Assembly: GCF_004099695.1 (NCBI RefSeq)
Contig: NZ_SCHL01000002.1
Location: 208,351-272,350 of the forward strand
Direction of reading: 5' to 3'
DNA length: 64,000 nucleotides
From: Methanosarcina sp. MSH10X1
GTDB lineage: Archaea > Halobacteriota > Methanosarcinia > Methanosarcinales > Methanosarcinaceae
In this document: piece after piece, positions 1 through 64,000 of the stretch
Layout of the letters: each line of letters begins with the position of its first letter
Numbering within the stretch: the first letter of the stretch is position 1
Translations under genes and position numbers: made by a program
Notes under the pieces: model-generated
The model's input: only the letters and a program-made list of their open reading frames with translations
What the model was told of the DNA's origin: nothing
Databases searched by the model: none

Positions 1-2
1 AG

Positions 3-1193
3 GCGAGCGAGGATAGCAAGCAGGAAAATCCCATCAAACAGGAAAATCCCCTGGAACGTGAAAACTCCCTGGAAGACCCTGAATACGAGATCCGGAAATA
101 TCCAGATCAGAAGGCTGGAATGGCTGAGGGTTCCGAAGGACTCGCCTCAAAGACTCTGAGATTCATGACTTCAGAAAAAGCAGGAGAAACCCTGGAATTT
201 ATTATAGAAGAAAGCGTGGCTATGAAACTTGAAGAACTTATTCCTGTTCTGGAAGACCACCTCGAAATGCTTGAAATTCTCTCAATGCTTTTTCCGGGCA
301 GAATCTGGGATCATTCCCTCAGAGCTCTTCACAGAGAATATTTCGGAAACCTTGAGAAATACGCTTCAATTTTCAAAAAAAGTTCGGATATTAACGAGAT
401 TCTTGAGCAGGTCGGAAGGATCGAACTTGAGTACGGTTCAAAAAAGCTGAGTCTGTCGCCATACAGTAGAAGCGAAGTACATTCGGTTACCTTTTCAGGC
501 GATATCCATACACTGCTTCCGGCAGAAACCGTAAAACTGAAAAACCCTCTTCTGAAACGCAAATTCTATGCTGATATGCTGGAAGGGAAACTCCTTACCT
601 ACGAGTTAAAAGGGAATAACTGGAACTCGGATGCTGCAGGAAAAAAGAGAAAAGGACCTGTAATCGCTCTGGTAGACACCTCGGCATCGATGCGGGGGCG
701 TCCCGAACTTCTTGCAAAAGCCGTACTTCTGGCAATAACAAGAAGAATGCTGAAGGAAAACAGGGACGTTAAAGTGATTCTTTTTTCCTCGAAGTGGCAG
801 ACCGTTGAAATCGAACTCACAAATAAAAAGCGTATGGGTGAAGAGTTTCTGGAATTCCTGAAATTTACTTTCGGCGGCGGCACCGATTTCAATACTGCAC
901 TTCGCGCAGGCCTTAAAGCTATGAAAAACGAAAAAGCTTTCGAGGGAGCCGATCTTCTCTTCCTTACCGATGGCTTTTCCGAAATCTCAGAAAGACCGCT
1001 TATCAGGGAATGGAATGAGATAAAAACTGAACGAAGAGCCCGAATCTTTTCCCTGATCATAGGAAACTACGATGCCGGAGGGCTGGAACAGGTTTCTGAC
1101 CACGTATATCTTATAAGGAATGCCGAGAACTGGGATATTGGGGAAAGTCCTGCAAGTTTTGTGAAAGCGATAAGCAAGCCTTACAGGTTTTAA
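3..1193 (+). CDS. ViaA-like VWA domain protein (5' truncated by window)
   Basis: The frame is open from the left edge, so the start lies outside the window; the first in-frame ATG is at 120. Positions 24-75 encode a short acidic repeat (QENP-type units). Counting from ATG 120, residues 1-170 look helical and residues about 178-330 form a von Willebrand A domain. Its metal site looks intact: DTSAS (codons 675-689), the Thr of GGGTDF and the Asp of TDGF. The architecture resembles ViaA/CoxE proteins, which work with a MoxR-type AAA+ ATPase (RavA in bacteria) in chaperone or metal-insertion roles. That partner would be expected upstream, which is inference. No membrane segment is visible, so it is probably cytoplasmic. 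Confidence 0.8.
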   Translation, partial: ASEDSKQENPIKQENPLERENSLEDPEYEIRKYPDQKAGMAEGSEGLASKTLRFMTSEKAGETLEFIIEESVAMKLEELIPVLEDHLEMLEILSMLFPGRIWDHSLRALHREYFGNLEKYASIFKKSSDINEILEQVGRIELEYGSKKLSLSPYSRSEVHSVTFSGDIHTLLPAETVKLKNPLLKRKFYADMLEGKLLTYELKGNNWNSDAAGKKRKGPVIALVDTSASMRGRPELLAKAVLLAITRRMLKENRDVKVILFSSKWQTVEIELTNKKRMGEEFLEFLKFTFGGGTDFNTALRAGLKAMKNEKAFEGADLLFLTDGFSEISERPLIREWNEIKTERRARIFSLIIGNYDAGGLEQVSDHVYLIRNAENWDIGESPASFVKAISKPYRF

Positions 1194-1275
1194 TCTCCCG
1201 GATATTTTGATTGCGGGAAACTTCGGATTCCAGAATATTTTTAGATCTGTCCTTTCGTCGTGACTTCTTTATGGT

Positions 1276-2007
1276 TCAACGCCCGCGCTTGAGGATTTTC
1301 TGCAAACCTTCTGCGAAATCCTCCAGGTCTTTCCTGCCCGGAGGCTGATGCCTGGATATACTTGACAGAATAGCGAATGCTGCCCGTTTGCTCCGGCTGG
1401 CTCCTTTGAGCAGTCCGATTTCTATCACTGCGACTATCAGTTCGGAAATGATTTTGCGGTCTCTCGGGCTCAGATTATTCCATTTTCTATTGAGTTTTTC
1501 CGAGGAATCCATTATTGATTCTTTTCCTTCGGAAGCTATTGACGAGGCTATTGAGGAAGCGGTCTTTGAGGCGCTTGCTATGTGCTTCCTTCCGTATGAG
1601 GCTGTTTCCAGGAAAACTTTAAAAGCATTCTTTGAGATCTTTTTTATTCTCGCTCTTTGATTAATAGGGATCTCTTCTCCCGACGCCTTCCGAAAATCAC
1701 TTTCAGCACCCCTTGTCTCCAGAATTTTACGAACCTCCTGAAAAATTTCCGAAATCTCCTCCTCAGACCTGGTCCTGAGATATTCCCTGAGGTTTTCCAG
1801 AAGTTCCGAGTCAATTGGTTCTGAATCCAGCTTAGGAGAGGTATCCGGATCGCGGAAGAACGCTTCATCTACCTCAACAAAATCAGCATCAATTATAGGA
1901 CTGTTTCCAAAAAGAGACTCACGTGATGAAGCCTTTCTGGATTTGGGGTTTTTCCTGATCCTTAATCCTGCATCTGAAAGTTTATTGAAGACTTTTTCTT
2001 TAAGCAA
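1276..2007 (-). CDS. hypothetical protein, charged and helical
   Basis: I do not recognise this 243-residue protein. The start is TTG at 2007, with GGGAGG about 11 nt upstream; an ATG between them is out of frame. The N-terminal third is polar and Ser/Asp/Glu-rich, and the C-terminal half is basic and helical with an Ala/Ser-rich stretch and a KRAAFAILSS segment. There is no signal peptide, membrane segment or cysteine cluster. It converges with the VWA gene (82-bp gap). Length, codon use and a plausible ribosome binding site support a real gene; no function can be proposed. Confidence 0.65.
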   Translation of the reverse strand: MLKEKVFNKLSDAGLRIRKNPKSRKASSRESLFGNSPIIDADFVEVDEAFFRDPDTSPKLDSEPIDSELLENLREYLRTRSEEEISEIFQEVRKILETRGAESDFRKASGEEIPINQRARIKKISKNAFKVFLETASYGRKHIASASKTASSIASSIASEGKESIMDSSEKLNRKWNNLSPRDRKIISELIVAVIEIGLLKGASRSKRAAFAILSSISRHQPPGRKDLEDFAEGLQKILKRGR

Positions 2008-2862
2008 GAAAATACATTCCTCCCTGAAAATAAATGCCTTCCTTCTTAAAATACAAAAATTATTAGCGGAATAATTCGTAGCCCGGATAGCTTAATATCA
2101 ACTCAATATTACATATATATCAATTTAATTACCTGCATATCAATTTAATTACTTGCCAGGAGTTTAATCTGGGGGCATGATCTCTTTTCCTGTTAATGTT
2201 TTTGAGCCTTTTAATTTTTCTGATTCATTGATTAAATACACAAAAGTAATGAACCGCCTGAAGGAAGACGCTCTTCACAGGTCCAACGATTGCTTTATCC
2301 GTATCAGAAACGATTTTCCGTACTTTCCCTCGGAAGCCAGCTTTTTCCCATAAAAGAAATTATACAAAAAAGTAAAAATAGGAAGTTATACCTCTTCCCT
2401 GTTCATGCCGCGTGTATGTCCTGGTGAGATTTGAATGCCATCAGTAGAACCTGATCCTTTAAGGCTCCTGGCAGAGCACTACCTCCATCACCGAAATATC
2501 ACATCCACGCAGTTGGACAACCTGTGTTCTTATCGATAAATTGTACGGTAAATAGCGCTTTTGCTCATTTTATGTTTCCTAAACTTAAAGATATTGAAGA
2601 TTGCTATAATTATAAAGATTAACCTGGTTAAGAAAAGTGATTCTTGAAGATCTGCAATTTATATCTCGTATAAATTACTGACATAAACTAAGATACTTTT
2701 TTAAATTCCCTGTTTTTTAATTGATTACTGTCGATTACTGGCAAAAGTGACGCTAAGTTCCGATGCCGTCTCTCTTCTTGAAATAACTGCAAATTGATTC
2801 GCAGTTTAGGGAATTATTTTATAAGTCTCGCGCCTTAATAGATAATGAGCGAGGTGAAAAGT
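2008..2862. other. Long intergenic region with weak ORF fragments
   Basis: AT-rich spacer between divergent genes. It holds a 58-codon ORF at 2177-2353 (+) without a well-placed ribosome binding site, and a 34-codon fragment starting near 2436. Both could be coding remnants; neither is convincing. A TATA-like TTTTATAAG lies near 2817-2825 and would serve the next gene. Confidence 0.4.
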
Positions 2863-4233
2863 ATGCGTATACTGGATACTAAGGCGTTAAAAGGAATAGT
2901 ATGCGGACTTCTTGTCATAGCAATCTTTTCGATTGCCTGTGCCGGAGCAGGGGATGGAAGTACTGTCACATCTGCAAAAGAAGTACAACCAAAAGTCGGG
3001 GCAAGCGTTGAATCATCTTCGATTTATATTGCTGATTATTTCCCCGAATTTGAGAAGATCAGGGTTGATCCGGCTTATAAGTACCTGCAGCTTGATCCCG
3101 GAAACAGTGATAACTTTACTGTAACCGTAGAGAATCAAGATAACAAGACAATCAGATTAAAGCCGGAACTTTTAATCACTCCTTACACGGAAAATTTCAT
3201 GAACGAAAACTGGACCAGTATAAGTCCCTCAGAAAAAACTCTGAAGCCCGGAGAAAAACAGGAATTTCAGGTAAAGGTGAACATACCTGAAGATGCCGAC
3301 CTTGGAAATTATGCCGCACTTATTGCTTTCACGGAAAAGGTGCCTGAGGGAGACATAGCTGGCTATTATCCGAATTTTCCGGGCACAATGCAGTTGAATA
3401 TAGAGCTAAGGGTCAGGCCTTCAATCCAGATCCTTACGCCATATGTCAATGACCTTGTGGAGGCCGGAGAGAGTTATACTTATGAAATAAAACTCCGGAA
3501 TACAGGTGATAAAGATATCGCAATTTCCCCTGAACTTACCAGAGCAGGGGGTATCGTTTATGCTGAAGATGCAGCTTCCTCTGCAGGAATACCGCAGCAG
3601 GCTTTTGGAGACGATGCGATAAGAGTAGAAGCCCCTGAGATAATTAAAGCCGGACAGACAGCTATTATCGAACTGACACTTGCAGTTCCGGCTGATGCAA
3701 AGGGCAGTTATACCGGCAGTCTTGACCTGAATATTGATGACCCCGGAATTCGCGAATATGAAGAACTGGTTTCCCTGAGCTTCCGCATTCTTCCGGTTCC
3801 GGAGGAACCTTACGAGAGTAGCTTTGAAGCTGAAACCGATGGACCCGTCACTCTGGAGATTAAAGCTTACCAGTATGGGTACGGCCTGTATACGACCGAA
3901 GGAAACCGAGATCTTACGCCTTCCTTTAATGTGAGCCTGATAAATCCCTCAGGGGATGAGGTTACTCCTGTTCTTGTAAACACAAAACATAGCGGCTCGA
4001 TAAACATAGTAGATGATACATACCCGCAGCCGCCATATCCCATGCCTTATATATCCTCAAGAATTGCGGACGGTATGGAAACTTACGATCAGGGGAATTA
4101 CCAGGGAGGAACCACAACTTTTGTGAAGACCTATTCCGCTCCCGGAGCTGCAGGAAAATGGACGCTTTCAATCCTGCCCAGAAATACCGAGAACTTTGAG
4201 TATACCGTGACAATCGGAGCTGCTGAAGAATAA
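2863..4233 (+). CDS. secreted protein with tandem Ig-like (NEW3/WxL-type) domains
   Basis: Start chosen at ATG 2863 because GAGGTGA lies 6 nt before it; an in-frame ATG at 2845 has no such site. The N-terminus is a signal peptide ending in FSIACAGAG, and the Cys gives a lipoprotein-like but imperfect lipobox. The mature part (about 430 residues) contains beta-rich domains: one with the NFTVTVENQDNKTIR and LKPGEKQEF signature of NEW3/WxL peptidoglycan-binding-like folds (about residues 70-190), a second similar one (about 200-320), and a C-terminal beta domain ending in WTLSILPRNTENF. It is probably exposed at the envelope. No anchor follows, so attachment would rely on the lipid or on partners. 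Its function is unknown. It stands alone with its own promoter region. Confidence 0.75.
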   Translation: MRILDTKALKGIVCGLLVIAIFSIACAGAGDGSTVTSAKEVQPKVGASVESSSIYIADYFPEFEKIRVDPAYKYLQLDPGNSDNFTVTVENQDNKTIRLKPELLITPYTENFMNENWTSISPSEKTLKPGEKQEFQVKVNIPEDADLGNYAALIAFTEKVPEGDIAGYYPNFPGTMQLNIELRVRPSIQILTPYVNDLVEAGESYTYEIKLRNTGDKDIAISPELTRAGGIVYAEDAASSAGIPQQAFGDDAIRVEAPEIIKAGQTAIIELTLAVPADAKGSYTGSLDLNIDDPGIREYEELVSLSFRILPVPEEPYESSFEAETDGPVTLEIKAYQYGYGLYTTEGNRDLTPSFNVSLINPSGDEVTPVLVNTKHSGSINIVDDTYPQPPYPMPYISSRIADGMETYDQGNYQGGTTTFVKTYSAPGAAGKWTLSILPRNTENFEYTVTIGAAEE

Positions 4234-4743
4234 GCAGCTTCCAGCTTTTTTCTTTTTCGATTTCAGGTGTTCAGAGCAGGATATAAGTCCGTACTCTGAT
4301 TTAATCCCTGGAAGTGCTCAAGACTCAGATGGTTGTGGATTAAGATGATTTCAGGGCTTTGAGAATTTCTAATTCTTTTTTCTTGATAGTTTTTAACTAC
4401 CATCGGTTTCCGTTTTTCGCGCACTGATGCAATACATAGAAGACCTGAAGTTAAGGGCCAGTGTAACTGAAGCCGGGGTAAAAATCAACAATTATTATAC
4501 TGGTTAATATATAATTTAATTGGGGCACAGTTTTCTGGATTCTGGGAAAAAGTAAAAGGCAAGATGTCGGTGCAAGTATACTTCTGCATATAAAAAGGAA
4601 TAGTAAACCCGAAGGAATAAAATAGTCTGAGGATAAGATGAGGCTTCATACGATAAAGAAAAAATCTATACTCTCATAGGATAGAGAGAAAATGTATAAT
4701 AACATAATTTCAGTTTCATGTTTTTGCTGGAGGTAAGAAATAT
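4234..4743. other. Intergenic region upstream of acnA
   Basis: No credible gene. A TATA-like TTAATATATAATTT lies near 4503-4516. The region immediately before acnA carries GGAGGT 9 nt ahead of the ATG, so the mRNA appears to have a leader of up to about 200 nt. I see no long hairpin. Confidence 0.4.
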
Positions 4744-7551
4744 ATGAGAGAAGGTCCGGACCCATTTGGGGTAAGAGATACCATCGAAACAGCTGCCGGA
4801 AGAGCTAAGATTTACAGATTGGGCAAACTGGAAGAAAGGGGTTTTGAAGGAATTTCCCTGCTTCCTTATTCTATAAGGATTCTGCTGGAATCCCTGCTCA
4901 GGCACGCAGATACTGATAAGCACATAATAACTGTCGAGGATGTAGAGGCTCTTGCCCGCTGGAACCCTGAAAATGTAAGTGACAGGGATATTCCGTTTAT
5001 TCCGTCAAGGGTGATTATGCAGGACTTTACAGGCGTTCCGGCTGTAGTAGACCTGGCAGCACTCCGATCGGCAATGGAACGTCTGGGAGGCGACCCTGCG
5101 AAAATAAACCCCGTTATACCTGCTGACCTTGTTATTGACCATTCGGTCCAGGTTGATTCTTACGGCACGGCTTATGCCCTTGAGGAAAACGAGAAAAAGG
5201 AGTTTGAACGCAACACAGAACGTTATTCCGTCCTGCGCTGGGCACAGAAAGCCTTTGACAATTTCAGAGTCGTGCCCCCAGGTAGAGGAATTATCCATCA
5301 GGTGAACCTTGAATACCTGACTCCTCTTGTGCATCTCAAGGACGAAAATGGGGAGTTATCGGCATTCCCTGACACCCTTGTAGGGACCGATTCCCATACG
5401 ACAATGATTAACGGGATCGGAGTACTCGGATGGGGAGTCGGAGGCATAGAAGCCGAAGCTGTAATGCTCGGACAGCCTTATTATATGCCCGTTCCTGAAG
5501 TCGTGGGTTTCAAGCTCTATGGAAAACCTGCGCAGGGGGTCACCGCTACCGATGTCGTCCTGACAATTACGAAAATCCTGAGAAAGGAGGGAGTTGTCGG
5601 CAAATTCGTAGAATTCTACGGGCCAGGATTAAACTCACTGAGCCTCCCGGATAGGGCAACCATCTCCAATATGGCTCCTGAGTATGGTGCAACCCTTGGA
5701 ATCTTCCCGCCAGATACCGAGACTCTTGATTACCTGCGAAGGACCGGCAGAAGCGAAGAGCAGGTAGACCTTGTAAGAAAGTATCTGGAAGCTCAGGACC
5801 TTCTCTATTCAATTTACAAGCCCGACCCTATCTTCAGCCTTACCCTGGAACTTGATATGGGCACGGTGAAGCCCTGTCTTGCAGGCCCGAGACGTCCCCA
5901 GGATCAGCTCTTTTTTAATGAAGTACCTGAAAACTACCGTGAAACCATGCAGCAAACTTTCATCCGGAAGAAGGAATCCGGGCTTGAACTTTCCAGAGAC
6001 CCTGCTTACCAGCGCTGGATAGGGGAGGGGGGAACACCTGTAGGTGGACCTGAAACCCCTGGCGCAGAGGAGGAAATAATGGAATCTCCGGTGAAGGCTT
6101 TCAAGGTTACACATGGCTCAGTAGTGATTGCAGCAATTACTTCATGTACCAATACCTCAAACCCTTCAGTTCTGATAGGAGCAGGGCTGCTCGCAAAAAA
6201 GGCTGTAGAAAAAGGTCTGCACGTCAAGCCGTTTGTGAAAACAAGCCTCTCTCCTGGCTCAAGAGTAGCTACGGAATATCTGAAAGCTGCAGGCCTTTTG
6301 CCCTATCTCGAAGCCCTGGGTTTTCACCAGGTTGGTTACGGCTGTACGACCTGTATAGGGAATAGCGGGCCTTTACCTGAAAACGTTGTTAAGGAAATTC
6401 AGGAGAATGACCTTACTGTTGCAGCCGTACTCAGTGGAAACCGGAATTTTGAAGGACGGATTAATCCGCTTGTAAGGGCAAATTACCTTGCGTCCCCACC
6501 TCTGGTTGTAGCCTATGCAATCGCAGGTACCGTGAATCTCAATTTAGATACTGATCCCCTTGCCTATGACCCCAACGGACGCCCTGTTTACCTCAAAGAT
6601 ATCTGGCCTGCAGAAGAAGAGATAAGGGAAGCTGAAAAGAACAGTATCAAGCCTTCAATGTTCGAAAAGGAGTATTCCGGTGTCCTGGAAGGTCCGGAAC
6701 TCTGGAAAAAACTGGAAGCTCCAACAGGGACTCTTTATGACTGGAATCCGATGTCCACATATATTCAGGAGCCTCCCTATTTTGTGGATTTTCCGCTTAC
6801 TTCTCCTTCCCCGGAGGATATAAAGAGTGCAAGGGTCCTCGCCCTTTTCGGAGACAGCATTACCACGGACCATATCTCTCCTGCAGGGGATATCCCGGCA
6901 GATAGTCCTGCAGGCAGGTACCTGATCGCCTGGGGAGTGGGTCCTGAAGACTTCAATTCCTATGGATCTCGCAGAGGTAATCATGAAGTGATGATGCGTG
7001 GAACCTTTGGGAATATCCGCCTCAGGAATAGGTTCGTTGACAGGGAAGGAGGCTGGACTTTATACCATCCCAGGAAAGAGGACTTTCCGGAGGAAGGCTG
7101 CGGAGGAATTCCGATTTTTGAAGCAGCTATGCTTTATGCGGAAAATAATATTCCTTTGATAGCTATTGCAGGAAAGGAGTACGGGACAGGTAGTTCCAGG
7201 GACTGGGCAGCCAAAGGTACATTTCTGCTCGGGGTAAAAGCAGTTATTGCAGAATCTTTCGAGCGTATCCACAGAAGCAACCTTGTAGGCATGGGAGTTC
7301 TTCCACTACAGTTTAAAGAAGGCGAAAATGCCGATACCCTGGGTCTTACGGGAAAGGAGAGCTACGATATTCTGGGCATTGAATACCTGAAGCCTCATGG
7401 AGAGCTTACAGTAAGAGCAAAGGACGAAAACGGGGTAGATACTCTCTTCCAGGTAATCGTGAGGCTGGACTCCGCTGTGGAGATCGAATATTATAGGAAC
7501 GGCGGGATTTTGCATAAGTTCCTGCGGGATTCGGTGAAGAAAAAAGAATAA
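4744..7551 (+). CDS. acnA: aconitate hydratase (AcnA type)
   Basis: Isomerises citrate to isocitrate through cis-aconitate, using a [4Fe-4S] cluster. The 935-residue length and domain order match the AcnA/IRP1-type monomer. Cluster ligands are visible as C468 (ITSCTNTSNPS) and C534/C537 (GCTTCIGNSGP). The N-terminal domain has GTDSHTTMINGIGVLGWG, and the C-terminal swivel domain has KEYGTGSSRDWAAKG with the substrate-binding Ser/Arg. GGAGGT precedes the ATG by 9 nt. Citrate synthase follows 412 bp downstream on the same strand but behind a terminator-like hairpin and its own leader, so the two are probably co-regulated neighbours, not a strict operon. Together they feed the oxidative branch to 2-oxoglutarate and glutamate known in Methanosarcina; the isocitrate dehydrogenase is not in this window. 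Confidence 0.96.
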   Translation: MREGPDPFGVRDTIETAAGRAKIYRLGKLEERGFEGISLLPYSIRILLESLLRHADTDKHIITVEDVEALARWNPENVSDRDIPFIPSRVIMQDFTGVPAVVDLAALRSAMERLGGDPAKINPVIPADLVIDHSVQVDSYGTAYALEENEKKEFERNTERYSVLRWAQKAFDNFRVVPPGRGIIHQVNLEYLTPLVHLKDENGELSAFPDTLVGTDSHTTMINGIGVLGWGVGGIEAEAVMLGQPYYMPVPEVVGFKLYGKPAQGVTATDVVLTITKILRKEGVVGKFVEFYGPGLNSLSLPDRATISNMAPEYGATLGIFPPDTETLDYLRRTGRSEEQVDLVRKYLEAQDLLYSIYKPDPIFSLTLELDMGTVKPCLAGPRRPQDQLFFNEVPENYRETMQQTFIRKKESGLELSRDPAYQRWIGEGGTPVGGPETPGAEEEIMESPVKAFKVTHGSVVIAAITSCTNTSNPSVLIGAGLLAKKAVEKGLHVKPFVKTSLSPGSRVATEYLKAAGLLPYLEALGFHQVGYGCTTCIGNSGPLPENVVKEIQENDLTVAAVLSGNRNFEGRINPLVRANYLASPPLVVAYAIAGTVNLNLDTDPLAYDPNGRPVYLKDIWPAEEEIREAEKNSIKPSMFEKEYSGVLEGPELWKKLEAPTGTLYDWNPMSTYIQEPPYFVDFPLTSPSPEDIKSARVLALFGDSITTDHISPAGDIPADSPAGRYLIAWGVGPEDFNSYGSRRGNHEVMMRGTFGNIRLRNRFVDREGGWTLYHPRKEDFPEEGCGGIPIFEAAMLYAENNIPLIAIAGKEYGTGSSRDWAAKGTFLLGVKAVIAESFERIHRSNLVGMGVLPLQFKEGENADTLGLTGKESYDILGIEYLKPHGELTVRAKDENGVDTLFQVIVRLDSAVEIEYYRNGGILHKFLRDSVKKKE

Positions 7552-7585
7552 GTTACCAACACCGGAATTAGGTGTAAAAATTCCT

Positions 7586-7644
7586 GAGAAGGTTTCGCAA
7601 GCTTTACATAAGGCTTTCTAGTTTTTTGGAACCTTCTCTTTTAG
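7586..7644 (+). terminator. Hairpin terminator after acnA
   Basis: GAGAAGGTT (7586-7594) pairs perfectly with AACCTTCTC (7630-7638), and a T-rich stretch follows. The 35-nt loop contains a small inner stem. It lies 35 bp after the acnA stop codon. Confidence 0.55.
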
Positions 7645-7963
7645 CTTATCGGGAAGAGTGTTATATTTATCATCTCACGCGTTTTGAGGAAGGTAGCGTT
7701 CTGGAAAATAACAGTTCTCAGATTCAATATAACCGAGAGGTTTAAAGCCGTAGCTTACTTAATATATGAAATATAATTACAAAGCTCTTGAATACAATTT
7801 CAACAAATTTAATATACTTATTCGACGATAATAGGAATGCAGTGTCACCCTATTTTTGGGTCTTATAAGGCCCTTCGCGTTAAACTCTTCCACGTATAAG
7901 CAGAGGATTCCCCAAACTTCAAAGTTTTTTGAAAATCCTCTAGGCATAACTGTGAGGTATAAA

Positions 7964-9031
7964 ATGAGCAAAAATATATGTTTCATCGACGGGTTGGAGG
8001 GCATTCTGAAATACAGGGAGGTAGACATTAACCAGCTGGTTGAGCTTCCCTATGATGCAGTTTCCTATCTGCTTATCCTGGGAGAACTCCCTGGAGACCA
8101 GGAACTTGCCGAGTACTCAGCCCGCCTGCATGGGGAACGTGAAATCAACAGGGAGGCGATTGATGTTATCCGCATGTGCAATTTTGACATTGATTCTATG
8201 GAAGCGCTGCGTACAATCGTTTCTTTTATATCACAGTTCGATCCGGACATTAACGACAGCTCTCATGAAGGAAATATGAGAAAAGCAATACGGTTAATTG
8301 CCAGGATCCCAACCATAGTTGCTGCGTATTACAGAATCGCAAACGGAAAAGAGCCTGTTCCCCCTGACCCATCTCTCTCCCATGGAGCTAACTTCCTGTA
8401 TATGATAAGGGGAAGTAAACCAAGTGAACTGGAAGCTGAGGTTATGGAAAAAGATTTTATCCTGAGCGCCGAGCACGAGCTAAACGCTTCCACCTTCTCA
8501 TCAAGAGTCACAGCTTCTACTTTTTCAGACCTGTATTCGGCTGTTGTTTCCGGGCTCTGTACCCTTAAAGGCCCTCTGCATGGAGGAGCCAGGGCCGAAG
8601 TCATGACCATGATTGAAGAGATTGCTTCCCCGGAAAATGCAGAAAAATTTGTTCTTGAAAGGATCGCAAAGAAAGAAAAGATCATGGGATTCGGGCACAG
8701 GGTATACAAGACTTATGACCCCCGGGGCACGGTATTCAAACAACTCTCCAGGCAACTCGCTGAAGCAAAAGGGGATATGCACTGGTACGAAACAGCCGAA
8801 AAGATCGAAAACACAGTCATCCGCGAACTGGTGGAGAAAAAAGGAAAACCAATCTACCCGAACGTGGATTTCTATTCGGGAGTTATTTATAAGTATCTGG
8901 ATATCCCCCCTCAACTTGCAACCTCCATCTTTGCAATCGGCAGGGTCTCAGGCTGGATAGCTCACTGCTTTGACCAGTATGAGAAGAAAAGGATAATAAG
9001 GCCCAGAGCTTTTATGCTTGATGAATGTTAG
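7964..9031 (+). CDS. gltA: citrate synthase
   Basis: Condenses oxaloacetate and acetyl-CoA to citrate. The frame is open from ATG 7856, but ATG 7964 (MSKNICFIDG) is preferred: GAGGT lies just upstream and FIDGLEGILKYR aligns with the usual family N-terminus, while the 36 upstream codons look non-coding. With this start (355 residues) the catalytic residues are H206 (GPLHGGA), H245 (GFGHRVYK) and D302 (PNVDFYSG). It is slightly short at the N-terminus compared with typical si-citrate synthases of about 370-430 residues, lacking the first strand. This is the classical fold, not the Re-type enzyme related to isopropylmalate synthase. It follows aconitase. Confidence 0.93.
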   Translation: MSKNICFIDGLEGILKYREVDINQLVELPYDAVSYLLILGELPGDQELAEYSARLHGEREINREAIDVIRMCNFDIDSMEALRTIVSFISQFDPDINDSSHEGNMRKAIRLIARIPTIVAAYYRIANGKEPVPPDPSLSHGANFLYMIRGSKPSELEAEVMEKDFILSAEHELNASTFSSRVTASTFSDLYSAVVSGLCTLKGPLHGGARAEVMTMIEEIASPENAEKFVLERIAKKEKIMGFGHRVYKTYDPRGTVFKQLSRQLAEAKGDMHWYETAEKIENTVIRELVEKKGKPIYPNVDFYSGVIYKYLDIPPQLATSIFAIGRVSGWIAHCFDQYEKKRIIRPRAFMLDEC

Positions 9032-9226
9032 CATTTATTAAGAGCTTTTGAAAGAATGAGGAGTAATCGCTGGATGTTCCATTTTACTTCTCTCACCCTT
9101 CAAAATTCGATTTCAGGAATTGTTGATTATAAATTGCCTTTTATGAAGTTTGTAATTATATACATCAACCCAAGATCACAAAAAGATTTCGATTGCTGAA
9201 TGCTAAAATTGATTCTGAGATCTCCC

Positions 9227-10039
9227 TCAAGATACGCCTTTTTGAGTGTTTTTTGTTACTATAATGTTATCGAAATAAATTTCTCTCAAAGGATAATTGC
9301 TGTGACTGCTCATTTGTAAATATATGTAAGCAGATGTGAAATTCAGATCGTGTGACGGGGAACTATATAATTCATTACCATTTTCCAAAATTTTAAAGCT
9401 TTTGTTATTCAGGATTAATTTTATATGCTGATTCGAAATCTTCCTGCCAGTTCTATTTTGAGGCCAATCACCGGAATATAACAGTCTGGTATCCCCAACA
9501 ATTCTATTGGCAATAACGCTGCGAGCATTTCGCCCGGGAGGCACTCCAATATACTCAAGCTTCATCCAATCATTTTCATCTTCTGGATTGGCATTCGTTG
9601 CAGTAGGGCAGAGATAAAAAGATCCCGTCAGATAGCAGCCATTGCTCTGGTTGTTCCAATCAAGATTGAAAGAGACTTCATTTCCGTCACTAAAATTCAC
9701 TTTTTCTACACTTCTAACTCCCTGGAATTTTACAGTATCATCTATTGTGCCAATTGTACTGATGCCTAGCCTCAAATTATAATCAATATTTTCTGAAGGA
9801 TCTATATCGTATACGTCTATTATGCTTTCTTTAAAATCTCCTTCGTGAGTAATTTGCCATTTTTGTGAATCTAAAACTCCTGAACTAAAATTTTCATAAA
9901 ACACAGAGGTATTTTTACTGGAAACAACAGGTGATACTTTCTCCTCTATATTAAAAGCGTTAATAGCAAACAAGTCTGCCACAATAAAAATAAAACCGAG
10001 CATATATACGGCTTTTTTCATGATTCTCGAATTCATCAT
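9227..10039 (-). CDS. secreted lectin-fold (concanavalin A-like) protein
   Basis: The 270 residues begin with a signal peptide or anchor (KKAVYMLGFIFIVADLFAINAF). The mature part starts with FYENFSSGVLDSQKWQI, a motif typical of concanavalin A-like jelly-roll domains. It continues with a beta-sandwich pattern (KLEYIGVPPG, YIYLQMSSHSNYP) and ends in IYFDNIIVTKN, which also fits that fold. There is no C-terminal anchor. It lies directly downstream of the larger propeller/PKD protein on the same strand (109-bp gap), so the two may be co-transcribed surface proteins. The ligand is unknown. AT-rich base use and many Asn codons set it apart from the metabolic genes nearby. Confidence 0.65.
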   Translation of the reverse strand: MMNSRIMKKAVYMLGFIFIVADLFAINAFNIEEKVSPVVSSKNTSVFYENFSSGVLDSQKWQITHEGDFKESIIDVYDIDPSENIDYNLRLGISTIGTIDDTVKFQGVRSVEKVNFSDGNEVSFNLDWNNQSNGCYLTGSFYLCPTATNANPEDENDWMKLEYIGVPPGRNARSVIANRIVGDTRLLYSGDWPQNRTGRKISNQHIKLILNNKSFKILENGNELYSSPSHDLNFTSAYIYLQMSSHSNYPLREIYFDNIIVTKNTQKGVS

Positions 10040-10148
10040 TTCTCCTTTAAAATGAAAAACTACCTAAAAAGTAAAAACAGGAAGATAATTTTCTTCCCGT
10101 CTTTTTTGTTAACGTTTTCACATTTACTTCAATTAAAGAACAGTATGT

Positions 10149-12410
10149 TTACTCAGGGTAGTTCACTATGTATCCTGCGGCTGCACCGTCGTCAACGGCT
10201 GTAGCTCCGTTGCCCTGGTCATGAGGAACCCAAACCTGATAGGACCTTGTTGCCGTGTTGCCTGATGTATCTGTAACTAGATAATTAATTGTGTATACCC
10301 TGCCGTTTCCATCTCCCTGTCTTTCTGCTCTTAAATCAACTGTTTGGGAATCCTTTATAACAATATCTTCCATCGTATTCCCGTCTCCTTCGCCAAGAGC
10401 TTCCTCAGGTTCGTCACTGCTAACTGATGTTATCATTATTTTATCGACACCTACACTTGCATCACAGATATCTGTCACTGAAGTAACAAAGTCTGAGATT
10501 GAAATAGTCTCATATTTATGGTTCGGAGGCCAGAGTACTTTTGGGTCACCTGAAGCCGTTATCGTCGGTGCAGTTGTATCTCTCACTGTTATGTCAACTG
10601 TATCGGTACTCGAAAACTGTCCATCGAAGACAGTAAGGGTTACTGCTGTTGTTCCCAAGGGAAGGGTTACTACAGGTTTCTCACCAATAGCTGATTCGCC
10701 ATTGGATTCCCAGTCGCATTTGTCTTTCCAGTCGCATTCGTCATCACCATTCCATGTCCAGTCATATGTCAATGGTGAAATTAGTCCATCATCTGTAGAA
10801 CCCGATCCATCAAGAGTTACTTCAGTACCGGCCAGATTAGCCTGCTCAACTGTCTGATCAGCACCAGCATTGGCTACAGGCGGCTGGTTTCCTACCTTAA
10901 CAGTAAGATCATAGAGGATTGGCGATTCATCCCCACTTGTGATCTGTAGTTTCGTTTCTACCTGCAAGTATCTGCCAGCAGGTGTCGAGCTCAATGAATT
11001 ATCCTTCGTAGCAATCTCCCATGCAGACCAGGTATTTCCATCATTTGAGCTTCTTACCTTAACCTCGATGGATGTTCCAGTTGGTTCATTGCTATTCCAT
11101 GAAACAGTGCCCCATGACATATCACTTGCTTCACTATCAAAATCAACAGTCCATGTACCGATTTTAGTGGTCACCGTTCTTGCTATAATACCAGTCATGT
11201 CGCTGTAGCTGTAGTGCTGTCCAAAACCACCTGAAATACCTGGAGTCCGTGTTATAAGTTCAGCAGAATTATCATCAGGATTGATTCTATAAATACTCCC
11301 ATCGTTATAGTTACATGCCCAAACTTTACCTTCTGCATCGACAGCTACACCTGTAGTCATAACCCCGCTGCCTACATCTATAGTCGCCTTGAAATTCAAA
11401 TCATTGTCAAGGCGTGTAACATCACATTTATCAGTATTGGCAATCCAAACATCTCCCTCATCTGTAACTGCTACTCCACGGCTGTAAGCGTCTCCCTGAG
11501 AAGCAGTGTTTATGATAGTGCCCTGAACTGCATCAATTTTTGTTATTATGCCACTACCCCATCCAGCAACGAACACGTGACCATTTTTGTCAATCCCTAT
11601 ACCATATGAGGTGGATGGGATGTTTATTTCTTGAACGTTCTTTGTGGAAGGATCAATTTTAAGCACACAGGTGCTTAGAGTCGACGACCAGATGTTTCCA
11701 TTTTCATCGATAAGAGCACCATATGAACCATATCCAATATCGATTGTATCAAAGATAGCTCCGGTTTCTCCATTTATGTGGTAGAACTTGTTTGACGAAT
11801 CAGAATAAGTTCCTGCCCAAAGGTTGTTATCGGAATCAATTGCTATACCCCTGGGCCCACTCCATCTACTTCCCACTGGTACTTCATGCACTACGCAGTC
11901 ATCTTGGCCCCATGGAAGAACTTCACCACTCTCAATAGTCCCATCATTATCTGTATCTTGGGAAGTGTCACAGACTCCATTTCCGTTCTTGTCTACCCAT
12001 TTCCCACTTTCGGGAAGCACAATCTTCACTACCGTACCGGTGTTTCTGTTACCAAACCATACACTTCCATCAAGGTCCACAGTTGTCCTTGAAGGGTTCC
12101 CATTGGAATTCGGCCCTGTCCAATATCTTGCCAATTCTTTCCCAGTTACAGTATCATATTTAGAAACTGTACCTTCATTTGAGTTGGGAACCCAGATGAA
12201 TGGAAGTGTAGTAGCTTCTTTAGATAACTGTAATTGATCGGCTACTGTATCATGTTCCACTCCAACAAACGTTCCTTCATCAAAGTCAGCATTTAGAGTA
12301 TATTCCTTTGATGAAGCGGCTGCCATTGCTTGACTTGCTAATGATAGAATTGCTAATGTTGTTATTATCGATATCATTGCCAGCCTAGACTTCCTATTAA
12401 TTAATCCCAT
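10149..12410 (-). CDS. secreted beta-propeller (NHL/Vgb-like) and PKD surface protein
   Basis: Start taken at 12410, where a signal peptide begins (MGLINRKSRLAMISIITTL, processed near SQAMAAA) with GGGGTG 8 nt upstream; the 52 extra codons that are open upstream look non-coding. Residues about 45-400 carry repeated blades of the VDLDGSVWFGN/IDENGNIWSST kind, as in NHL or virginiamycin B lyase-like propellers. Next comes a discoidin-like segment (SWNSNEPTGTSIEVKVRSS), then a PKD domain beginning ANAGADQTVEQ (about 520-610), and a C-terminal HYR-like Ig domain (LWPPNHKYETI). A loop with DKNGNGVCDTSQDTDNDG resembles a calcium-binding type III repeat. There is no evident membrane anchor. Likely an S-layer-associated surface protein; its enzymatic status is unknown. 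Confidence 0.8.
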   Translation of the reverse strand: MGLINRKSRLAMISIITTLAILSLASQAMAAASSKEYTLNADFDEGTFVGVEHDTVADQLQLSKEATTLPFIWVPNSNEGTVSKYDTVTGKELARYWTGPNSNGNPSRTTVDLDGSVWFGNRNTGTVVKIVLPESGKWVDKNGNGVCDTSQDTDNDGTIESGEVLPWGQDDCVVHEVPVGSRWSGPRGIAIDSDNNLWAGTYSDSSNKFYHINGETGAIFDTIDIGYGSYGALIDENGNIWSSTLSTCVLKIDPSTKNVQEINIPSTSYGIGIDKNGHVFVAGWGSGIITKIDAVQGTIINTASQGDAYSRGVAVTDEGDVWIANTDKCDVTRLDNDLNFKATIDVGSGVMTTGVAVDAEGKVWACNYNDGSIYRINPDDNSAELITRTPGISGGFGQHYSYSDMTGIIARTVTTKIGTWTVDFDSEASDMSWGTVSWNSNEPTGTSIEVKVRSSNDGNTWSAWEIATKDNSLSSTPAGRYLQVETKLQITSGDESPILYDLTVKVGNQPPVANAGADQTVEQANLAGTEVTLDGSGSTDDGLISPLTYDWTWNGDDECDWKDKCDWESNGESAIGEKPVVTLPLGTTAVTLTVFDGQFSSTDTVDITVRDTTAPTITASGDPKVLWPPNHKYETISISDFVTSVTDICDASVGVDKIMITSVSSDEPEEALGEGDGNTMEDIVIKDSQTVDLRAERQGDGNGRVYTINYLVTDTSGNTATRSYQVWVPHDQGNGATAVDDGAAAGYIVNYPE

Positions 12411-12833
12411 AAACTTTACACCCCAGAATATGAATATTTGTAGTCTAAATACACTAAAAAATATAATAGAACTATTATTTATAGCTAATTTTTCAAAAAT
12501 ATATTTAACGACAATCTTATTAATTTTGACAGTAATTTTTTGGATAAAAAATGGGTACGTATTCAAATTTGATATGATCCTTATCTTAGCAGTTTAAAAG
12601 TATCCAAACCAGTCAATCTCTATGGCAGTACCGAGAAATTGATGCGAATTTGAAGTTTAGTTCTTTCGTATATCATAAGGGAAATTGATTTCCCAATATA
12701 GAGTTTTTCTACCCTATAGTTACTTATGTTTGTGATTTTACAAAAGAGAAATAGCTCTACTTTTATTCTCCATAATACCTGACGACCGGACAATCTTTTT
12801 ATTATCTGACAGCTTTTTGATATCCAGATACCT
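12411..12833. promoter_or_regulatory. Divergent promoter region
   Basis: AT-rich spacer between divergent transcription units. AATATATTT (about 12499-12507) is a plausible TATA box for the minus-strand surface protein. TTTTTATTAT (about 12797-12806) is centred about 32 nt before the ATG at 12834, which together with the poor ribosome binding site there suggests a leaderless or nearly leaderless mRNA for the mevalonate-bypass operon. Confidence 0.4.
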
Positions 12834-14108
12834 ATGAGTTTTAGAACTTTTATCGACCAGTTAAAAGAAAACGGAAAACTGGTAGAAATTCCTGTGTCCG
12901 TATCTCCGAGATTTGAAGCTTCGAGAATTGCAAAAGCTGCAAAAGCCCCTGTTCTTTTCCATGATGTTTCAGGTTCGAAGGTTATAATGAACCTGCTTGG
13001 CTCAAGGGACGAACTGGCCTCCATGCTCGGAGTTCCTAAAGAAGAAATCATAAAGAGGCTTTCGGAGGTTTCTCCGGAAGGTGAAGTGCGTCTGGTATCA
13101 GAATCTCCAACCCTTGAGGCCATAGAAGACGAAGTTGACCTGACAAAACTTCCAATCCTTACACATTTTGAAAAAGACGGAGCCCCTTATATAACTGCGG
13201 GGATTGTAGTTTCCGAGTACGGAGGCACAATTAACGCTTCGATTCACCGCCTTATGCTTGCAGGAAAAGATAAACTCGCAGCACGCCTGGTTCCTCCAAG
13301 GCATACCTATCTATTATATAAAAAAGCTGCCGAAAGAGGCGAACGTCTGCCTGTTGCAATTGTGCTTGGATGCGACCCGACAATTATTTACGCAACTTCT
13401 ACAAGAGTGCCTGTAGGGAAAGAGTTTGAATACGCAGCCGCTCTGCGAGGAGCCCCTGTGGAACTTTTTGAGTGTGCGAATGGGATAAAGGTTCCTCATG
13501 CCGAAATCGTGCTTGAAGGTTATATCGATCCCACAGAGAAGGTTGATGAGGGGCCTTTTGTGGATATTACGGGAACCTACGACGTGGTAAGAAAAGAACC
13601 TGTTATCCATATCACCCGAATTATCCACAGGAAAGACCCGATTTATCACGGGATTCTGCCAGCAGGTCCTGAACATCTCCTGATGATGGGGGTTCCTTAC
13701 GAACCGAGGATTTACAGGGCTGTCGGGGAGGTTACTTCTGTCAGGAACGTGGTGCTGACAGAAGGGGGATGCTGTTATCTCCATGCAGTCGTTCAGATTG
13801 AAAAGCAAACCGAAGGGGACGGGAAAAACGCCATAATGGCAGCCTTTGCAGCCCATACCAGCCTTAAGCATGTAGTTGTCGTTGACGAAGATATAAATAT
13901 TTTCGACCCTAACGATGTTGAGTTTGCAATTGCAACAAGGGTCAAAGGGGATATGGATATTCTTATTGTTCCTAATGTCCGGGGCAGTTCCCTTGACCCG
14001 CGCGGAGCTCCTGATGGAACGACTACAAAAGTGGGAATTGATGCAACAAAGGTGCTTGTTGAAAAAGAAAATTTTGAAAGGGCAATAATCCCGGAAGTTA
14101 CCGAGTGA
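12834..14108 (+). CDS. UbiD-family anhydromevalonate phosphate decarboxylase
   Basis: A 424-residue UbiD-family decarboxylase (prenylated-FMN dependent): MSFRTFIDQLKENGKLVEI at the N-terminus, HRLMLAGKDKLAARL and GPFVDITGTYD in the core, and NVRGSSLDPRG near the C-terminus. UbiD members act on many substrates, but here it sits 6 bp before both subunits of an aconitase-X phosphomevalonate dehydratase. That pairing identifies the archaeal mevalonate pathway, in which trans-anhydromevalonate 5-phosphate is decarboxylated to isopentenyl phosphate for membrane lipid synthesis. Substrate assignment rests on this context and on published work in Methanosarcina. The flavin prenyltransferase (UbiX) it needs is not in the window. 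Confidence 0.88.
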   Translation: MSFRTFIDQLKENGKLVEIPVSVSPRFEASRIAKAAKAPVLFHDVSGSKVIMNLLGSRDELASMLGVPKEEIIKRLSEVSPEGEVRLVSESPTLEAIEDEVDLTKLPILTHFEKDGAPYITAGIVVSEYGGTINASIHRLMLAGKDKLAARLVPPRHTYLLYKKAAERGERLPVAIVLGCDPTIIYATSTRVPVGKEFEYAAALRGAPVELFECANGIKVPHAEIVLEGYIDPTEKVDEGPFVDITGTYDVVRKEPVIHITRIIHRKDPIYHGILPAGPEHLLMMGVPYEPRIYRAVGEVTSVRNVVLTEGGCCYLHAVVQIEKQTEGDGKNAIMAAFAAHTSLKHVVVVDEDINIFDPNDVEFAIATRVKGDMDILIVPNVRGSSLDPRGAPDGTTTKVGIDATKVLVEKENFERAIIPEVTE

Positions 14109-14114
14109 ATCTCA

Positions 14115-15320
14115 ATGTATCTTACAAAAGAAGAAGAGCAAATCCTGAATGGAGAAGCCGGAGAAACTTTAAGGCAGGCTATCGGGATCCTGGTGACCCT
14201 TGGAGATATCTATGGTGCAGACAGGCTCATACCCATCAAAAGTGCCCAGATTGCAGGGGTTTCCTATAAAACGATAGGTGATGCAGGCCTTGAATGGATT
14301 TCTGATCTGCAGGGCAGAGTTAAGGTCCCTGCGATCCTGAACCCTGCAGGGATGGATCTGGAAGACTGGGAAAGGCTCAGGATCTCACCCGATTTTGCGG
14401 AAAAGCAAAAGTTGATTGTTCAGGCATATGAAAAACTGGGAATTCGCTGTGAATGCACATGCACACCTTACGCCCTTGAGGGCTTCGATGTTGGCTATGG
14501 CGATCATCTGGCATGGAGCGAATCTTCAGCTGTATCCTATGCAAACTCCGTGCTTGGAGCCAGGACAAACCGGGAAGGAGGGCCCTCAGCGCTTTCAGCG
14601 GCACTTCTCGGGAAAACCGCAAATTATGGGTTTCATCTGGACGAAAACCGTGTGCCTGAAATCTCAATTGATGTAGAATATCCACTTGAGCGATCGGACT
14701 ATGGTGCACTCGGTTATGTGGCCGGGAAACTCGCAGGAAAAAGAGTGCCTGTTTTTCATCTCAGAAGTACTCCTGACGCAGATGAATTAAAGGCGCTCGG
14801 GGCTGCAATGGCAGCTTCGGGAGCAGTCGCCCTTTACCATGTGGAAGGGATCACGCCTGAAATTCGCAAGCGAAATTTTGAAGATCCTGCGGAAAAGGTG
14901 GCTATTGAGAAAAAAGAGCTTGATGAGATTTATGAAAGTCTGAGAACAGCCCGCAAAGAACCCGAATTGATAACCATAGGTTGTCCCCACTGCACGGCAG
15001 CCGAGCTCGAAACGGCAGCTAAACTCCTCAAGGGAAAAACCGTTTCGAAAGAGTTCTGGATTTTTACCTCAAGGGAACTTGCAAAACGCTATCCTGCGTA
15101 TATCCGGACTATCGAAGAAAGCGGAGCTAAAGTAGTCTGTGATACCTGCATGGTAGTTTCTCCTGCTACCAATCGCTTTTCCTGCGTTATGGTAAACTCA
15201 GGAAAAGCTCTTGCTTACGTGCCAGGTATGTGCGGTGCTGAAGCCGTATACGGAAGTATGGAGGCGTGTGTTGAGGAGGCAGTCGGTGGGACTGCAAAGA
15301 AGGAAGGTGGTTCCCATTAA
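14115..15320 (+). CDS. phosphomevalonate dehydratase large subunit (aconitase X)
   Basis: A 401-residue AcnX catalytic subunit: MYLTKEEEQILNGEAGE at the start is the usual opening. Candidate iron-sulfur and catalytic residues lie in CTCTPYALEGFDVGYGDHLA, GCPHCTAAE and CDTCMVVSP, and NREGGPSALSAALLGKTANYG is strongly conserved in the family. With the small subunit it dehydrates 5-phosphomevalonate to trans-anhydromevalonate 5-phosphate. The 6-bp gap from the decarboxylase and the overlap with the next gene indicate one mRNA and coupled translation. Confidence 0.9.
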   Translation: MYLTKEEEQILNGEAGETLRQAIGILVTLGDIYGADRLIPIKSAQIAGVSYKTIGDAGLEWISDLQGRVKVPAILNPAGMDLEDWERLRISPDFAEKQKLIVQAYEKLGIRCECTCTPYALEGFDVGYGDHLAWSESSAVSYANSVLGARTNREGGPSALSAALLGKTANYGFHLDENRVPEISIDVEYPLERSDYGALGYVAGKLAGKRVPVFHLRSTPDADELKALGAAMAASGAVALYHVEGITPEIRKRNFEDPAEKVAIEKKELDEIYESLRTARKEPELITIGCPHCTAAELETAAKLLKGKTVSKEFWIFTSRELAKRYPAYIRTIEESGAKVVCDTCMVVSPATNRFSCVMVNSGKALAYVPGMCGAEAVYGSMEACVEEAVGGTAKKEGGSH

Positions 15321-15750
15321 ACTTAAAGGCAGGATAATTTCCAGGGGATGTGCAAAAGGAGAAGTACTGCTCTCCAGAGACCCGATTTCCTTCCTTGGCA
15401 GTGTAGACCCGAAAACCGGGGTCGTGATTGAGGAAAATCACATCCTTAAAGGAAAATCGATCCAGGGTAAAGTTCTTGTTTTCCCTCACGGAAAAGGCTC
15501 TACAGTTGGCTCGTATGTTATGTATCAACTGAAGAAAAACGGAACTGCGCCTATAGCGATAATAAATCTGGAGACTGAACCGATAGTTGCAGTTGGAGCT
15601 ATTATTTCCGAAATCCCGCTTGTTGATAAGCTTGAGAGAGACCCTTACGAAGTATTAAATAATGGAGACCTTGTTCTGGTTAACGGAAACAAAGGATATA
15701 TAGAACTTATCAAACCGGAAACAGGTAAAACTGAAAACAGGTATGACTGA
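15286..15750 (+). CDS. phosphomevalonate dehydratase small subunit (AcnX swivel domain)
   Basis: There is no ATG at the expected start. GTG 15286 is preferred because GAGGAGG lies about 6 nt before it; GTG 15307 is an alternative. Either gives about 147-154 residues, beginning near VVPIKLKGRIISRG. The swivel domain carries GKGSTVGSYVMYQL, whose Ser is conserved in AcnX small subunits, and ends with DLVLVNGNKGYIEL. It overlaps the large-subunit gene by 35 bp, so translation is probably coupled. An ATG at 15211 in the same frame would intrude further into the large subunit and add non-homologous residues. Confidence 0.87.
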   Translation: MGLQRRKVVPIKLKGRIISRGCAKGEVLLSRDPISFLGSVDPKTGVVIEENHILKGKSIQGKVLVFPHGKGSTVGSYVMYQLKKNGTAPIAIINLETEPIVAVGAIISEIPLVDKLERDPYEVLNNGDLVLVNGNKGYIELIKPETGKTENRYD

Positions 15751-15850
15751 AAAATAATCAGCAAAATGAAAAACGATAAACTAAGTCCCAAAAGCTGAAA
15801 ACGGATAAACCTGAAAATCAAATCTTAAGCTGGGAGATAGGAACTCCAAA

Positions 15851-16963
15851 ATGAACCGAGATAACCACAAGAAAGGAAAAGGAAAATTCAACGCCGAGGA
15901 AACGGTTTCGCGTTTATACCCTTTTATAGTCAGGGTATTCGATGTGTATGAGATCCAGAATTCCGGGGAGGGCCTTTATTTCTTCGGAACTCCCAGAACC
16001 GATGCTGAAAATCTCATTGGGGAACTCTGGGAACCTTTACAACAGTTTGGGTTCGGGTGCACATTAAAGTACGAGCTTGGGGAGTATGTATTGCTGGTTT
16101 TTCCTGAAAAAAAGGCGAAGGAAAAGACCTGGCTAAACCTTGTACTTTTCATAGCAACCTTTTTTACAACAATGATCTGCGGAGCCTGGATGTTCGGAGT
16201 GAACCTGGAAGAAGAGCCTCTCCAGCTTTTTCGAGGTTTATCTTTTACCCTTGCAATAATGGCAGTTCTCGGGTCCCATGAGATGGCTCACTATGCTATG
16301 GCGAGATATCATGGTATGAAGGCATCTCTTCCGTATTTCATTCCTTTTCCCACTTTTATCGGCACTATGGGGGCAGTAATTCGTTACAAAGGACCTGTGC
16401 CCAGCAGAAAAGCACTTTTTGATGTCGGGATTGCGGGGCCTCTGGTAGGTCTGCTAATGTCAGTTGCAGTTACTATCGTAGGGCTTAACCTTGAGATGCC
16501 TGCAGTAAACCCTCTGCCGGATTCTATGATGTTTGATCTCGGCTTGCCACCTCTTTTCGTGTTTATCCAGAAGATTGTCGGGACTACAGGAAATAACCTG
16601 CATCCCGTAGCTTTTGCTGGCTGGGTCGGAATGTTTGTGACCCTTCTTAACCTTCTTCCGGCAGGACAACTTGACGGCGGGCATATTCTCAGGGCTATGC
16701 TTGGTAAGAAAGCGGAAAAGATTTCCTTCCTTATGCCTCGTATCCTGTTCTTGATAGGAGTTTATGTAATTTATTGGCTGAAGGAAGACGGAGTTATATG
16801 GATTTTCTGGGCTCTTCTGCTCTGGGTTTTTGCAGCAGCAGGACACCCCTCTCCCCTGCATGACAAAATAGAACTGGACAAAAAACGCATCCTTCTGGGG
16901 ATCATTACCTTTATCCTGGGCTTCCTCTGCTTTACGCTGATCCCCTTTAAGCCAATTCCCTGA
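15851..16963 (+). CDS. M50 family (site-2 protease-like) membrane metalloprotease
   Basis: A 370-residue intramembrane protease. An N-terminal soluble domain of about 95 residues precedes several membrane helices. The zinc site is HEMAH (H143, E144, H147) with the distal LDGGH motif (D275) after NLLPAGQ. GPVPSRKALFDVGIAGPLVG is typical of archaeal S2P homologues. Such proteases cut transmembrane segments of regulators or clear signal peptides; the substrate is unknown. It lies 100 bp downstream of the phosphomevalonate dehydratase on the same strand and 36 bp before a radical SAM gene, so it is probably in the same transcription unit, though the functional link is unexplained. Confidence 0.88.
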   Translation: MNRDNHKKGKGKFNAEETVSRLYPFIVRVFDVYEIQNSGEGLYFFGTPRTDAENLIGELWEPLQQFGFGCTLKYELGEYVLLVFPEKKAKEKTWLNLVLFIATFFTTMICGAWMFGVNLEEEPLQLFRGLSFTLAIMAVLGSHEMAHYAMARYHGMKASLPYFIPFPTFIGTMGAVIRYKGPVPSRKALFDVGIAGPLVGLLMSVAVTIVGLNLEMPAVNPLPDSMMFDLGLPPLFVFIQKIVGTTGNNLHPVAFAGWVGMFVTLLNLLPAGQLDGGHILRAMLGKKAEKISFLMPRILFLIGVYVIYWLKEDGVIWIFWALLLWVFAAAGHPSPLHDKIELDKKRILLGIITFILGFLCFTLIPFKPIP

Positions 16964-16999
16964 AAAGAGCCCTGGATTTTAAAAAACGGAGGCAAAATA

Positions 17000-18139
17000 A
17001 TGGACGTGCATTTCCGGTACAGCAAGAAAAACTCTTACAGCTTTGCAGTCCTTTCCCCTTTACTACCGGAAGCCGGTTTTGTAGATAAACCTGTAAACGG
17101 GATAATGATTTATAGTTTTACAACGCGTCAGGCAGCAAAGGTTTTTATGGAAGTAAAAAATGCAGGCACGAATTCGATTTTCATCGCAGGAGGACCTCAC
17201 CCGTCAGGGGCTCCAGCAGAGACACTTGAATACTTTGACTATGTCGTTATCGGGGAAGGTGAGGAAACCCTTCCGGAACTTGTAAAAACAATACAGAAAG
17301 GAAAAGCTCCGGGGAAAGTCCCTGGAATTGCATACAGGGATACAGAAACGGGTACGGTTTTCATAACTTCGGAAAGACCCTATGCAGATCTTGATTCCTA
17401 TCCCTGCTTTAACCCTGAGAAACTTCGGGCTCCGATTGAAATCAGCAGGGGATGTCCCTGGGGCTGCAAGTACTGCCAGACTCCCAGGCTTTTCGGAAGA
17501 GAAGTCAGGCACAGAAGCATAGATTCAATTGTGAGAAATGCAGGGCATTATAATGACCTTCGTTTTATAGCTTCCAATGCTTTTGGCTACGGCAGTGACG
17601 GAATTCACCCCCGATTTGATAAGGTGGAGAAACTGCTTTCGACACTTCATAAGCTCCCTGATAAGAAGATTTTCTTCGGGACATTTCCTTCCGAAGTGCG
17701 CCCGGAATTCGTGAGCAATGAGTCTGTTGAACTTATAAGAAAATACTGCGCAAACGATACCCTTAGCCTTGGAGCTCAGTCCGGGAGTGACCGAATTCTA
17801 AAGGAGATTCGAAGAGGGCATACTGTAGGAGACAGCATTTCAGCAGTTGAATGCTGCCTGGAGCATGAGATCGTTCCTGCAGTTGATTTCATATTTGGCC
17901 TCCCCACTGAAACCGAAGAAGACCAGGAAAAAAGTCTTGACCTTGTCCGATGGATCTGCAAAAAAGGCGGCACTGTAAGAGCCCATTATCTCACCCCTCT
18001 GCCAGGAACTCCATATGCTTCGGCTGTGCCGTCAGAAGTGAGTGACAAGGTAAGGCGAGAACTCGGAAAGCTTGCCCTTGGCGGCAAACTAACAGGATAC
18101 TGGGAAAAACACCGAAAGTCTGAAAAAGAGTCAAATTAA
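17000..18139 (+). CDS. B12-binding domain/radical SAM protein
   Basis: A 379-residue protein with an N-terminal Rossmann-like B12-binding-type region (residues about 10-120, including IFIAGGPHPSGAPAETLEYFD and VVIGEGEETLPELV). A radical SAM barrel follows with C152, C156 and C159 in the CPWGCKYC motif. The GAQSGSDRILKEIRRGHT and FGLPTETEEDQEKSLDLV segments fit the methylthiotransferase/Elp3-like superfamily. The layout matches the family often annotated as B12-binding/radical SAM in methanogens (TIGR04013-like). The substrate is unknown; it may be a methyltransferase or a ring-forming enzyme. GGAGG precedes the ATG. It is the last gene before a strong terminator. Confidence 0.85.
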   Translation: MDVHFRYSKKNSYSFAVLSPLLPEAGFVDKPVNGIMIYSFTTRQAAKVFMEVKNAGTNSIFIAGGPHPSGAPAETLEYFDYVVIGEGEETLPELVKTIQKGKAPGKVPGIAYRDTETGTVFITSERPYADLDSYPCFNPEKLRAPIEISRGCPWGCKYCQTPRLFGREVRHRSIDSIVRNAGHYNDLRFIASNAFGYGSDGIHPRFDKVEKLLSTLHKLPDKKIFFGTFPSEVRPEFVSNESVELIRKYCANDTLSLGAQSGSDRILKEIRRGHTVGDSISAVECCLEHEIVPAVDFIFGLPTETEEDQEKSLDLVRWICKKGGTVRAHYLTPLPGTPYASAVPSEVSDKVRRELGKLALGGKLTGYWEKHRKSEKESN

Positions 18140-18314
18140 GGAGATCAGGTTAAAAGCCGGGATCTTGAGCACCAGTTATCGGCTTTGAAACCAGACCTCT
18201 TTTCTAGATTCATAAACTGCCTGAGACAATTTAGCACAAGTTTTTTGATTTAGAAATATCCCGCACATGTTATTCTCTTGATCGGTTACTATATTCTCCT
18301 ATCAACCCCCTTTA

Positions 18315-18346
18315 ACCTGAATTTGAGTTCAGGTCGGTTGTTTTTT
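18315..18346 (+). terminator. Terminator of the mevalonate-bypass operon
   Basis: ACCTGAA (18315-18321) pairs with TTCAGGT (18328-18334) around a 6-nt loop, followed by TTGTTTTTT. It lies about 175 bp after the radical SAM stop codon. Confidence 0.65.
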
Positions 18347-18689
18347 CTATTTTCTCCAGTTTGGATTACATTTCGGAGTATGTTTTATTTACTCCTTAAC
18401 TTTGACTAGATTCCGATTTTTCAAATTAATTTATTGGTCTTAAAATTTCGATTGATCTTGTACTACTGGCTGTTCTTTTTATCAATTATTACTTTTTTTG
18501 GCTATTTTTTCAGTTTAGAATCGTACGTTTTGAACTTAGGAGGCTCTCACGTTAACATACTCATATAAGGGAGGTTTTTTCGTTTTTAGTCCCGTTAGTA
18601 ATACAGTAATTAAAGTATTTATAATTTATTGCTACTAATTTCAAATTAGTACATACTAATGAGATAAAATATTTCAGCAAAATTTCGCC

Positions 18690-18885
18690 CAACTCACACA
18701 AGCCTTTTACAAAAATCCTTTACCGCAAGCCTTTTACAAAAAATCCTTGACCGCAAGCCTTTTGAGAAAAGGCTTGAGCGAAAACTTTTTCAAAAAAAGT
18801 TTTATCAAAAACTCATGATTTATCTATACCGGTGTAACCGGAGCGTGATCGACCGGCGCAACGGTCGCGGCACAACGGTCGCAAG
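18690..18885. repeat. Composite palindromic repeat, locus 1
   Basis: Two tandem near-copies of a roughly 28-bp unit built on CCGCAAGCCTTTTACAAAAA, then hairpins GCCTTTTGAGAAAAGGC and AACTTTTTCAAAAAAAGTT. A CCGG-rich tail follows, with GACCG/CGGTC arms and ending in two CAACGGTCGC copies. It abuts the 3' end of the FdhD gene. The same blocks recur near 39.5 kb and 61.7-62.3 kb. The AT-rich spacer 18140-18690 holds only the terminator described separately. Confidence 0.8.
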
Positions 18886-18899
18886 TCAGCGATTTTAGC

Positions 18900-19661
18900 T
18901 CAGCGTTTGTGGTGTGTTGTTGTGACCCGCCATTCGCTGGAGAAAATAAGCATTGATTCTGTTCTGAGCTGGCCTACGAGGCATATATCTGCTTTTTTCG
19001 CGGCTTCAACGCCTGAGTCGAAGGGCATGGCTTTGGTTGCGATAAGAGGAATTCCTGCCCTTGCGGCTTTTGTGACCATATAGGCAGGCTGCCTGCCCGT
19101 GGAAAGTAGATAATGCTGTGAAAGGTCGAAGCCCTTGAGATAAGCGGCTCCTACTGCTTTGTCCAGTGCATTATGCCTCCCGACATCGACAATCTGGATT
19201 GCGAGTTTCCCTTTTCTGTCTATCAGGGCTGCCAGATGGGTCCCTCTGGTAAGTCTGTAGGTATCGGATTCGAGATACTCCATGGCTGCAAAAATGACTT
19301 CCGGGTCAAAGACAGAGTCCGAACCGACAAAAATCCCTTTATCAATCTGTTCTTCTTTTCTGGCTTCTCCGGCTGCTTCGGTACTGAGGGTCTGTTTCTC
19401 CTTCCGGGTAAGGATACGAACCTCACCGCCTTCCACCTCAGCTTTTTCAATTTCCCTGAATCTGAGAATTCCTTCCGTAATCAGGTGACCGACTGCAAGC
19501 TCTTTCAGTTCGAGTGGGGAGGCAAAAAGGGTTGTAAAAAGATTACCGTCAAGAATGATTTTAACCGGGCATTCCCTGGCAAGCAGCACTTTCAGATTTT
19601 CGGTCCTGCCGTCGGAATGAATTCTTTTTGCAGGGTAAGAAATTATGTATTTTTCAGGCAT
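18900..19661 (-). CDS. fdhD: FdhD-family protein lacking the sulfurtransferase cysteines
   Basis: A 253-residue FdhD fold. DVGRHNALDK (159-168), LSTGRQPAYMVTKAARAGIP and ATKAMPFDSGVEAAKKAD are diagnostic. FdhD transfers sulfur from a cysteine desulfurase to the molybdenum or tungsten cofactor of formate dehydrogenase, using a CxxC loop that normally precedes the TGGxH-like segment. Here the corresponding stretch (residues about 88-112) has no cysteine, and the next motif reads LTRGTH. Only two cysteines remain, near both ends of the protein. No formate dehydrogenase gene is nearby. It may handle bis-MGD cofactor for formylmethanofuran dehydrogenase without doing sulfur transfer; this is inference. 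Confidence 0.85.
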   Translation of the reverse strand: MPEKYIISYPAKRIHSDGRTENLKVLLARECPVKIILDGNLFTTLFASPLELKELAVGHLITEGILRFREIEKAEVEGGEVRILTRKEKQTLSTEAAGEARKEEQIDKGIFVGSDSVFDPEVIFAAMEYLESDTYRLTRGTHLAALIDRKGKLAIQIVDVGRHNALDKAVGAAYLKGFDLSQHYLLSTGRQPAYMVTKAARAGIPLIATKAMPFDSGVEAAKKADICLVGQLRTESMLIFSSEWRVTTTHHKR

Positions 19662-19735
19662 GTGTATCTATTTTTCCAGCTTATCCGGGTTTCCGGTGCA
19701 AACGGTATGGAGTCCATATGCCTTTTTCTTTTCCG

Positions 19736-21331
19736 TCATTCAGGACGGACTGCAAGATAGTCAATATGGAAAGTGCCCTCTGCATAATTTCCATTACCAG
19801 TGGTTACTGTTAGATTGAGGGTAATATCTTCAGGATTTCCTGGAGACATAGATAGGGTTCGATTATACAGGCACCATCCATCTCCCGGCTCAAAGGTGCT
19901 ATCTGTGGCATCTTCGAAACTCATTTTTATATCAGGTTTCTTATTGCTGTTTTCACCGTTGTTCTTATTTTCATCTTTGTTTTTGCCGTTGCTTTTATCC
20001 TTATTGTCGAACCTATAGATCATGCAAACATCTGCTTTAGTTGGAGCCGAAGCAGAATTAAACGAGCTGAAACTGTCAAATCCAAAGTTCAGGTCGAGAG
20101 TCTTATGGTTCTTCTCCATATTATGACTGAAGTCGTTCACCGCACTGTATGAGCTCAGCTGCTGATTTTCGAAATTTCCTGTCGGAAGTGAACTTGCTTC
20201 ATCATAATCATTAAACACATTTGGATCAGTACTGCCAGATATTGAATTTCCGTCAGAAGTTCCTGTAAACGTGTCGAAGTGGTACCACTGGTTTAGCTTC
20301 ATGACGGACTCATTAACATCTACGGGTATTGACTCATCTATGCTAGGTTCTGCCAAAATCGGAGAGCTCCCGGCTTCCAGATCTACCTGAATAATAGACC
20401 TGTCTATGTTAAGCCTATCAAGCTTTTTACTATCTTTAGGCATAAATTTAAAATATACGCAATTGGGGTCTTGTCTTTCGATTTCATAGTCCGTGCCGTA
20501 GTCAAGTCCTGCGCTCTCTGCGGTTTCTTTGAGATAGAAAGTCCAGGCATCTGGATATTTTGTGGCAATTGTCATATTAAAGGCTTTGACACTAGTGTTT
20601 TTATCCTCACTGTTATTGTATTCTCGTTTGCTACTCAGTCCTGTTAATTCAAGGGGGGTAATGGTATTTGAGTAAAAAGAATCAGCTTTGCCTGAAAGTT
20701 GAACTGCACGAATATTGACTGTATAACTGCCTTTTATTGTTTTGTTTTCTTCTATAGTGAAAACCGGCGACTGTCTCAGCACGGAATTTGTACCATCTGA
20801 AAGAATCAGAGCTCCGTTCTCATACCTGAAAAACTGGTCAGGATACTGCCTGTTCCGTAAATTGCAGGTGATTCCACCGCAGTCGAATTTATAAAAATTT
20901 ATTGCCTCATTAGTAGAATTGTATAGGGTTATTATCATTACGCACCTTTCTTTATTTACCTCAAGTTTTCCATCTGACCTCGAAGGCTCGAAAACAGGAA
21001 TATCCCCTCCTCCCATACTAAAAGGCACAGTTGCTGAGAAATCGTTTGCAGGATAACTGCCTGATTCCATGAGCCCGGAAAGCATATCGATCCTTAGTTT
21101 TAATTCCAGAAGGTCATCCCAGATCTCATACATATGGTCCTGCTCTGCCTCATTTTTCCATTCAGGAACATATTCAAGCCTGACTATGGAAACCATTGCA
21201 AATACGAGTGCTAAAAGGAGTATAGCCAGGATAATTGTTGCAGCAGCGGATTCGGACTTTGAAAAGTGGGAGAACAGCCCCTGGTTAGTTTTCCTGGTCT
21301 CATTTCTTTTAATGGAGGCATCCGGAATCAT
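19736..21331 (-). CDS. large pilin-like secreted protein
   Basis: 531 residues. A charged leader (about 30 residues) is followed by SESAAATIILAILLLALVFAMVSIVRLEYVPEW, a class III (prepilin) signal and hydrophobic helix. A helical stalk (DDLLELKLRIDMLSG) and a long beta-rich domain come next, and the C-terminal half contains a KDKSNGKNKDENKNNG low-complexity stretch before a final beta domain (CLYNRTLSMSPG to FHIDYLAVRPE). The N-terminal third is paralogous to the next gene upstream (VPEWK, MGGGD, GALIL signatures shared). It is probably a minor pilin or adhesin exported by the pilus ATPase/TadC pair at 28.3-32.0 kb. Last of a three-gene minus-strand run. Confidence 0.75.
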   Translation of the reverse strand: MIPDASIKRNETRKTNQGLFSHFSKSESAAATIILAILLLALVFAMVSIVRLEYVPEWKNEAEQDHMYEIWDDLLELKLRIDMLSGLMESGSYPANDFSATVPFSMGGGDIPVFEPSRSDGKLEVNKERCVMIITLYNSTNEAINFYKFDCGGITCNLRNRQYPDQFFRYENGALILSDGTNSVLRQSPVFTIEENKTIKGSYTVNIRAVQLSGKADSFYSNTITPLELTGLSSKREYNNSEDKNTSVKAFNMTIATKYPDAWTFYLKETAESAGLDYGTDYEIERQDPNCVYFKFMPKDSKKLDRLNIDRSIIQVDLEAGSSPILAEPSIDESIPVDVNESVMKLNQWYHFDTFTGTSDGNSISGSTDPNVFNDYDEASSLPTGNFENQQLSSYSAVNDFSHNMEKNHKTLDLNFGFDSFSSFNSASAPTKADVCMIYRFDNKDKSNGKNKDENKNNGENSNKKPDIKMSFEDATDSTFEPGDGWCLYNRTLSMSPGNPEDITLNLTVTTGNGNYAEGTFHIDYLAVRPE

Positions 21332-21397
21332 TTTCCAACCTTTTTATTTGATTTTACTACTTTATCCTTAAATTACTCCTGCCTTCTTATCATCCAG

Positions 21398-22429
21398 TTA
21401 ACTCAAGCCAATTCCGGGTTCGGCTTTGATTACAGTTTCACTGAGGTACACCCTTTCTAAACGCTTTGAGCTTGATTCTGAAGGTAGTTTTGAAGGGAAG
21501 GTCAGGCTTATGAAGTGTACACCATTAAGTTTGTTCTCTGTAAGGCTATAATCCCAGGGTTCTATATCTGCATCGTCGACCATACCTTTAAGGTATTGTT
21601 TCCAGGCTTCGGGATGTGTTGTGCTGACCGTCAGTACCAGTTGGCTTATTTCTCCAGCTACTTTACTGCTATCATAGTAACGGACATAATCCAAGCCTGT
21701 AAGGCGGAGAGAGCATCCTTTATTTGAGGAAATTACCTGAGGGGGAACATAAGGCTTCTGGAATACTCTTAAGGCATTTATCGAAACATTATACTTGTTA
21801 TTTGGAGTTCTCGAGAAGCGAATAGAAGGATAGAGCGTCATAACTGATTGCGTTCCCTGGTCAAGGATCAAAGCTCCACACTCATAACTGAAATTCTGAT
21901 TAATGTAATATCTATTTTGAGAATTGTAGGTGATGGTACTGCAATTAAGAGATTTGTTATACAACATAGAGCCTGACGGTGATCTTACTACTATGCCCAT
22001 TATGCAGTTATCTTTGTTTACAGCAAGACTTCCGCTTGATTTTATGGGTCCTATAAACGGGACATCTCCACCGCCCATATGGAAAGGCACAGTCATAATA
22101 GGTTGAAGGGCATAGGAACTCGGATTCGAAGAATTGATATAAGAGGAGTTAGGGTTTGAAGCCAGGACGACTGTCATCATATCGATTTTTGATTTTAGGT
22201 CTGCCATGTCCTCATATACGTCATTCATATGAGAGCACTCAGCATCACTTTTCCACTCCGGAACATATCCTATCCTTACAATGGCGAATACCGAAAATAT
22301 TATTCCCAGAAGTAATACTGCCCCAATAATAGTTGATGTTGCAGCTTCCGAATGGAAAAAAGACTTTTTTTCGGGTTTTTCCTTATTCCTATTACTTTTC
22401 TTCACTTTTTGTCCCCCTTGCTTCAGCAC
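21398..22429 (-). CDS. pilin-like protein, paralogue of the downstream gene
   Basis: 343 residues. The N-terminus has a basic leader (KKSNRNKEKPEKKSFF) and then SEAATSTIIGAVLLLGIIFSVFAIVRIGYVPEW, the same prepilin-type helix as the 531-residue neighbour. MGGGDVPFIGPIKSSGSLAV and ALILDQGTQSV match segments of that neighbour, so the two arose by duplication. A globular beta domain fills the rest; there is no C-terminal anchor. It is followed after 66 bp by its paralogue and preceded after 15 bp by another pilin-like gene, which suggests one mRNA encoding several minor pilins. Confidence 0.75.
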   Translation of the reverse strand: MLKQGGQKVKKSNRNKEKPEKKSFFHSEAATSTIIGAVLLLGIIFSVFAIVRIGYVPEWKSDAECSHMNDVYEDMADLKSKIDMMTVVLASNPNSSYINSSNPSSYALQPIMTVPFHMGGGDVPFIGPIKSSGSLAVNKDNCIMGIVVRSPSGSMLYNKSLNCSTITYNSQNRYYINQNFSYECGALILDQGTQSVMTLYPSIRFSRTPNNKYNVSINALRVFQKPYVPPQVISSNKGCSLRLTGLDYVRYYDSSKVAGEISQLVLTVSTTHPEAWKQYLKGMVDDADIEPWDYSLTENKLNGVHFISLTFPSKLPSESSSKRLERVYLSETVIKAEPGIGLS

Positions 22430-22444
22430 CTATCTTATAACCGG

Positions 22445-23491
22445 CTACTCTATATGGATCCCAATAAAGTCTACCCCTACCTCCTTTTTACCTGAAGCAT
22501 GACCAAGGACTGAAAACTTGACCATAAGTTTCTCAAGTTCGTCAGTATTTCTTATGTAAGTTACATTTTGAGTTGAATCATAGAGAGTATAGATATTTTT
22601 GTTACTTGCTATGCAAGCGTTAAAATTGTGATATTCTTCCAAATTACCTCCACTCTCGGAAGCTATTTGTGTCCACCTAGAGCCATTGTAGACTTCCAGT
22701 GTTAGATTACTAAAGCTGTTGTCACCATTTGTCTGGTAGATTATTTTTAGCTGAACTTTTGAAAAATCTAATATGCCCATCTCATCCGCATCTAGCCCAA
22801 ATGAATAGGTATGATAAATACATTCTGAACTTGAAACCGGAGTGTTTATATAAGGCCCTCCGATTGCGCTAACCAGTTCCATAGGCAACAGCCCTGAAGG
22901 TGCAGTGCTGTCATAAACACTCCCATATGGGTAAGGAGTTATCCAGTCTGGGAGTTTCCCTGGACCTCGCTGAAGCACTGTTCTCTGGATTGCCTGCTGG
23001 GAGGGCATATCCATAAAGAACATATCTATAGAGTCCTTGCTAGTAAGAATTAATGGATTCCCTTTATCGCTGATAATATCATCAGGGTAAATTATAATGC
23101 GGTCTCCTAGAGTGAAGACATTGTCAGCGGAGTTATTTCCATCGGGTTTCAGGATTTTAACTTTGGAGTCGGACATACTATAAGTCCTGCTAAACTCATC
23201 TGGCGTCCCGTAGTTGCCGGAAAGTACTACACTGATTGCGGATTTGTCAATAGCTTCTCCCCCGCTGTGGACAATCTGTACAGTATGGACAGTGCCATTA
23301 AGTATACTGATTTTCTCACGCAGGTCGATATGAGGCGTATGTGGGGGGTCTACAGCCCCCCCATCAGAAAAGACGGTCAGGGCTATTGTGGAAAAGGATA
23401 GGACGACTATACTTATCATAAGCAGTTGCCCATACACTTCTGAAACTGCCTGGCAGTTCTTGCCAATTGTTCCGCATTTTTTACCCTCCAC
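22445..23491 (-). CDS. pilin-like protein, non-AUG start family member 1
   Basis: About 349 residues. There is no ATG at the N-terminus. GAGGTG is followed after 6 nt by ATC (23494-23492) and after 9 nt by GTG (23491-23489); another GTG at 23503 overlaps the ribosome binding site. I use GTG 23491 as the canonical choice. The N-terminus NCQAVSEVYGQLLMISIVV is a class III prepilin helix, then IVHSGGEAIDKSAISVVLSGNYG, related to the HxGGDxI motif of the short pilins. It is about as long as, and closely similar to, the gene at 32.4-33.4 kb. It diverges from the pilin cassettes across a 300-bp spacer. Confidence 0.78.
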   Translation of the reverse strand: MEGKKCGTIGKNCQAVSEVYGQLLMISIVVLSFSTIALTVFSDGGAVDPPHTPHIDLREKISILNGTVHTVQIVHSGGEAIDKSAISVVLSGNYGTPDEFSRTYSMSDSKVKILKPDGNNSADNVFTLGDRIIIYPDDIISDKGNPLILTSKDSIDMFFMDMPSQQAIQRTVLQRGPGKLPDWITPYPYGSVYDSTAPSGLLPMELVSAIGGPYINTPVSSSECIYHTYSFGLDADEMGILDFSKVQLKIIYQTNGDNSFSNLTLEVYNGSRWTQIASESGGNLEEYHNFNACIASNKNIYTLYDSTQNVTYIRNTDELEKLMVKFSVLGHASGKKEVGVDFIGIHIE

Positions 23492-23660
23492 GATAAAAAC
23501 CACCTCGTAAAAATTTTACTTGCAACTTCCTAAACTATCTCTAATGGGATATTAATCTGACTGTCTAAGAAAACTTCATAAAGTAAGACCGCCAATAAAT
23601 ATCTGACTTAAATAATTTGGCTTGTTAGGATAGAGAATGTTTTATCTCTGTCAGCAAAAA

Positions 23661-23668
23661 TTTATATA
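23661..23668 (+). promoter_or_regulatory. TATA box of pilin cassette 1
   Basis: TTTATATA within a block (AAAATTTATATAGAAA) conserved in all five cassettes, 125 nt before the start codon, implying a leader of roughly 100 nt. Confidence 0.65.
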
Positions 23669-23735
23669 GAAAAAAAGAATAGGACGGTACACAGTTAAAA
23701 TAATACTGCACTGTTTAACTATGCATTTCAGCCGT

Positions 23736-23784
23736 TAAAAGTATCTGGCAGGCTATCCTGTCCGAATACCTTTAACCAGGAGGG
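23736..23784 (+). promoter_or_regulatory. Conserved leader hairpin and ribosome binding site, cassette 1
   Basis: AAAGTAT and GGCAGG pair with CCTGTCC and ATACCTTT around a CTAT loop, with single-nucleotide bulges. AGGAGGG follows directly. CTGG in the 5' arm can alternatively pair with CCAG next to the ribosome binding site, so two folds are possible. Confidence 0.6.
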
Positions 23785-23792
23785 AGAAATAT

Positions 23793-24293
23793 ATGGTTAT
23801 TAAGAAATTATTCATGAATAACAAAGCAGTTTCCCCGGTTATCGGTGTCATCCTGATGGTTGCAATTACCGTCATCCTCGCCGCCGCTATCGGATCTTCC
23901 GTCTTTGGACAGGGAACTGCCGAATCCGCACCGCAGGCAAATCTTGACATTGAATCAGCCGGTATTAGTAGTGAAATAGCATATGCAAAGTTCGAACACC
24001 TTGGTGGAGACCCTATTAATTTTGCTGCCTCTGCGACAAGAGTAGTGGCATCTGTTAATGGTGCTACTTCTCAGGAACTTGATGTTACTGACAATGAAGA
24101 TCTTACTACTCCTCTTACTACCCTGGCTGTAGGTGAAGTTCAGAAAATTGAATTGATGACTTCTAGTGGAAATCTTAAGGACAATTCTGAAGGTGCGACC
24201 GCCACTGGTATCGCTTCTGGCGACATCGTCAACATAAAAGTTATTGATATAAAAACGAATCAGTTGATCTGTGATAGGGATATAAGGTTTTAA
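23793..24293 (+). CDS. archaeal type IV pilin 1 (tandem array)
   Basis: 166 residues. MVIKKLFMNNK is the basic leader, and KAVSPVIGVILMVAITVILAAAIGSSVFGQG is the class III signal and helix, cut by an archaeal prepilin peptidase just before AVSPV. After the helix the sequence diverges from its siblings apart from EHLGGDPINF (about residues 69-78) and the C-terminal block DIVNIKVIDIKTNQLIC. It is the first of five tandem cassettes, each with its own TATA box, hairpin leader and terminator (unit spacing 815-850 bp). It likely forms or decorates an adhesive pilus assembled by the ATPase/TadC pair downstream. A single near-terminal Cys could make inter-subunit contacts. Confidence 0.9.
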   Translation: MVIKKLFMNNKAVSPVIGVILMVAITVILAAAIGSSVFGQGTAESAPQANLDIESAGISSEIAYAKFEHLGGDPINFAASATRVVASVNGATSQELDVTDNEDLTTPLTTLAVGEVQKIELMTSSGNLKDNSEGATATGIASGDIVNIKVIDIKTNQLICDRDIRF

Positions 24294-24303
24294 ATAGAAA
24301 GTT

Positions 24304-24332
24304 AAGCACCGTTTATAGGTGCTTCTCTTCTT
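24304..24332 (+). terminator. Terminator of pilin cassette 1
   Basis: AAGCACC (24304-24310) pairs with GGTGCTT (24318-24324), followed by CTCTTCTTT. The stem sequence is shared with cassettes 2, 3 and 5. Confidence 0.6.
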
Positions 24333-24508
24333 TATAGTCAATTGCTTTTTTGTAAACCTTACTTTTATTTTTCAAACACGAGTCCTTGCATAATTATCTG
24401 CATTTTTAGGATTGTAATTAAATCGCTTTTTTGGAAATTCAGTGTCTGCTGATATTAACTTTACCATAAGGATTGCCAATAAAAATAAATATTCACGCCC
24501 ACAAAAAA

Positions 24509-24516
24509 TTTAAATA
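24509..24516 (+). promoter_or_regulatory. TATA box of pilin cassette 2
   Basis: TTTAAATA replaces the TTTATATA of cassettes 1, 3 and 4 in an otherwise conserved block. The weaker box may give lower expression. Confidence 0.5.
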
Positions 24517-24583
24517 GAAACGAAGGGTAAGATTATATGCAGTCAAAAAATTTATGACTGTTCAGTTATGCATTTAAGTCATT

Positions 24584-24632
24584 AAAAGTATTCGGCAGGC
24601 ATTTCTGTCCGAGTACCTTTAGCCAGGAGGGA
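24584..24632 (+). promoter_or_regulatory. Conserved leader hairpin and ribosome binding site, cassette 2
   Basis: Same architecture as cassette 1, with changes in the loop and inner stem (GGCAGGCATTTCTGTCC). CCAGGAGGG follows the 3' arm. Confidence 0.55.
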
Positions 24633-24639
24633 GAAGTAT

Positions 24640-25104
24640 ATGGATTTAAAGAAATTGTTTATGAATAACAAAGCAGTTTCCCCGGTTATCGGTGTCATCC
24701 TGATGGTTGCAATTACAGTCATCCTCGCAGCCGCTATCGGATCTTCCGTGTTTGGACAGGGAACTGCACAATCAGCACCGCAGGCAAATCTCAATATTCA
24801 AGCAAACGGCGTTCCAACTGATGCTGGACTTGCAACTATAAAAATCGAGCACCTTGGTGGCGACCCAATTAATTTCGATATCGACGTTACAAAAATTATG
24901 GTATCTATTGATGGCGGAGACTCTGAACAAGTTTCACCTGGTAGTATTACTACCATTAGTGTTGGTGATGTCAAGAAACTCGATATAAAGGATACTTCTA
25001 GCACACCTGCAGTTATTGCTATCGCTCCTGGCAATACCGTTAATATTAAAGTAATTGATATAGCGACCAGCCAGCTCATTTGCGACAAGGATATTAGGTT
25101 CTAA
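24640..25104 (+). CDS. archaeal type IV pilin 2 (tandem array)
   Basis: 154 residues, the shortest of the five. MDLKKLFMNNK precedes the invariant AVSPVIGVILMVAITV helix. The variable domain (about residues 45-130) differs from pilin 1 except for IEHLGGDPINF and the terminal block NTVNIKVIDIATSQLIC. The helix-coding DNA is almost identical to cassette 1 even at third codon positions, while the distal part is not, which points to gene conversion or strong constraint on the 5' end. Transcribed alone, judging from its own promoter and a strong terminator. Confidence 0.9.
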   Translation: MDLKKLFMNNKAVSPVIGVILMVAITVILAAAIGSSVFGQGTAQSAPQANLNIQANGVPTDAGLATIKIEHLGGDPINFDIDVTKIMVSIDGGDSEQVSPGSITTISVGDVKKLDIKDTSSTPAVIAIAPGNTVNIKVIDIATSQLICDKDIRF

Positions 25105-25114
25105 AAATGAGTCT

Positions 25115-25144
25115 AAGCACCTCAAGAAGGTGCTTTTCTCTTTC
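25115..25144 (+). terminator. Terminator of pilin cassette 2
   Basis: AAGCACCT (25115-25122) pairs perfectly with AGGTGCTT (25128-25135), followed by TTCTCTTTCTTT. Confidence 0.65.
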
Positions 25145-25325
25145 TTTATTCAGCTTGATTCTTCCGGAATCTTCTCGTTGTCTCTTAGGCACGAGTACTT
25201 GTAAATTACTTCCAATCCTTGAGATTCTGGTGAGGACGATTTTTCAAAACCGATTTTCTGCTTTATTATTACTGCTAGGAATGTTACCACTAAATAAAAA
25301 ATTACCAACCATCATCTGGAAAAAA

Positions 25326-25333
25326 TTTATATA
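25326..25333 (+). promoter_or_regulatory. TATA box of pilin cassette 3
   Basis: TTTATATA followed by GAAACGAAGGATAAGA, nearly identical to the promoter block of cassette 4. Confidence 0.65.
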
Positions 25334-25397
25334 GAAACGAAGGATAAGATGGTGTACTGTTAAAAAAGTTGAAACTGTCTAACTATGCATTTAGGGT

Positions 25398-25446
25398 TAA
25401 AAGTATCTGGCAGGCTATCCTGTCCGAGTATCTTTAGCCAGGAGGG
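25398..25446 (+). promoter_or_regulatory. Conserved leader hairpin and ribosome binding site, cassette 3
   Basis: GGCAGGCTATCCTGTCC core as in cassettes 1 and 5. Here CTGGC in the 5' arm matches GCCAG immediately before GAGGG, so the alternative pairing that touches the ribosome binding site is five pairs long. Confidence 0.6.
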
Positions 25447-25454
25447 AGAAACAT

Positions 25455-25955
25455 ATGGAACTTAAGAAATTATTTATGAATAATAAAGCAGTTTCCCCGG
25501 TTATCGGTGTCATCCTGATGGTTGCAGTAACGGTAATTCTTGCCGCTGCAATCGGATCTTCCGTTTTTGGACAGGGAAATGCAGAATCCGCACCGCAGGC
25601 AAACCTCGATATTCAAGCAGCCGGTTTTGTTATTACTGGTACTTCCACTTCTCCTGCTTATGAAGGATATGCAACATTCGAACACCTAGGTGGAGACCCG
25701 ATTAATTTCGCTGCCTCTGCAACAAAAGTTGTAGCTTCTGTTAATGGTGGAGATTCCCAAGAGCTTAAAGCTACTGTTCTTGATACCTTCGAAGCAGGTG
25801 ATGTTGAGAAAATCAAACTGGCAGTGTCTAGTGGAATTCTTAAGGATGAGTCTCGTGCGACACCAAAAGGCATCTGCTCTGGCGATATTGTCAATATCAA
25901 AGTTATTGATAAGAAAACAAATCAGCTTATATGCGATAAAGATCTAAGATTTTAA
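25455..25955 (+). CDS. archaeal type IV pilin 3 (tandem array)
   Basis: 166 residues: MELKKLFMNNK, then the shared helix with one conservative change (MVAVTV), a variable domain with a Thr/Ser-rich insert (VITGTSTSPAYEG), FEHLGGDPINFAASATKVVASVNGG, and the terminal SGDIVNIKVIDKKTNQLIC block. Its central part (about residues 70-95) is closest to pilin 1, which suggests a more recent common origin or conversion between those two. It has an additional Cys (KGICSGD) besides the near-terminal one, so an intramolecular disulfide is possible here and not in its siblings. Confidence 0.9.
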   Translation: MELKKLFMNNKAVSPVIGVILMVAVTVILAAAIGSSVFGQGNAESAPQANLDIQAAGFVITGTSTSPAYEGYATFEHLGGDPINFAASATKVVASVNGGDSQELKATVLDTFEAGDVEKIKLAVSSGILKDESRATPKGICSGDIVNIKVIDKKTNQLICDKDLRF

Positions 25956-25963
25956 AAAGGCTT

Positions 25964-25990
25964 AGCACCCTATAGGTGCTTTCCTCTTTC
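25964..25990 (+). terminator. Terminator of pilin cassette 3
   Basis: AGCACC (25964-25969) pairs with GGTGCT (25975-25980), followed by TTCCTCTTTC. Confidence 0.55.
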
Positions 25991-26173
25991 TTTTATTCGG
26001 CTTGCTTTTTTTCCAGGGGGTTCTCGTTATTTCTCAGGCGGGATTTTTATAGAACTATTTTCGATTTGTATGACTTTGAAATTTATTCTTAGAAAGTCGC
26101 GTTCCTACAACATACTTTAGATCAAAAATATTTACCAGTAAACATAGATGTTGTTCAAAACATCGAGAAAAAA

Positions 26174-26181
26174 TTTATATA
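26174..26181 (+). promoter_or_regulatory. TATA box of pilin cassette 4
   Basis: TTTATATA in the conserved block, 131 nt before the start codon. Confidence 0.65.
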
Positions 26182-26247
26182 GAAACGAAGAATAAGAAGA
26201 TATTGAAATAAAAAATTTTAGATTTTTTAACTATACATTTCAGTCGT

Positions 26248-26297
26248 TAAAAGTATCTGGCAGGCCGTCCTGTCCTAATACCTTTAGCTCGGAGGGA
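26248..26297 (+). promoter_or_regulatory. Conserved leader hairpin and ribosome binding site, cassette 4
   Basis: The loop differs (GGCAGGCCGTCCTGTCC) but the stem is kept. The sequence before the ribosome binding site is GCTCGGAGGG, so the alternative CTGG/CCAG pairing seen in cassettes 1 and 3 is lost here. Confidence 0.55.
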
Positions 26298-26304
26298 GAA
26301 ACAC

Positions 26305-26793
26305 ATGGATTTTAAGAAACTTTTTATTAATAATAAAGCAGTTTCCCCGGTTATCGGTGTCATCCTGATGGTTGCGATTACCGTAATTCTTGCCGCCGCC
26401 ATCGGATCTGCCGTATTTGGACAGGGAACTGCCGAACCCGCACCGCAGGCAAATCTTGGTATTGAAATAGTCCGTGATTATATTAACTATGGTGGCGATG
26501 AAGGTTCAGATCCGGCTATTGTAAGATTCCAACATCTGGGCGGAGACCCAATTAACTTCCAAAAAACCGATAAAACAAAAATCCTGGTTACTGTTAGTGA
26601 TACTACTTATGTAGTCCCCGGAAAAACTGTTAACAAACAACTTAACGTGTTAAGTGTTGGTGATGTTAAGACCCTGGAGTTAATAGGTAAAGATAATGCT
26701 AATATCCCTATTCCTGCCGGCAGTACTGTCAACATCAAAATAGTCGATATTAAGACGAATCAGCTTATTTTCGATGGAGAACTTAGGTTTTAA
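26305..26793 (+). CDS. archaeal type IV pilin 4 (tandem array, no C-terminal Cys)
   Basis: 162 residues: MDFKKLFINNK and the shared class III helix, with AVFGQGTAEPAPQ after it. The variable domain is the most divergent (NYGGDEGSDPAIVRFQ), but QHLGGDPINF and the terminal STVNIKIVDIKTNQLI remain. The near-terminal Cys present in the other four is replaced by Phe (LIFDGELRF), so any function of that Cys, such as a disulfide or subunit link, is lost in this subunit. Its 5' coding DNA is nearly identical to that of pilin 5. Confidence 0.9.
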   Translation: MDFKKLFINNKAVSPVIGVILMVAITVILAAAIGSAVFGQGTAEPAPQANLGIEIVRDYINYGGDEGSDPAIVRFQHLGGDPINFQKTDKTKILVTVSDTTYVVPGKTVNKQLNVLSVGDVKTLELIGKDNANIPIPAGSTVNIKIVDIKTNQLIFDGELRF

Positions 26794-26806
26794 ATAAAAA
26801 GTTGAT

Positions 26807-26829
26807 TGCCTTTTAAAGGCATTTTTTTC
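26807..26829 (+). terminator. Terminator of pilin cassette 4
   Basis: Palindrome TGCCTTTTAAAGGCA (26807-26821) followed directly by seven T. Its stem sequence is unlike the AGCACC/GGTGCT type of the other four cassettes. Confidence 0.6.
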
Positions 26830-27005
26830 TTTTCTATTTAATTTACTTTTCCAGAAATTCCTTTTTATTTCTACGAAAGAATCTTCACATAATTACTCTA
26901 GATTCCTAAGATTCTAATAATCCCTCTTAAAAATTGAGTTTTCTCTTATATTTGATAGAAATGTTACTATTAAGTAAAAGTTATTTTTTTATCATTAAGA
27001 AAAAA

Positions 27006-27013
27006 CTTATATA
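27006..27013 (+). promoter_or_regulatory. TATA box of pilin cassette 5
   Basis: CTTATATA within AAAAACTTATATAGAAAAGA, aligned with the TATA boxes of the other cassettes. Confidence 0.6.
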
Positions 27014-27076
27014 GAAAAGAAGAATAAAAGAGTAAACAGTTAAAATATTTTTATTCCAACTATAAGTTTGAGGCGT

Positions 27077-27126
27077 TAAAAGTTTCTGGCAGGCTATCCT
27101 GTCCGAATACCTTTTATCAGGAGGAA
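27077..27126 (+). promoter_or_regulatory. Conserved leader hairpin and ribosome binding site, cassette 5
   Basis: AAAGTTT and GGCAGG pair with CCTGTCC and ATACCTTT; the CTAT loop is as in cassettes 1 and 3. TCAGGAGG follows. Confidence 0.6.
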
Positions 27127-27133
27127 GAAATCC

Positions 27134-27637
27134 ATGGATTTTAAGAAATTTTTTATTAATAACAAAGCAGTTTCCCCGGTTATCGGTGTCATCCTGATGG
27201 TTGCGATTACCGTAATTCTTGCCGCCGCCATCGGATCTACCGTATTTGGACAGGGAACTGCACAAATCGCACCGCAGGCGAACATACACATTCAAGCAGC
27301 AGGACTTAGCAATGAAAATGTCGGATCTATAAAAGTGGAGCATCTCGGTGGGGACCCGATTGATTTCGCTAACTCAAATACAAAAATTCTGGCGTCCGTT
27401 AATGGCGGCAGCTCTGTTGAGCTTACCCCTGATAAGATTGTTACCGATACTACCACTACTCTCAGTGTTGGTGAAGTTAGAAAAGCCGAATTGAAGACTA
27501 CCGAGACAAGTAATCCAAAGCTTAGAGATAATTCTGGCGAAGATATCAGTGATCTTGCTTCCGGGGATACCGTAAATATCAAAATAATTGATGTAAAAAC
27601 CAACCAGCTCATTTGTGACAGGGATCTAAGGTTCTAA
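27134..27637 (+). CDS. archaeal type IV pilin 5 (tandem array)
   Basis: 167 residues: MDFKKFFINNK, the invariant AVSPVIGVILMVAITV helix, a variable region with VEHLGGDPIDFANSNTKILASVNGG, and the terminal SGDTVNIKIIDVKTNQLIC block. An unusually Thr-rich middle (about residues 97-125) could be a glycosylation target on the pilus surface. It is the last cassette; 650 bp of AT-rich sequence without a credible gene separates it from the convergent TadC-like gene. The single near-terminal Cys is kept. Confidence 0.9.
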   Translation: MDFKKFFINNKAVSPVIGVILMVAITVILAAAIGSTVFGQGTAQIAPQANIHIQAAGLSNENVGSIKVEHLGGDPIDFANSNTKILASVNGGSSVELTPDKIVTDTTTTLSVGEVRKAELKTTETSNPKLRDNSGEDISDLASGDTVNIKIIDVKTNQLICDRDLRF

Positions 27638-27647
27638 ACACGAAACT

Positions 27648-27675
27648 AAGCACCCAAAAGGTGCTTTTTTCTCTG
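27648..27675 (+). terminator. Terminator of pilin cassette 5
   Basis: AAGCACC (27648-27654) pairs with GGTGCTT (27660-27666), followed by a T-run. The remaining spacer to 28318 contains no ORF I would defend. Confidence 0.6.
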
Positions 27676-28318
27676 TCTTCTACTCAGCCTGTTTTAACTG
27701 GAATTTCCTGTTGTCCTTCAGCAAGTACTTTTTCAAAACTACTTCTACCTCTCGAAAGCTTAAAAGCTAACTTTTCGAAAATCGATTTCTCACTTATATT
27801 AAGTCTGCTGAAAAAACTCAGCCGGATAATACTAAAAAGTAACTTTATTAAACAATTAATGGTTTGACGAGGGCAATTTATTAACTCAATATAATAAATT
27901 TCGGTTTTCAGGTCGTCCACTATTAAGGATTAGATTCTGGGCTTCAACTTCTCCAGTTAGAAAGGCTTTCGTTTTCATTTAATCGAAGTCTGTAGATCCA
28001 GGCTGTGAACTGGCACGTAAAAAAAATAAAAGAAAAACACTCTCATACCTTTCTGGAATAATATCAGCCTTTAGCTCTAAACTCCATGTTTTTGTAAAAA
28101 GGAAAATACTTTGCCTGTACTGGCTGAAATTACAGCCTTTATTCCAAGAAATTATAAATAGGGCTCAACCTGTGGAACAATTTGCAGACTTTTATATTTT
28201 TTCTATGCAGGCTTTGATTTTTAAACAGATGGTTTTGAAACATACTCTGCTCCGGCCAGATTATAAATGGTGAAAATGAGGGTTTTCCGGGTAAAGGCCC
28301 TTTATTCTCTAAACAGGC

Positions 28319-30307
28319 TCAAACAAGGAAAGTAAAAGCCAGATAAGTAATTATCACCATGCTGACGCTGTATTTCAGGCCCAGATATACAGAACCCTGT
28401 CCCATCTTTCCGGCAATAAGTCCCGAAGTAACAGCCTGCACCAGGGCTGAATGGAACATGAGCATATTATACTCCTCTATATTGAAATAGCTGTTTCCTA
28501 TTCCTCCAGTTGCCCCTGACTGGGAAGCAGTTGTGAATGCGGCGGTTTGCGGGAAAAAATCGGTAGCCAGAATATAGACTATGAAAAGGAAGACAAAAAA
28601 GGATACATAGATAGTGACCACGTAGATCACCATTTGTGACGAGCGCTCTTTTTTCAACCCCTGTTCGGTCTTAGCCTGTGAAGCAGTGATGGAGAGTACA
28701 CTTTTAAGGTCACTTGTAGATTCGTTTGCTTTTACCAGAATATGAATAATCCTGCTTGAAGACGCTGTTCTGATACTGTTCTCAAGTTTCATGAGAGCCC
28801 TTGAAGTGGAAGTGCCCCAGGAAATATCTTCCTTTAATTTCATGAGTTCTTTACTTAATATGCCCATTTTGGACTCTGCTATTAATTTTAACGAATTTGA
28901 AAGCAAAATTCCGGAATCGTTCATACTGGAGAGGTTCCTTAGAAGATCAGGCATTCTTTCGTCTATCTTGCGTATTCTCCAGGCATTGATCTCATAAAAT
29001 ATGATGAAAGGAATAAGAAGAATGACAGTAAAGATAATAATATAGTCATCAACTGAGGTAGCCAGCATAATAGCACCTTCACTGACATGGTTAAAATCTA
29101 TGTTCAGCAGAGGGCTAAAACTGAGACGATTTACAAGATTTTTTGGAAGATTGGTGAGATAAAATAATCCCACCGGAACTGCTATAAAAAATGTGTATTT
29201 TGGTTCGTCCCGGAGGGTTCTGTAGGGATTTAGCAGCATGTCTTTTACATGGGAGAGCTGCCTGTATAGCCTGTATTTCTTACTCCGCTCTTCTTCCTGC
29301 TCTGTAGTGAGCCCCGATTCTATCTCCGGGATGTCGGAAAGGTTTATTGAAAAACTGGAGACCTTACCTCTCTTAGGATTGAAAGAAAGTTCGCCTACAG
29401 TATCCAGCATTACCATATAGAGCAGGGTTGCAACAGGCAATATCACATAGATAAGCATGTAAAGAACCTGGGTTGAAGCAGGTTTGAAGAACTGCAGTAC
29501 AACAAGGGTCACCATTATGAAAAGAGGGCCTGCAACCAGTGCTGTCACATAAACTTCGGCAAGAACATCAAGTCTCTGCAATAGACTTCTGTTCGCCAGC
29601 TCTGCCATATGCTGATATTGGTCAGCCTTGCTTTTTATATACTCATTAATGGTTCCGCTGCTTGAAATAATGATTAACCCGTCAATAAAGTCCTTAAAAA
29701 CGTCTGAAGGAGTACGTTCTTTTGCAGATTTGAGAGCGCTTATAAAGTCTTTGCCAAGATAGTCCATATCCCTCACAATATAGGATATTTCCTCTGCGCT
29801 CGCACCAAATATATGGGTATACATGTTAATGGACCTGAATACATCATAAACCGACATGCCTCCTTTCGTCAGAGCATACATATAGGTTATTGACGGAAGC
29901 ATGGATTTATCTATACAGGCTCGGCGGTTATTTGACTGAAAGTAGGGGTAACTGTATACCAGAAAAAATACAATAAGAGAACATATAATGAACACTACAG
30001 CAGCGGTTAGAATTGCAAGAGGGTAGACATATTTTCCTTCATAACCGGCACTTGTAGAACTCAGGAAAAGGCTAATGCGGGAAACCGGGTCACCAAAAAT
30101 CTTCAGTCCCAGCGATAAGCCGAAAATCCCTCCAGCAGTTCCTGCTATTATTGAATACATTAAGGCAGAAGCCATGTACTGGTCCACTGTCATGGGAATA
30201 TGGGATTGGCGTATCTTTATTTTTAAATCTTTAAAACTTTCTTTATTTTTGTAAAAAAAACCGCCAAAGTATCGGTATGCCAGTTTATCCGCAGCAGTAT
30301 AAATCAT
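28319..30307 (-). CDS. TadC/FlaJ-like pilus assembly membrane protein
   Basis: 662 residues, with two type II secretion F-like halves. The first half has cytoplasmic KGGMSVYDVFRSI and membrane segments around residues 60-130 and 245-300. A cytoplasmic linker (LTTEQEEERSKKYRLYRQLSHVKDML) follows, then a second half with LSSMNDSGILLSNSLKLIAES and final membrane segments near 550-660. This two-domain form is usual for archaeal pilus and archaellum platforms. It forms the inner platform that couples the ATPase to pilin insertion. Its ATG overlaps the ATPase stop codon (ATGA), and GGGGGGAG lies before it, so the two are translationally coupled. Confidence 0.88.
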   Translation of the reverse strand: MIYTAADKLAYRYFGGFFYKNKESFKDLKIKIRQSHIPMTVDQYMASALMYSIIAGTAGGIFGLSLGLKIFGDPVSRISLFLSSTSAGYEGKYVYPLAILTAAVVFIICSLIVFFLVYSYPYFQSNNRRACIDKSMLPSITYMYALTKGGMSVYDVFRSINMYTHIFGASAEEISYIVRDMDYLGKDFISALKSAKERTPSDVFKDFIDGLIIISSSGTINEYIKSKADQYQHMAELANRSLLQRLDVLAEVYVTALVAGPLFIMVTLVVLQFFKPASTQVLYMLIYVILPVATLLYMVMLDTVGELSFNPKRGKVSSFSINLSDIPEIESGLTTEQEEERSKKYRLYRQLSHVKDMLLNPYRTLRDEPKYTFFIAVPVGLFYLTNLPKNLVNRLSFSPLLNIDFNHVSEGAIMLATSVDDYIIIFTVILLIPFIIFYEINAWRIRKIDERMPDLLRNLSSMNDSGILLSNSLKLIAESKMGILSKELMKLKEDISWGTSTSRALMKLENSIRTASSSRIIHILVKANESTSDLKSVLSITASQAKTEQGLKKERSSQMVIYVVTIYVSFFVFLFIVYILATDFFPQTAAFTTASQSGATGGIGNSYFNIEEYNMLMFHSALVQAVTSGLIAGKMGQGSVYLGLKYSVSMVIITYLAFTFLV

Positions 30308-31995
30308 GCTCCCCCCTCTTGAGCAGCCATGTCCTTTATCATAGTCTCCAGGGTATCATTTTCTATACACTCCATAACCATCTTAGAATAGCTCTGGTAT
30401 GCCTGAACTACAATGGACACCTGGATATAATCCCTTATGTTTCTTTCATACATGTACGTCAGGATTTTTCTACGGTTGTCCATCTCAGTTCTCAACTGAG
30501 TGGTATCCCAGCCTCGAGAATACATAATCTCCTGTGCAGTGTGAGAGTCCCCGACTTTGATGAAATAATCTTCTGAGGGCTCCCAGTTGAAGAGCTCATT
30601 TATGCCAAGATCCCCTGTTTCGGGGTCAACGTTGAGGACTTCAACGAGGCTCTGGGTTCTTCGAACTCTTTTCTCTCCGATGTACGCCTGCTTCTGAATG
30701 CAGAGTATATCAAGAGACTGCAGCATAACATTTGGTACATTTATTGGTTCGTGCGTGAGCCTGTTTATGACAGTCTGCACATCTCCTGCGTGCATAGTTG
30801 AGCTTGTTGCGTGCCCTGTTGACATTGCCTGGAAAAGAGTAAGAGCTTCACTGCCTCTCACCTCACCCACAATAATGAAATCCGGGCGCTGCCTGAGAGA
30901 AGCTTTCAGGAGGTCAAACATGGAAATTTCTCCCGTTGAGTCTCCGGAAAAACTCTGCCTTGCAATCCCGGAAACCCAGTTGTTGTGATAGAGCAGGAGT
31001 TCCCGTGTATCTTCTATGGAGACTATCTTGGCTGTTGAGGGCATAAATAGGGAGGTAGCATTGAGCATAGAAGTTTTTCCCGACGCTGTTCCTCCCGCAA
31101 AAAGAATATTGTGACCGTTTTCAATGACCAGCCAGAGATATACGAGCATGTCAAGGTCGCATGTTTTATAGCTAAGCAGGTCTATCGGAGTAATTGGGTC
31201 CTTCCTGAATTTACGGATAGTAAAAGAACTGCCTCTTGGAGTAATTTCCCTTCCTAAAACAGCCTGAAGCCTCGATCCTTCCAGAAGTCTTGCATCCACT
31301 ATTGGCTGGCTTACAGACACGTGCTTGTTATTCAACTGGCACATTTTAACTACAAGGGCATCAAGTTCTTCATCTTTAAAATGAATATTACTCTCAATAT
31401 TGAGATATTTTGTATGATAGATGAAAAGGGGGACATTTGCCCCGTCACACGAAATATCTTCTATATAAGCATCATAAAGAAGAGGATTGATTTTTTCGTA
31501 GCCTAACATATTTCTTTTAAGATAATATATGATTTTTTGAAAGGTTGAAGTTGAGATCTCAGCCCTGTAGTTTTCGAGAAGGAAGAGGGTCTTATCCACA
31601 AGAAATGCATCCTTTTCGGATATGGAATTTGTAGAACCCAGAACCAGGATATCCTGGAAATCCTCATAAATCCTCTCTAGAAGCTCTTTCTCAAACTTTG
31701 TAAGCGAAGGTTCGATAAGTCTGTAGTATCTTGTTCTGCGGTCTTCCAGAATCGATACAAAATTATAAGGCTCCTGAAGCCAGTATCTTTCGATTTCTCT
31801 AAACCCATCAGGCACTGTAAAATCTACAAGAGGTCCGTCCTTTTCAGGATCATAAGCTGGCAGAACTCTCAGTGGCTTGTCAAAGTAAACTTTAGCCTTC
31901 TTTATGACCACTGAAATGGAGGTGTAATCACCTTTTTTCCCCAGTAATTCCGAAATAAACTTACTCTTCACTAACATTTGTTTTACTTCATCCAT
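30304..31995 (-). CDS. type II/IV secretion ATPase (TadA/VirB11/PilB-like)
   Basis: Start taken at ATG 31995 (MDEVKQMLVKSK) because GGGGG lies 8 nt upstream; ATG 32010 in the same frame has no site. The result is 563 residues. Walker A is LFAGGTASGKTSMLNA, the Asp box IVSIEDTRELLL, Walker B FIIVGEVRGSEALTLFQAMSTGH, and STMHAGD the His box. The N-terminal region (about residues 1-230) carries the DISCDGANVPLFIYH segment common in archaeal VirB11-like ATPases. It hydrolyses ATP to drive pilus assembly with the overlapping TadC-like protein. It is the only assembly ATPase in the window and the pilin genes flank it on both sides; no prepilin peptidase is nearby. Confidence 0.92.
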   Translation of the reverse strand: MDEVKQMLVKSKFISELLGKKGDYTSISVVIKKAKVYFDKPLRVLPAYDPEKDGPLVDFTVPDGFREIERYWLQEPYNFVSILEDRRTRYYRLIEPSLTKFEKELLERIYEDFQDILVLGSTNSISEKDAFLVDKTLFLLENYRAEISTSTFQKIIYYLKRNMLGYEKINPLLYDAYIEDISCDGANVPLFIYHTKYLNIESNIHFKDEELDALVVKMCQLNNKHVSVSQPIVDARLLEGSRLQAVLGREITPRGSSFTIRKFRKDPITPIDLLSYKTCDLDMLVYLWLVIENGHNILFAGGTASGKTSMLNATSLFMPSTAKIVSIEDTRELLLYHNNWVSGIARQSFSGDSTGEISMFDLLKASLRQRPDFIIVGEVRGSEALTLFQAMSTGHATSSTMHAGDVQTVINRLTHEPINVPNVMLQSLDILCIQKQAYIGEKRVRRTQSLVEVLNVDPETGDLGINELFNWEPSEDYFIKVGDSHTAQEIMYSRGWDTTQLRTEMDNRRKILTYMYERNIRDYIQVSIVVQAYQSYSKMVMECIENDTLETMIKDMAAQEGGA

Positions 31996-32381
31996 AACTA
32001 CATCCCCCATTTTTTAATCAAGTTATATAAGCTCAACTTCTTTTAAAAACTTTCTACTATTCATTGCAGTATAAATATATTTTAAGGAGCTGATTCTGGA
32101 GGTAAAGCCTGATCAATCTCTCTGCACAATGCATACTCTGTCGAAAGGGTGAATGAATTTAGCTAGAAAGTAATTTGTCACCTTCTTTCTATAAGGAAAA
32201 CTAAAAGTATCGAAAAACAGGTCTTATTTCGGATTAAAGAAGCTTATGATAATGCGTAAGATGGCAATTAACTTAGAAAGTCACTTCAGAAATCATTTTC
32301 TCAGATCTTTTGAGCAGTAAAAGGAAAATTTTAAGTTTTCTCTACTCTCTGCCTCAGCCTTGAATTTCGTAAACCAGAATT
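31996..32381. other. Intergenic spacer
   Basis: No gene recognised. AAATATATTTTAAGG (about 32074-32088) could be a promoter for the minus-strand ATPase operon. Confidence 0.35.
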
Positions 32382-33440
32382 TTATTGGAGCTCTTCTACG
32401 TGAACTCCTACAAAATCAACCCTAATGGTTTTTCCGCTGTGTTCGTTTGCATGTTCAGAGACCGAAAACCTGACCCGGAGCTTTTCAAGTTCGCCGGTAT
32501 TTTTTATGTACTCAGGTTGATTATCAGTTAGGTTATAGAGTTGGTAGTTTACATAGTAGTATTCTTTGTCGTGGTGGTATTCTTTCATCTCACCTCCATC
32601 GTTGGAATTTATTTTTGTCCAGTTAGAGCCGTCAGTAGATACTTCCAGTTTTAGCTTATCAGCGCTGTTGTCATGAAATGAATAGATTATTTTTAGCTGG
32701 ATTTCTGAAATACTTGAAATGCCCATCTCATCCGCATCTATGCCAAACTCATACACTTCGTACCACTCTGAATCTGTTGGAAGAGGAGCTTCTATAAAAA
32801 CTCCATCATCGATCGTACCAAGCAACTCCATGGGCAACCACTCTGAAGGTGTGGAACTATCATAAATACTACCATATGGGTAAGGAGTTATCCAATCCGG
32901 AATGTTCACTGGAACTGGCTGGAGTACAGTTTTCTGGATCACCTGTTGAGACGGTATATGCACGATGAACAGGTCTATGGAATTCTTGCTGGTGAGAGAA
33001 ACTCCACTTCCTTTAGTATTAATTATTATGCGGTCTCCAAGAGTCAGAACATTATCAGTGGAGTTATTTCCATCAGGTTTCTGGATTTTAACTTCGGAGT
33101 CTGACATACTATACGTCCTGCTAAACTCATCTGGCATCCCATAATTGCCTGAAAGTATTACATTGATTGCTGTTTTGTCAATGGCTTCTCCCCCAGCATG
33201 GACAATCTGCACAGTATTATTGACTACATAAACGCTTTCACGAAAGTCAACATGAGGGATATGTTCCGGGATTCCAAATCCTTCAGAATATACCGTAAGG
33301 GCTATTCCAGATAAAGCCAAAACTACTACAGTTATCATTAACATTTGACCTATTATCTCTGAGACTGCATTGCAGTCCCGGCTAATTACTCTGCATTTAG
33401 AACCCTTACAAATAATACCACCTTCTAAAAATTGCCCCAC
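32382..33440 (-). CDS. pilin-like protein, non-AUG start family member 2
   Basis: Up to 352 residues. The outermost possible start is GTG 33440, which lies inside a tandem repeat. The best ribosome binding site, AAGGTG, is followed after 5 nt by ATT (33413-33411), which aligns with ATC and ATA in its paralogues. The prepilin helix is NAVSEIIGQMLMITVVVLALSGIALTVY. IVHAGGEAIDKTAINVILSGNYGMPDEFSRTYSMSDSEV and most of the remainder match the protein at 22.4-23.5 kb. The C-terminal half has a lectin-like pattern (ELQLKIIYS, WTKINSNDGG). The pair brackets the pilin/ATPase locus, which suggests duplication within it. Confidence 0.78.
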   Translation of the reverse strand: MGQFLEGGIICKGSKCRVISRDCNAVSEIIGQMLMITVVVLALSGIALTVYSEGFGIPEHIPHVDFRESVYVVNNTVQIVHAGGEAIDKTAINVILSGNYGMPDEFSRTYSMSDSEVKIQKPDGNNSTDNVLTLGDRIIINTKGSGVSLTSKNSIDLFIVHIPSQQVIQKTVLQPVPVNIPDWITPYPYGSIYDSSTPSEWLPMELLGTIDDGVFIEAPLPTDSEWYEVYEFGIDADEMGISSISEIQLKIIYSFHDNSADKLKLEVSTDGSNWTKINSNDGGEMKEYHHDKEYYYVNYQLYNLTDNQPEYIKNTGELEKLRVRFSVSEHANEHSGKTIRVDFVGVHVEELQ

Positions 33441-33492
33441 TTCTAAAAATTACCCGGCATCTAAAAATTGTCCGGTTCCTGAAAATTGTTCT
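33421..33492. repeat. Four tandem 18-bp repeats at the translation start
   Basis: TCTAAAAATT recurs at exact 18-bp spacing (TAAAAATT cores at 33426, 33444 and 33462, and a degenerate one at 33480). On the coding strand each unit reads like CAATTTTTAGAAG followed by GTGG or similar, and the last unit supplies the AAGGTGG ribosome binding site of the gene at 32382. A TATA-like AATTATAAATT lies just upstream, near 33496-33509. The rest of the spacer to 33843 has no gene. Confidence 0.75.
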
Positions 33493-33843
33493 CCAAATTT
33501 ATAATTATTTTCATAAGAATATTAACTTAACTGTCGGGTAAAAATAGGCAAGTCCCCATCTCGCACAGAATATATTTTTATGATCAGTAATACCAGGAGT
33601 CTCCGATAAGTAAGTTCAAGTTCGGATTTAAATCATAAACACTTAATGGAATTTTGATTTCGTGATAAAACCGGTTTAAAACAGTTTTCCAATAGAATCG
33701 CTTAATTCAAAAATAAATATGAAGCGTAAGTGTCAAGAGACTATCAGGAAATATTCTTCTTACTGAGAACAGAGCCAAAAAGCAAATAATAAAATCAAAA
33801 AATGTAATTATTTGGGAAATGCAGAGAGTTGTAAAAGTTTTTT

Positions 33844-35025
33844 TCAAGAAATGAGAGCTTTGAGGCCTGCAACTGCATTTACCAGTACGTCCACTTCTTC
33901 TTCGGTATTATATAGTGCAAAAGAAGCTCTTACGGTACTGTCTACCTTAAGGAAGCGGACAATCGGGATTGCGCAGTGATGACCGCTTCTGACACAAATT
34001 TTCCTGGTCTGGTCAAGAATCAGGGCAACATCATGGGCATGAAGCCCTCTTACATTAAAAGGCACTATTCCTGCCCTGTCTTCAGGCCCGTAAATATCTA
34101 CATGCTCGAGCTCGGAGAGCCTTTTTGCAGCTTCCCCGGATAATTTGAATTCATGAGCCTCAATTTCCGAAACCCCTATTTTTTTTACGTATTCGACTGC
34201 TTTCCCTAAGGCTATAACTCCCGGAATGTTTGGAGTGCCGGCTTCAAAACAGGCAGGGGAAGGTTCCAGCACGTAAGTGCATCCCTCCACATCCGAAACC
34301 GTGCCTCCTCCCACTGAGGCACTATCGATAATGTCTGGTTCTTTGATGTAAAGTACGCCGGTTCCCTGCGGTCCAAGCAGGCCTTTATGCCCGGCAGTTG
34401 CAAAAAAGTCACAGCCCAGGTCTTTAAGACTGACAGGCATATGCCCTGCGGATTGAGCCCCATCGATAAGGGTTTTTATGCCGTTTCGATGGGCAAGTTT
34501 CGTAATGTTTTTTACATCCTGAACAGAACCGAAAACGTTCGAAACCTGACTTACAGCAACCAGCCTGGTTTTCTCAGTAAAGGCATTCTCTATCGAAGCG
34601 ATATCGATTTTGCCCTCGCTGTCCGGACTCACAACCGTGACATTTACCCCTTTTTTCTGAAGGCGTAACCAGGGCAGGAGATTAGAATGATGTTCGAGCA
34701 GAGTTGTAACAATATGATCTCCAGTTTCCCATGGGTAGCTGTTTGCAATAAGATTGATTCCCTCAGTAGTATTTTTCGTAAAAACGGTCTTTGAAGGTTC
34801 CGCATCCAGGAAATGTGCAACGGTTTCCCTTGCATCTTCATAACGGTTTGTAGCTTCCCTGGCCAGACGGTGTGCGCCTCTTCCATGGTTGCCAGCATAC
34901 CTGTAAAAGTACTCAACCATGGCTTCAACTGCAGGTATCGGAGTCTGAGTAGTTGCCGTACTGTCAAGGTACACGACTTCTTTTAGAACAGGAAAATCTT
35001 CACGGACCGCATATACATCGTACAT
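33844..35025 (-). CDS. cysteine desulfurase (SufS-like)
   Basis: 393 residues, a PLP-dependent fold type I enzyme. The Schiff-base Lys is K214 in ATAGHKGLLGPQG, DGAQSAGH (188-195) binds PLP, and the catalytic Cys is C351 in RSGHHCA, the SufS-type (group II) motif. It releases sulfur from cysteine as a persulfide for Fe-S clusters or other thiolation. In the family the SufS residues after the Cys are usually QP; here IP follows HHCA. Two small ORFs lie just upstream on the same strand (42-bp gap) and may form an operon with it. No sufBC genes are adjacent. No clear ribosome binding site is seen at the ATG. Confidence 0.9.
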   Translation of the reverse strand: MYDVYAVREDFPVLKEVVYLDSTATTQTPIPAVEAMVEYFYRYAGNHGRGAHRLAREATNRYEDARETVAHFLDAEPSKTVFTKNTTEGINLIANSYPWETGDHIVTTLLEHHSNLLPWLRLQKKGVNVTVVSPDSEGKIDIASIENAFTEKTRLVAVSQVSNVFGSVQDVKNITKLAHRNGIKTLIDGAQSAGHMPVSLKDLGCDFFATAGHKGLLGPQGTGVLYIKEPDIIDSASVGGGTVSDVEGCTYVLEPSPACFEAGTPNIPGVIALGKAVEYVKKIGVSEIEAHEFKLSGEAAKRLSELEHVDIYGPEDRAGIVPFNVRGLHAHDVALILDQTRKICVRSGHHCAIPIVRFLKVDSTVRASFALYNTEEEVDVLVNAVAGLKALIS

Positions 35026-35066
35026 GCTTTCTTTTAGGAATGAGGAATAAAAAAAGGTTGTGCAGG

Positions 35067-35225
35067 TTATTTACCCTGCATTCCGCCTATCATAAAGCGG
35101 TAAAGGTCTAATTCGTCTGAGTCCAGGTTGTCGGTACAGCCTTTCACAACGGCATGATAAACGGTTTCCTGGCGCTTACATCTATATTCGTTTCTTTTTC
35201 TGTTTTCGTGCTTTAGTTCACTCAT
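35067..35225 (-). CDS. small protein upstream of cysteine desulfurase
   Basis: A 52-codon ORF starting MSELKHENRKRNEYRCKRQ and ending in YRFMIGGMQGK. A strong AGGAGG lies 6 nt before the ATG, better than that of the desulfurase. It has two cysteines (C16, C30), a basic N-terminus and an acidic middle (DNLDSDELDLYRF). No known domain recognised. Its position 42 bp before the desulfurase and the quality of the ribosome binding site support a real small gene, perhaps a sulfur-handling partner; this is inference. Confidence 0.55.
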   Translation of the reverse strand: MSELKHENRKRNEYRCKRQETVYHAVVKGCTDNLDSDELDLYRFMIGGMQGK

Positions 35226-35256
35226 AGTTTTCCTCCTGTCTCTTCAAAGCTTGCGC

Positions 35257-35394
35257 TTACATGCGGGCTACAGAGTTAGTCCTTCTGGATGCGAGAGCCC
35301 TGCAATCCGGGTTAAAGTTCCCAGCCTTTTCGAATGCGGCAGTTGAGTGCAGGTAGAATTTCCAGTCTCTCAAAGGAATCTCAATCAAATTCAT
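35257..35394 (-). CDS. small ORF with good ribosome binding site
   Basis: A 45-codon ORF starting MNLIEIPLRDWKFYLHS, with GGGAG about 8 nt upstream. It has one Cys and a basic C-terminus (RRTNSVARM). It lies 31 bp before the 52-codon ORF, giving an apparent order of small ORF, small ORF, desulfurase. It could be a leader peptide or a small protein; codon use is normal for the window. I do not recognise it. Confidence 0.4.
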   Translation of the reverse strand: MNLIEIPLRDWKFYLHSTAAFEKAGNFNPDCRALASRRTNSVARM

Positions 35395-35570
35395 TCTCTA
35401 ACTCCCTGAGGACAAATTCCTGCATGACGGTCAGAACCTTCAATCCTTCTGGATCAAACCTGAAAGCAGGTTGGAATTCTATTCCGTTGGGCTAAAAATC
35501 CCCACAACAGCGCAACAAGCGTTGTTCTTACCCACAACAAGTATTAATTGTCAATCGTAATATATATTGG
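35395..35570 (-). promoter_or_regulatory. Promoter and structured leader of the desulfurase unit
   Basis: AATATATATTA (about 35559-35569) is a likely TATA box. The following 140 nt hold four successive short perfect hairpins: 35457-35472 (AACCTG/CAGGTT), 35443-35454 (ATCC/GGAT), 35429-35438 (GGT/ACC) and 35409-35421 (AGGA/TCCT). The same stretch is also an open frame without a start codon, so a degraded gene is the alternative. Confidence 0.4.
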
Positions 35571-35682
35571 TTCCGGAATTTCTTTTAAATTAACTCCAAA
35601 TTTTTTCAAACAAGACAAATTTTTTAAATAAATAACTGGAATACTCCCCCAGTTTCCAACTCTAATAATTTATAACAGAGAT

Positions 35683-36219
35683 TCACTTTCTAGTTTCAAG
35701 ATTTGACATAAGTCCTGAAATATGGGCCGGAATTGCCCCTATCGCTGTACAGGTCTCAAGAGAAAGCCCTTTGCCGGTAATATCAAGATGATACTTGCCT
35801 CTCTCGAAAAGCTCTTTTGGAAGTCCTTTATGTCCTAGCCCTACAAGAAACAAAAATGAGCGATTTCGAAGGACGTCCTCGGCGATCTTTACGGGCGTAG
35901 TCTGTCTTTTCGGGTCGGGTTTTGAGGTAGTTATTACGATTTCCCCAAATTGGGAAGGGAAGCCTTTTTTCGGAAGCTCGGAAACTGACAGGTGGTTCTT
36001 TTCATAAAGGACCTTGAGATAACTACCCGACTCCCCTATTGTGGTTTTTTCCATCACATAAGCCACCAGTTCTTCTGCGGTCATCTTGAAAGGAAAATCA
36101 TAGAGTGCAAGGTGAAATCCAAAAGCATGGCAGATTGGAGCAGCTCTCGCAATTGCCCGGTAGTGGGCATCAAGAACTTTGATCTTATCATAAGTATTTA
36201 CTATTCCAAGAGTGAGCAT
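35683..36219 (-). CDS. DUF531 family protein (SPOUT-like)
   Basis: 178 residues from ATG 36219, chosen because GAGG lies 6 nt before it; ATG 36231 is the longer alternative. The opening LTLGIVNTYDKIKVLDAHYRAIARAAPICHAFGFHLALYDFP is the hallmark of archaeal DUF531. The C-terminal half (FLFLVGLGHKGLPKEL, LSLETCTAIGAIPAHISG) resembles the knotted AdoMet-binding end of SPOUT RNA methyltransferases, so an RNA-modifying role is plausible but unproven. The family is restricted to euryarchaea and the length is typical. Followed on the same strand after 658 bp by the small-ORF/desulfurase unit. Confidence 0.78.
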   Translation of the reverse strand: MLTLGIVNTYDKIKVLDAHYRAIARAAPICHAFGFHLALYDFPFKMTAEELVAYVMEKTTIGESGSYLKVLYEKNHLSVSELPKKGFPSQFGEIVITTSKPDPKRQTTPVKIAEDVLRNRSFLFLVGLGHKGLPKELFERGKYHLDITGKGLSLETCTAIGAIPAHISGLMSNLETRK

Positions 36220-36285
36220 ATGCTGCCTCATTGTGCTTTTGCATAAATAATGTTTCGTTTTACCGGTTCTCGAAAGATGGAAATT

Positions 36286-36729
36286 TTAGCGGCTATGAGA
36301 ATATTTCATCGCGTACTGCATACATTTCTCAAAATGTTCACACTCTTTGCAATCCTCCCAGAGCAATAGCTTCTCAGAATTCTCGATTTTCTCGAAGCCA
36401 AGTTTTTCAAAAAATTGAGGCACAGTCGTCCTGACATATAAATCACAGGCAGACTCCTCAATTATTGCCAGAATATATCGAACAAGCCTGGTACCGATAC
36501 CTTTTCCCCGAAAATTCGGATGGGCAGCAATGGAGTGAATCTCCAGGAACTCTTTTCCGTGGGATCTGGAGTTTACAAGGGCAGCACATCCCCTAATCTG
36601 CCCATCGACCTCAGCCAGGACGAAATTTTCGGCTTCGAGCCCTTCCATATCGAGAAAATAAGTTGAGAGAAGCCTCTGGATTGCCAGCAGGTCTTGTTTA
36701 CTGGCCTTTCGAATAAGAATTTCTTTCAT
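36286..36729 (-). CDS. GNAT acetyltransferase with C-terminal cysteine motif
   Basis: 147 residues from ATG 36729 (MKEILIRKASKQDLLAIQ), a better family match than the upstream ATG 36777. The acetyl-CoA site is HPNFRGKGIGTRLV. LYVRTTVPQFFEKLGFEKIENSE is typical of the ArgA/N-acetylglutamate synthase-like branch. A tail with CKECEHFEKC could bind a metal. The substrate is unknown; arginine biosynthesis is possible. It lies between DUF531 and LarE on the same strand. Confidence 0.8.
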   Translation of the reverse strand: MKEILIRKASKQDLLAIQRLLSTYFLDMEGLEAENFVLAEVDGQIRGCAALVNSRSHGKEFLEIHSIAAHPNFRGKGIGTRLVRYILAIIEESACDLYVRTTVPQFFEKLGFEKIENSEKLLLWEDCKECEHFEKCMQYAMKYSHSR

Positions 36730-36818
36730 ATCTTTTCTAAGGCGTTTAATAATTAGTTTTGCTACAAATCGTTCCAATGTTTTTTATCTTTTCTGCGATG
36801 AATATTTTCACTGCCTTT

Positions 36819-37637
36819 TTATCTTTTTTCCCGAATGTAAGGTTCGTCCATGCTCCCGCTCCGGAAACCTTCGAGATCAAGAGTCACGTAATCAAAGCCG
36901 AGGGATTTCAAATGCCGCGTAATTTTCTCTCTTTTCCGCAGGGCATCTTCAAATTCCTCCTGAATTACTTCTATCCGGGCAAGATTTTCATGCACCCTGA
37001 TCCGAAACTGGGTAAAACCCAGGGAAAAGAGAAAATCCTCGGCTTTTTCGATTTTTTGAAGTGCTTCGACAGTTATCGGCTGTCCGTAAGGGAAACGTGT
37101 TGCAAGGCAGGCTGCGGACGGTCTGCCGGCGGCTGAAAGGAAAAGCTCCGAGGCAATCTCCCTGATCTGTTCTTTTGTTATATCAAACTCCACGAAAGGG
37201 GAAAAGACTCTTTCTCCGGCTTCTTGAACTGCCCTGTACCCCGGACGGTTTTCGCCATGCACTTCGGAGGAATTTGTGCCCTCAAGTACAATGTGATATC
37301 CTGCTTTTTCTGCGAAATCTAGCAGGGTTTCAAGCAGGGCTTTTTTACAGAAATAGCATCTGTTTAATGTATTTGCCGAAAAATAAGGAAGGCTCAACTG
37401 CGAAAAAGGAAGAACCCTGTGTTCAATTCCAATCTCACAGGCGGTCTGGACAGCCGTTTCCAGCTGTTTCCTGGGGAAAAGGGGGGAGTCTATGGTTACG
37501 GCAAGTGCCTTTTCCCCAAGTGCCTCAAAAGCAAGGGCTGCAAGAGTCGTACTATCTACCCCTCCTGAAAAAGCAATGACCGCACTTTCTCTGGCTTTTA
37601 TAGCCTCCTTTATCAGTTCGATCTTTTCAGTGCCCAT
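36819..37637 (-). CDS. larE: LarE-like sulfur insertase for nickel-pincer cofactor
   Basis: 272 residues, an N-type PP-loop ATPase (SGGVDS, residues 24-29). LarE adenylates a carboxylate of pyridinium dicarboxylate mononucleotide and installs sulfur during nickel-pincer cofactor synthesis for lactate racemase-type enzymes. Three cysteines stand in the expected places: C94 and C97 (RCYFCKKA) and C177 (GRPSAACLATR). Two modes are known: a sacrificial single Cys, as in Lactobacillus, and a three-Cys [4Fe-4S] form that uses external sulfide. The pattern here fits the latter. LarB is also encoded in this window, at 63.3 kb. Divergent from glmM across a 278-bp spacer. Confidence 0.85.
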   Translation of the reverse strand: MGTEKIELIKEAIKARESAVIAFSGGVDSTTLAALAFEALGEKALAVTIDSPLFPRKQLETAVQTACEIGIEHRVLPFSQLSLPYFSANTLNRCYFCKKALLETLLDFAEKAGYHIVLEGTNSSEVHGENRPGYRAVQEAGERVFSPFVEFDITKEQIREIASELFLSAAGRPSAACLATRFPYGQPITVEALQKIEKAEDFLFSLGFTQFRIRVHENLARIEVIQEEFEDALRKREKITRHLKSLGFDYVTLDLEGFRSGSMDEPYIREKR

Positions 37638-37915
37638 TAATAACCGATTTTTAGCTAATAAGATATATGTATTTGCCAGCCCTATAATCAGCTACTTAAT
37701 GTGGTTGAAAAAAGATTAAAATGTCTGTACTCAGTACATGTTATTCCCGGGTTCTGAAACACGCTTGGAATCTCAGTATCTGAAATAACTTTAATATTTC
37801 TGTTACGAGAACCCGGTTTCTTATCAGAACTTTATTTACCATAATACTGTCAATAAAAAGTAAATTTGCCTCAATGGCATAATTCTCATTCAAATCGTAA
37901 AGATGGAGACCTTAC

Positions 37916-39274
37916 ATGGCATTATTCGGAACTAATGGTGTACGTGGTATCGCCAATGAATATATAAATCCAGAGCTTGCAGTCAATTTAGCCAGAAGCC
38001 TTGGTACATATATGGGTTCGAAAGGCACGGTTGCTATAGGTTGTGATACACGGATTTCCGGGCAGATGCTGAAATCCGCTGCAATTGCCGGGGCTCTTTC
38101 AACGGGTCTGAACGTAATCGATGTCGGATTTGTTCCTACTCCTTCTATTCAGTATTATGTGCGTGACTTTGCCGATGCCGGGATCGTTATTACCGCATCA
38201 CACAATCCAAGACAATATAATGGAATCAAATTAATTGCCGGAGATGGCACAGAATTCCCCAGGGATGGAGAAAAAGAGATCGAAAAAATCTACTTTTCAG
38301 GAGAATATTCCATTGTATCCTGGGAGAATACCGGCAGTTTCAGAACCGATCCGGGGGTCAATGACTACTATATCAAAAATGTTATCAAAGCGGTTGATGC
38401 TGAGACCATACGCAGCCGCAGATTAAAGGTAGTTGTTGATACTGGCTGTGGGGCAGGTTCGCTCACTCTTCCTTTCCTGCTAAGGGAACTGGGCTGTAAT
38501 GTGTTGACGCTTGGAGCTCAACCCGACGGGACTTTTCCCTGGCGGAATCCCGAACCGACACCCGATGCTTTAACCGAACTCTCCATGCTTGTAAAGATGA
38601 CCGGAGCCGATCTAGGAGCAGCTCATGACGGGGACGCGGATAGGATAGTTTTTATGGATGAAAACGGAGAATTTCTTAATGAAGAAGTTCTGCTTGCCAT
38701 GATGGCAAAATATATGCTTGAATGTGAAAAAGGGCCTTTAGTAACTCCTGTTAGCTCTTCGCAGCGTATGGCAGACGTAGCAAAAGATGCAGGCGTCGAA
38801 CTTTACTGGACAGCGGTTGGCTCCATCAACGTCGCCCGGAAAATGATGGATGTAAATGCGGTCTTCGGCGGTGAGGGCAATGGAGGTCTTATTTTCCCCA
38901 AACATCAGTATTGCAGGGACGGAGCGATGGCCTGTGCCAAAATCCTTGAAATCCTGGCTAAAGGATACAGGCTTTCCGAACTTTCAAAAAGCGTGCCTGA
39001 ATATTTCAACGCAAAAACCAAAATTCCTTCTGTAAATACCCAGACTACAATGGAAATAGTAAAATACGAAGCCTCCGGGCTTGGGCTTAAAATAGATACT
39101 GTCGATGGGATCAAAATCTGGTACGAAGACGGCTGGGTTCTCATACGCCCCTCGGGCACGGAACCGATCTTCCGAATCTTTGCCGAAGCAAGAAAACAGG
39201 AGAGAGCCGAAGAACTCATGCAGGCAGGTCTGCAAATGGTCATAACAGCAGAAAAAGCCTCAATTCCCAAATAA
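37916..39274 (+). CDS. glmM: phosphoglucosamine mutase / phosphohexomutase
   Basis: 452 residues, alpha-D-phosphohexomutase family. The phosphoserine is S95 in TASHNP, the Mg site AHDGDADRIVF, the sugar-binding loop FGGEGNGG and the phosphate-binding loop RPSGTEPIFRIFAEA. It interconverts hexosamine or hexose 1- and 6-phosphates for glycan and lipid precursors. ASHNPRQYNGIKL favours the GlmM-like branch, but archaeal members can also act on mannose or glucose. Monocistronic, with a hairpin terminator after it. Confidence 0.9.
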   Translation: MALFGTNGVRGIANEYINPELAVNLARSLGTYMGSKGTVAIGCDTRISGQMLKSAAIAGALSTGLNVIDVGFVPTPSIQYYVRDFADAGIVITASHNPRQYNGIKLIAGDGTEFPRDGEKEIEKIYFSGEYSIVSWENTGSFRTDPGVNDYYIKNVIKAVDAETIRSRRLKVVVDTGCGAGSLTLPFLLRELGCNVLTLGAQPDGTFPWRNPEPTPDALTELSMLVKMTGADLGAAHDGDADRIVFMDENGEFLNEEVLLAMMAKYMLECEKGPLVTPVSSSQRMADVAKDAGVELYWTAVGSINVARKMMDVNAVFGGEGNGGLIFPKHQYCRDGAMACAKILEILAKGYRLSELSKSVPEYFNAKTKIPSVNTQTTMEIVKYEASGLGLKIDTVDGIKIWYEDGWVLIRPSGTEPIFRIFAEARKQERAEELMQAGLQMVITAEKASIPK

Positions 39275-39350
39275 ACAATGAATATTTTTGTAAACTGATA
39301 TACAAAACACAATTCCAAACAGAAAATTCAAAATTAACTCCCTGTGACCA

Positions 39351-39398
39351 CGGAAAACAGCTACATCAAAAAAGCTGTACCGTGCTTTTCTCTTTCGG
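39351..39398 (+). terminator. Hairpin after glmM
   Basis: CACGG (39351-39355) pairs with CCGTG, and an inner CAGCT pairs with AGCTG across a short asymmetric internal loop; TTTTCTCTTTC follows. Confidence 0.45.
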
Positions 39399-39477
39399 CT
39401 TTTCATCCTCTCGCCTATGTAATTTACTCCATATCGACAATTACAGCGGCCAGGACTGAAAAGGTATGCGTAAACTA

Positions 39478-39665
39478 TTGTTCCGCGACCGTTGTGCCGC
39501 GACCGTTGCGCCGGTCGATCACGCCGATAGTGACGTTTTCGATAAATCAGGGTTTTTGATAAAACTTTTTTTGAAAAAGTTTTCGCTCAAGCCTTTTCTC
39601 AAAAGGCTTGCGGTCAAGGATTTTTTGAAAAGGCTTGCGGTCAAGGATTTTTTGAAAAAGTTTGT
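39478..39665. repeat. Composite palindromic repeat, locus 2 (inverted)
   Basis: Reverse orientation relative to the loci at 18.7 and 61.7 kb: CGCGACCGTT copies, then CCGGTCGATCACG, ACGTTTTCGATAAA, and the AAAACTTT and GCCTTTT hairpins. It ends in two tandem 27-bp units built on CTTGCGGTCAAGGATTTTTT. It stops 2 bp before the stop codon of the flavoprotein gene. Confidence 0.8.
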
Positions 39666-39667
39666 GG

Positions 39668-40243
39668 TTATGCATTGAGTTTCTTCAAAAGCCAGGCCAT
39701 ATTCTGGGCCAGAATCTGCATGGTCCGGATGCCTTCTTCGTCTTTCTCAACATCGCCTTCGGAAAGCCCAATTCCCATATTCCAGTAGCTTGATCCCGGG
39801 ATTATCATCTGGGAAATTGTGAAGAAATGGTTGATGGAGTCGAAAACATGAACCGATCCTGCCCTCCGAACTGCAACGACTGCTGCTCCTACTTTATGCC
39901 TGAACATCTCGTTGTTGGCTTTGGCAACGAAACCTGCCCTGTCGATAAGAGCTTTAAGCTCGGGAGTCAGGTCTGCAAAATAGGTAGGTGAAGCCAGAAT
40001 TATTCCGTCAGCCTCGAGCATTTTTTCAATGCATTCGTTGACTATATCCTTATCAATTATACATTTTTTATCTGCATTTTCAAAGCATTTCGTACAGGCA
40101 ATACAGCCGTGAATTGTCTTCCCCCCGACCTGTAAAGTCTCAGTTTCGATGCCTTCTTTCTCAAGTTCTTCGAGAACGTACTTTATAAGAGCAGCCGTAT
40201 TTCCTTCCTTTCTCGGGCTTCCATTAAATGCGACAACTTTCAT
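39668..40243 (-). CDS. iron-sulfur flavoprotein (Isf family)
   Basis: 191 residues from ATG 40243, where GAGG and AGGA precede the start and the flavodoxin fold begins (MKVVAFNGSPRKEGNTAALI); the extra 42 codons open upstream look non-coding. FMN-binding loops are NGSPRKEGNT and SPTYFADL. The compact cluster motif C-x2-C-x2-C-x7-C (CIACTKCFENADKKC) holds a [4Fe-4S] cluster, as in Methanosarcina Isf. Isf proteins pass electrons from ferredoxin to oxygen, peroxide or other acceptors. A second Isf-like gene lies 1.1 kb upstream in the same gene group. Confidence 0.88.
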   Translation of the reverse strand: MKVVAFNGSPRKEGNTAALIKYVLEELEKEGIETETLQVGGKTIHGCIACTKCFENADKKCIIDKDIVNECIEKMLEADGIILASPTYFADLTPELKALIDRAGFVAKANNEMFRHKVGAAVVAVRRAGSVHVFDSINHFFTISQMIIPGSSYWNMGIGLSEGDVEKDEEGIRTMQILAQNMAWLLKKLNA

Positions 40244-40393
40244 TTTCCTATTCCTCAAAACACTATTTTTATTCTTTTCATCGTTTCCTTTCAGGCTTGT
40301 ATCGAGCTTGATACTGTTTTTTCCAGACGTTTTGGAAGCAGTGTTAAAAATGAAATGTAGAGACCACATCTGGATAAATTACAGCTAGATAGA

Positions 40394-40684
40394 TTATAGA
40401 GACCTCCGATATATGTTAACTTCAGTTTCCTTCTCAAGGCATTCTGAAAGCAAAGGAAATATCTCCCTGAAGTGATTGGAATTTAAGTGCTTACCAAGGC
40501 TGCTTTCATCTTCCCATTCTTCCAGGAACGTCAGGATTCCTGAATTTTCCAATTCCTGATGCAGCCCGTAATCTATGCAACCCTCTTCTTTTAATGTTGC
40601 CTCGACAAGGTTTCTACACAAGCCCATGAACTTCTGAACCTTTTCAGGTTTGACATGGTTTTTTGCAACCACTCTTATTGTCAA
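40394..40684 (-). CDS. antibiotic biosynthesis monooxygenase-fold (ABM) protein
   Basis: 96 residues from TTG 40684, with GGTGG closely upstream. The open frame back to ATG 40819 would overlap the nitroreductase and adds residues unlike the family. IRVVAKNHVKPEKVQKFMGLCRNLVEATLKEEGCIDYGLHQ and FLEEWEDESSLGKHLNSNHF are typical of the dimeric ABM ferredoxin-like fold, used for quinone or heme oxygenation and other oxidations. The substrate is unknown. It follows the nitroreductase by 76 bp on the same strand within a redox gene group. Confidence 0.8.
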   Translation of the reverse strand: MTIRVVAKNHVKPEKVQKFMGLCRNLVEATLKEEGCIDYGLHQELENSGILTFLEEWEDESSLGKHLNSNHFREIFPLLSECLEKETEVNIYRRSL

Positions 40685-40760
40685 TAAACCACCAGCTTCT
40701 AAACAAAGGTATTCTACTGGATTCCCGCATTTCACGTACTTTGAACCTGTTTTTATGGCT

Positions 40761-41282
40761 TCATTTTCTCTGGCCGTACCTGTTGTGGTAAATTTTCTCT
40801 TCTTTATACCGGTTCTCAAGTTCCGGTCTCTGGTCAGGATAACCTATTGGTACGAAAGCCAGAGGAATTACATGTTCAGGCAGTCCGAAGGCTTTCCGGA
40901 AACCTTCAATCCGGTCCTTCATCGGATAAATCCCTGTCCAGACTGCTCCAAGCCCGGCAGCATGAGCCGCAAGCAGGAGATTCTGTGTAGCTGCCGAGCA
41001 ATCCTGAACCCAGTATCCGGGAGCCTTTTCAAGCGTAATATCTCCACAGACGAGGATTGCAAGAGGAGCTTCCCGGCACATAGCTGCATAGGGACTGAAA
41101 GTCGGAACTTCTTCAAGGAGCTTCCTGTTATCGACAACAATAAAGACCCAGGGCTGGGCGTTGACCGCAGACGGAGCGCTCATGGCAGCCCGGAGTATTT
41201 CGGTAACAAGCTCTCGCGGAACAGGTCGGTCTGTGTATTTTCGAATGCTTCTCCTGGTGTGGATGGCTTCAAGAATATCCAT
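40761..41282 (-). CDS. nitroreductase family FMN protein
   Basis: 173 residues from ATG 41282, with GGAGG 6 nt before it; an upstream in-frame start at 41327 is less likely. MDILEAIHTRRSIRKYTDRPVP and APSAVNAQPWVFIVVDN are the FMN-contacting motifs, and AATQNLLLAAHAAGLGAVWTG completes the family signature. It reduces nitro compounds, quinones or flavins with NAD(P)H. The electron acceptor in vivo is unknown. It lies between an Isf-like flavoprotein and the ABM protein, with an HxlR regulator divergent nearby. Confidence 0.88.
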   Translation of the reverse strand: MDILEAIHTRRSIRKYTDRPVPRELVTEILRAAMSAPSAVNAQPWVFIVVDNRKLLEEVPTFSPYAAMCREAPLAILVCGDITLEKAPGYWVQDCSAATQNLLLAAHAAGLGAVWTGIYPMKDRIEGFRKAFGLPEHVIPLAFVPIGYPDQRPELENRYKEEKIYHNRYGQRK

Positions 41283-41373
41283 GCGGTGCCTCCTTCCCCT
41301 TTCTAAAAAATAAATATAGAAGTCCACGGGATTCTTTCCCCGGGCTTCTTCAGCTTTTCCTTCCTGTTCTTCT

Positions 41374-41931
41374 TTATCTGAACAGGTTAAAGCCTGTGGT
41401 TTTTGCTTTTTCCATAAGCTCAGTATTGTTCTTTACTTCTCCCGGAGCGTGATAACCAATCCCCAAAAGGGTATCCTTTACGTCCATGCACATGAAACTG
41501 GAAATTTGCCCTCTGAATTCCTCGTAGACTCCTTTAAAAGCTGCAGGATCAGGAGCACCCTGAGTCCCTATAATTACAGCTTTTTTCCCGACAGGAAGGC
41601 GGGGGGAGAAGTCCGCGTTTATAAGGGAATAGCATCGGTCAAGGAAAAGCCGCATCTGGCCTGAAAACTGGGCAAAATAAATCGGAGCCCCAAAGACAAT
41701 GCCATCAGCTACTTTCATTTCCTCAAACAGCCCTGCAAGGTCATCTTCGAGTTTGCATCTGTCATGGCTCTTGCAGTAGTCGCAGGCCTGGCAACCCCTG
41801 TAATTCATTTCGTTTAAAAGAAAAGTTCGGGTTTCGGCTCCTGCTTCGGCTGCCCCTTTGAGTACCTCCTGTACAATGGCATTTGTATTTCCGTTCTTTC
41901 GGGGGCTTCCTACAATACCTATAACTTTCAT
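41374..41931 (-). CDS. iron-sulfur flavoprotein (Isf family), second copy
   Basis: 185 residues: MKVIGIVGSPRKNGNTNAIV (FMN loop), the cysteine motif C-x2-C-x2-C-x5-C (CQACDYCKSHDRC), GAPIYFAQFSGQMRLFLDRCYSL and a GTQGAPD loop. It is a paralogue of the protein at 39.7-40.2 kb with a shorter spacing before the fourth Cys. Probably an electron-transfer flavoprotein in oxidative stress defence. First gene of the minus-strand redox group; the HxlR-type regulator starts 204 bp away in the opposite direction, so the spacer probably holds its operators. Confidence 0.88.
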   Translation of the reverse strand: MKVIGIVGSPRKNGNTNAIVQEVLKGAAEAGAETRTFLLNEMNYRGCQACDYCKSHDRCKLEDDLAGLFEEMKVADGIVFGAPIYFAQFSGQMRLFLDRCYSLINADFSPRLPVGKKAVIIGTQGAPDPAAFKGVYEEFRGQISSFMCMDVKDTLLGIGYHAPGEVKNNTELMEKAKTTGFNLFR

Positions 41932-42134
41932 TCTCTTGATCCCTCTTATTCTTTAAACCGTATCTTATCTGAGTTAGTTCCCGTTGAATCATTACCGGAT
42001 CAGGTTTTGAATTGACGCCGGATTCTTCTTTTTTAAGCTAATTTATTTATTCGTATCTAATTTGCAGCAACTATACTTATATACTATACATACAATCCGG
42101 GTACTAACTAACAAAATGGATACTATGAGCACAT

Positions 42135-42503
42135 ATGGCAAGTGGGATACAGAACAACAAACATTACCAGTGTCCTGTGGAAGCAACCCTTGAGGTAATC
42201 GGGGGCAAATGGAAGCCAGTCATTCTCTGGCAGTTGAGAACCGAAAAATTGCGTTTTTCAGGGCTCCAGCAAAGCATGCAGGGCATTTCTCCTAAAATGC
42301 TTACGAAACAGCTCAGGGAACTTGAGGGAAATGGGCTCATTCTCAGGAAGATTTATCCTGAAATCCCACCCAGAGTTGAATATTCTCTAACCGAATTTGG
42401 CAAAACCGTACTTCCGGTTCTGGATGCTCTTTGCAGATGGGGAAACGAGTATCTCGGAAGGGAATGCACACTGGATAAACAACAACTGCCTGATAAAAAA
42501 TAA
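42135..42503 (+). CDS. HxlR-family transcriptional regulator
   Basis: 122 residues with a winged helix-turn-helix: CPVEATLEVIGGKWKPVILWQL, SGLQQSMQGISPKMLTKQLRELEGNGLI, PPRVEYSLTEFGKTVLPVLDALCRWG. The conserved Cys near residue 13 is the residue that senses oxidants or electrophiles in several HxlR proteins (for example HypR and QorR). Divergent from the Isf/nitroreductase/ABM group, which is the obvious target. The spacer carries CTTATATACTATACATAC (about 42076-42093), a TATA box with near-symmetrical TAC/GTA elements where the regulator may bind its own promoter. Confidence 0.88.
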   Translation: MASGIQNNKHYQCPVEATLEVIGGKWKPVILWQLRTEKLRFSGLQQSMQGISPKMLTKQLRELEGNGLILRKIYPEIPPRVEYSLTEFGKTVLPVLDALCRWGNEYLGRECTLDKQQLPDKK

Positions 42504-42887
42504 ATTGAGATCTCTGGTATCAGGTTTTGATGCTGAGAAAAATGTGCATCTTCTAATTTTTCTGTAAAATACAGATCTTAAGAAATTTTTACTTAGTAAA
42601 TCCCGTATTTGGAGATTTATTTTTCCCTAACTCACAAAACTTGATAACAAATCTACGACATATTCGCGATACTGCTGGATCATTATTCTATACAATTTAA
42701 TTTATTAATTCCTTTTATCTCTAATTTTTAAAACATTTTTATTGTACATATCTTGCAAATTTTATCTTGTTATTTTGGAACAATTGGTATCGCAAAATCA
42801 GAGTTAATAGTTTTCTTGAACGGTTAAATTAATATCAAAGAGTCGCAATTTAATACTCAAAATTAAATTTTGACAAGGTGATTTTTT
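42504..42887. other. AT-rich intergenic spacer
   Basis: No gene seen. Several TATA-like stretches (for example TACAATTTAATTTATT near 42693-42708); none stands out. It ends with the AAGGTG ribosome binding site of the next gene. Confidence 0.35.
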
Positions 42888-44324
42888 ATAGCTGAGGGTA
42901 AAAAGTCCGGGTTACTTGGAAACAAATGCCAGGCAGCCTCAGAAATATACGCGCTGATGTTGATGGTTTTGATTACGATCATACTTGCTTCGTCAATAAT
43001 GTATCCTTTTATCCCGGAAAGTCCTCCCATTGCAAATCTCTTTATCGAAGCCCATAATTTTACTCAAAGTGAGATGGTATCAAGCAATGAGACGACATCA
43101 GGCAATGAGGCAGTTCCTGGCGATTATCTACTAGAGGCTTCTTCAGGTTCTGGGGGCAGTATTTTTCCCTCTGGAAGGATATATGTGCCCGCCGGTAGCA
43201 ACGCACCTTTCAATATGACGCCTGCTGCCAATTATAAAGTTCTTGACGTGCTGGTGGACGGGGCATCCGTAGGGCCAGTCTACCAATACACCTTAAATAA
43301 TGTGTCCTCCAACCACAGTATCTATGTGAGTTTTACCGTGGATTTCACTGTAATAAACAACAATACAGTAGTACCGAAGGGGAATTTTACGGTCAATGCA
43401 ACTGTACTTGGGTCTGCGTTTACGAGGGACATTTGGGAGGACGGTCATTGGGAGAATGGTCATTGGGTAAAGGGTCATTCGGTAACGGTACCGTTTCCGG
43501 TTACATGCCGCTTTAGGTTAGGAGACTATCCTTACAATCCCTGGGGAGATTACACAAATCCGTCTAAAGGAAATATTAATGATGGAAAAAATCCTCGCTT
43601 CTGGCAGTCTAACAACACTTCTACGGCAAATACGTCTGTAATGGTTGAAGCTTGCTCTTGGGAATACAACCAAAATAAAAAAATTCTTGAAGTTAACACT
43701 TCGATTAATTCGCCCAATTTGAAAGTTCTTAAGAATAGAGACAATGTTCCTAATATCCCCGGATTTCAAGACCAAGATTCAATTGAAGACTTTGTAATGA
43801 AATATACTAATAATGGGAGTATCAAGCTCAAGGAAAATGAAGCTATATATCTTTTTGAGCTGGGCAATACAGACCTGAAAAGTGCTGGTGCTGATTTTCA
43901 AGATCTTGTCATTTTGATTTCAATAAAAGGAGCAGATATCCCACAGTCTGAAGTTGTATCTCAGGATGAGGTTTACCCGAGTGAAACCTTGGATGAAACT
44001 TCGAACGAAGCCTCGGATGGAAACCCGAACAAAATTTCTAATGAAATGACTCTCAAACTCGTAATCGAGCACCGTGGAGGAGATACAATTAATTTCAAAT
44101 CCCCTGAGGAGACAAGGGTTATACTTCAGAAAGGATATGATCAACGTTATCTTAATTTTACGGAGCTTGGAATCTTCAAAAGCGGAGATCGAGCTACTTT
44201 GATCCCTAAAGAGTACGGCACTAATGAAAAGCTTAATTTTAGTCAAGGGGATCAATTATTCATTAAAATAATAGATGTCCCAAGTAGATCTTTAATCTAC
44301 TCCAGAAGTACTACGATTAAATGA
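42888..44324 (+). CDS. pilin-like protein with inserted repeat domain, non-AUG start family member 3
   Basis: The first in-frame ATG (42957) would cut into the prepilin helix. The conserved N-terminus (EGKKSGLLGNKCQAASEIYALMLMV) extends back to ATA 42888, 7 nt after AAGGTG, with no ATG, GTG or TTG in frame. About 478 residues. After the helix come a Ser/Asn-rich stretch, an InlB-type repeat domain (SGGSIFPSGRIYVPAGSN, LNNVSSNHSIYVSF; about 85-150), and a second beta domain. The C-terminal part returns to the short-pilin pattern (VIEHRGGDTINF, LFIKIIDVPSRSLIYS). It thus looks like a pilin with extra domains inserted. No assembly genes adjoin. One T fewer in the T6 run would restore a GTG start, so a frameshift is the alternative. 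Confidence 0.72.
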   Translation: MAEGKKSGLLGNKCQAASEIYALMLMVLITIILASSIMYPFIPESPPIANLFIEAHNFTQSEMVSSNETTSGNEAVPGDYLLEASSGSGGSIFPSGRIYVPAGSNAPFNMTPAANYKVLDVLVDGASVGPVYQYTLNNVSSNHSIYVSFTVDFTVINNNTVVPKGNFTVNATVLGSAFTRDIWEDGHWENGHWVKGHSVTVPFPVTCRFRLGDYPYNPWGDYTNPSKGNINDGKNPRFWQSNNTSTANTSVMVEACSWEYNQNKKILEVNTSINSPNLKVLKNRDNVPNIPGFQDQDSIEDFVMKYTNNGSIKLKENEAIYLFELGNTDLKSAGADFQDLVILISIKGADIPQSEVVSQDEVYPSETLDETSNEASDGNPNKISNEMTLKLVIEHRGGDTINFKSPEETRVILQKGYDQRYLNFTELGIFKSGDRATLIPKEYGTNEKLNFSQGDQLFIKIIDVPSRSLIYSRSTTIK

Positions 44325-44338
44325 AATCTATTAATGGG

Positions 44339-44368
44339 GCTGAGTCTAAGAAGCTCAGCTCAAAAAAA
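44339..44368 (+). terminator. Hairpin after pilin-like gene
   Basis: GCTGAG (44339-44344) pairs with CTCAGC (44354-44359). An A-run, not a T-run, follows. The remaining spacer to 44925 contains no gene I can support. Confidence 0.4.
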
Positions 44369-44925
44369 ATAATGTTTGCTTGTGTCAGATTGGCTGCGAG
44401 CAGAATGCTTATTTTTCTTTAGAAGCATACATTTCAAAAAGATGGTAGTTTGAAAATCCTAAATTAGGAAAACGGAATTATACTTAATGCATAAAAATTA
44501 ACTTTAAATTTACAGAAAATTAGTAACAGTGCTGAAATATGCCACGATCTCGAAAATAGACTAATTAGAGAATAGATTAATAGTATAAAGAGCAGACCAC
44601 ATAAACATTGATTTTAACTGGTAGTTTTGTCATTTTACCTTGTTGTGAGTTATCCGAGTAATCTTAGAAAGGTTTTAAATAACAAACACCACACAACAAG
44701 TAAAAGTAAATCCTATTTGTATTTTATATTAATACTGGGTTCTACTTTTATTCGGAAGGTATGACAATTAGAGAATTTGCCTACGCTAGTTTATAAAAGT
44801 CAGCATTATTTCTTTAACAATATTTTCAGAAGGAATCTAACCTTTTGAAAACTTAATTTCTAAACTATCGGCAAACAGGAAGGCACTGAGAACATCGGAA
44901 ATCCGAGAGATACCAGGTTACACGT

Positions 44926-47250
44926 ATGACGCAGAACAACGGATATATGCGGTATTTTACAAAACAAAGTTGCTATCCTAACCAGGCAGAAGCTATGGAG
45001 AAAATTCATTCGGCTATCCTGAAGGAGAAAATCGTTCTCTTTGAGGGGGCATGCGGGACAGGCAAGACTTTGAGTGCACTTGCTCCTGCCCTGAACGTGG
45101 GAAAAAAATTTAATAAAGTAGTTATTATAGTCACCAACGTCCATCAGCAGATGGTTCAGTTTATACATGAGGCAAGAGAAATCTCCCGGAGCAATGACAT
45201 AAAAACTATTGTTTTTAAGGGAAAGACTTCGATGTGCCCCGAAAACCTTGATTACGAGGAATGCAGGCTTAAAGGTGAAAACACCTATGACCTCCTTGAT
45301 CTTGAGCGAGAAGTCTCCTCAAAGGAAAAAGAAATAAAGGATGCCTACGAAAAACACAAGCGGACAAAAGATCCTGCCCTTTATGCCCTGAGAAATGAGC
45401 TTGAAAAGGAACTTGAAGAGGTCAGGAAGAAAGCTCAGACTTTGAGGAATAATTCCTGCCCGAAGCTTTACGAAGTCCTGAAGTTTGAAGGCAACAAATT
45501 TCCCACCTGGCTTTTTTCCGATGTAAGGAGCCCGGAAGAAGTGCTGGAATATGCAGAAGACCGGGACATGTGCGGGTATGAGTTGCTTAAAAAGGAACTT
45601 AAAAACACCGAACTCCTGATTTGTAATTTTCATCATGTACTCAATGCCGAAATCTTCATGACCCTGCTTAAATGGCTTGAACGCGACCCTGAAGATATTA
45701 TCCTTATTTTTGACGAAGCACACAATATCGAAGCTTCTGCTCGCTCCCACTCTTCAATAATGCTCTCTGAACTCACGATTGAAAAAGCTCTTTCGGAAGT
45801 AGGCGAGACTCCCGAGTATGACAATTCCCCTTTCTTCAGGGCAGCGGCTGGTTCTGGAACCGGCATTCCTCTTGACCAGGACTATGCAGCCCGGATGTAT
45901 GCGAAAAAGTTGTTTACCTGCCTTCTGGCCGCCCTCAGGGGCACATATGACTCAAAGCTGAAGTTCGGGGAAAGGAACAAGCTTGGAAAGAACTGGCAGG
46001 ATATTCAGATAAGTGACCCCTATGAACGCCTTGACATCCTGAAAGCCAGATTTCTGCGGGATGCAGTAAAGGAAGGTTTTGGAGATGAAGAAAAAGTGCT
46101 TATCCGGTTACGCGAGATTGGCGAGTTCGGAGGAAGGCTGGAAGAAATTTACGTGGAAAACTACAAAAAGGGACTTCTTCCTGTCCCTAAACGCTCCCAG
46201 ATCCGGTATGTTGCCGATTTTTTATCCTCTTACCTGGTGCTTTCGGACAGACAGAATTACTATCCTATTCTGAACGTTCGCAGGGATTTCAAAAGCGACA
46301 GGATAGCCGGCAGGATCGAACTCTTCACATGCATTCCTAAAAACGTGACCCAGCCTTTGCTAGATTCCATTTATGCGGCAGTGCTCATGTCGGCTACACT
46401 CCGACCCTTTGAAATGATTAAATCCACGCTTGGCATCTCAAGGGAAGTGGAAGAGATCTCCTACGGTACTACCTTTCCCAGGGAAAGAAGGATTACACTT
46501 ACGGTCTCAGTCCCCCCCCTTTTTGCAAAGAACCGGGACAGCCCGGAAACGCTTGAGAACCTGAAAGAAGCCCTGCTTTCAGCCACTGTTGCATCAGCCG
46601 GAAATGTAATTATATATTTCCAGAGCTATGCTGAAGCGCTCCGTTATTCCAAACTCCTTGAACCTGAGCTTTCTATTCCTATTTTCCTTGATGAGACCGG
46701 GGTTTCAGCCCAGAAAATCCGCGAGGAATTTTTCAGAATAGGAGAGCAGGGAGGAAAAGCCTTGCTTATAACCTATCTCTGGGGAACATTGAGTGAAGGC
46801 GTCGACTTCAGGGATTCCAGGGGCAGGACAGTAATTGTGGTTGGAGTGGGATATCCGGCTTTAAATGACCGAATAAAGGCTGTCGAATCTGCCTATGATA
46901 CGATCTTCGGCTGTGGGGAAGGCTGGGAATTTGCGGTCCAGGTTCCGACAATCCGGAAGGTCAGACAGGCAATGGGAAGAGTAGTACGCTCTCCGAAAGA
47001 CTATGGAGTCCGGATTCTCCTCGATTCCCGCTATCAGGGTTCTCAGGCACGTAAGTTAGGCAAATTTTCAGTTTTTGACTATTTTCCGCCTGAGGAGAAA
47101 AAGGAGTTCATTGATATTGCACCCAGGGAAGTAGGAGGTCTCGTAGAAGAGTTTTTTGCGCATGTTACGTCGAGTAATCTTGAGGAAAAAGAACCTGAAT
47201 CCCAGGCTCCAGGCCAGCTGGATTTCGGAAGCCTTGCCGAAAAACTCTGA
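44926..47250 (+). CDS. XPD/Rad3-like DNA helicase (superfamily 2, Fe-S)
   Basis: 774 residues. Motif I is EGACGTGKTLSALAPAL, motif II IFDEAHNIE (a DEAH box), and motif VI QAMGRVVRSPKDYG. Four cysteines between motifs I and II (TSMCPENLDYEEC, NNSCPKLYE, DRDMCGYEL) are the expected [4Fe-4S] ligands that define XPD/FANCJ/DinG helicases. LWGTLSEGVDFRDSRGR is the motif V region. It unwinds DNA 5' to 3' and probably serves in nucleotide excision repair. A Lys/Glu-rich helical segment (EREVSSKEKEIKDAYEKHKR) lies within the cluster domain. Monocistronic; the C-terminus is acidic. Confidence 0.92.
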   Translation: MTQNNGYMRYFTKQSCYPNQAEAMEKIHSAILKEKIVLFEGACGTGKTLSALAPALNVGKKFNKVVIIVTNVHQQMVQFIHEAREISRSNDIKTIVFKGKTSMCPENLDYEECRLKGENTYDLLDLEREVSSKEKEIKDAYEKHKRTKDPALYALRNELEKELEEVRKKAQTLRNNSCPKLYEVLKFEGNKFPTWLFSDVRSPEEVLEYAEDRDMCGYELLKKELKNTELLICNFHHVLNAEIFMTLLKWLERDPEDIILIFDEAHNIEASARSHSSIMLSELTIEKALSEVGETPEYDNSPFFRAAAGSGTGIPLDQDYAARMYAKKLFTCLLAALRGTYDSKLKFGERNKLGKNWQDIQISDPYERLDILKARFLRDAVKEGFGDEEKVLIRLREIGEFGGRLEEIYVENYKKGLLPVPKRSQIRYVADFLSSYLVLSDRQNYYPILNVRRDFKSDRIAGRIELFTCIPKNVTQPLLDSIYAAVLMSATLRPFEMIKSTLGISREVEEISYGTTFPRERRITLTVSVPPLFAKNRDSPETLENLKEALLSATVASAGNVIIYFQSYAEALRYSKLLEPELSIPIFLDETGVSAQKIREEFFRIGEQGGKALLITYLWGTLSEGVDFRDSRGRTVIVVGVGYPALNDRIKAVESAYDTIFGCGEGWEFAVQVPTIRKVRQAMGRVVRSPKDYGVRILLDSRYQGSQARKLGKFSVFDYFPPEEKKEFIDIAPREVGGLVEEFFAHVTSSNLEEKEPESQAPGQLDFGSLAEKL

Positions 47251-47450
47251 TGTCCCTTGAGCAGAGTAATTTAAAATCAGGCAGTTTGATCGAGATAAGT
47301 GTTTATAATAGCTGTTTAAGTATCTCGCAGCCATCCGGGAACTGATACTTTATTTAATAAATAAGAGTTGCCTGCCGTTCATATTTTGAACTTCAGGCAT
47401 TAAATTGTTTATTAAACAGGTCTTTGCAACCTTGTTTCTAAAGCTTTCAC

Positions 47451-49889
47451 TTATACCATTTTTATATAATTGGCTCTTGTTTTCGTACCGGTACCGGCTG
47501 CGTTACTTGCTTTAAGCGTTACTGAATAGGTTCCTGCTTTTAAATAAGTGTGTTTTGGTTTCTGTAAGGTAGAATACGTTCCATCTCCAAAACTCCAGTT
47601 CCATGCAGTAGGCGTATTTGTACTCGCATCGGTAAAAGTGATGGTAAGAGGAGCTGTTCCTGAGGTCCGTGAGCCCCAGAAGCTTACAACAGGTATTGTG
47701 GCATTCGTTGTACTGTTCGCTGTTGCTTTTATGTAATTTGATTTTGTCACTGTATTATTGCCTGCAGTGTTGGTTACTGTAAGCGTTACCGTGTAATTTC
47801 CGGCTGTCGAATAGGTATGGACAGGATTCTGGGTTGCTGAAGTAGTCCCATCTCCGAAGTTCCAGCTCCATACTATTGGTGAACCTGTACTGCTGTCAGT
47901 AAAGGTCACACTCAGGGGCGTATTTCCGGAAGTCGGGGACGCCGAAAATGCAGCAGTTGGTATCTGCGGAGAGGTTCCTGTCACTTTTATGTAATTCGCT
48001 CTTGTCTTCGTACCAGTGCCGGCTGCATTACTTGCATTAAGGGTTACAGTGTAATTTCCTGCAGTTAAGTAAGTGTGCTTTGGTTTTTGTAATGTAGAAT
48101 ATGTTCCGTCTCCAAAATTCCAGTTCCATGCAGTGGGGGTGTTTGTACTTGCGTCGGTAAAAGTAATGGTAAGAGGAGCCGTTCCTGAGGTTTGTGATCC
48201 CCAGAAGCTTACAACCGGTTTTGACAACGTTGTTCCCACCGATATATGCCCTGTTTTTGTTACGGTATTACTGCCTGCCGCATTGCTTACCGTAAGCGCC
48301 ACGGTATAGTTTCCCTGCGTGGAATAAGTATGTGCGGGATTTCTATCCGTTGAGTATGTTCCGTCTCCGAAACTCCAGCTCCATGAAGTTGGCGTTCCTG
48401 TGCTTGTGTCAGTAAAACTTACACTCAGGGGTATATTTCCCGAGGTTGGAGATGCCGTGAATGCAGCTACCGGGGTTTGTGAAGCCGTTCCCTGAACTTT
48501 TATGTAACTGGCTTTTGTCTTTGTATTACTGCCTGCGATATTACTTACCGTAAGCTTTACCGTATAGTTTCCCGCTGCTGAGTATGTGTGCTTTGGGCTC
48601 TGTACTGTTGAATATGTCCCGTCTCCGAAACTCCAGTTCCATGCAGCAGGCGAGCCTGTGCTGTTGTCCTTAAAAGTCACATTTAAAGGCGCGTTTCCTG
48701 AAACCGGGGACCCCCAGAAATTTGCAACCGGCAGAGAGGTGGCTCCCACTTTTATATATTCGGCTTTTGTTACCGTGCCAGTACCCTGGGCATTGGTTGC
48801 TGTTAGCGTTACTGTATAATTTCCTGCAGTTGAGTAAGTATGCACCGGATTCCGTTGTGTTGAATTCGTTCCGTCTCCGAAACTCCAGCTCCATGAAGTT
48901 GGCGTTCCTGTGCTTGTGTCAGTAAATAGAACACCCAGAGGCGCATTTCCCGACGTTACATTGCTGCTGAAGCTTACGACAGGTTTCTGTTTTAAAGCTG
49001 CCAGAGGCATGTAGTCCGAATAAACGCTGCCTGTTATATTGTTATATGCAGAATCGGAGATCCCATCCCCATCTCCATCTACCGTAGTTTGGGAAAATCC
49101 TGTACCATCGGGTTTTGCCCAGAAATTGCCTCCGATATACGGGCCGCCAGCGATATTCGTACCTGCAATCTTCCTGGTATTGTTATAAGCATTCCCTATC
49201 CCGTTTTTAATGCTTATGTTGTTTTCATTAAAGTAATTGTCATAAATACGGTTTCTGTCACTTTTTGGGCAGATATAAAACCCCAGCACACTGCTGTATT
49301 GAGCAATATTGCCTGATAATATATTATCGTCCGAGCTGCCAAAGTAAATTGCTCGGGCGTTGTTATTAGCCGTGTTTCCTGATATGGTATTTTTTGTAGA
49401 TACCCCGAGCACAATCCCGTATTCCTTATTATTCGTAGCTGTGTTTTTTGAAATTTTATTTTTTGTGGAGCTTGAGAGAGAAATTCCACGTGAGTTATTC
49501 AAAAGTTTGTTATTCTCAATAGTACAGTTACTGCACGAGGACAGGGCAATTCCTGAGTAGCCGGATCCGGTTGCTCCAATTGTCTTGAATCCGGTTACTT
49601 TTATATTGTCTCCTCGCAGGATGAGTACGTTGGCTGTTGACTTTCCTGCCTTAAGTACTGTATTATCAGGATTTCCGGATTCTGACCTGATTATAATATT
49701 ATTTTTGGTTACGTTAATATTACCGGTATATGTTCCGGGTTTTACGGTTATCACATCACCTGGACTTGAATCATTCACAGCGTTTTGTATCGAATTTCCT
49801 GGCTGGATAATAATCTCAGTCGCCATTCCGGGACCTGATATTAGTGCTAAAATGAGAAAAGCGGCTAATAAAGCGGTTAATTTATTTAT
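47451..49889 (-). CDS. secreted NosD-like beta-helix protein with six PKD domains
   Basis: The first ATG (49826) would omit the signal peptide. Upstream the same frame encodes NKLTALLAAFLILALISGPGMA, a perfect signal peptide, preceded by ATA 49889 exactly 6 nt after GGAGGG; no ATG, GTG or TTG exists in frame back to a stop codon. About 812 residues. Residues about 25-290 form a right-handed beta-helix (GNTISGNTANNN-type repeats, as in NosD/CASH). Six PKD domains follow (WNWSFGDGTYST, GNYTVTLTVSN motifs), ending without an anchor. PKD 4 and 6 are nearly identical, and DNA-level repeats show recent duplication. A surface protein likely to bind or process polysaccharide, function unproven. Confidence 0.82.
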   Translation of the reverse strand: MNKLTALLAAFLILALISGPGMATEIIIQPGNSIQNAVNDSSPGDVITVKPGTYTGNINVTKNNIIIRSESGNPDNTVLKAGKSTANVLILRGDNIKVTGFKTIGATGSGYSGIALSSCSNCTIENNKLLNNSRGISLSSSTKNKISKNTATNNKEYGIVLGVSTKNTISGNTANNNARAIYFGSSDDNILSGNIAQYSSVLGFYICPKSDRNRIYDNYFNENNISIKNGIGNAYNNTRKIAGTNIAGGPYIGGNFWAKPDGTGFSQTTVDGDGDGISDSAYNNITGSVYSDYMPLAALKQKPVVSFSSNVTSGNAPLGVLFTDTSTGTPTSWSWSFGDGTNSTQRNPVHTYSTAGNYTVTLTATNAQGTGTVTKAEYIKVGATSLPVANFWGSPVSGNAPLNVTFKDNSTGSPAAWNWSFGDGTYSTVQSPKHTYSAAGNYTVKLTVSNIAGSNTKTKASYIKVQGTASQTPVAAFTASPTSGNIPLSVSFTDTSTGTPTSWSWSFGDGTYSTDRNPAHTYSTQGNYTVALTVSNAAGSNTVTKTGHISVGTTLSKPVVSFWGSQTSGTAPLTITFTDASTNTPTAWNWNFGDGTYSTLQKPKHTYLTAGNYTVTLNASNAAGTGTKTRANYIKVTGTSPQIPTAAFSASPTSGNTPLSVTFTDSSTGSPIVWSWNFGDGTTSATQNPVHTYSTAGNYTVTLTVTNTAGNNTVTKSNYIKATANSTTNATIPVVSFWGSRTSGTAPLTITFTDASTNTPTAWNWSFGDGTYSTLQKPKHTYLKAGTYSVTLKASNAAGTGTKTRANYIKMV

Positions 49890-50614
49890 TTTAATCCCTC
49901 CGTCCGTTAAAAGAAGCTCTGGGCAAGACTTCTACTACTCTCAATAAAATCTATACCGGATGCCCATCGAACGTACAAGTGTAAGATGTGCACTTATTCA
50001 AGGAATTTATCCGTCGATAGCAAAATTTTTTAATTAGACCAATTTTACAGGTGAAAATAAGTATAAAACAATATAAATATGCTGATTCTATATGATGCTT
50101 AAAATACAATGGTCTATGAGTAAAAAATTCTTAACTTAGTTTACCTGCATAAGGGAAGTTGAGACTTCTTAGCCCGATTGAGCTTATTTTCTCCTTTTAA
50201 GGCTTTGAATTTTTTAATTAGAAATTGCTGATTTTTTAAAATGGATAGTAGCATTAGCATAGCTAGAGAATAATTTCCAGTATCTGCCCGGAAATCAAAA
50301 TGGCAGTTGAGAATGAGAAGAAGATAACTAGAAAAACCGGATATAAAAAATGAGGCCAAGAATCTAAATTTCAATAGACTGTTTTATATGCTAATACGTA
50401 TAAAAGATAACATAGCGTTTTAGCCCATAAGGCAGTAATTTTTTTTCTGAAATTAGATCTGCCTATAAGCTAGTCGACGCAGAAATAGCTAAATATGAAT
50501 TGATCAGAACTTAATTTATCTGGAATTCGATTAAATTCGATTAAAAATAAAAAATTATAGAAAACCTTTATTATCTTTATAGACGAAACAATATACAAAA
50601 AAGGGGATGGAACG
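49890..50614. other. Long intergenic region
   Basis: AT-rich, with AAGTG/CACTT arms near 50 kb. A 77-codon minus-strand open frame (50141-50374) has poor codon use and no ribosome binding site, so I do not call it. Confidence 0.35.
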
Positions 50615-51109
50615 TTGGGTGTAGAAGACACTATCAAAGAAATTGCAGGCGAACTTGAGAGAATCGCGACTACCAAAACCGTAGTAGGGGAGCCTATTAC
50701 TGCTGCCGGGAAAACAATTATTCCTATTTCGAGAATTAGTATGGGTTTCGGAGCAGGTGGAGGGGAGAGTAAGAAAAATACTGATTCTGGATATGGAGGA
50801 GGCGGTGGTGCAGGCGCGAAGATTGAGCCTGTGGCATTCATAATGCTTTCTGAAGAAGAAGCCAGGATTTTCCGGGTCTCGGAAAGAGGCGATACCGGAT
50901 CGCTTATCAGTTCGATTCCTGACCTTTTGCCCGAGATTATGGACAAACTAAAAGGCATGAAGGGCAAGAAAAAAGAAGAGAAATCCGAGGAAACGGTATT
51001 TAAAGAACGGGAAGTTACGGAAAAAGAAGTTCTGGAAAAAAAAGTTCCGGAAAAGGGAGCCGTAGCGGGAACAGAAATCAAGATTGAAGAAGGGAAATGT
51101 GTTCACTAA
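50615..51109 (+). CDS. GerW (YtfJ)-family protein
   Basis: 164 residues from TTG 50615, with GGGGATGG upstream. The sequence VGEPITAAGKTIIPISRISMGFGAGGGE, then SGYGGGGGAGAKIEPVAFIML, is the complete GerW/YtfJ signature, known in Bacillus as a sporulation-germination protein. Its role in archaea is unknown. The C-terminal third is a Lys/Glu-rich charged coil (KEREVTEKEVLEKKVPEK) not present in the core family. The next gene is a DUF2953 protein, the same neighbour as in Bacillus (YtfI), so the pair is an ancient functional unit. No sporulation occurs in methanosarcinas, so a membrane-associated role in envelope physiology is more likely; that is inference. Confidence 0.88.
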   Translation: MGVEDTIKEIAGELERIATTKTVVGEPITAAGKTIIPISRISMGFGAGGGESKKNTDSGYGGGGGAGAKIEPVAFIMLSEEEARIFRVSERGDTGSLISSIPDLLPEIMDKLKGMKGKKKEEKSEETVFKEREVTEKEVLEKKVPEKGAVAGTEIKIEEGKCVH

Positions 51110-51175
51110 ATTTTCCGGAATCTAAGCCCTTTAAAGGGAATTCCAGGAATCGAAGCTAAGAAGTCCGGGCTTTCA

Positions 51176-51198
51176 GGATAGTCAGGACTATCCTTTTT
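51176..51198 (+). terminator. Attenuator-like hairpin between GerW and DUF2953 genes
   Basis: GGATAGTC (51176-51183) and GACTATCC (51186-51193) are a perfect inverted repeat followed by five T, ending 16 nt before the next start codon. It may terminate most GerW transcripts or limit read-through. Confidence 0.5.
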
Positions 51199-51214
51199 CC
51201 CGAATCTGTTTAAT

Positions 51215-52093
51215 ATGCTGGTAACCACCATTCTCCTGCTGGTCTTTCTATTGATTTTATTCGTTCTTCTTACAGCAATAGGCTTCACCTTCAAGCTTAA
51301 GGTTCTAAGCCTGGAAGAAAAGAAAGAACTCAGAGGTATATTTACTGTAAAATGGCTGCTCTTTTCCCATACTTTTTCAGTCGAAGAACCCGGGGAAAGA
51401 GAAAGCTCTCTTGAAGGGACTGAAATCTCGATTGAAGACGGAATAATGAAAGGGGGGCAAGGCGAAGTCGGTCCGGGGGAAACTCAAAAGATACGAGCCG
51501 ATACAGAAACACAGGGTAAGGCTAAAATATGGGAAGAAGGGGGGACTGAAGAAAGAAGACTGGAAGAAGCCAGAATGGAAGTAGATGGGGGTAAAGGGGA
51601 AAGAATAAGCGATGATAAGAAAAAAAGAGGGATAATTTCAAGGATAAGAGGAAAAAAGGAGCCTGAAGCAGAAAAAGCTCCAGAGACGGGGATGAGCTTC
51701 AGGGAAAAACTTTACTGGGGCATGGAGGCATTCAGATCCCTTAGAAAACCTCTGTTTCGTCTAATTTCCGATCTGTTGAATGGGATAAAAATCAAGCGTC
51801 TGGAATCTTATGTGGCTTTTGGCCTTTCCGATCCGGCAGACACGGGCATGCTCTGTGGGTTTATACATTCCATTGCCGGATTGGCTTACAGCCGATGCAG
51901 GCACTGCAGTTTTTCAATTAATCCTGTATTCATGGATCCGATGGTGGATTTACGGGGGAATATGGAGATTCGCGTAAGAATATATTCTCTTATTCTCCCA
52001 ATGCTTAAATTCATGCTAAATCGGAAAACTTTATCTTTTACTTATTCGATTATTAAGGAAAAGGTTTGGGGGAAGTGGAAGTCCCACTCCTAA
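51215..52093 (+). CDS. DUF2953 membrane protein
   Basis: 292 residues: one N-terminal membrane helix (TTILLLVFLLILFVLLTAIGF), then a beta-rich segment (KLKVLSLEEKKELRGIFTVKWLLF), a long charged linker (residues about 60-160, Glu/Lys/Arg-rich), and the DUF2953 core with EKLYWGMEAFRSLRKPLFRL and FGLSDPADTGMLCGFIHSIAGL near the C-terminus. Follows GerW by 105 bp with an attenuator-like hairpin between. In Bacillus the homologues sit together as ytfI-ytfJ, and YtfI is a DUF2953 protein. The large charged linker is longer than I would expect for the family. Function unknown, membrane-anchored. Confidence 0.8.
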   Translation: MLVTTILLLVFLLILFVLLTAIGFTFKLKVLSLEEKKELRGIFTVKWLLFSHTFSVEEPGERESSLEGTEISIEDGIMKGGQGEVGPGETQKIRADTETQGKAKIWEEGGTEERRLEEARMEVDGGKGERISDDKKKRGIISRIRGKKEPEAEKAPETGMSFREKLYWGMEAFRSLRKPLFRLISDLLNGIKIKRLESYVAFGLSDPADTGMLCGFIHSIAGLAYSRCRHCSFSINPVFMDPMVDLRGNMEIRVRIYSLILPMLKFMLNRKTLSFTYSIIKEKVWGKWKSHS

Positions 52094-52109
52094 GCTTTAT
52101 GAATAGGTA

Positions 52110-53093
52110 ATGAGGATACAGATAAACATGATTAAAGTAGTGTCTCCATCCAGACTGCATCTTACCCTGATAGATCTCAATGCAGAGCTAGGAAGGGTTG
52201 ATGGGGGAGCGGGAATCACCCTAGAATCTCCCAGCCTGGAAATTTCTGCAACTGAAGCTGATACTATCGAAGTCATCGGTGATCCTCTTCTCGCAGACAA
52301 AATGCGAAAAGCTGCACAGGCTCTTCTGCCGGCAGGAAAAGGAATAAGGCTTCATATTGGTCATAGCCTTCCCGATCATGTAGGGCTCGGTTCCGGAACT
52401 CAGGCTGCACTGTCAGCAGCAGCAGCCATAAACAGAATCTATGGACTTGGCAAAAGCGTTCGGGAACTTGCAGTTACGGTCGGCAGGGGCGGCACTTCCG
52501 GGATCGGAGTCGCAGCTTTTGAAAACGGCGGTTTTATTCTGGATGGAGGGCACAAGTTCAGGGATAAGGGTGCGTTTTCCCCTTCTGCGGCAAGCCATGC
52601 CCCTCCGGGCCCTGTTCTGTTCAGAAGTAACTTTCCTGATTGGCCTATTGTTCTTGCAATTCCTGACAGCAAAGGGGCTCATGACGCTGTAGAAGTAGAT
52701 CTTTTTAAAAAGTTTTGTCCAATTCCCCTTGCCGAAGTTCAGGAAATCTGTCATGTAGTCCTCATGCAGTTGCTTCCTGCACTTGTGGAGGAGGATCTGG
52801 AAAATTTCGGCAGGGCAATTAACCACTTCCAGACTGTAGGCTTTAAGAGACGGGAAGTCGAACTTCAATCGCAGCCTGTGCTGGATATCATGAGATACAT
52901 GTGCGACAATGGTGCAAGTGGTGCTGGAGTCAGTTCCTTCGGACCTGTAGTTTACGGAGTTGTCGGAAGTCCCGAAGAGGGCAAAAGACTCCAGCAAGAA
53001 GTCCAGCGCATGCTTGACGAGTCCATTGGTGGAAAAGTCCTGCTCACAAAGGCAAGAAACCGGGGTGCGGACATCTTCGGGGGACCGGATTGA
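52110..53093 (+). CDS. mptG: beta-ribofuranosylaminobenzene 5'-phosphate synthase
   Basis: 327 residues; ATG 52110, alternative ATG 52128 (MIKVVSPSRLHLTLIDLN). Condenses phosphoribosyl pyrophosphate with 4-hydroxybenzoate (or a related aryl substrate) to start the tetrahydromethanopterin side chain, with loss of CO2 and pyrophosphate. GHMP-like fold: PSRLHLTLIDLNAELGRVDGG, VGLGSGTQAALSAAAAINR and GRGGTSGIGVAAFENGGFILDGGH are family signatures. It marks the organism as a methanogen or relative. It overlaps nop5 by TTGA, so it is in one operon with nop5 and flpA, an unusual link between cofactor and rRNA-modification genes. Confidence 0.92.
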   Translation: MRIQINMIKVVSPSRLHLTLIDLNAELGRVDGGAGITLESPSLEISATEADTIEVIGDPLLADKMRKAAQALLPAGKGIRLHIGHSLPDHVGLGSGTQAALSAAAAINRIYGLGKSVRELAVTVGRGGTSGIGVAAFENGGFILDGGHKFRDKGAFSPSAASHAPPGPVLFRSNFPDWPIVLAIPDSKGAHDAVEVDLFKKFCPIPLAEVQEICHVVLMQLLPALVEEDLENFGRAINHFQTVGFKRREVELQSQPVLDIMRYMCDNGASGAGVSSFGPVVYGVVGSPEEGKRLQQEVQRMLDESIGGKVLLTKARNRGADIFGGPD

Positions 53094-54100
53094 AAATCAA
53101 TACCTGGTTTGGAGTTCTTGAAACAGGCAGGACCGGAGAGATTCTGGAATCCAGGCTTCTTTCAAAGGACATTCGGGTACTCGCCCTGCATTCTCTTTCT
53201 TTAAGGGACAGCAGGTCGGACCTTCCTCCTGAAAGATTTGATCCCAAAGCTGCAGCTCTGGAATGTGGATTTGTAGCATCTTCTGCCGAGTATTACTCTC
53301 TTTTACACGAAGTTACCCTGGAAGCTGCAAAACACCAGGTTTCAAGCGCTCTTACTCCTGACCAGCGAATTATTCAGGCTGTAGAAGCCCTGGACGATAT
53401 TAATGAAACTACGAATTCTCTCTCGGAAAGACTTTCCGAATGGTATGGAGGCTATTTCCCTGAAAGCGGGCTAGGCGGGGAAGACCTTGCACTTTTTATC
53501 GTAAAGTACGGTTCCCGTGAAAATGTCGGTTCTGAGGACCCGCTTCATTCTAAAGCCAGAGCCTCGATGGGTGCAAAACTCGAACCCGCAGATGAAGCAC
53601 TACTTATAGGTTTCGCAGAAAGCGTATGCAGCCTCTATGAGCGTAGGCGGCAGATCGAGGTTTATATCGAAAACAGCATGGAACTTATTGCGCCGAACCT
53701 GAAACTTATTGCAGGCCCAATGCTCGGGGCAAGATTGATAAGTCTGGCAGGAAGTCTCGAAAAACTTGCTGGGTTTCCCTCCAGTACTATACAGGTTATA
53801 GGCGCCAGTAAAGCTCTTTTCAAGCATCTCAGGTCTCGGGCTCCATCTCCGAAGCACGGGATCATCTACAGCCATCCTTTAATAAATACCGCACCCTGGT
53901 GGGTAAGAGGAAAGATAGCAAGGGCAGTTGCATCAAAGCTCTCCCTTGCTGCGCGCATTGATTTCTATTCAGGGGAAAGAGACCACTCTCTTCCGGAAAA
54001 GCTTGAAACTAAAGTCCTGCAGATAAAGACTTTGAATCCCAGACCTCCTCAAAAAAAGCAGGAAAGCGGGGCAAAGCTAAAGAAAAAGAGGAGGAAATAA
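53090..54100 (+). CDS. nop5: Nop5 (Nop56/58-like) C/D box RNP protein
   Basis: 336 residues starting at TTG 53090, which overlaps the mptG stop codon (TTGA). The Nop domain is complete: ENSMELIAPNLKLIAGPMLGARLISLAGSLEKLAGFPSSTIQVIGASKALFKHLRSRAPSPKHGIIYSHPLI. The C-terminus is a Lys/Arg-rich tail (KKQESGAKLKKKRRK). Nop5 bridges fibrillarin to L7Ae and the guide RNA for 2'-O-methylation of rRNA and tRNA. The start codon is weak, so synthesis may depend on translation of mptG. It is shorter than eukaryotic Nop56, as usual for archaea. Confidence 0.93.
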   Translation: MKINTWFGVLETGRTGEILESRLLSKDIRVLALHSLSLRDSRSDLPPERFDPKAAALECGFVASSAEYYSLLHEVTLEAAKHQVSSALTPDQRIIQAVEALDDINETTNSLSERLSEWYGGYFPESGLGGEDLALFIVKYGSRENVGSEDPLHSKARASMGAKLEPADEALLIGFAESVCSLYERRRQIEVYIENSMELIAPNLKLIAGPMLGARLISLAGSLEKLAGFPSSTIQVIGASKALFKHLRSRAPSPKHGIIYSHPLINTAPWWVRGKIARAVASKLSLAARIDFYSGERDHSLPEKLETKVLQIKTLNPRPPQKKQESGAKLKKKRRK

Positions 54101-54784
54101 ATGCCTGAAGTCAAAAAGCTGTCGGACGGGGTCTTTGAAGTTATAAAAGACAAAAAACAGCTCGCTACAAGGAATCTTGATCCTGGAGAGACCGTTTATG
54201 GAGAGAAACTAATTCCGGTTGAAGGGATAGAATACAGGACATGGGACCCTCGCAGGAGTAAGCTTGGAGCCATGATTCTGAAAAAATTCCATATCCCACT
54301 TAAGGAAAATTCGAAGGTGCTTTATCTCGGGGCGGCTTCGGGTACAACGGTCAGTCATGTCTCTGATATCGTTTCAGAGGGTGCAGTTTATGCCGTTGAG
54401 TTTGCCCCGAGAAGCATGAGAGATCTTATAGGACTTGCATCAAGGCGGAAAAATCTCCACCCTATTCTCGCTGACGCGGGAAAACCGGACAGTTACTCCC
54501 ATCTCGTTGAGCCTGTGGACCTTATCTTCCAGGACGTTGCACAGCCCAACCAGGCCGAAATAGCTGCACGAAATGCTATTCGCTTCCTGAAAAAGGATGG
54601 ACATCTCCTGCTCTCAATCAAAGCGCGGAGTATCGACACCGCAGCAAACCCCAGAGAGATTTTTAAGGAAGAGGTAAGAAAACTCGAACAGGCTTTTGAG
54701 CCCGGATTCGAGATTCTCAATGCAAAGGACCTGGTGCCCTATCAAGAAGATCACCTTGGAGTCCTTGCGAAGTTTAAAAAATAA
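54101..54784 (+). CDS. flpA: fibrillarin-like rRNA/tRNA 2'-O-methyltransferase
   Basis: 227 residues, complete archaeal fibrillarin. The AdoMet-binding site is VLYLGAASGTTVSHVSD and VYAVEFAPRSMRDL, and the catalytic K/D region is DLIFQDVAQPNQAEIAARNAIRFLKKDGHLLLSIKARSIDT. It starts at the base after the Nop5 stop codon, with AAAGAGGAGG upstream. Works with Nop5, L7Ae and C/D box RNA. Its neighbour on the other strand, TrmO, is also an RNA-modifying enzyme, ending 3 bp away. Confidence 0.95.
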   Translation: MPEVKKLSDGVFEVIKDKKQLATRNLDPGETVYGEKLIPVEGIEYRTWDPRRSKLGAMILKKFHIPLKENSKVLYLGAASGTTVSHVSDIVSEGAVYAVEFAPRSMRDLIGLASRRKNLHPILADAGKPDSYSHLVEPVDLIFQDVAQPNQAEIAARNAIRFLKKDGHLLLSIKARSIDTAANPREIFKEEVRKLEQAFEPGFEILNAKDLVPYQEDHLGVLAKFKK

Positions 54785-54787
54785 TAC

Positions 54788-55210
54788 TCAATCCTTTTCC
54801 TCAATCTCTTTTAAGTAAGGCTTGATATCCAGTACAGGCGTACCATTGATTGCATCGAGGCCTTTCACATAAAGCACGTTGCCTTCTACTTTTACAAGCT
54901 CTACAAGAGTAAGCCCTATTCCGTTAGGGCGGAAAGGACTCCGGCTTGCAAAAACTCCTGCCATCTCCCCGTCATAACGACGACGACTAATTAGCTTATA
55001 CCCTTCGGAGCGGCTAAAGTAAAAAAGTATGTAGAGCTTTTCAAGCTCTTCTACCCGGTAAAGTCCGTCTGTCAGTTCGTTTTTCAAGATGATCTTCGAA
55101 ACCTTCTCGTAGATCTCTTCATTGAATACCGGTTCAAAGTAATCATTTTCCACATAGCCTATAGGGTTAAACTCTATCTTTTCGGGAAATTCTTCAGGAC
55201 CTTTATTCAT
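54788..55210 (-). CDS. trmO: tRNA t6A37 methyltransferase TrmO-like
   Basis: 140 residues from ATG 55210, which overlaps the end of the FmdE-like gene (ATGAATAA arrangement), so translation is coupled. FNPIGYVENDYFEPV, then RSPFRPNGIGLTLVELVKVEGNVLYVKGLDAINGTPVLDIKPYL, is the complete TrmO (YaeB/VirR) signature: it methylates N6-threonylcarbamoyladenosine at tRNA position 37 with AdoMet. DRDRS-like catalytic motifs are not obvious, so substrate is by family inference. It is at the shorter end of the family. Confidence 0.85.
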   Translation of the reverse strand: MNKGPEEFPEKIEFNPIGYVENDYFEPVFNEEIYEKVSKIILKNELTDGLYRVEELEKLYILFYFSRSEGYKLISRRRYDGEMAGVFASRSPFRPNGIGLTLVELVKVEGNVLYVKGLDAINGTPVLDIKPYLKEIEEKD

Positions 55211-55787
55211 CTTTTGCCTCAAAACAGGGAATACAAACAATTTCTCCATTTCTTACCCTGCCCAGAGGTTCCATAAAGCCTTCCCCGCAGCTACTGCAGA
55301 TAAGGGTTGGGTAAATTATGGCTTTTTCAGGCGGTTTGATTTCCACTTCCCTAACCCAGAAAAGCTCTTCCTCTGGCATTTCCAGGACTCTCTGGCTTTT
55401 TGCATTATGGGATGCCCGAAACTCTTTTTCTTCTTCAGGGCTGGCAGTACCAGCTCTAAGCTTTGCAAAGAGCGCAGTATGCTTTTCGTCCTGTGGGAGA
55501 ACATCGGGTCTCAGGGAAATTCTCAGGGCTTTGTTATCGCCTCTTTTGAAGAACGTGTAAACATGTTTCCCATGATCCTTGAAAATAAGGTTCCCCTTCC
55601 CGCAGGTGCAGCCGTTTATTGCCTGAATCGCATCCACGGCACAGGAACGGTTTTCTACAATTGCGACCAGTTCTTCATCTTTGCTTCGGTCTTTGAAGCG
55701 GTCAGCGGCGAGTGCTGCTATCCTATAGCCAATGGAGAGCCCGGGGCAGACATGTCCATGAAACTGTACTGCAGTATCGAAATTCAA
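55203..55787 (-). CDS. FmdE-family protein with C-terminal zinc ribbon
   Basis: 194 residues: FHGHVCPGLSIGYRIAALAADRF and VDAIQAINGCTCGKGNLIFKDHGKHVYTFF form the FmdE domain, named after formylmethanofuran dehydrogenase operons. A CSSCGEGF ... CIPC zinc ribbon ends the protein. Its role is unproven, perhaps molybdenum or tungsten cofactor handling for the dehydrogenase, or a metal-binding regulator. Co-oriented with trmO and overlapping it by 8 nt. No fmd structural genes are adjacent. Confidence 0.88.
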   Translation of the reverse strand: MNFDTAVQFHGHVCPGLSIGYRIAALAADRFKDRSKDEELVAIVENRSCAVDAIQAINGCTCGKGNLIFKDHGKHVYTFFKRGDNKALRISLRPDVLPQDEKHTALFAKLRAGTASPEEEKEFRASHNAKSQRVLEMPEEELFWVREVEIKPPEKAIIYPTLICSSCGEGFMEPLGRVRNGEIVCIPCFEAKDE

Positions 55788-56132
55788 GTTTTTGACTCCT
55801 GATCCTTGGTTCCTATTCCAATTAATTTCGTTTTAGACTCGTACTGGTAGTGATTAACTCTGGTGAAATAATTCCATATTATCCGGATACTATTTATAGA
55901 TTTTTTATTCTATTAATGTTACAAAAAAGTCTTCTTGTAATAATAACAGGCTCGCCTTCGAGGTTCAGGGTTCTGAATGTTCACTGCCTCTTCTACTCCT
56001 GCTTTCTATACTTTACGGTTCTAACGGAATCTTAATCTAAATCGTAACTGAACCTCAACTCTGAATTACCGATGTGTTTGGATACTTCTGGAAAAATGCA
56101 GGTCGAATTTAACCTTTTCAGTTACGGGTTTC

Positions 56133-56158
56133 GAACCTGATTCGGTTCACTTTATATA
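56133..56158 (+). promoter_or_regulatory. Palindromic operator and TATA box of candidate RNA
   Basis: GAACC (56133-56137), six bases, GGTTC (56144-56148), then TTTATATA (56151-56158). A further GGTT/AACC pair overlaps the first arm. The palindrome sits where a repressor would block TBP/TFB. Confidence 0.55.
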
Positions 56159-56179
56159 GTATGAATAATGAATAACCCG

Positions 56180-56352
56180 TTCTGTCCAGTTAAAAGGTAA
56201 AAAAGCTTTAAAAGTAATATCTTACTGTACATACAATTCTTCAAAACGAATTGTGATAATTGGGAGCCTTTTGCCACCTCTGATAGGCTCCCAATCGCGT
56301 GATTCAACCCCTACGATTAAGAGAAAAAACCCCTTAACTCTTAATCGTTGAC
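56180..56352 (+). ncRNA. Candidate structured small RNA
   Basis: No ORF, but four consecutive perfect hairpins follow a TATA box: AGTAA/TTACT near 56213-56226; ACAATTC/GAATTGT 56233-56254; ATTGGGAGCC/GGCTCCCAAT 56259-56295; and ACGATTAAGAG/CTCTTAATCGT 56313-56348. The loop of the third contains CCACCTC, complementary to a ribosome binding site. The start is an estimate from the TATA position, and the 3' end is unknown. The rest of the spacer (55788-56132, 56353-56644) has no gene. Confidence 0.5.
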
Positions 56353-56644
56353 TTCCTCTTTATGTTATAGAGGTATATAACCTATACGACTTTGAAATTT
56401 GTCTTGCATTAAATTATTTAGCCGCCTCAAAATCCGGTTTACAGGACTAATAACCATCTGCTTACCCTGCGTTTTTCAATGGACTAAATAAAGTTTAATC
56501 AGCTGTAAGAAATCTATGGTTTAACCTTATCTTAATATTTATTTTAGGCTTCTATCAGGTTCCTGTTTATAGCTGGTCTCCGGAATAAATGAAATTGAAA
56601 AATGAGGAAGATATTTATTAAGTAGCTGCATATATAACAAAAAC

Positions 56645-57433
56645 ATGGACAGCCAGCTTCTGGAATTGATTTTTCTCTCCGAAAAAAGGAAGGATCTTAT
56701 TTTATTTTTGAAGGAAGAGCCAAAATCGATCTCAGAGATTAAAGAAAGCTTGAATGTAGGTCTGGTGGCAATTCTTCCTCAATTAAAAAGGTTGAGGGAA
56801 AACTCCCTGGTCTCAAAAGCAGGCGACGTTTATAGTCTGTCTCCTCTCGGGATAGCGGTAGCTGGCAGAATGCAGCCAATGATAGATGTCCTGAACGTCT
56901 TCGGAAGTAAATATGAATACTGGGAAAACCATGCGGTGGAATCCATACCCGATCCTTTGCGGAAGCGGATAGGCGAGCTGGCTAACTGTACTTTTTCGGA
57001 ACCTCCTGACAGGACGCGCCTCTTTGAGCCTCACAGAGAATTTGTGGAAAACCTTATGAAATCAAAAAAAATAAATGGCATTGCCTCAATCTTTCATCCT
57101 CTCTATCCATCTCTTTTCCTTGCTTTTGCAAAGAAGGGGGCTGAAATCTCCATCCTGGTAACTCGACCTGTTTATGAAAGAACAAAAGAAGAATATGGAG
57201 CCGAGCTAAGCGAGTTTCTTAAATTCGAGAACGCCAGTTTTTACGTTTGCAATGGCAGAATAGAACTATCCCATGTAGTTACTGACAGGTTCCTTTCTCT
57301 CACCCTGCCTTTTTCTGACGGTACCTTTGACCATAAGGAAGATGTCCTGTGTTTCGACCCGGTAGCCCTCAAGTGGGGAGAAGACCTTTTTGCCTACTAC
57401 AAAAACGTTTCTGACAGAATAACCGAAATCTAG
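56645..57433 (+). CDS. ArsR-like winged-helix regulator with FilR1 (DUF1724) domain
   Basis: 262 residues. The N-terminal winged helix (residues 5-80: FLSEKRKDLILFLKEEPKSISEIKESLNVG, LKRLRENSLVSKAGDVYSLSPLG) is followed by the middle domain known from methanogen regulator FilR1 (LFEPHREFVENLMKSKKINGIASIFHPLYPSLFLAFAKKGAEISILV, about 120-230). FilR1-like proteins are common in Methanosarcina and control methanogenesis or adhesion genes, but the target of this one is unknown. TATTTATTAA about 30 nt before the ATG and the absence of a ribosome binding site suggest a leaderless mRNA. It lies downstream of the candidate small RNA. Confidence 0.82.
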   Translation: MDSQLLELIFLSEKRKDLILFLKEEPKSISEIKESLNVGLVAILPQLKRLRENSLVSKAGDVYSLSPLGIAVAGRMQPMIDVLNVFGSKYEYWENHAVESIPDPLRKRIGELANCTFSEPPDRTRLFEPHREFVENLMKSKKINGIASIFHPLYPSLFLAFAKKGAEISILVTRPVYERTKEEYGAELSEFLKFENASFYVCNGRIELSHVVTDRFLSLTLPFSDGTFDHKEDVLCFDPVALKWGEDLFAYYKNVSDRITEI

Positions 57434-57471
57434 TTCCTGTTAGGGCAGATTTCAGAACAGCCGGAAGATAG

Positions 57472-57479
57472 TTATAAAT
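57472..57479 (+). promoter_or_regulatory. TATA box of ribose-1,5-bisphosphate isomerase gene
   Basis: TTATAAAT centred about 28 nt before the ATG at 57504; no ribosome binding site lies between, so the transcript is probably leaderless. Confidence 0.5.
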
Positions 57480-57503
57480 TACACCCTCGCTATCTTTTAT
57501 ACC

Positions 57504-58427
57504 ATGCAAAAAGTTCAGGAAACCGCAGAAAAAATCCGGACAATGGAAATCCGGGGCGCAGGCAGGATTGCAAAAGCTGCTGCTGAAGCTATCAGAGACT
57601 ATGCCGCAGGACTTGATACAGCTTCAATGGAAGAATTCAGTGCCAGGATAAGAGAAGTTTCAGACTTCCTCATCAGTACTCGCCCCACCGCCGTTTCTCT
57701 TCCAAACGCCGTAAAACTCGCTTCAAGATACTCTTCGGGAACTGTGGAGGAAGCAAGGCAGGAAATCATTGAAAATGCAAACCTTTTTATCGAAAGAGCT
57801 GACAGGGCCCTTGGGAAAATCGGGAAAATCGGGTCAAGAAGAATTCAGGACGGGGACGTCATTATGACCCACTGCAACTCTCATGCCGCTCTCTCTATCA
57901 TCACGACAGCCTTTGAAGACGGAAAGGACATCTCGGTAATCTCAACCGAAAGCCGCCCCAGGTGTCAGGGCTTGTTGACAATCCGCCATCTTAACGATTT
58001 CGGGATTCCCACAACGCTTATCGTGGATTCTGCGGTGCGTTACTACATGAAAGACGTGGATAAGGTCGTTGTCGGGGCTGACGCGATTGCAGCCAACGGC
58101 GCCCTTGTAAACAAGATAGGAACCTCCCAGCTTGCCCTTGCCGCCCATGAAGCAAGAAAAAGTTTCATGGTCGCTGCCGAAACCTTCAAGTTTAGCCCGA
58201 GCACGATTGTCGGAAACCCCATAGAAATCGAAGAAAGGGCTGTAGATGAAGTCGTAGACCCTGCAATCCTGAAAGAGCTTTCCCACGTGCAGGTAAGAAA
58301 TCCGGCTTTTGACTTCACTCCTGCCGAATACATAGATATGATCGTAACCGATATAGGAATCATCCCGCCTGCAATGGCATATACCGTTATAAAAGAGCAT
58401 CTTGGTTGGGAGCTTGGAGAGATCTGA
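57504..58427 (+). CDS. ribose-1,5-bisphosphate isomerase
   Basis: 307 residues, eIF2B-alpha/IF2B family of the R15Pi type. MTHCNSHAALSIITTAFEDGK, STESRPRCQGLLTIRHLNDFGIP, VVVGADAIAANGALVNKIGTSQLALAAHEA and NPAFDFTPAEYIDMIVTDIGIIPP are family signatures, with the catalytic Cys in RPRCQG and Asp in GADAIAANG. It converts ribose 1,5-bisphosphate to ribulose 1,5-bisphosphate in the archaeal AMP pathway, which feeds type III RuBisCO. AMP phosphorylase and RuBisCO are not in this window. Its N-terminus (about residues 1-100) is helical, as usual. Apparently monocistronic with its own TATA box. Confidence 0.92.
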   Translation: MQKVQETAEKIRTMEIRGAGRIAKAAAEAIRDYAAGLDTASMEEFSARIREVSDFLISTRPTAVSLPNAVKLASRYSSGTVEEARQEIIENANLFIERADRALGKIGKIGSRRIQDGDVIMTHCNSHAALSIITTAFEDGKDISVISTESRPRCQGLLTIRHLNDFGIPTTLIVDSAVRYYMKDVDKVVVGADAIAANGALVNKIGTSQLALAAHEARKSFMVAAETFKFSPSTIVGNPIEIEERAVDEVVDPAILKELSHVQVRNPAFDFTPAEYIDMIVTDIGIIPPAMAYTVIKEHLGWELGEI

Positions 58428-58506
58428 AAAACAGGTAAATTTTAATTTTTAAACAAATTTTGCTTCAGTTAGCTTTTAATCACTTTTCCAGTGCCTTAAA
58501 GTGCTT

Positions 58507-59271
58507 TTAATAATCTTTGATAACCCCGTCCGTAATCCTGAGCACCCTGGAACATTCTTTTGCAACCTCGGGGTCGTGTGTCACAACAAGAATTGTCTGT
58601 CCTTTTTCACTCAATTCTTTAAATGTCCGCACAATCGAGTCCCTTGTTTTGCTGTCCACCTCACCTGTGGGCTCGTCAGCCAGAATAACAGCAGGCTTAT
58701 TTGCAAGTGCCCTTGCAATAGAAACTCTTTGCTGCTCCCCTCCTGAGAGTTCCGAAGGCTTATGGGAAAGACGGTCTCCGAGACCAAGTTTCTCGAGCAG
58801 CGCCTTTGCCCTTTCTTCCCTTTCTTTTTTCGGCATTCTGGAAAAACGCATAGAAAGCTCCACATTCTCAAGGGCAGAAAGAGTAGGAATGAGGTTATAG
58901 TGCTGGAAGATAAAACCGATTTTTTCCCTTCTCACGCGGGGAAGCAGTTTTTCAGGCACAGATGTAAGGTCTGTCCCGTCAAGAATAATTCTCCCTTCAG
59001 TTGCTTTTTCAAGTGTGCCTATAAGGGCGAGAAGGGTAGATTTTCCGGAACCTGAGGGACCCATTATCGCAAGCAATTCCCCTTTTCTCACGGTTATGCA
59101 GGCACAGCGCAGGGCATGGACAGAAATTTTGCCCTGGGAATAGGTTTTAGAAAGGTTTTCGACCTGCATTATAATCCCCGCGCCTTCGTTCCCCATATTG
59201 CCTCTGTTTTCTTCCACTTTTAGATTTCTCGGGATAACAAGACCTTCTTCCTCGGTTCCGGTTTCAGGCAT
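58507..59271 (-). CDS. ABC transporter ATP-binding protein (MacB/LolD-like)
   Basis: 254 residues. Walker A GPSGSGKSTLLALIG, Q-loop FIFQHYNLIP, signature LSGGEQQRVSIARAL and Walker B VILADEPTGEVD. The ATG at 59271 overlaps the permease end (ATGCCTGA), so the extra 34 residues before the family start (MQVENLSKTY) are probably translated. It powers the FtsX-like permease for lipoprotein- or peptide-type export and not classical nutrient uptake. Last of a three-gene minus-strand unit. Confidence 0.92.
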   Translation of the reverse strand: MPETGTEEEGLVIPRNLKVEENRGNMGNEGAGIIMQVENLSKTYSQGKISVHALRCACITVRKGELLAIMGPSGSGKSTLLALIGTLEKATEGRIILDGTDLTSVPEKLLPRVRREKIGFIFQHYNLIPTLSALENVELSMRFSRMPKKEREERAKALLEKLGLGDRLSHKPSELSGGEQQRVSIARALANKPAVILADEPTGEVDSKTRDSIVRTFKELSEKGQTILVVTHDPEVAKECSRVLRITDGVIKDY

Positions 59272-60379
59272 GCTTCAAAGCCTCCATCGGGCTCATTTTC
59301 GAGGCTCTATATGCAGGGTAAAGCCCTGAAAGAGCACCTATCAACAGGGCAAAAAGCATGGCAATTATAAGCAGCCTGGGCGTTATCAGAAAAAGCACTA
59401 TCCTCGTATTTGCAAGCCAGGCATTCATAATGTAAACAGCCCCGGTACCTGCAAGAATTCCCAGAATCCCGCCGAAGAGCCCCATAACAGAGGCTTCCCC
59501 AAGCGTAAGGAGCAAAATATCCCGAGTTTCGGCTCCTATGGCTTTCAAAATCCCGAATTCCCTTGTCCTTTCGGCAACGGACATAAGCATGGTATTCATC
59601 ACGCAAAGCCCGCCTATGATTGCTGCAAGCAGACCTGAGCTGATAGTGATTACGCTGAAAATCATAAAGGACTGACTTGCCTGCACTTCAAGCTCGCCGG
59701 GAGAAAGGGTACTTGTGCCTTTAACGCTGAATTCTATGCGTTTGGAGAGAATTTCGGCATCCACCCGCTCATCGGGCACTGCAAAGATATAGGAAACCGA
59801 ATCTCCAACATTATAAAGATCCTGTGCGGTCTCAAGAGGTATGATTACCGCATTGTCGAAAATTGAGCCGGTGTAATCCAGAATTCCTACAACGGTAAAG
59901 TACTTGTCATGGATCTCAAACTTGCTGCCTATTTTGAGTTTATATTCCCTCTGTATATTGCTCCCGACAACAACATTATAGGAATCCCCTGGATTAAGGA
60001 AACGGCCTGTCTTCAGCTCCACAGGATTAAGAGCAACACTGGATTTCTCCGGGGGGACACCCAGGATCTGCTTCCCGGTCATTCCCATTTTATCCTCATC
60101 AAAAGTTGTCATTAAAAGCCCATAAGCATCTTCCACCCCTGCCACCCGGAGCACGTCGCTTACCTTATCGTCCGTGAGCCCACCTCCAAAGACTCCGCTT
60201 TCGGCAAAAACCCGGATTTTGTCGCTGGTTACGCTCATGGAACGTTCAAAAGTCTGGTGGAAGTTTTCGGACATAGCCCCCATAACTATAACTGCAAAAA
60301 TTCCAAGGGCGATCCCGCAGACTGTCAGCCCGCTCCTGACTTTCCTGTTCATTATATTTCGGATGATAAGGTCAAACAT
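59264..60379 (-). CDS. ABC transporter permease (MacB/FtsX-like)
   Basis: 371 residues. One membrane helix at the N-terminus (RSGLTVCGIALGIFAVIVMGAMSE), a large extracellular domain of the MacB core type (residues about 40-250, TGKQILGVPPEKSS, YNVVVGSNIQREYKLKIGSKFEI), then three helices with the FtsX motifs (AIIGGLCVMNTMLMSVAERTREFGILKAIGA, LFGGILGILAGTG, ALSGLYPAYRASKMSPMEALKHA). It couples ATP hydrolysis outside the membrane to moving lipoproteins, toxins or lipids, by family knowledge. The gene overlaps the ATPase by 8 nt and follows an exported protein by 57 bp. Confidence 0.92.
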   Translation of the reverse strand: MFDLIIRNIMNRKVRSGLTVCGIALGIFAVIVMGAMSENFHQTFERSMSVTSDKIRVFAESGVFGGGLTDDKVSDVLRVAGVEDAYGLLMTTFDEDKMGMTGKQILGVPPEKSSVALNPVELKTGRFLNPGDSYNVVVGSNIQREYKLKIGSKFEIHDKYFTVVGILDYTGSIFDNAVIIPLETAQDLYNVGDSVSYIFAVPDERVDAEILSKRIEFSVKGTSTLSPGELEVQASQSFMIFSVITISSGLLAAIIGGLCVMNTMLMSVAERTREFGILKAIGAETRDILLLTLGEASVMGLFGGILGILAGTGAVYIMNAWLANTRIVLFLITPRLLIIAMLFALLIGALSGLYPAYRASKMSPMEALKHA

Positions 60380-60436
60380 GATGGTCCTGAATTCGAATTT
60401 TATAAAGTTTAAAGCCTCTTTAGCTGACAGGATTTT

Positions 60437-61615
60437 TTATTTCTTTTTTCTTCCGGATAAAATTGCAGTGCAGAGAAAGATCGCAAGAACTGTGAAAAAG
60501 CTAATTTCCGGAGATTCTTCCATAGGGCTTGCTTCGGCTACGGGCTCAAAAACCCTGAGAACCGTCTCATGGCTGTCCAGGATTTCTCCTTCGAAATTTA
60601 GCACATAGATCTTTACATTATAGTCTCCCTTCGGGACTCCCTGCCAGATTATTCCTACAGTATCCTCTTTTCCCGAGGTCAGGATATCTGCGGTCTCCTC
60701 AAAAACCTGCACCTCTCCATTCTCAGGCGTAAGTACAACCTTTATAGCGCCATCAAAGGGTACCTGGGATTTCCCGATAACAGTAATACTTGCACCATAT
60801 TCATCCACATCAATGTCAGAATCGAGAATTTCTACACTTTCTTCAGCCCTGAAATCCGACCTGTAGGCTGTAGTAATGTCAGGAGAGTGGGAATGAACCT
60901 TCAGAAGGGCGGTGTAGTTCTTATCTTTCTCGAGGAGGAGAGGCCAATAGCTTGCGTTATAATACGTATTTGTAACAGGGATATTTTTTTGTTTATCGGA
61001 ATACACGACCTCCGTGCCCGAGAGAAGCTTCAGGTCAAAATCTACTACACCCGGTTCAGGCAGCTGTATACTTCCAAAATTAGCAGGGCTGGTGAGACTC
61101 ATCAAAACCGAAGCTTTCTCGGAATCTGCCGAAAAGTCTACGAGTTTAAGCTTCGAGAGAGTGGGATTTCTGGAGGAGAATGAAAGTTCTCTAAAAGCAA
61201 GGTTTTCGTTGCCATTTTTAACAGAAACCTGTGCCGTATAAGAATTCTTATCTTCTCCGAAATTCTCTTCAATCCCCCAGAACAGGACTTTAGTAACTTC
61301 CTGTCCTTTCTCAACAGGACCCAGAAGGAAGGTTTCCGATCTCATCATTTCTCCTCCTGAGCTCAAAGTAAAAACAAGAGAGACATTTTCAAGAGGCTGC
61401 TCAAACCGGACTGTGGCATCCGAGAGATCATAATCTGAGAAAAAATCCGTAATAACGGCGTCTTCCGGTCTTTCTTCCTGGATTGCTATATCATTTACTG
61501 CCGCAAAAGCAGGGTTGATCCCGGCATAAACCATAGTCAGGAGTAGAAGCACGGAAAAACAGCGGAGAATAAACCCTTTCTGTTTAAAAGAACTTTTTTT
61601 TCCAGGCAGGCTCAA
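60437..61615 (-). CDS. exported beta-domain protein of the ABC transporter unit
   Basis: 392 residues: signal peptide (ILRCFSVLLLLTMVYAGINPAFAA), three or four Ig-like beta domains (SDATVRFEQPLENVSLVFTLSS, TLSKLKLVDFSADSEKASVLMSLTSPA, YNASYWPLLLEKDKNYTALLKVHSH) and a C-terminal membrane helix followed by a basic end (SFFTVLAIFLCTAILSGRKKK). Likely a surface-anchored partner or substrate-binding component of the adjacent exporter, as in methanogen MacB-type units, but its ligand is unknown. It precedes the permease by 57 bp and is probably co-transcribed. Confidence 0.8.
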   Translation of the reverse strand: MSLPGKKSSFKQKGFILRCFSVLLLLTMVYAGINPAFAAVNDIAIQEERPEDAVITDFFSDYDLSDATVRFEQPLENVSLVFTLSSGGEMMRSETFLLGPVEKGQEVTKVLFWGIEENFGEDKNSYTAQVSVKNGNENLAFRELSFSSRNPTLSKLKLVDFSADSEKASVLMSLTSPANFGSIQLPEPGVVDFDLKLLSGTEVVYSDKQKNIPVTNTYYNASYWPLLLEKDKNYTALLKVHSHSPDITTAYRSDFRAEESVEILDSDIDVDEYGASITVIGKSQVPFDGAIKVVLTPENGEVQVFEETADILTSGKEDTVGIIWQGVPKGDYNVKIYVLNFEGEILDSHETVLRVFEPVAEASPMEESPEISFFTVLAIFLCTAILSGRKKK

Positions 61616-61737
61616 GCCCCAATCCTCCTTACTCTAAGAAACCTCAGGACAGAAACTTCATAAAACCAAAACCGGAGTTCCGGTCTGCTTCTTTTAATTG
61701 GATTGTATGTCTGAACTCCTATGTTTAAGTTTTCGTC

Positions 61738-62345
61738 GCAAGCCTTTTTAAAAAAGGCTTGAGCGAAAACTTTTTCAAAAAAAGTTTTATCAAAAACCAC
61801 GCTTTATCGAAAACGTCACTATCGGCGTGATAAACCGGCGCAACGCAAGCCTTTTTAAAAAAGGCTTGAGCGAAAACTTTTTCAAAAAAAGTTTTATCAA
61901 AAACTACGTTTTATCGAAAACGTCACTATCGGCGTGATAAACCGGCGCAACGCAAGCCTTTTTAAAAAAGGCTTGAGCGAAAACTTTTTCAAAAAAAGTT
62001 TTATCAAAAACCACGCTTTATCGAAAACGTCACTATCGGCGTGATAAACCGGCGCAACGCAAGCCTTTTTAAAAAAGGCTTGAGCGAAAACTTTTTCAAA
62101 AAAAGTTTTATCAAAAACTACGTTTTATCGAAAACGTCACTATCGCGTGATAAACCGGCGCAACGCAAGCTTTTTTAAAAAGGCTTGAGCGAAAACTAAT
62201 GCTTTATCTATACCGGTGTAACCGGAGCGTGATCGACCGGCGAAACGCAAGCCTTTTCAAAAAAGGCTTGAGCGAAAACAACGTAGCGGCGTGATAAACC
62301 GGCGCAACGGTTTCGGGTCAACGGTCGCGGGTCAAAGGTTGTGCT
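61738..62345. repeat. 107-bp tandem repeat array (composite palindromic repeat, locus 3)
   Basis: Units starting GCAAGCCTTTTTAAAAAAGG recur at 61738, 61845, 61952, 62059, 62165 and 62247: three periods of exactly 107 bp, one of 106 (single G lost in TATCGGCGTGA), then a shortened 82-bp one. Each full unit chains hairpins: GCCTTTTTAAAAAAGGC, AACTTTTTCAAAAAAAGTT, ACGTTTT-ATCG-AAAACGT and TCAC-TATCGGC-GTGA, ending ACCGGCGCAACGC. The last unit has diverged to resemble locus 1 (TATACCGGTGTAACCGG). It lies between the UMP kinase stop codon and the exported protein. A small open frame through it (61612-61800) is a repeat artefact. Confidence 0.92.
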
Positions 62346-62384
62346 TGAGCAAAAAACTCTCTGAGCCTTAAAATGGTCCAGGTT

Positions 62385-63086
62385 TTAGGCTTTTGTCGTA
62401 ACCCAGGTTCCGCAGGATATCGGGGATTTTTTGACGGCTTCTCCATCAAGGATTTCTCCGAGCAGGACAGGGTTCCGGGCATCCATAACGAGGGCATCGA
62501 GCCTGCAGCGTTCGATTATTTTTGCGGCTACAGGATCAACAGGGGATTTGGAGCCTGCTTTCATCTCGATCGCCATGACAATGTTTATAAGTTTCTCAGG
62601 GGAAATCCTGTCATATTTTACTGCCGAGGCATCGCAGTTAGGGTCCGCGGAATAAACTCCGTCAATAGAGGTTGCAATCGTAAGCAGGTCTGCCCGCAGG
62701 AATTCCGCAAGGATTGCAGCGACTGCATCCGTGGTCTGGCCAGGGGTAACTCCGCCCATGACAACTACCTTTCCGGGACGGATAGCCTTCGCAGCTTCCA
62801 GATAATTTGTGGGGATTTCCGGAGAGGCATCGGGTCCGAGAGCTGCGGCAAGCAGGCGTGCGTTCAGGCGAGTGATTTCAATTCCTATATAATCGCAGGT
62901 CACTTCATCGGCACCGACTGCCCTTGCAGTTTCGATATAATTCCGTGCCGCTTCTCCCCCGCCGGCTACCACAAGCAGAGTATGCTTTTTCGAGAGCTTA
63001 CGCAGAACATCCGCATATTTTAAAAAACTATCCGGGTCAAGATTTTTTGCGAGAATTGAACCGCCTAATGAGAGTACTATGAGCAT
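62385..63086 (-). CDS. pyrH: UMP kinase (archaeal type)
   Basis: 233 residues, amino acid kinase fold. LIVLSLGGSILA (phosphate loop), VVAGGGEAARNYIETARAVGADEVTCDYIGIEITRLNARLLAAAL, and MGGVTPGQTTDAVAAILAEFLRADLLTIATSIDGVYSADPN are diagnostic of archaeal PyrH, which phosphorylates UMP to UDP. The C-terminus (VKKSPISCGTWVTTKA) ends just before the repeat array. Divergent from larB across a 188-bp spacer. No ribosome binding site is obvious, so the mRNA may be leaderless. Confidence 0.92.
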   Translation of the reverse strand: MLIVLSLGGSILAKNLDPDSFLKYADVLRKLSKKHTLLVVAGGGEAARNYIETARAVGADEVTCDYIGIEITRLNARLLAAALGPDASPEIPTNYLEAAKAIRPGKVVVMGGVTPGQTTDAVAAILAEFLRADLLTIATSIDGVYSADPNCDASAVKYDRISPEKLINIVMAIEMKAGSKSPVDPVAAKIIERCRLDALVMDARNPVLLGEILDGEAVKKSPISCGTWVTTKA

Positions 63087-63274
63087 GATGATCTCTACAC
63101 ATTAACAATTCGGATTTTTAAATGTATCGCTGAGTATTTTTTCCTTAAGTCACCAAAAATCCCATATAAAGAGAAGCCTTAAAGACCCCAAATCAATAAA
63201 TTCTTGCTTGACCACTTATTGGTTAAGATCATGATTCCTTAAAGCAAGTAAATCTTTTCAGTGCAGGGTGGTAT

Positions 63275-64000
63275 ATGGATCTCATTGATATACTTAGGAA
63301 TGTTAAGGAAGGAAAAATGGATCTTGAGACTGCGGAGCAGCAAGCACGTGGCCTGGGCTTTGTTTCCTATATGGATATAGCAAAACTTGATTCTCACAGG
63401 AAAAGCCGGACGGGAGTAATTGAAGCCGTCCTTGCCGATTGTAAGACCCCGGAAGATGTGGTTGAGATTGCCAGGGTCATGGTTGCAGAAAGCAAAAGAG
63501 CTCTGATTACGCGGGTCTCGCCGGCACATCTTAAAGTTCTGGAACAGGCTTTTGGCAAAGATAACCTTGAATGGAATAGCAGAGCTCGAACTGTTGTTAT
63601 CCATGACGGTACGCCTGCCCCCAGAACCGGTGGGGTCGTAGGGATCGTTTCGGCAGGCACGGCCGATATCCCGGCTGCGGAAGAAGCCAGGGTCGTAGCC
63701 TCGGAAATGGGATGTGAAATAGTTACGGTGTATGATGTGGGAGTTGCTGGAATCCACAGGCTGATTCCGGCACTGCATAAACTGAAAGCGATGAGGCCCG
63801 GAGCAATTGTAGTTGCAGCCGGAAGGGAAGGGACGCTTCCTACAATAGTTTCGGGATTAGTTGACGTACCTGTAATCGGGCTTCCGGTCTCAACAGGTTA
63901 TGGAGCGGGCGGTGGAGGAAAAGCTGCCTTGCTGGCCATGCTGCAATCCTGTTCCACGCTTGCAGTTGTAAACATCGATGCAGGATTTGTTGCGGGAGCG
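63275..64000 (+). CDS. larB: LarB, nickel-pincer cofactor biosynthesis (3' truncated by window)
   Basis: The frame is open to the window end (242 codons), so the 3' part lies outside; family members are about 250 residues, so little is missing. MDLIDILRNVKEGKMDLETAEQ opens LarB; VVGIVSAGTADIPAAEEARV, VTVYDVGVAGIHRLIPALHKL and VIGLPVSTGYGAGGGGKAALLAMLQSC are the PurE-like core. LarB carboxylates the pyridinium ring of nicotinic acid adenine dinucleotide and hydrolyses it, giving pyridinium dicarboxylate mononucleotide, the substrate of LarE, also encoded here (36.8 kb). GGGTGG lies 6 nt upstream of the start. Confidence 0.92.
   Translation, partial: MDLIDILRNVKEGKMDLETAEQQARGLGFVSYMDIAKLDSHRKSRTGVIEAVLADCKTPEDVVEIARVMVAESKRALITRVSPAHLKVLEQAFGKDNLEWNSRARTVVIHDGTPAPRTGGVVGIVSAGTADIPAAEEARVVASEMGCEIVTVYDVGVAGIHRLIPALHKLKAMRPGAIVVAAGREGTLPTIVSGLVDVPVIGLPVSTGYGAGGGGKAALLAMLQSCSTLAVVNIDAGFVAGA

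Follow-up and report, generated by a model that had tools for sequence, protein, structure and literature searches.

The window analysed, a 64,000-nucleotide stretch of the genome of Methanosarcina sp. MSH10X1, carries three paralogues of one Methanosarcina type IV pilin-like family, termed gene 1, gene 2 and gene 3 (Table 1). The assignment is based on sequence comparison and on matches to PF07790 (Pilin_N), which score 52.5, 49.2 and 26.7 bits for genes 1, 2 and 3, respectively (E-values 9.5e-14, 1e-12 and 1.1e-5), all above the curated cut-off of 25.2 bits. Searches of NCBIfam and the PDB returned no informative matches. As read from the sequence, all three proteins share with the archaeal type IV pilins of Pilin_N a short charged leader, an A↓(V/A)SE-type processing site and a hydrophobic helix. 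Members of Pilin_N otherwise have a canonical start codon, whereas genes 2 and 3 are without one. Gene 2 is located just upstream of a pilB/tadC pair (pilB, 30304-32010; tadC, 28319-30307). Gene 3 is included in a segment of about 2.3 kb (42500-44840) that lies between conserved neighbours and is present in MSH10X1 and in the relatives G029 and G015; the segment is missing at this locus in G006, G002, G013 and G014. Five PilA-like Pilin_N genes stand in a row on the plus strand at 23793-27637; those of their starts that were read are ATG codons behind AGGAGG-type SD sites, unlike what is seen in genes 1-3.

Table 1. Pilin-like genes of the window and the elements of their start regions
Feature	Position	Strand	Description	Evidence
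Gene 1	22445..23491	-	Archaeal type IV pilin-like protein (Pilin_N), 348 aa, start GTG 23491	PF07790; conserved start column
ATC before gene 1 start	23492..23494	-	Spacer codon, not start	Variable column in relatives with a good start after it
SD-like GAGGTG of gene 1	23501..23506	-	9 nt before GTG 23491	
Gene 2	32382..33413	-	Paralogous pilin-like ORF, open from ATT 33413 for 343 codons, canonical start column lost	
ATT	33411..33413	-	Candidate non-canonical start of gene 2	5 nt after AAGGTG
Three imperfect tandem copies, AATTTTTAGA(A)G-type unit	33419..33469	-	MSH10X1 gene 2 only	Alignment with G006 and G029
Gene 3	42888..44324	+	Pilin-like ORF, 478 codons, without canonical start ahead of the prepilin helix	
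SD-like AAGGTG of gene 3	42875..42880	+	7 nt before ATA	AAGGTGATTTTTTATAGC identical in G029
ATA	42888..42890	+	Candidate start codon of gene 3	Triplet shared with G029
GCT	42891..42893	+	At the ancestral start column of gene 3	

The start regions read GAGGTG GTTTTT ATC GTG GAG GGT in gene 1 (minus strand), AAGGTG GTATT ATT TGT AAG GGT in gene 2 (minus strand) and AAGGTG ATTTTTT ATA GCT GAG GGT in gene 3 (plus strand). In each, an AUH codon (ATC 23494, ATT 33413 and ATA 42888) follows the SD-like site at a spacing of 6, 5 and 7 nt, respectively, and lies exactly 18 codons ahead of the Glu in the landmark QAVSE, NAVSE or QAASE. Both features are present as the original prediction described them. 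The meaning attached to them there, a deliberately weak start common to the three genes, is a separate matter, on which the relatives bear.

A homologue search of 31 Methanosarcina genomes (denoted by G numbers) gave 28 gene-1-type sequences, and the start regions were aligned on the landmark Glu motif. Directly after the AUH column, 22 of these read GTG, two TTG (G007 and G018) and one ATG (G014); this next column is non-canonical in 3/28, namely MSH10X1 gene 2, its orthologue in G006 and a copy in G011. The AUH column itself holds ATC in most copies; ten copies have GTC, TTC, CTC, AAC, ACC or TCA there, followed by a good start. Two copies from a second genus of this family, those with a readable start (G036 and G037), have TTA or TCA, then GTG. 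The column confined to ATG, GTG and TTG is therefore the start codon, and the AUH column is a spacer. Since the start column is conserved in the relatives, gene 1 is read as starting at GTG 23491, an ordinary start. This GTG had been considered more weakly placed than the ATC; it adjoins the ATC on its 3' side, occupies the conserved start column and is spaced 9 nt from GAGGTG, and the same conservation removes the ATC as the start of gene 1. In the G011 copy, ATC GTG is replaced by ATC GCG and the ORF is intact (omega 0.50; neutral expectation 7.2 stops). As a third start-less case this copy was set aside as not clean, because GTG and TTG codons lie in frame shortly before this position.

An ATH triplet occupies the AUH column in 18 of the 28 gene-1-type copies, mostly with a good GTG directly after, so homology is enough to give three paralogues the same AUH position, which is no surprise. 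The shared position, as the alignment has it, reflects common descent and not shared AUH starts. The ancestral signal of the family would have been AAGGTG-(about 6 nt)-ATC-GTG-GAG-GGT, in which translation starts at GTG and the spacer ends with the ATC-type codon. Retention of AUH after start loss is not significantly above chance: AUH stands in the column in all of the roughly four independent losses, and in 18/28 of the family members as well. That AUH starts in all three genes form a conserved weak-initiation device keeping minor pilins scarce would agree with the presence of AUH in the same column of genes 1-3, each with an SD-like site. However, the conserved start of the relatives is the next codon, one downstream (GTG in gene 1), and the AUH column is not conserved in working relatives; we regard such a device as extremely improbable. 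Conservation of AUH together with the SD-like site in orthologues, which would have favoured it, is not found: the column is variable in the gene 1 family, and in gene 3 the ATA recurs in G029 alone, in a decayed copy.

In genes 2 and 3, the alignment places non-canonical codons in the start column (TGT, 33410-33408, in gene 2 and GCT in gene 3), and shows the canonical codon to have been lost from both, with relatives in related states (TGG; GCG). The remains at the gene 2 locus in G006 and G029 both read ATT TGG and both are decayed, the G006 copy by frameshifts and the G029 copy by large deletions; the MSH10X1 copy is intact. As all three read ATT TG(T/G), the start column of gene 2 would have been lost before MSH10X1, G006 and G029 split. 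After the loss, gene 2 may have fallen back on ATT or on a newly arisen GTG at 33440. The tandem units before gene 2 are roughly 18 nt long and SD-bearing; the SD-like AAGGTG belongs to the last, and the in-frame GTG 33440 arises in the middle one, so that ATT is not the sole choice of start. The option of a GTG start for gene 2 had been noted originally, and it stands to the extent that GTG 33440 is in frame and could serve; the position lacks an SD-like site, and the start column proper is lost. A present start of gene 2 at GTG 33440, resulting from the triplication of the 5' unit, would make the leader nine residues longer than from ATT. The ORF is open from this codon and the triplication is specific to MSH10X1, but the GTG sits inside a duplicated copy of the SD-like sequence with no such site ahead of it, and we consider this start a real possibility, though less likely than not. 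On the gene 2 branch to MSH10X1, omega is 0.42 (2ΔlnL 4.3 against 1), and no stop is seen where 5.0 are expected under neutrality (0.8% of simulated runs stop-free). A pilin remnant at about 187.5 kb of G010 C1 follows a tandem repeat, AAATTTACCAG(A/G), which runs into the reading frame.

Gene 3 has, as predicted, no in-frame ATG, GTG or TTG before codon 24, which is ATG 42957 inside the helix, and the ATA is preceded, three codons earlier, by an in-frame TGA (TGA TTT TTT ATA). Seven copies of gene 3 occur in the genus, MSH10X1 included, and the locus is syntenic in MSH10X1, G029 and G015C97. The start reads ATC GTG in G030, G005 and G015C38 and TTC ATG in G015C97; it is lost in G003 (ATC GCG), G029 (ATA GCG) and MSH10X1 (ATA GCT). 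MSH10X1 and G029 have in common a T run that is one T longer, the ATA, and GC replacing GT, a combination that suggests a single start loss in their common ancestor. From the same comparison, G003 is a separate loss. The gene 3 family is decaying across the genus: frameshifts or stops are found in five of the seven copies (G029, G003, G005, G015C38 and G015C97), and those of MSH10X1 and G030 are intact.

A one-base frameshift in the T run had been offered as the alternative for gene 3. Translation would then begin at the GTG inside AAGGTG, the frame being restored by slippage or by correction of a sequencing error, and the T5 of G030 does put this GTG in frame. Against it, the GTG has no SD site of its own, and a run of six T residues is short for slippage. 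A one-base error of sequencing or assembly in gene 3 was considered and is unlikely, because the independent genome G029 carries the same T6-ATA-GC. We therefore give a start at this GTG very little weight.

Selection was assessed with a codon model with branch-specific omega on five- and six-taxon trees, the frames being taken from tblastn pieces. For the MSH10X1 branch of gene 3, omega is 0.26-0.28 (2ΔlnL 34-45 against 1) for either placement. In the first 110 codons (codons 3-110), omega is 0.18 (2ΔlnL 8.2) with MSH10X1 next to G029. Neutral evolution over the MSH10X1 branch would be expected to produce 12.3 stops; none is seen, and 0/2000 simulated runs were stop-free. For the first 110 codons alone, 1.9 stops are expected and 13% of runs were stop-free. 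The neutral distance between MSH10X1 and G029 is 2.12 per codon in gene 3 versus 2.03 in the adjacent helicase, so the gene 3 copies look like vertical orthologues. The site-wise likelihoods are mixed: codons 1-60 favour MSH10X1 with G029, and several later blocks favour MSH10X1 with G015C97. Selection on the later part may therefore partly predate the start loss, through recombination, and the mixed signal makes the age of that loss uncertain. With this reservation about the tree signal, the data support a gene 3 ORF kept open under purifying selection after the loss of its start, and the ORFs of genes 2 and 3 both having stayed open since. As the gene 3 ORF stayed open and apparently under purifying selection, gene 3 was probably still translated after the loss. 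The claim of non-canonical starts is supported in part for gene 3, which has no canonical start, is open to doubt for gene 2 with its GTG 33440, and is not supported for gene 1 with its GTG 23491.

These results have to be weighed against decay. Genes 2 and 3 may be young pseudogenes that lost the start and make no useful protein, with stops not yet accrued or with the intact part renewed by recombination. Relatives are broken at the same loci (G029 and G006 for gene 2; G029, G003, G005 and both G015 copies for gene 3). Gene 3 is dispensable, being missing from the same locus in G006, G002, G013 and G014. With five of the seven gene 3 copies broken, decay is the usual fate and the start-less copy may be no more than the latest pseudogene, and the mixed tree signal would allow a 3' part acquired by recombination after the start loss. 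However, the lost state is common to MSH10X1 and G029 for gene 3, and to MSH10X1, G006 and G029 for gene 2, and so seems to predate the species split; 12 stops in gene 3 and 5 in gene 2 would be the neutral expectation from then on, none is seen, and omega is well below 1. Pseudogene status is a serious possibility that we rate short of an even chance.

In the explanation that we judge best, and which has about an even chance of being right, genes 2 and 3 lost their starts from the ancestral GTG signal, which gene 1 keeps, and gene 3 now initiates at AUA. With the GTG gone, the SD-like AAGGTG of gene 3 would direct ribosomes to start at the near-cognate AUA, 7 nt beyond it, lengthening the prepilin leader by one residue relative to the ancestral one, probably with low efficiency. 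AUA initiation is a plausible and the simplest route to translating gene 3. Low-efficiency starts of this kind would have arisen as a side effect when dispensable minor pilins lost their start codons, and not as designed control. The stronger version, in which gene 3 functions in this archaeon from an AUA start and has been under selection since a GUG loss that preceded the split from the G029 lineage, with gene 2 likewise using AUU, we put forward only tentatively, at less than an even chance.

Recorded switches of start codon to AUU are very rare, with 1/61,358 for ancestral AUG and 1/5,080 for ancestral GUG (PMC5622118). Gene 3 resembles the rare prokaryotic AUU and CUG starts in having an SD-like site and a near-cognate codon; it differs in that the candidate start is AUA, in an archaeon, after loss of a GTG. 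In Ribo-seq of Methanosarcina mazei, a relative of MSH10X1, unannotated small ORFs start with ATG, TTG, GTG and, in about 5%, CTG, and the passages of that report on these starts do not mention AUA, AUU or AUC (PMC11456600). A limited literature search found no archaeal AUA start.

For start-codon oddities in general, the family indicates that a conserved column restricted to ATG, GTG and TTG marks the start and that an adjacent near-cognate codon can be a mere spacer. Gene finders that accept only ATG, GTG or TTG would cut gene 3 back to ATG 42957, at the cost of the prepilin leader and the first part of the helix. Translation of gene 3, if it occurs, would offer a natural example of an archaeal gene initiated at AUA, for which the loss of the usual start can be deduced and relatives are at hand for comparison.

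Follow-up and report, generated by a model that had tools for sequence, protein, structure and literature searches.

A predicted multicopy small-RNA family of Methanosarcina with candidate targets among surface-polysaccharide and aggregation genes

Background

To our knowledge, few archaeal small RNAs that act in trans have defined targets, and the closest described systems are those of Methanosarcina mazei. sRNA162 is 191 nt long with three stem-loops and a 39-nt linker that is its most variable part; it lies between MM2441 and MM2442, is present once each in M. acetivorans and M. barkeri, and forms with sRNA171 a set of two sibling copies in M. mazei adjoined by the overlapping MM2440-MM2441 pair (PMC3510493). 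The single-stranded linker of sRNA162/171 pairs with mRNA and masks the ribosome-binding site (PMC3510493). sRNA154 is a conserved RNA of about 130 nt whose hairpin loops pair with mRNAs, and is located between MM3337 and MM3338 near mtmB2C2 with a potential NrpR operator, GGTA-N6-TACC (PMC3177094, PMC5867862). A third RNA, sRNA41, is a repressor that acts by masking the ribosome-binding sites of ACDS mRNAs (PMC5867862), and the predicted RNA would resemble it where pairing covers such a site.

The predicted RNA described here was found in the window, the whole 64,000-nucleotide stretch of Methanosarcina sp. MSH10X1 DNA under analysis. As in sRNA162/171 (PMC3510493), it would be an intergenic Methanosarcina small RNA near a regulator gene with a single-stranded linker, for which pairing is predicted, but it differs in having two hairpins, a length of about 105 nt, a short conserved linker (<20 nt), 1 to 13 copies per genome and another locus. 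The regulator gene starts about 290 nt from the RNA, which leaves too little room for MM2440 between them. A conserved Methanosarcina RNA with hairpin loops also recalls sRNA154, raised as a candidate identity in the original prediction; locus and anatomy set the two apart. The NrpR operator GGTA-N6-TACC was absent from the promoter of the element when read by eye, and in genome G009, which we take to be M. mazei, mtmB is present at 1.650 and 3.992 Mb and the element at 3.796 Mb, a distance of about 195 kb to the nearer mtmB. Judged by locus and by anatomy as described for them, the RNA is neither sRNA154 nor sRNA162.

A search with Rfam 15 at the curated gathering score gave no match in the window or in ten loci with paralogues, and only sub-threshold matches were seen; by this comparison the predicted family is absent from Rfam 15. 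Some of its members may be among the M. mazei small-RNA candidates of 2009. In organisation the family resembles Qrr of Vibrio, a set of multicopy sibling small RNAs with a common unpaired motif and shared targets; the pairing motif is G-rich here, whereas it is C-rich in the bacterial siblings. LhrC of Listeria is similar by description, with several similar small RNAs, a common unpaired motif and shared targets (PMC4132741). Unlike LhrC and Qrr, the family is archaeal and has a candidate target leader with several repeated sites.

Results and discussion

A conserved two-hairpin element

Very probably the hairpin cluster represents a gene for a small RNA. A conserved block at approximately 56250-56425, including a minus-strand TATA box, was present in 29 of the 30 Methanosarcina genomes searched, the remaining genome being 60% complete. 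This gene most likely occupies the minus strand, from about 56352 to 56245, because the minus-strand TATA box is conserved, the plus-strand TATA box and palindrome are not, and G-U pairs favour the minus strand, with 23 G-U cells in the stems of the first alignment versus 8 if the plus strand were transcribed (A-C on the minus strand).

The predicted RNA (56245-56352, minus strand) is about 105-110 nt long as judged by conservation and promoter position, its 5' end being placed from the spacing to the TATA box and its 3' end from the loss of conservation past hairpin 2. Hairpin 1 (56314-56347, minus strand) consists of CGATTAAGAG-TTAAGGGGTTTTTT-CTCTTAATCG and showed compensatory changes in the family alignments. 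It is followed by a single-stranded linker, TAGGGGTTGAATCACGCG (56296-56313, minus strand), which corresponds to the conserved unpaired part of the family and is the proposed pairing site, and by hairpin 2 (56259-56295, minus strand), which reads ATTGGGAGCC, loop TATCAGAGGTGGCAAAA and GGCTCCCAAT. Mean identity over 31 loci was 0.93 for hairpin 1, 0.89 for the linker and 0.95 for hairpin 2, and was 0.58 immediately beyond hairpin 2. The loop of hairpin 2, AGAGGTGG, did not vary in 31 aligned loci of the window's subfamily, termed A, and is AGAGATGG in the paralogue L037; the subfamily A loop AGAGGUGG looks like a ribosome-binding sequence. Two of the three frames of the minus-strand transcript region contained stops and the third was open and lacked a start codon, and the earlier observation that no gene-size open reading frame crosses the hairpin region was confirmed.

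The predicted promoter, GTCGTATAGGTTATATAC (56373-56390, minus strand), combines TCG with the TATA box GTTATATAC at 56381-56373, which had a mean identity of 0.99 over 31 loci. Beyond it the alignment of the same number of loci contained a conserved upstream block, CTAAATAATTTAATG...AAATTTYAAAG (56390-56421, minus strand). By sequence, the element is an independent gene with its own promoter, as is looked for in a trans-acting base-pairing small RNA.

A multicopy family with a shared promoter

A covariance-model search identified diverged copies in 3 of 27 genera and in 35 of the 185 genomes of the order, with between 1 and 13 copies in each of these genomes. Subfamily A is the type found in the window, B is often located about 520 nt downstream of A, and the remaining copies were designated C. 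Among the C copies are tandem ones flanked by genes for a decarboxylase and a 2-oxoacid:ferredoxin oxidoreductase, and single ones amid PAS/histidine-kinase genes. For 78 members, RNAalifold predicted 16 pairs, eight of which had pair-keeping changes on both sides. The promoter consensus ATCGGTTATGATATATA was located about 28 nt before hairpin 1 in 55 of these members, and in most of the exceptions, including subfamily A, where the promoter is somewhat farther from hairpin 1, the TATA box was outside the distance window of the script (judged by eye). Second units of tandem pairs had no promoter. The family therefore has what is expected of multicopy sibling small RNAs, namely several copies per genome with a shared structure, promoter and pairing motif.

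Two further arrangements were observed in the G000 assembly. Three family copies occur among PAS/histidine-kinase genes at locus L076 (C11:271000-288500), one of them adjoining a LysE-type exporter, a setting that may hint at signal-dependent control. Short tandem repeats of GAATTGCGCCTCGCCC are located between two family copies at L075 (C11, around 3960-4010).

Predicted pairing of the linker with a flippase leader and disaggregatase-like mRNAs

Among the unpaired parts of the family, the linker GGGUUGRAUCRC is conserved best. This genome has ten copies of its complement, GATYCAACCC: six belong to family genes, three are clustered within about 160 bp in a single leader, and one is in the start region of a gene for a secreted protein. 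The operon behind this leader encodes a small unknown protein and then a polysaccharide flippase (PF01943). In the 24 closest orthologous flippases of the genus, taken as one sequence per genome, every leader contained complements of the C linker that were 9 nt or longer, and such stretches numbered 80 overall, compared with a mean of about 2 and a maximum of 7 in leaders shuffled to preserve single-base composition only. Because these 24 leaders share ancestry and are in part repetitive, their sites do not count as independent. The longest matches included ACCTGCGATCCAACC, which covers 15 nt with zero mismatches, while leaders of six paralogous or more distant flippases had no C-linker-complementary sites. 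When pairing energies with the C linker were computed for 1363 start regions (1.63 Mb, two genomes, defined by a simple start-codon rule), the two orthologues of the flippase operon ranked first and second at -31.5 and -30.4 kcal/mol, and the best value from four shuffled linkers was -26.5.

Two other origins of the leader sites were considered and rejected. A hidden antisense copy of the family is not indicated, since the flippase leaders contained no significant match to the family model, and no frame was consistently open across the leaders, most frames having stops, as is not expected of coding sequence. In the leaders of some species (L250-L273), imperfect repeats multiply the linker-complementary sites.

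The secreted protein carrying GATYCAACCC in its start region contains a disaggregatase-related repeat (PF06848, 2.8e-85). Across eleven disaggregatase-like loci, ATCCAACCCAAAG, a 13-nt match to the C linker, adjoined the ribosome-binding site in five and an 11-nt match did so in a sixth, while the other five genes had no linker match; these matches belong to the linker of the sibling C RNAs. A second, apparently truncated disaggregatase-like gene start was seen separately at L169 (G000:C22 near 341267), where 13-nt matches to the C linker and to the hairpin-1 loop flank the start codon.

For the family, and less strongly for A, an unpaired region is conserved and so are the sites complementary to it in unlinked mRNAs. 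The reading that we favour, with a probability of roughly 0.7, is that the minus-strand element is one of several two-hairpin sibling small RNAs that pair in trans and regulate surface-polysaccharide and aggregation genes. Transcribed from the minus strand, the RNA would present an exposed G-rich linker between two hairpins, and this linker would pair with the flippase leader and, for the sibling copies, with disaggregatase-like mRNAs. Pairing would change translation or stability of the mRNA, with initiation most likely blocked where the ribosome-binding site is covered, and several siblings would jointly set the surface-polysaccharide and aggregation genes. The description of the element as a regulatory, trans-acting small RNA in the original prediction is probably right, backed as it is by covariation, a shared promoter, copy number and the complementary conserved leaders.

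An unlikely alternative function is that of a protein-binding decoy following CsrB-like logic, with repeated GGG/GGA motifs that titrate an RNA-binding protein. It would account for the G-rich motif that many members carry in each of loop 1, linker and loop 2 and for the invariant loop 2 of A, which has no obvious target, but it would not explain why 24 flippase leaders have conserved complementary sites, and we know of no archaeal protein of the kind that partners CsrB.

Candidate targets of member A

For the A linker, the complement GATTCAACCC was found in this genome only in the A gene itself and twice in the flippase leader. Sites of the A type, GATTCAACC, numbered 11 in 8 of the 24 leaders (shuffled mean 0.12), and one of the two in this genome pairs at a computed -20.0 kcal/mol, the shuffled best being -17.4. 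The A linker showed no enrichment in the start regions (1.63 Mb), and start regions were not enriched beyond composition for the hairpin loop motifs as pairing sites. Several other partners were examined and discarded. The complement of loop 2 (GCCACCTCTGAT), sought as a conserved long target, was almost confined to the gene itself, and a match in the mtmC leader, CAACCCAAAG, was at chance level. The 3' end of archaeal 16S rRNA reads GGCUGGAUCA, and mimicry of it by the linker (GGUUGGAUCA) was rejected as the matches were family members and scattered sites with no 16S gene among them; the archaeal SSU model found no 16S rRNA gene on the G000 assembly, from which the gene is probably missing.

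B or C copies are present in each of the 23 genomes that have a close orthologue of the flippase. Three genomes (G016, G017 and G023) keep A, and neither a flippase orthologue nor a B/C copy was found in their assemblies, two of which are fragmentary (73% and 92% complete) and the third 99% complete; G010 and G021 have B/C copies and no detected flippase orthologue. Because of these partly fragmentary assemblies and the two genomes with B/C copies only, the co-occurrence of flippase and B/C copies is suggestive and no more. The persistence of A in genomes where no flippase was found indicates that A probably has other targets, at least one of them probably older. The flippase leader is the best candidate target of A in this genome, and further targets are likely as well.

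Genomic neighbourhood of member A

In nearly all loci examined, the RNA adjoins a gene for a FilR1-type transcriptional regulator, here the divergent neighbour at 56645-57433 on the plus strand (PF08350, 1.5e-39), and is located upstream of genes for an FmdE-like protein (55203-55787, minus strand; PF02663, 2.9e-46) and, beyond it, TrmO (54788-55249). A cis-acting leader or attenuator of FmdE/TrmO would suit the shared direction of the RNA and FmdE in species where both were seen. This explanation is nevertheless improbable since the spacing between the RNA and FmdE ranges from about 140 to 1390 nt across loci, other copies adjoin unrelated genes such as those for histidine kinases and the decarboxylase/2-oxoacid oxidoreductase pair, and some copies are arranged head-to-tail in tandem.

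The plus strand and the upstream palindrome

The original prediction had placed the small RNA on the plus strand, starting from a TATA box at 56151 and exposing CCACCUC to mask ribosome-binding sites. Its elements exist: the TATA box TTTATATA is present at 56151-56158 and a TATA-like sequence there is common to about half of the species, the palindrome GAACC-N6-GGTTC is present at 56133-56148, and none of 200 shuffles folds as well as the plus strand of 56180-56390 (z -4.75). The TATA/palindrome block (56133-56158, plus strand), however, had a mean identity of 0.53 over 31 loci versus 0.99 for the minus-strand TATA box, the G-U/A-C balance of 23:8 favours the minus strand, and the promoters of the paralogues are on the same side as the minus-strand one, which together make plus-strand transcription very improbable. 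The palindrome carries no evidential weight as an operator because 89 inverted repeats of the 5-N6-5 form occur within the 64-kb window and even the two closest relatives carry a changed version of this one. Several of the four hairpins noted earlier are present, and only those at 56259-56295 and 56314-56347 are conserved, while the exposed CCACCTC anti-Shine-Dalgarno loop is absent from the likely transcript, where the loop is AGAGGUGGC and not CCACCUC. On the minus strand the sequence at 56151-56158 reads TATATAAAG and may serve as a promoter for FmdE/TrmO.

A mobile or REP-like palindromic DNA repeat with no RNA function would be multicopy, hairpin-rich, intergenic and sometimes tandem as observed here, but the conserved position of A across most of the genus, the G-U pairs in the stems, the conserved promoter and the conserved unpaired linker make it extremely unlikely.

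Conclusions

With covariation behind its structure, a promoter common to its members and a conserved candidate target leader of several sites, the family can be put directly to the test. Methanosarcina cells rely on the polysaccharide methanochondroitin and on disaggregatase to aggregate and disperse, and how this is controlled is poorly understood (PMC12369344). A polysaccharide flippase and secreted proteins related to disaggregatase, the candidate targets here, would be expected in such a process; the flippase may export methanochondroitin, and the secreted proteins may disaggregate cells. As a tentative extension, which we hold with distinctly less confidence than trans-acting regulation by sibling RNAs, the siblings may balance capsule formation against dispersal genus-wide through the flippase leader and the disaggregatase-like ribosome-binding sites, with A having a further, older target. 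If this were true, sibling copy number and promoter input would add up on the flippase and disaggregatase-like targets.
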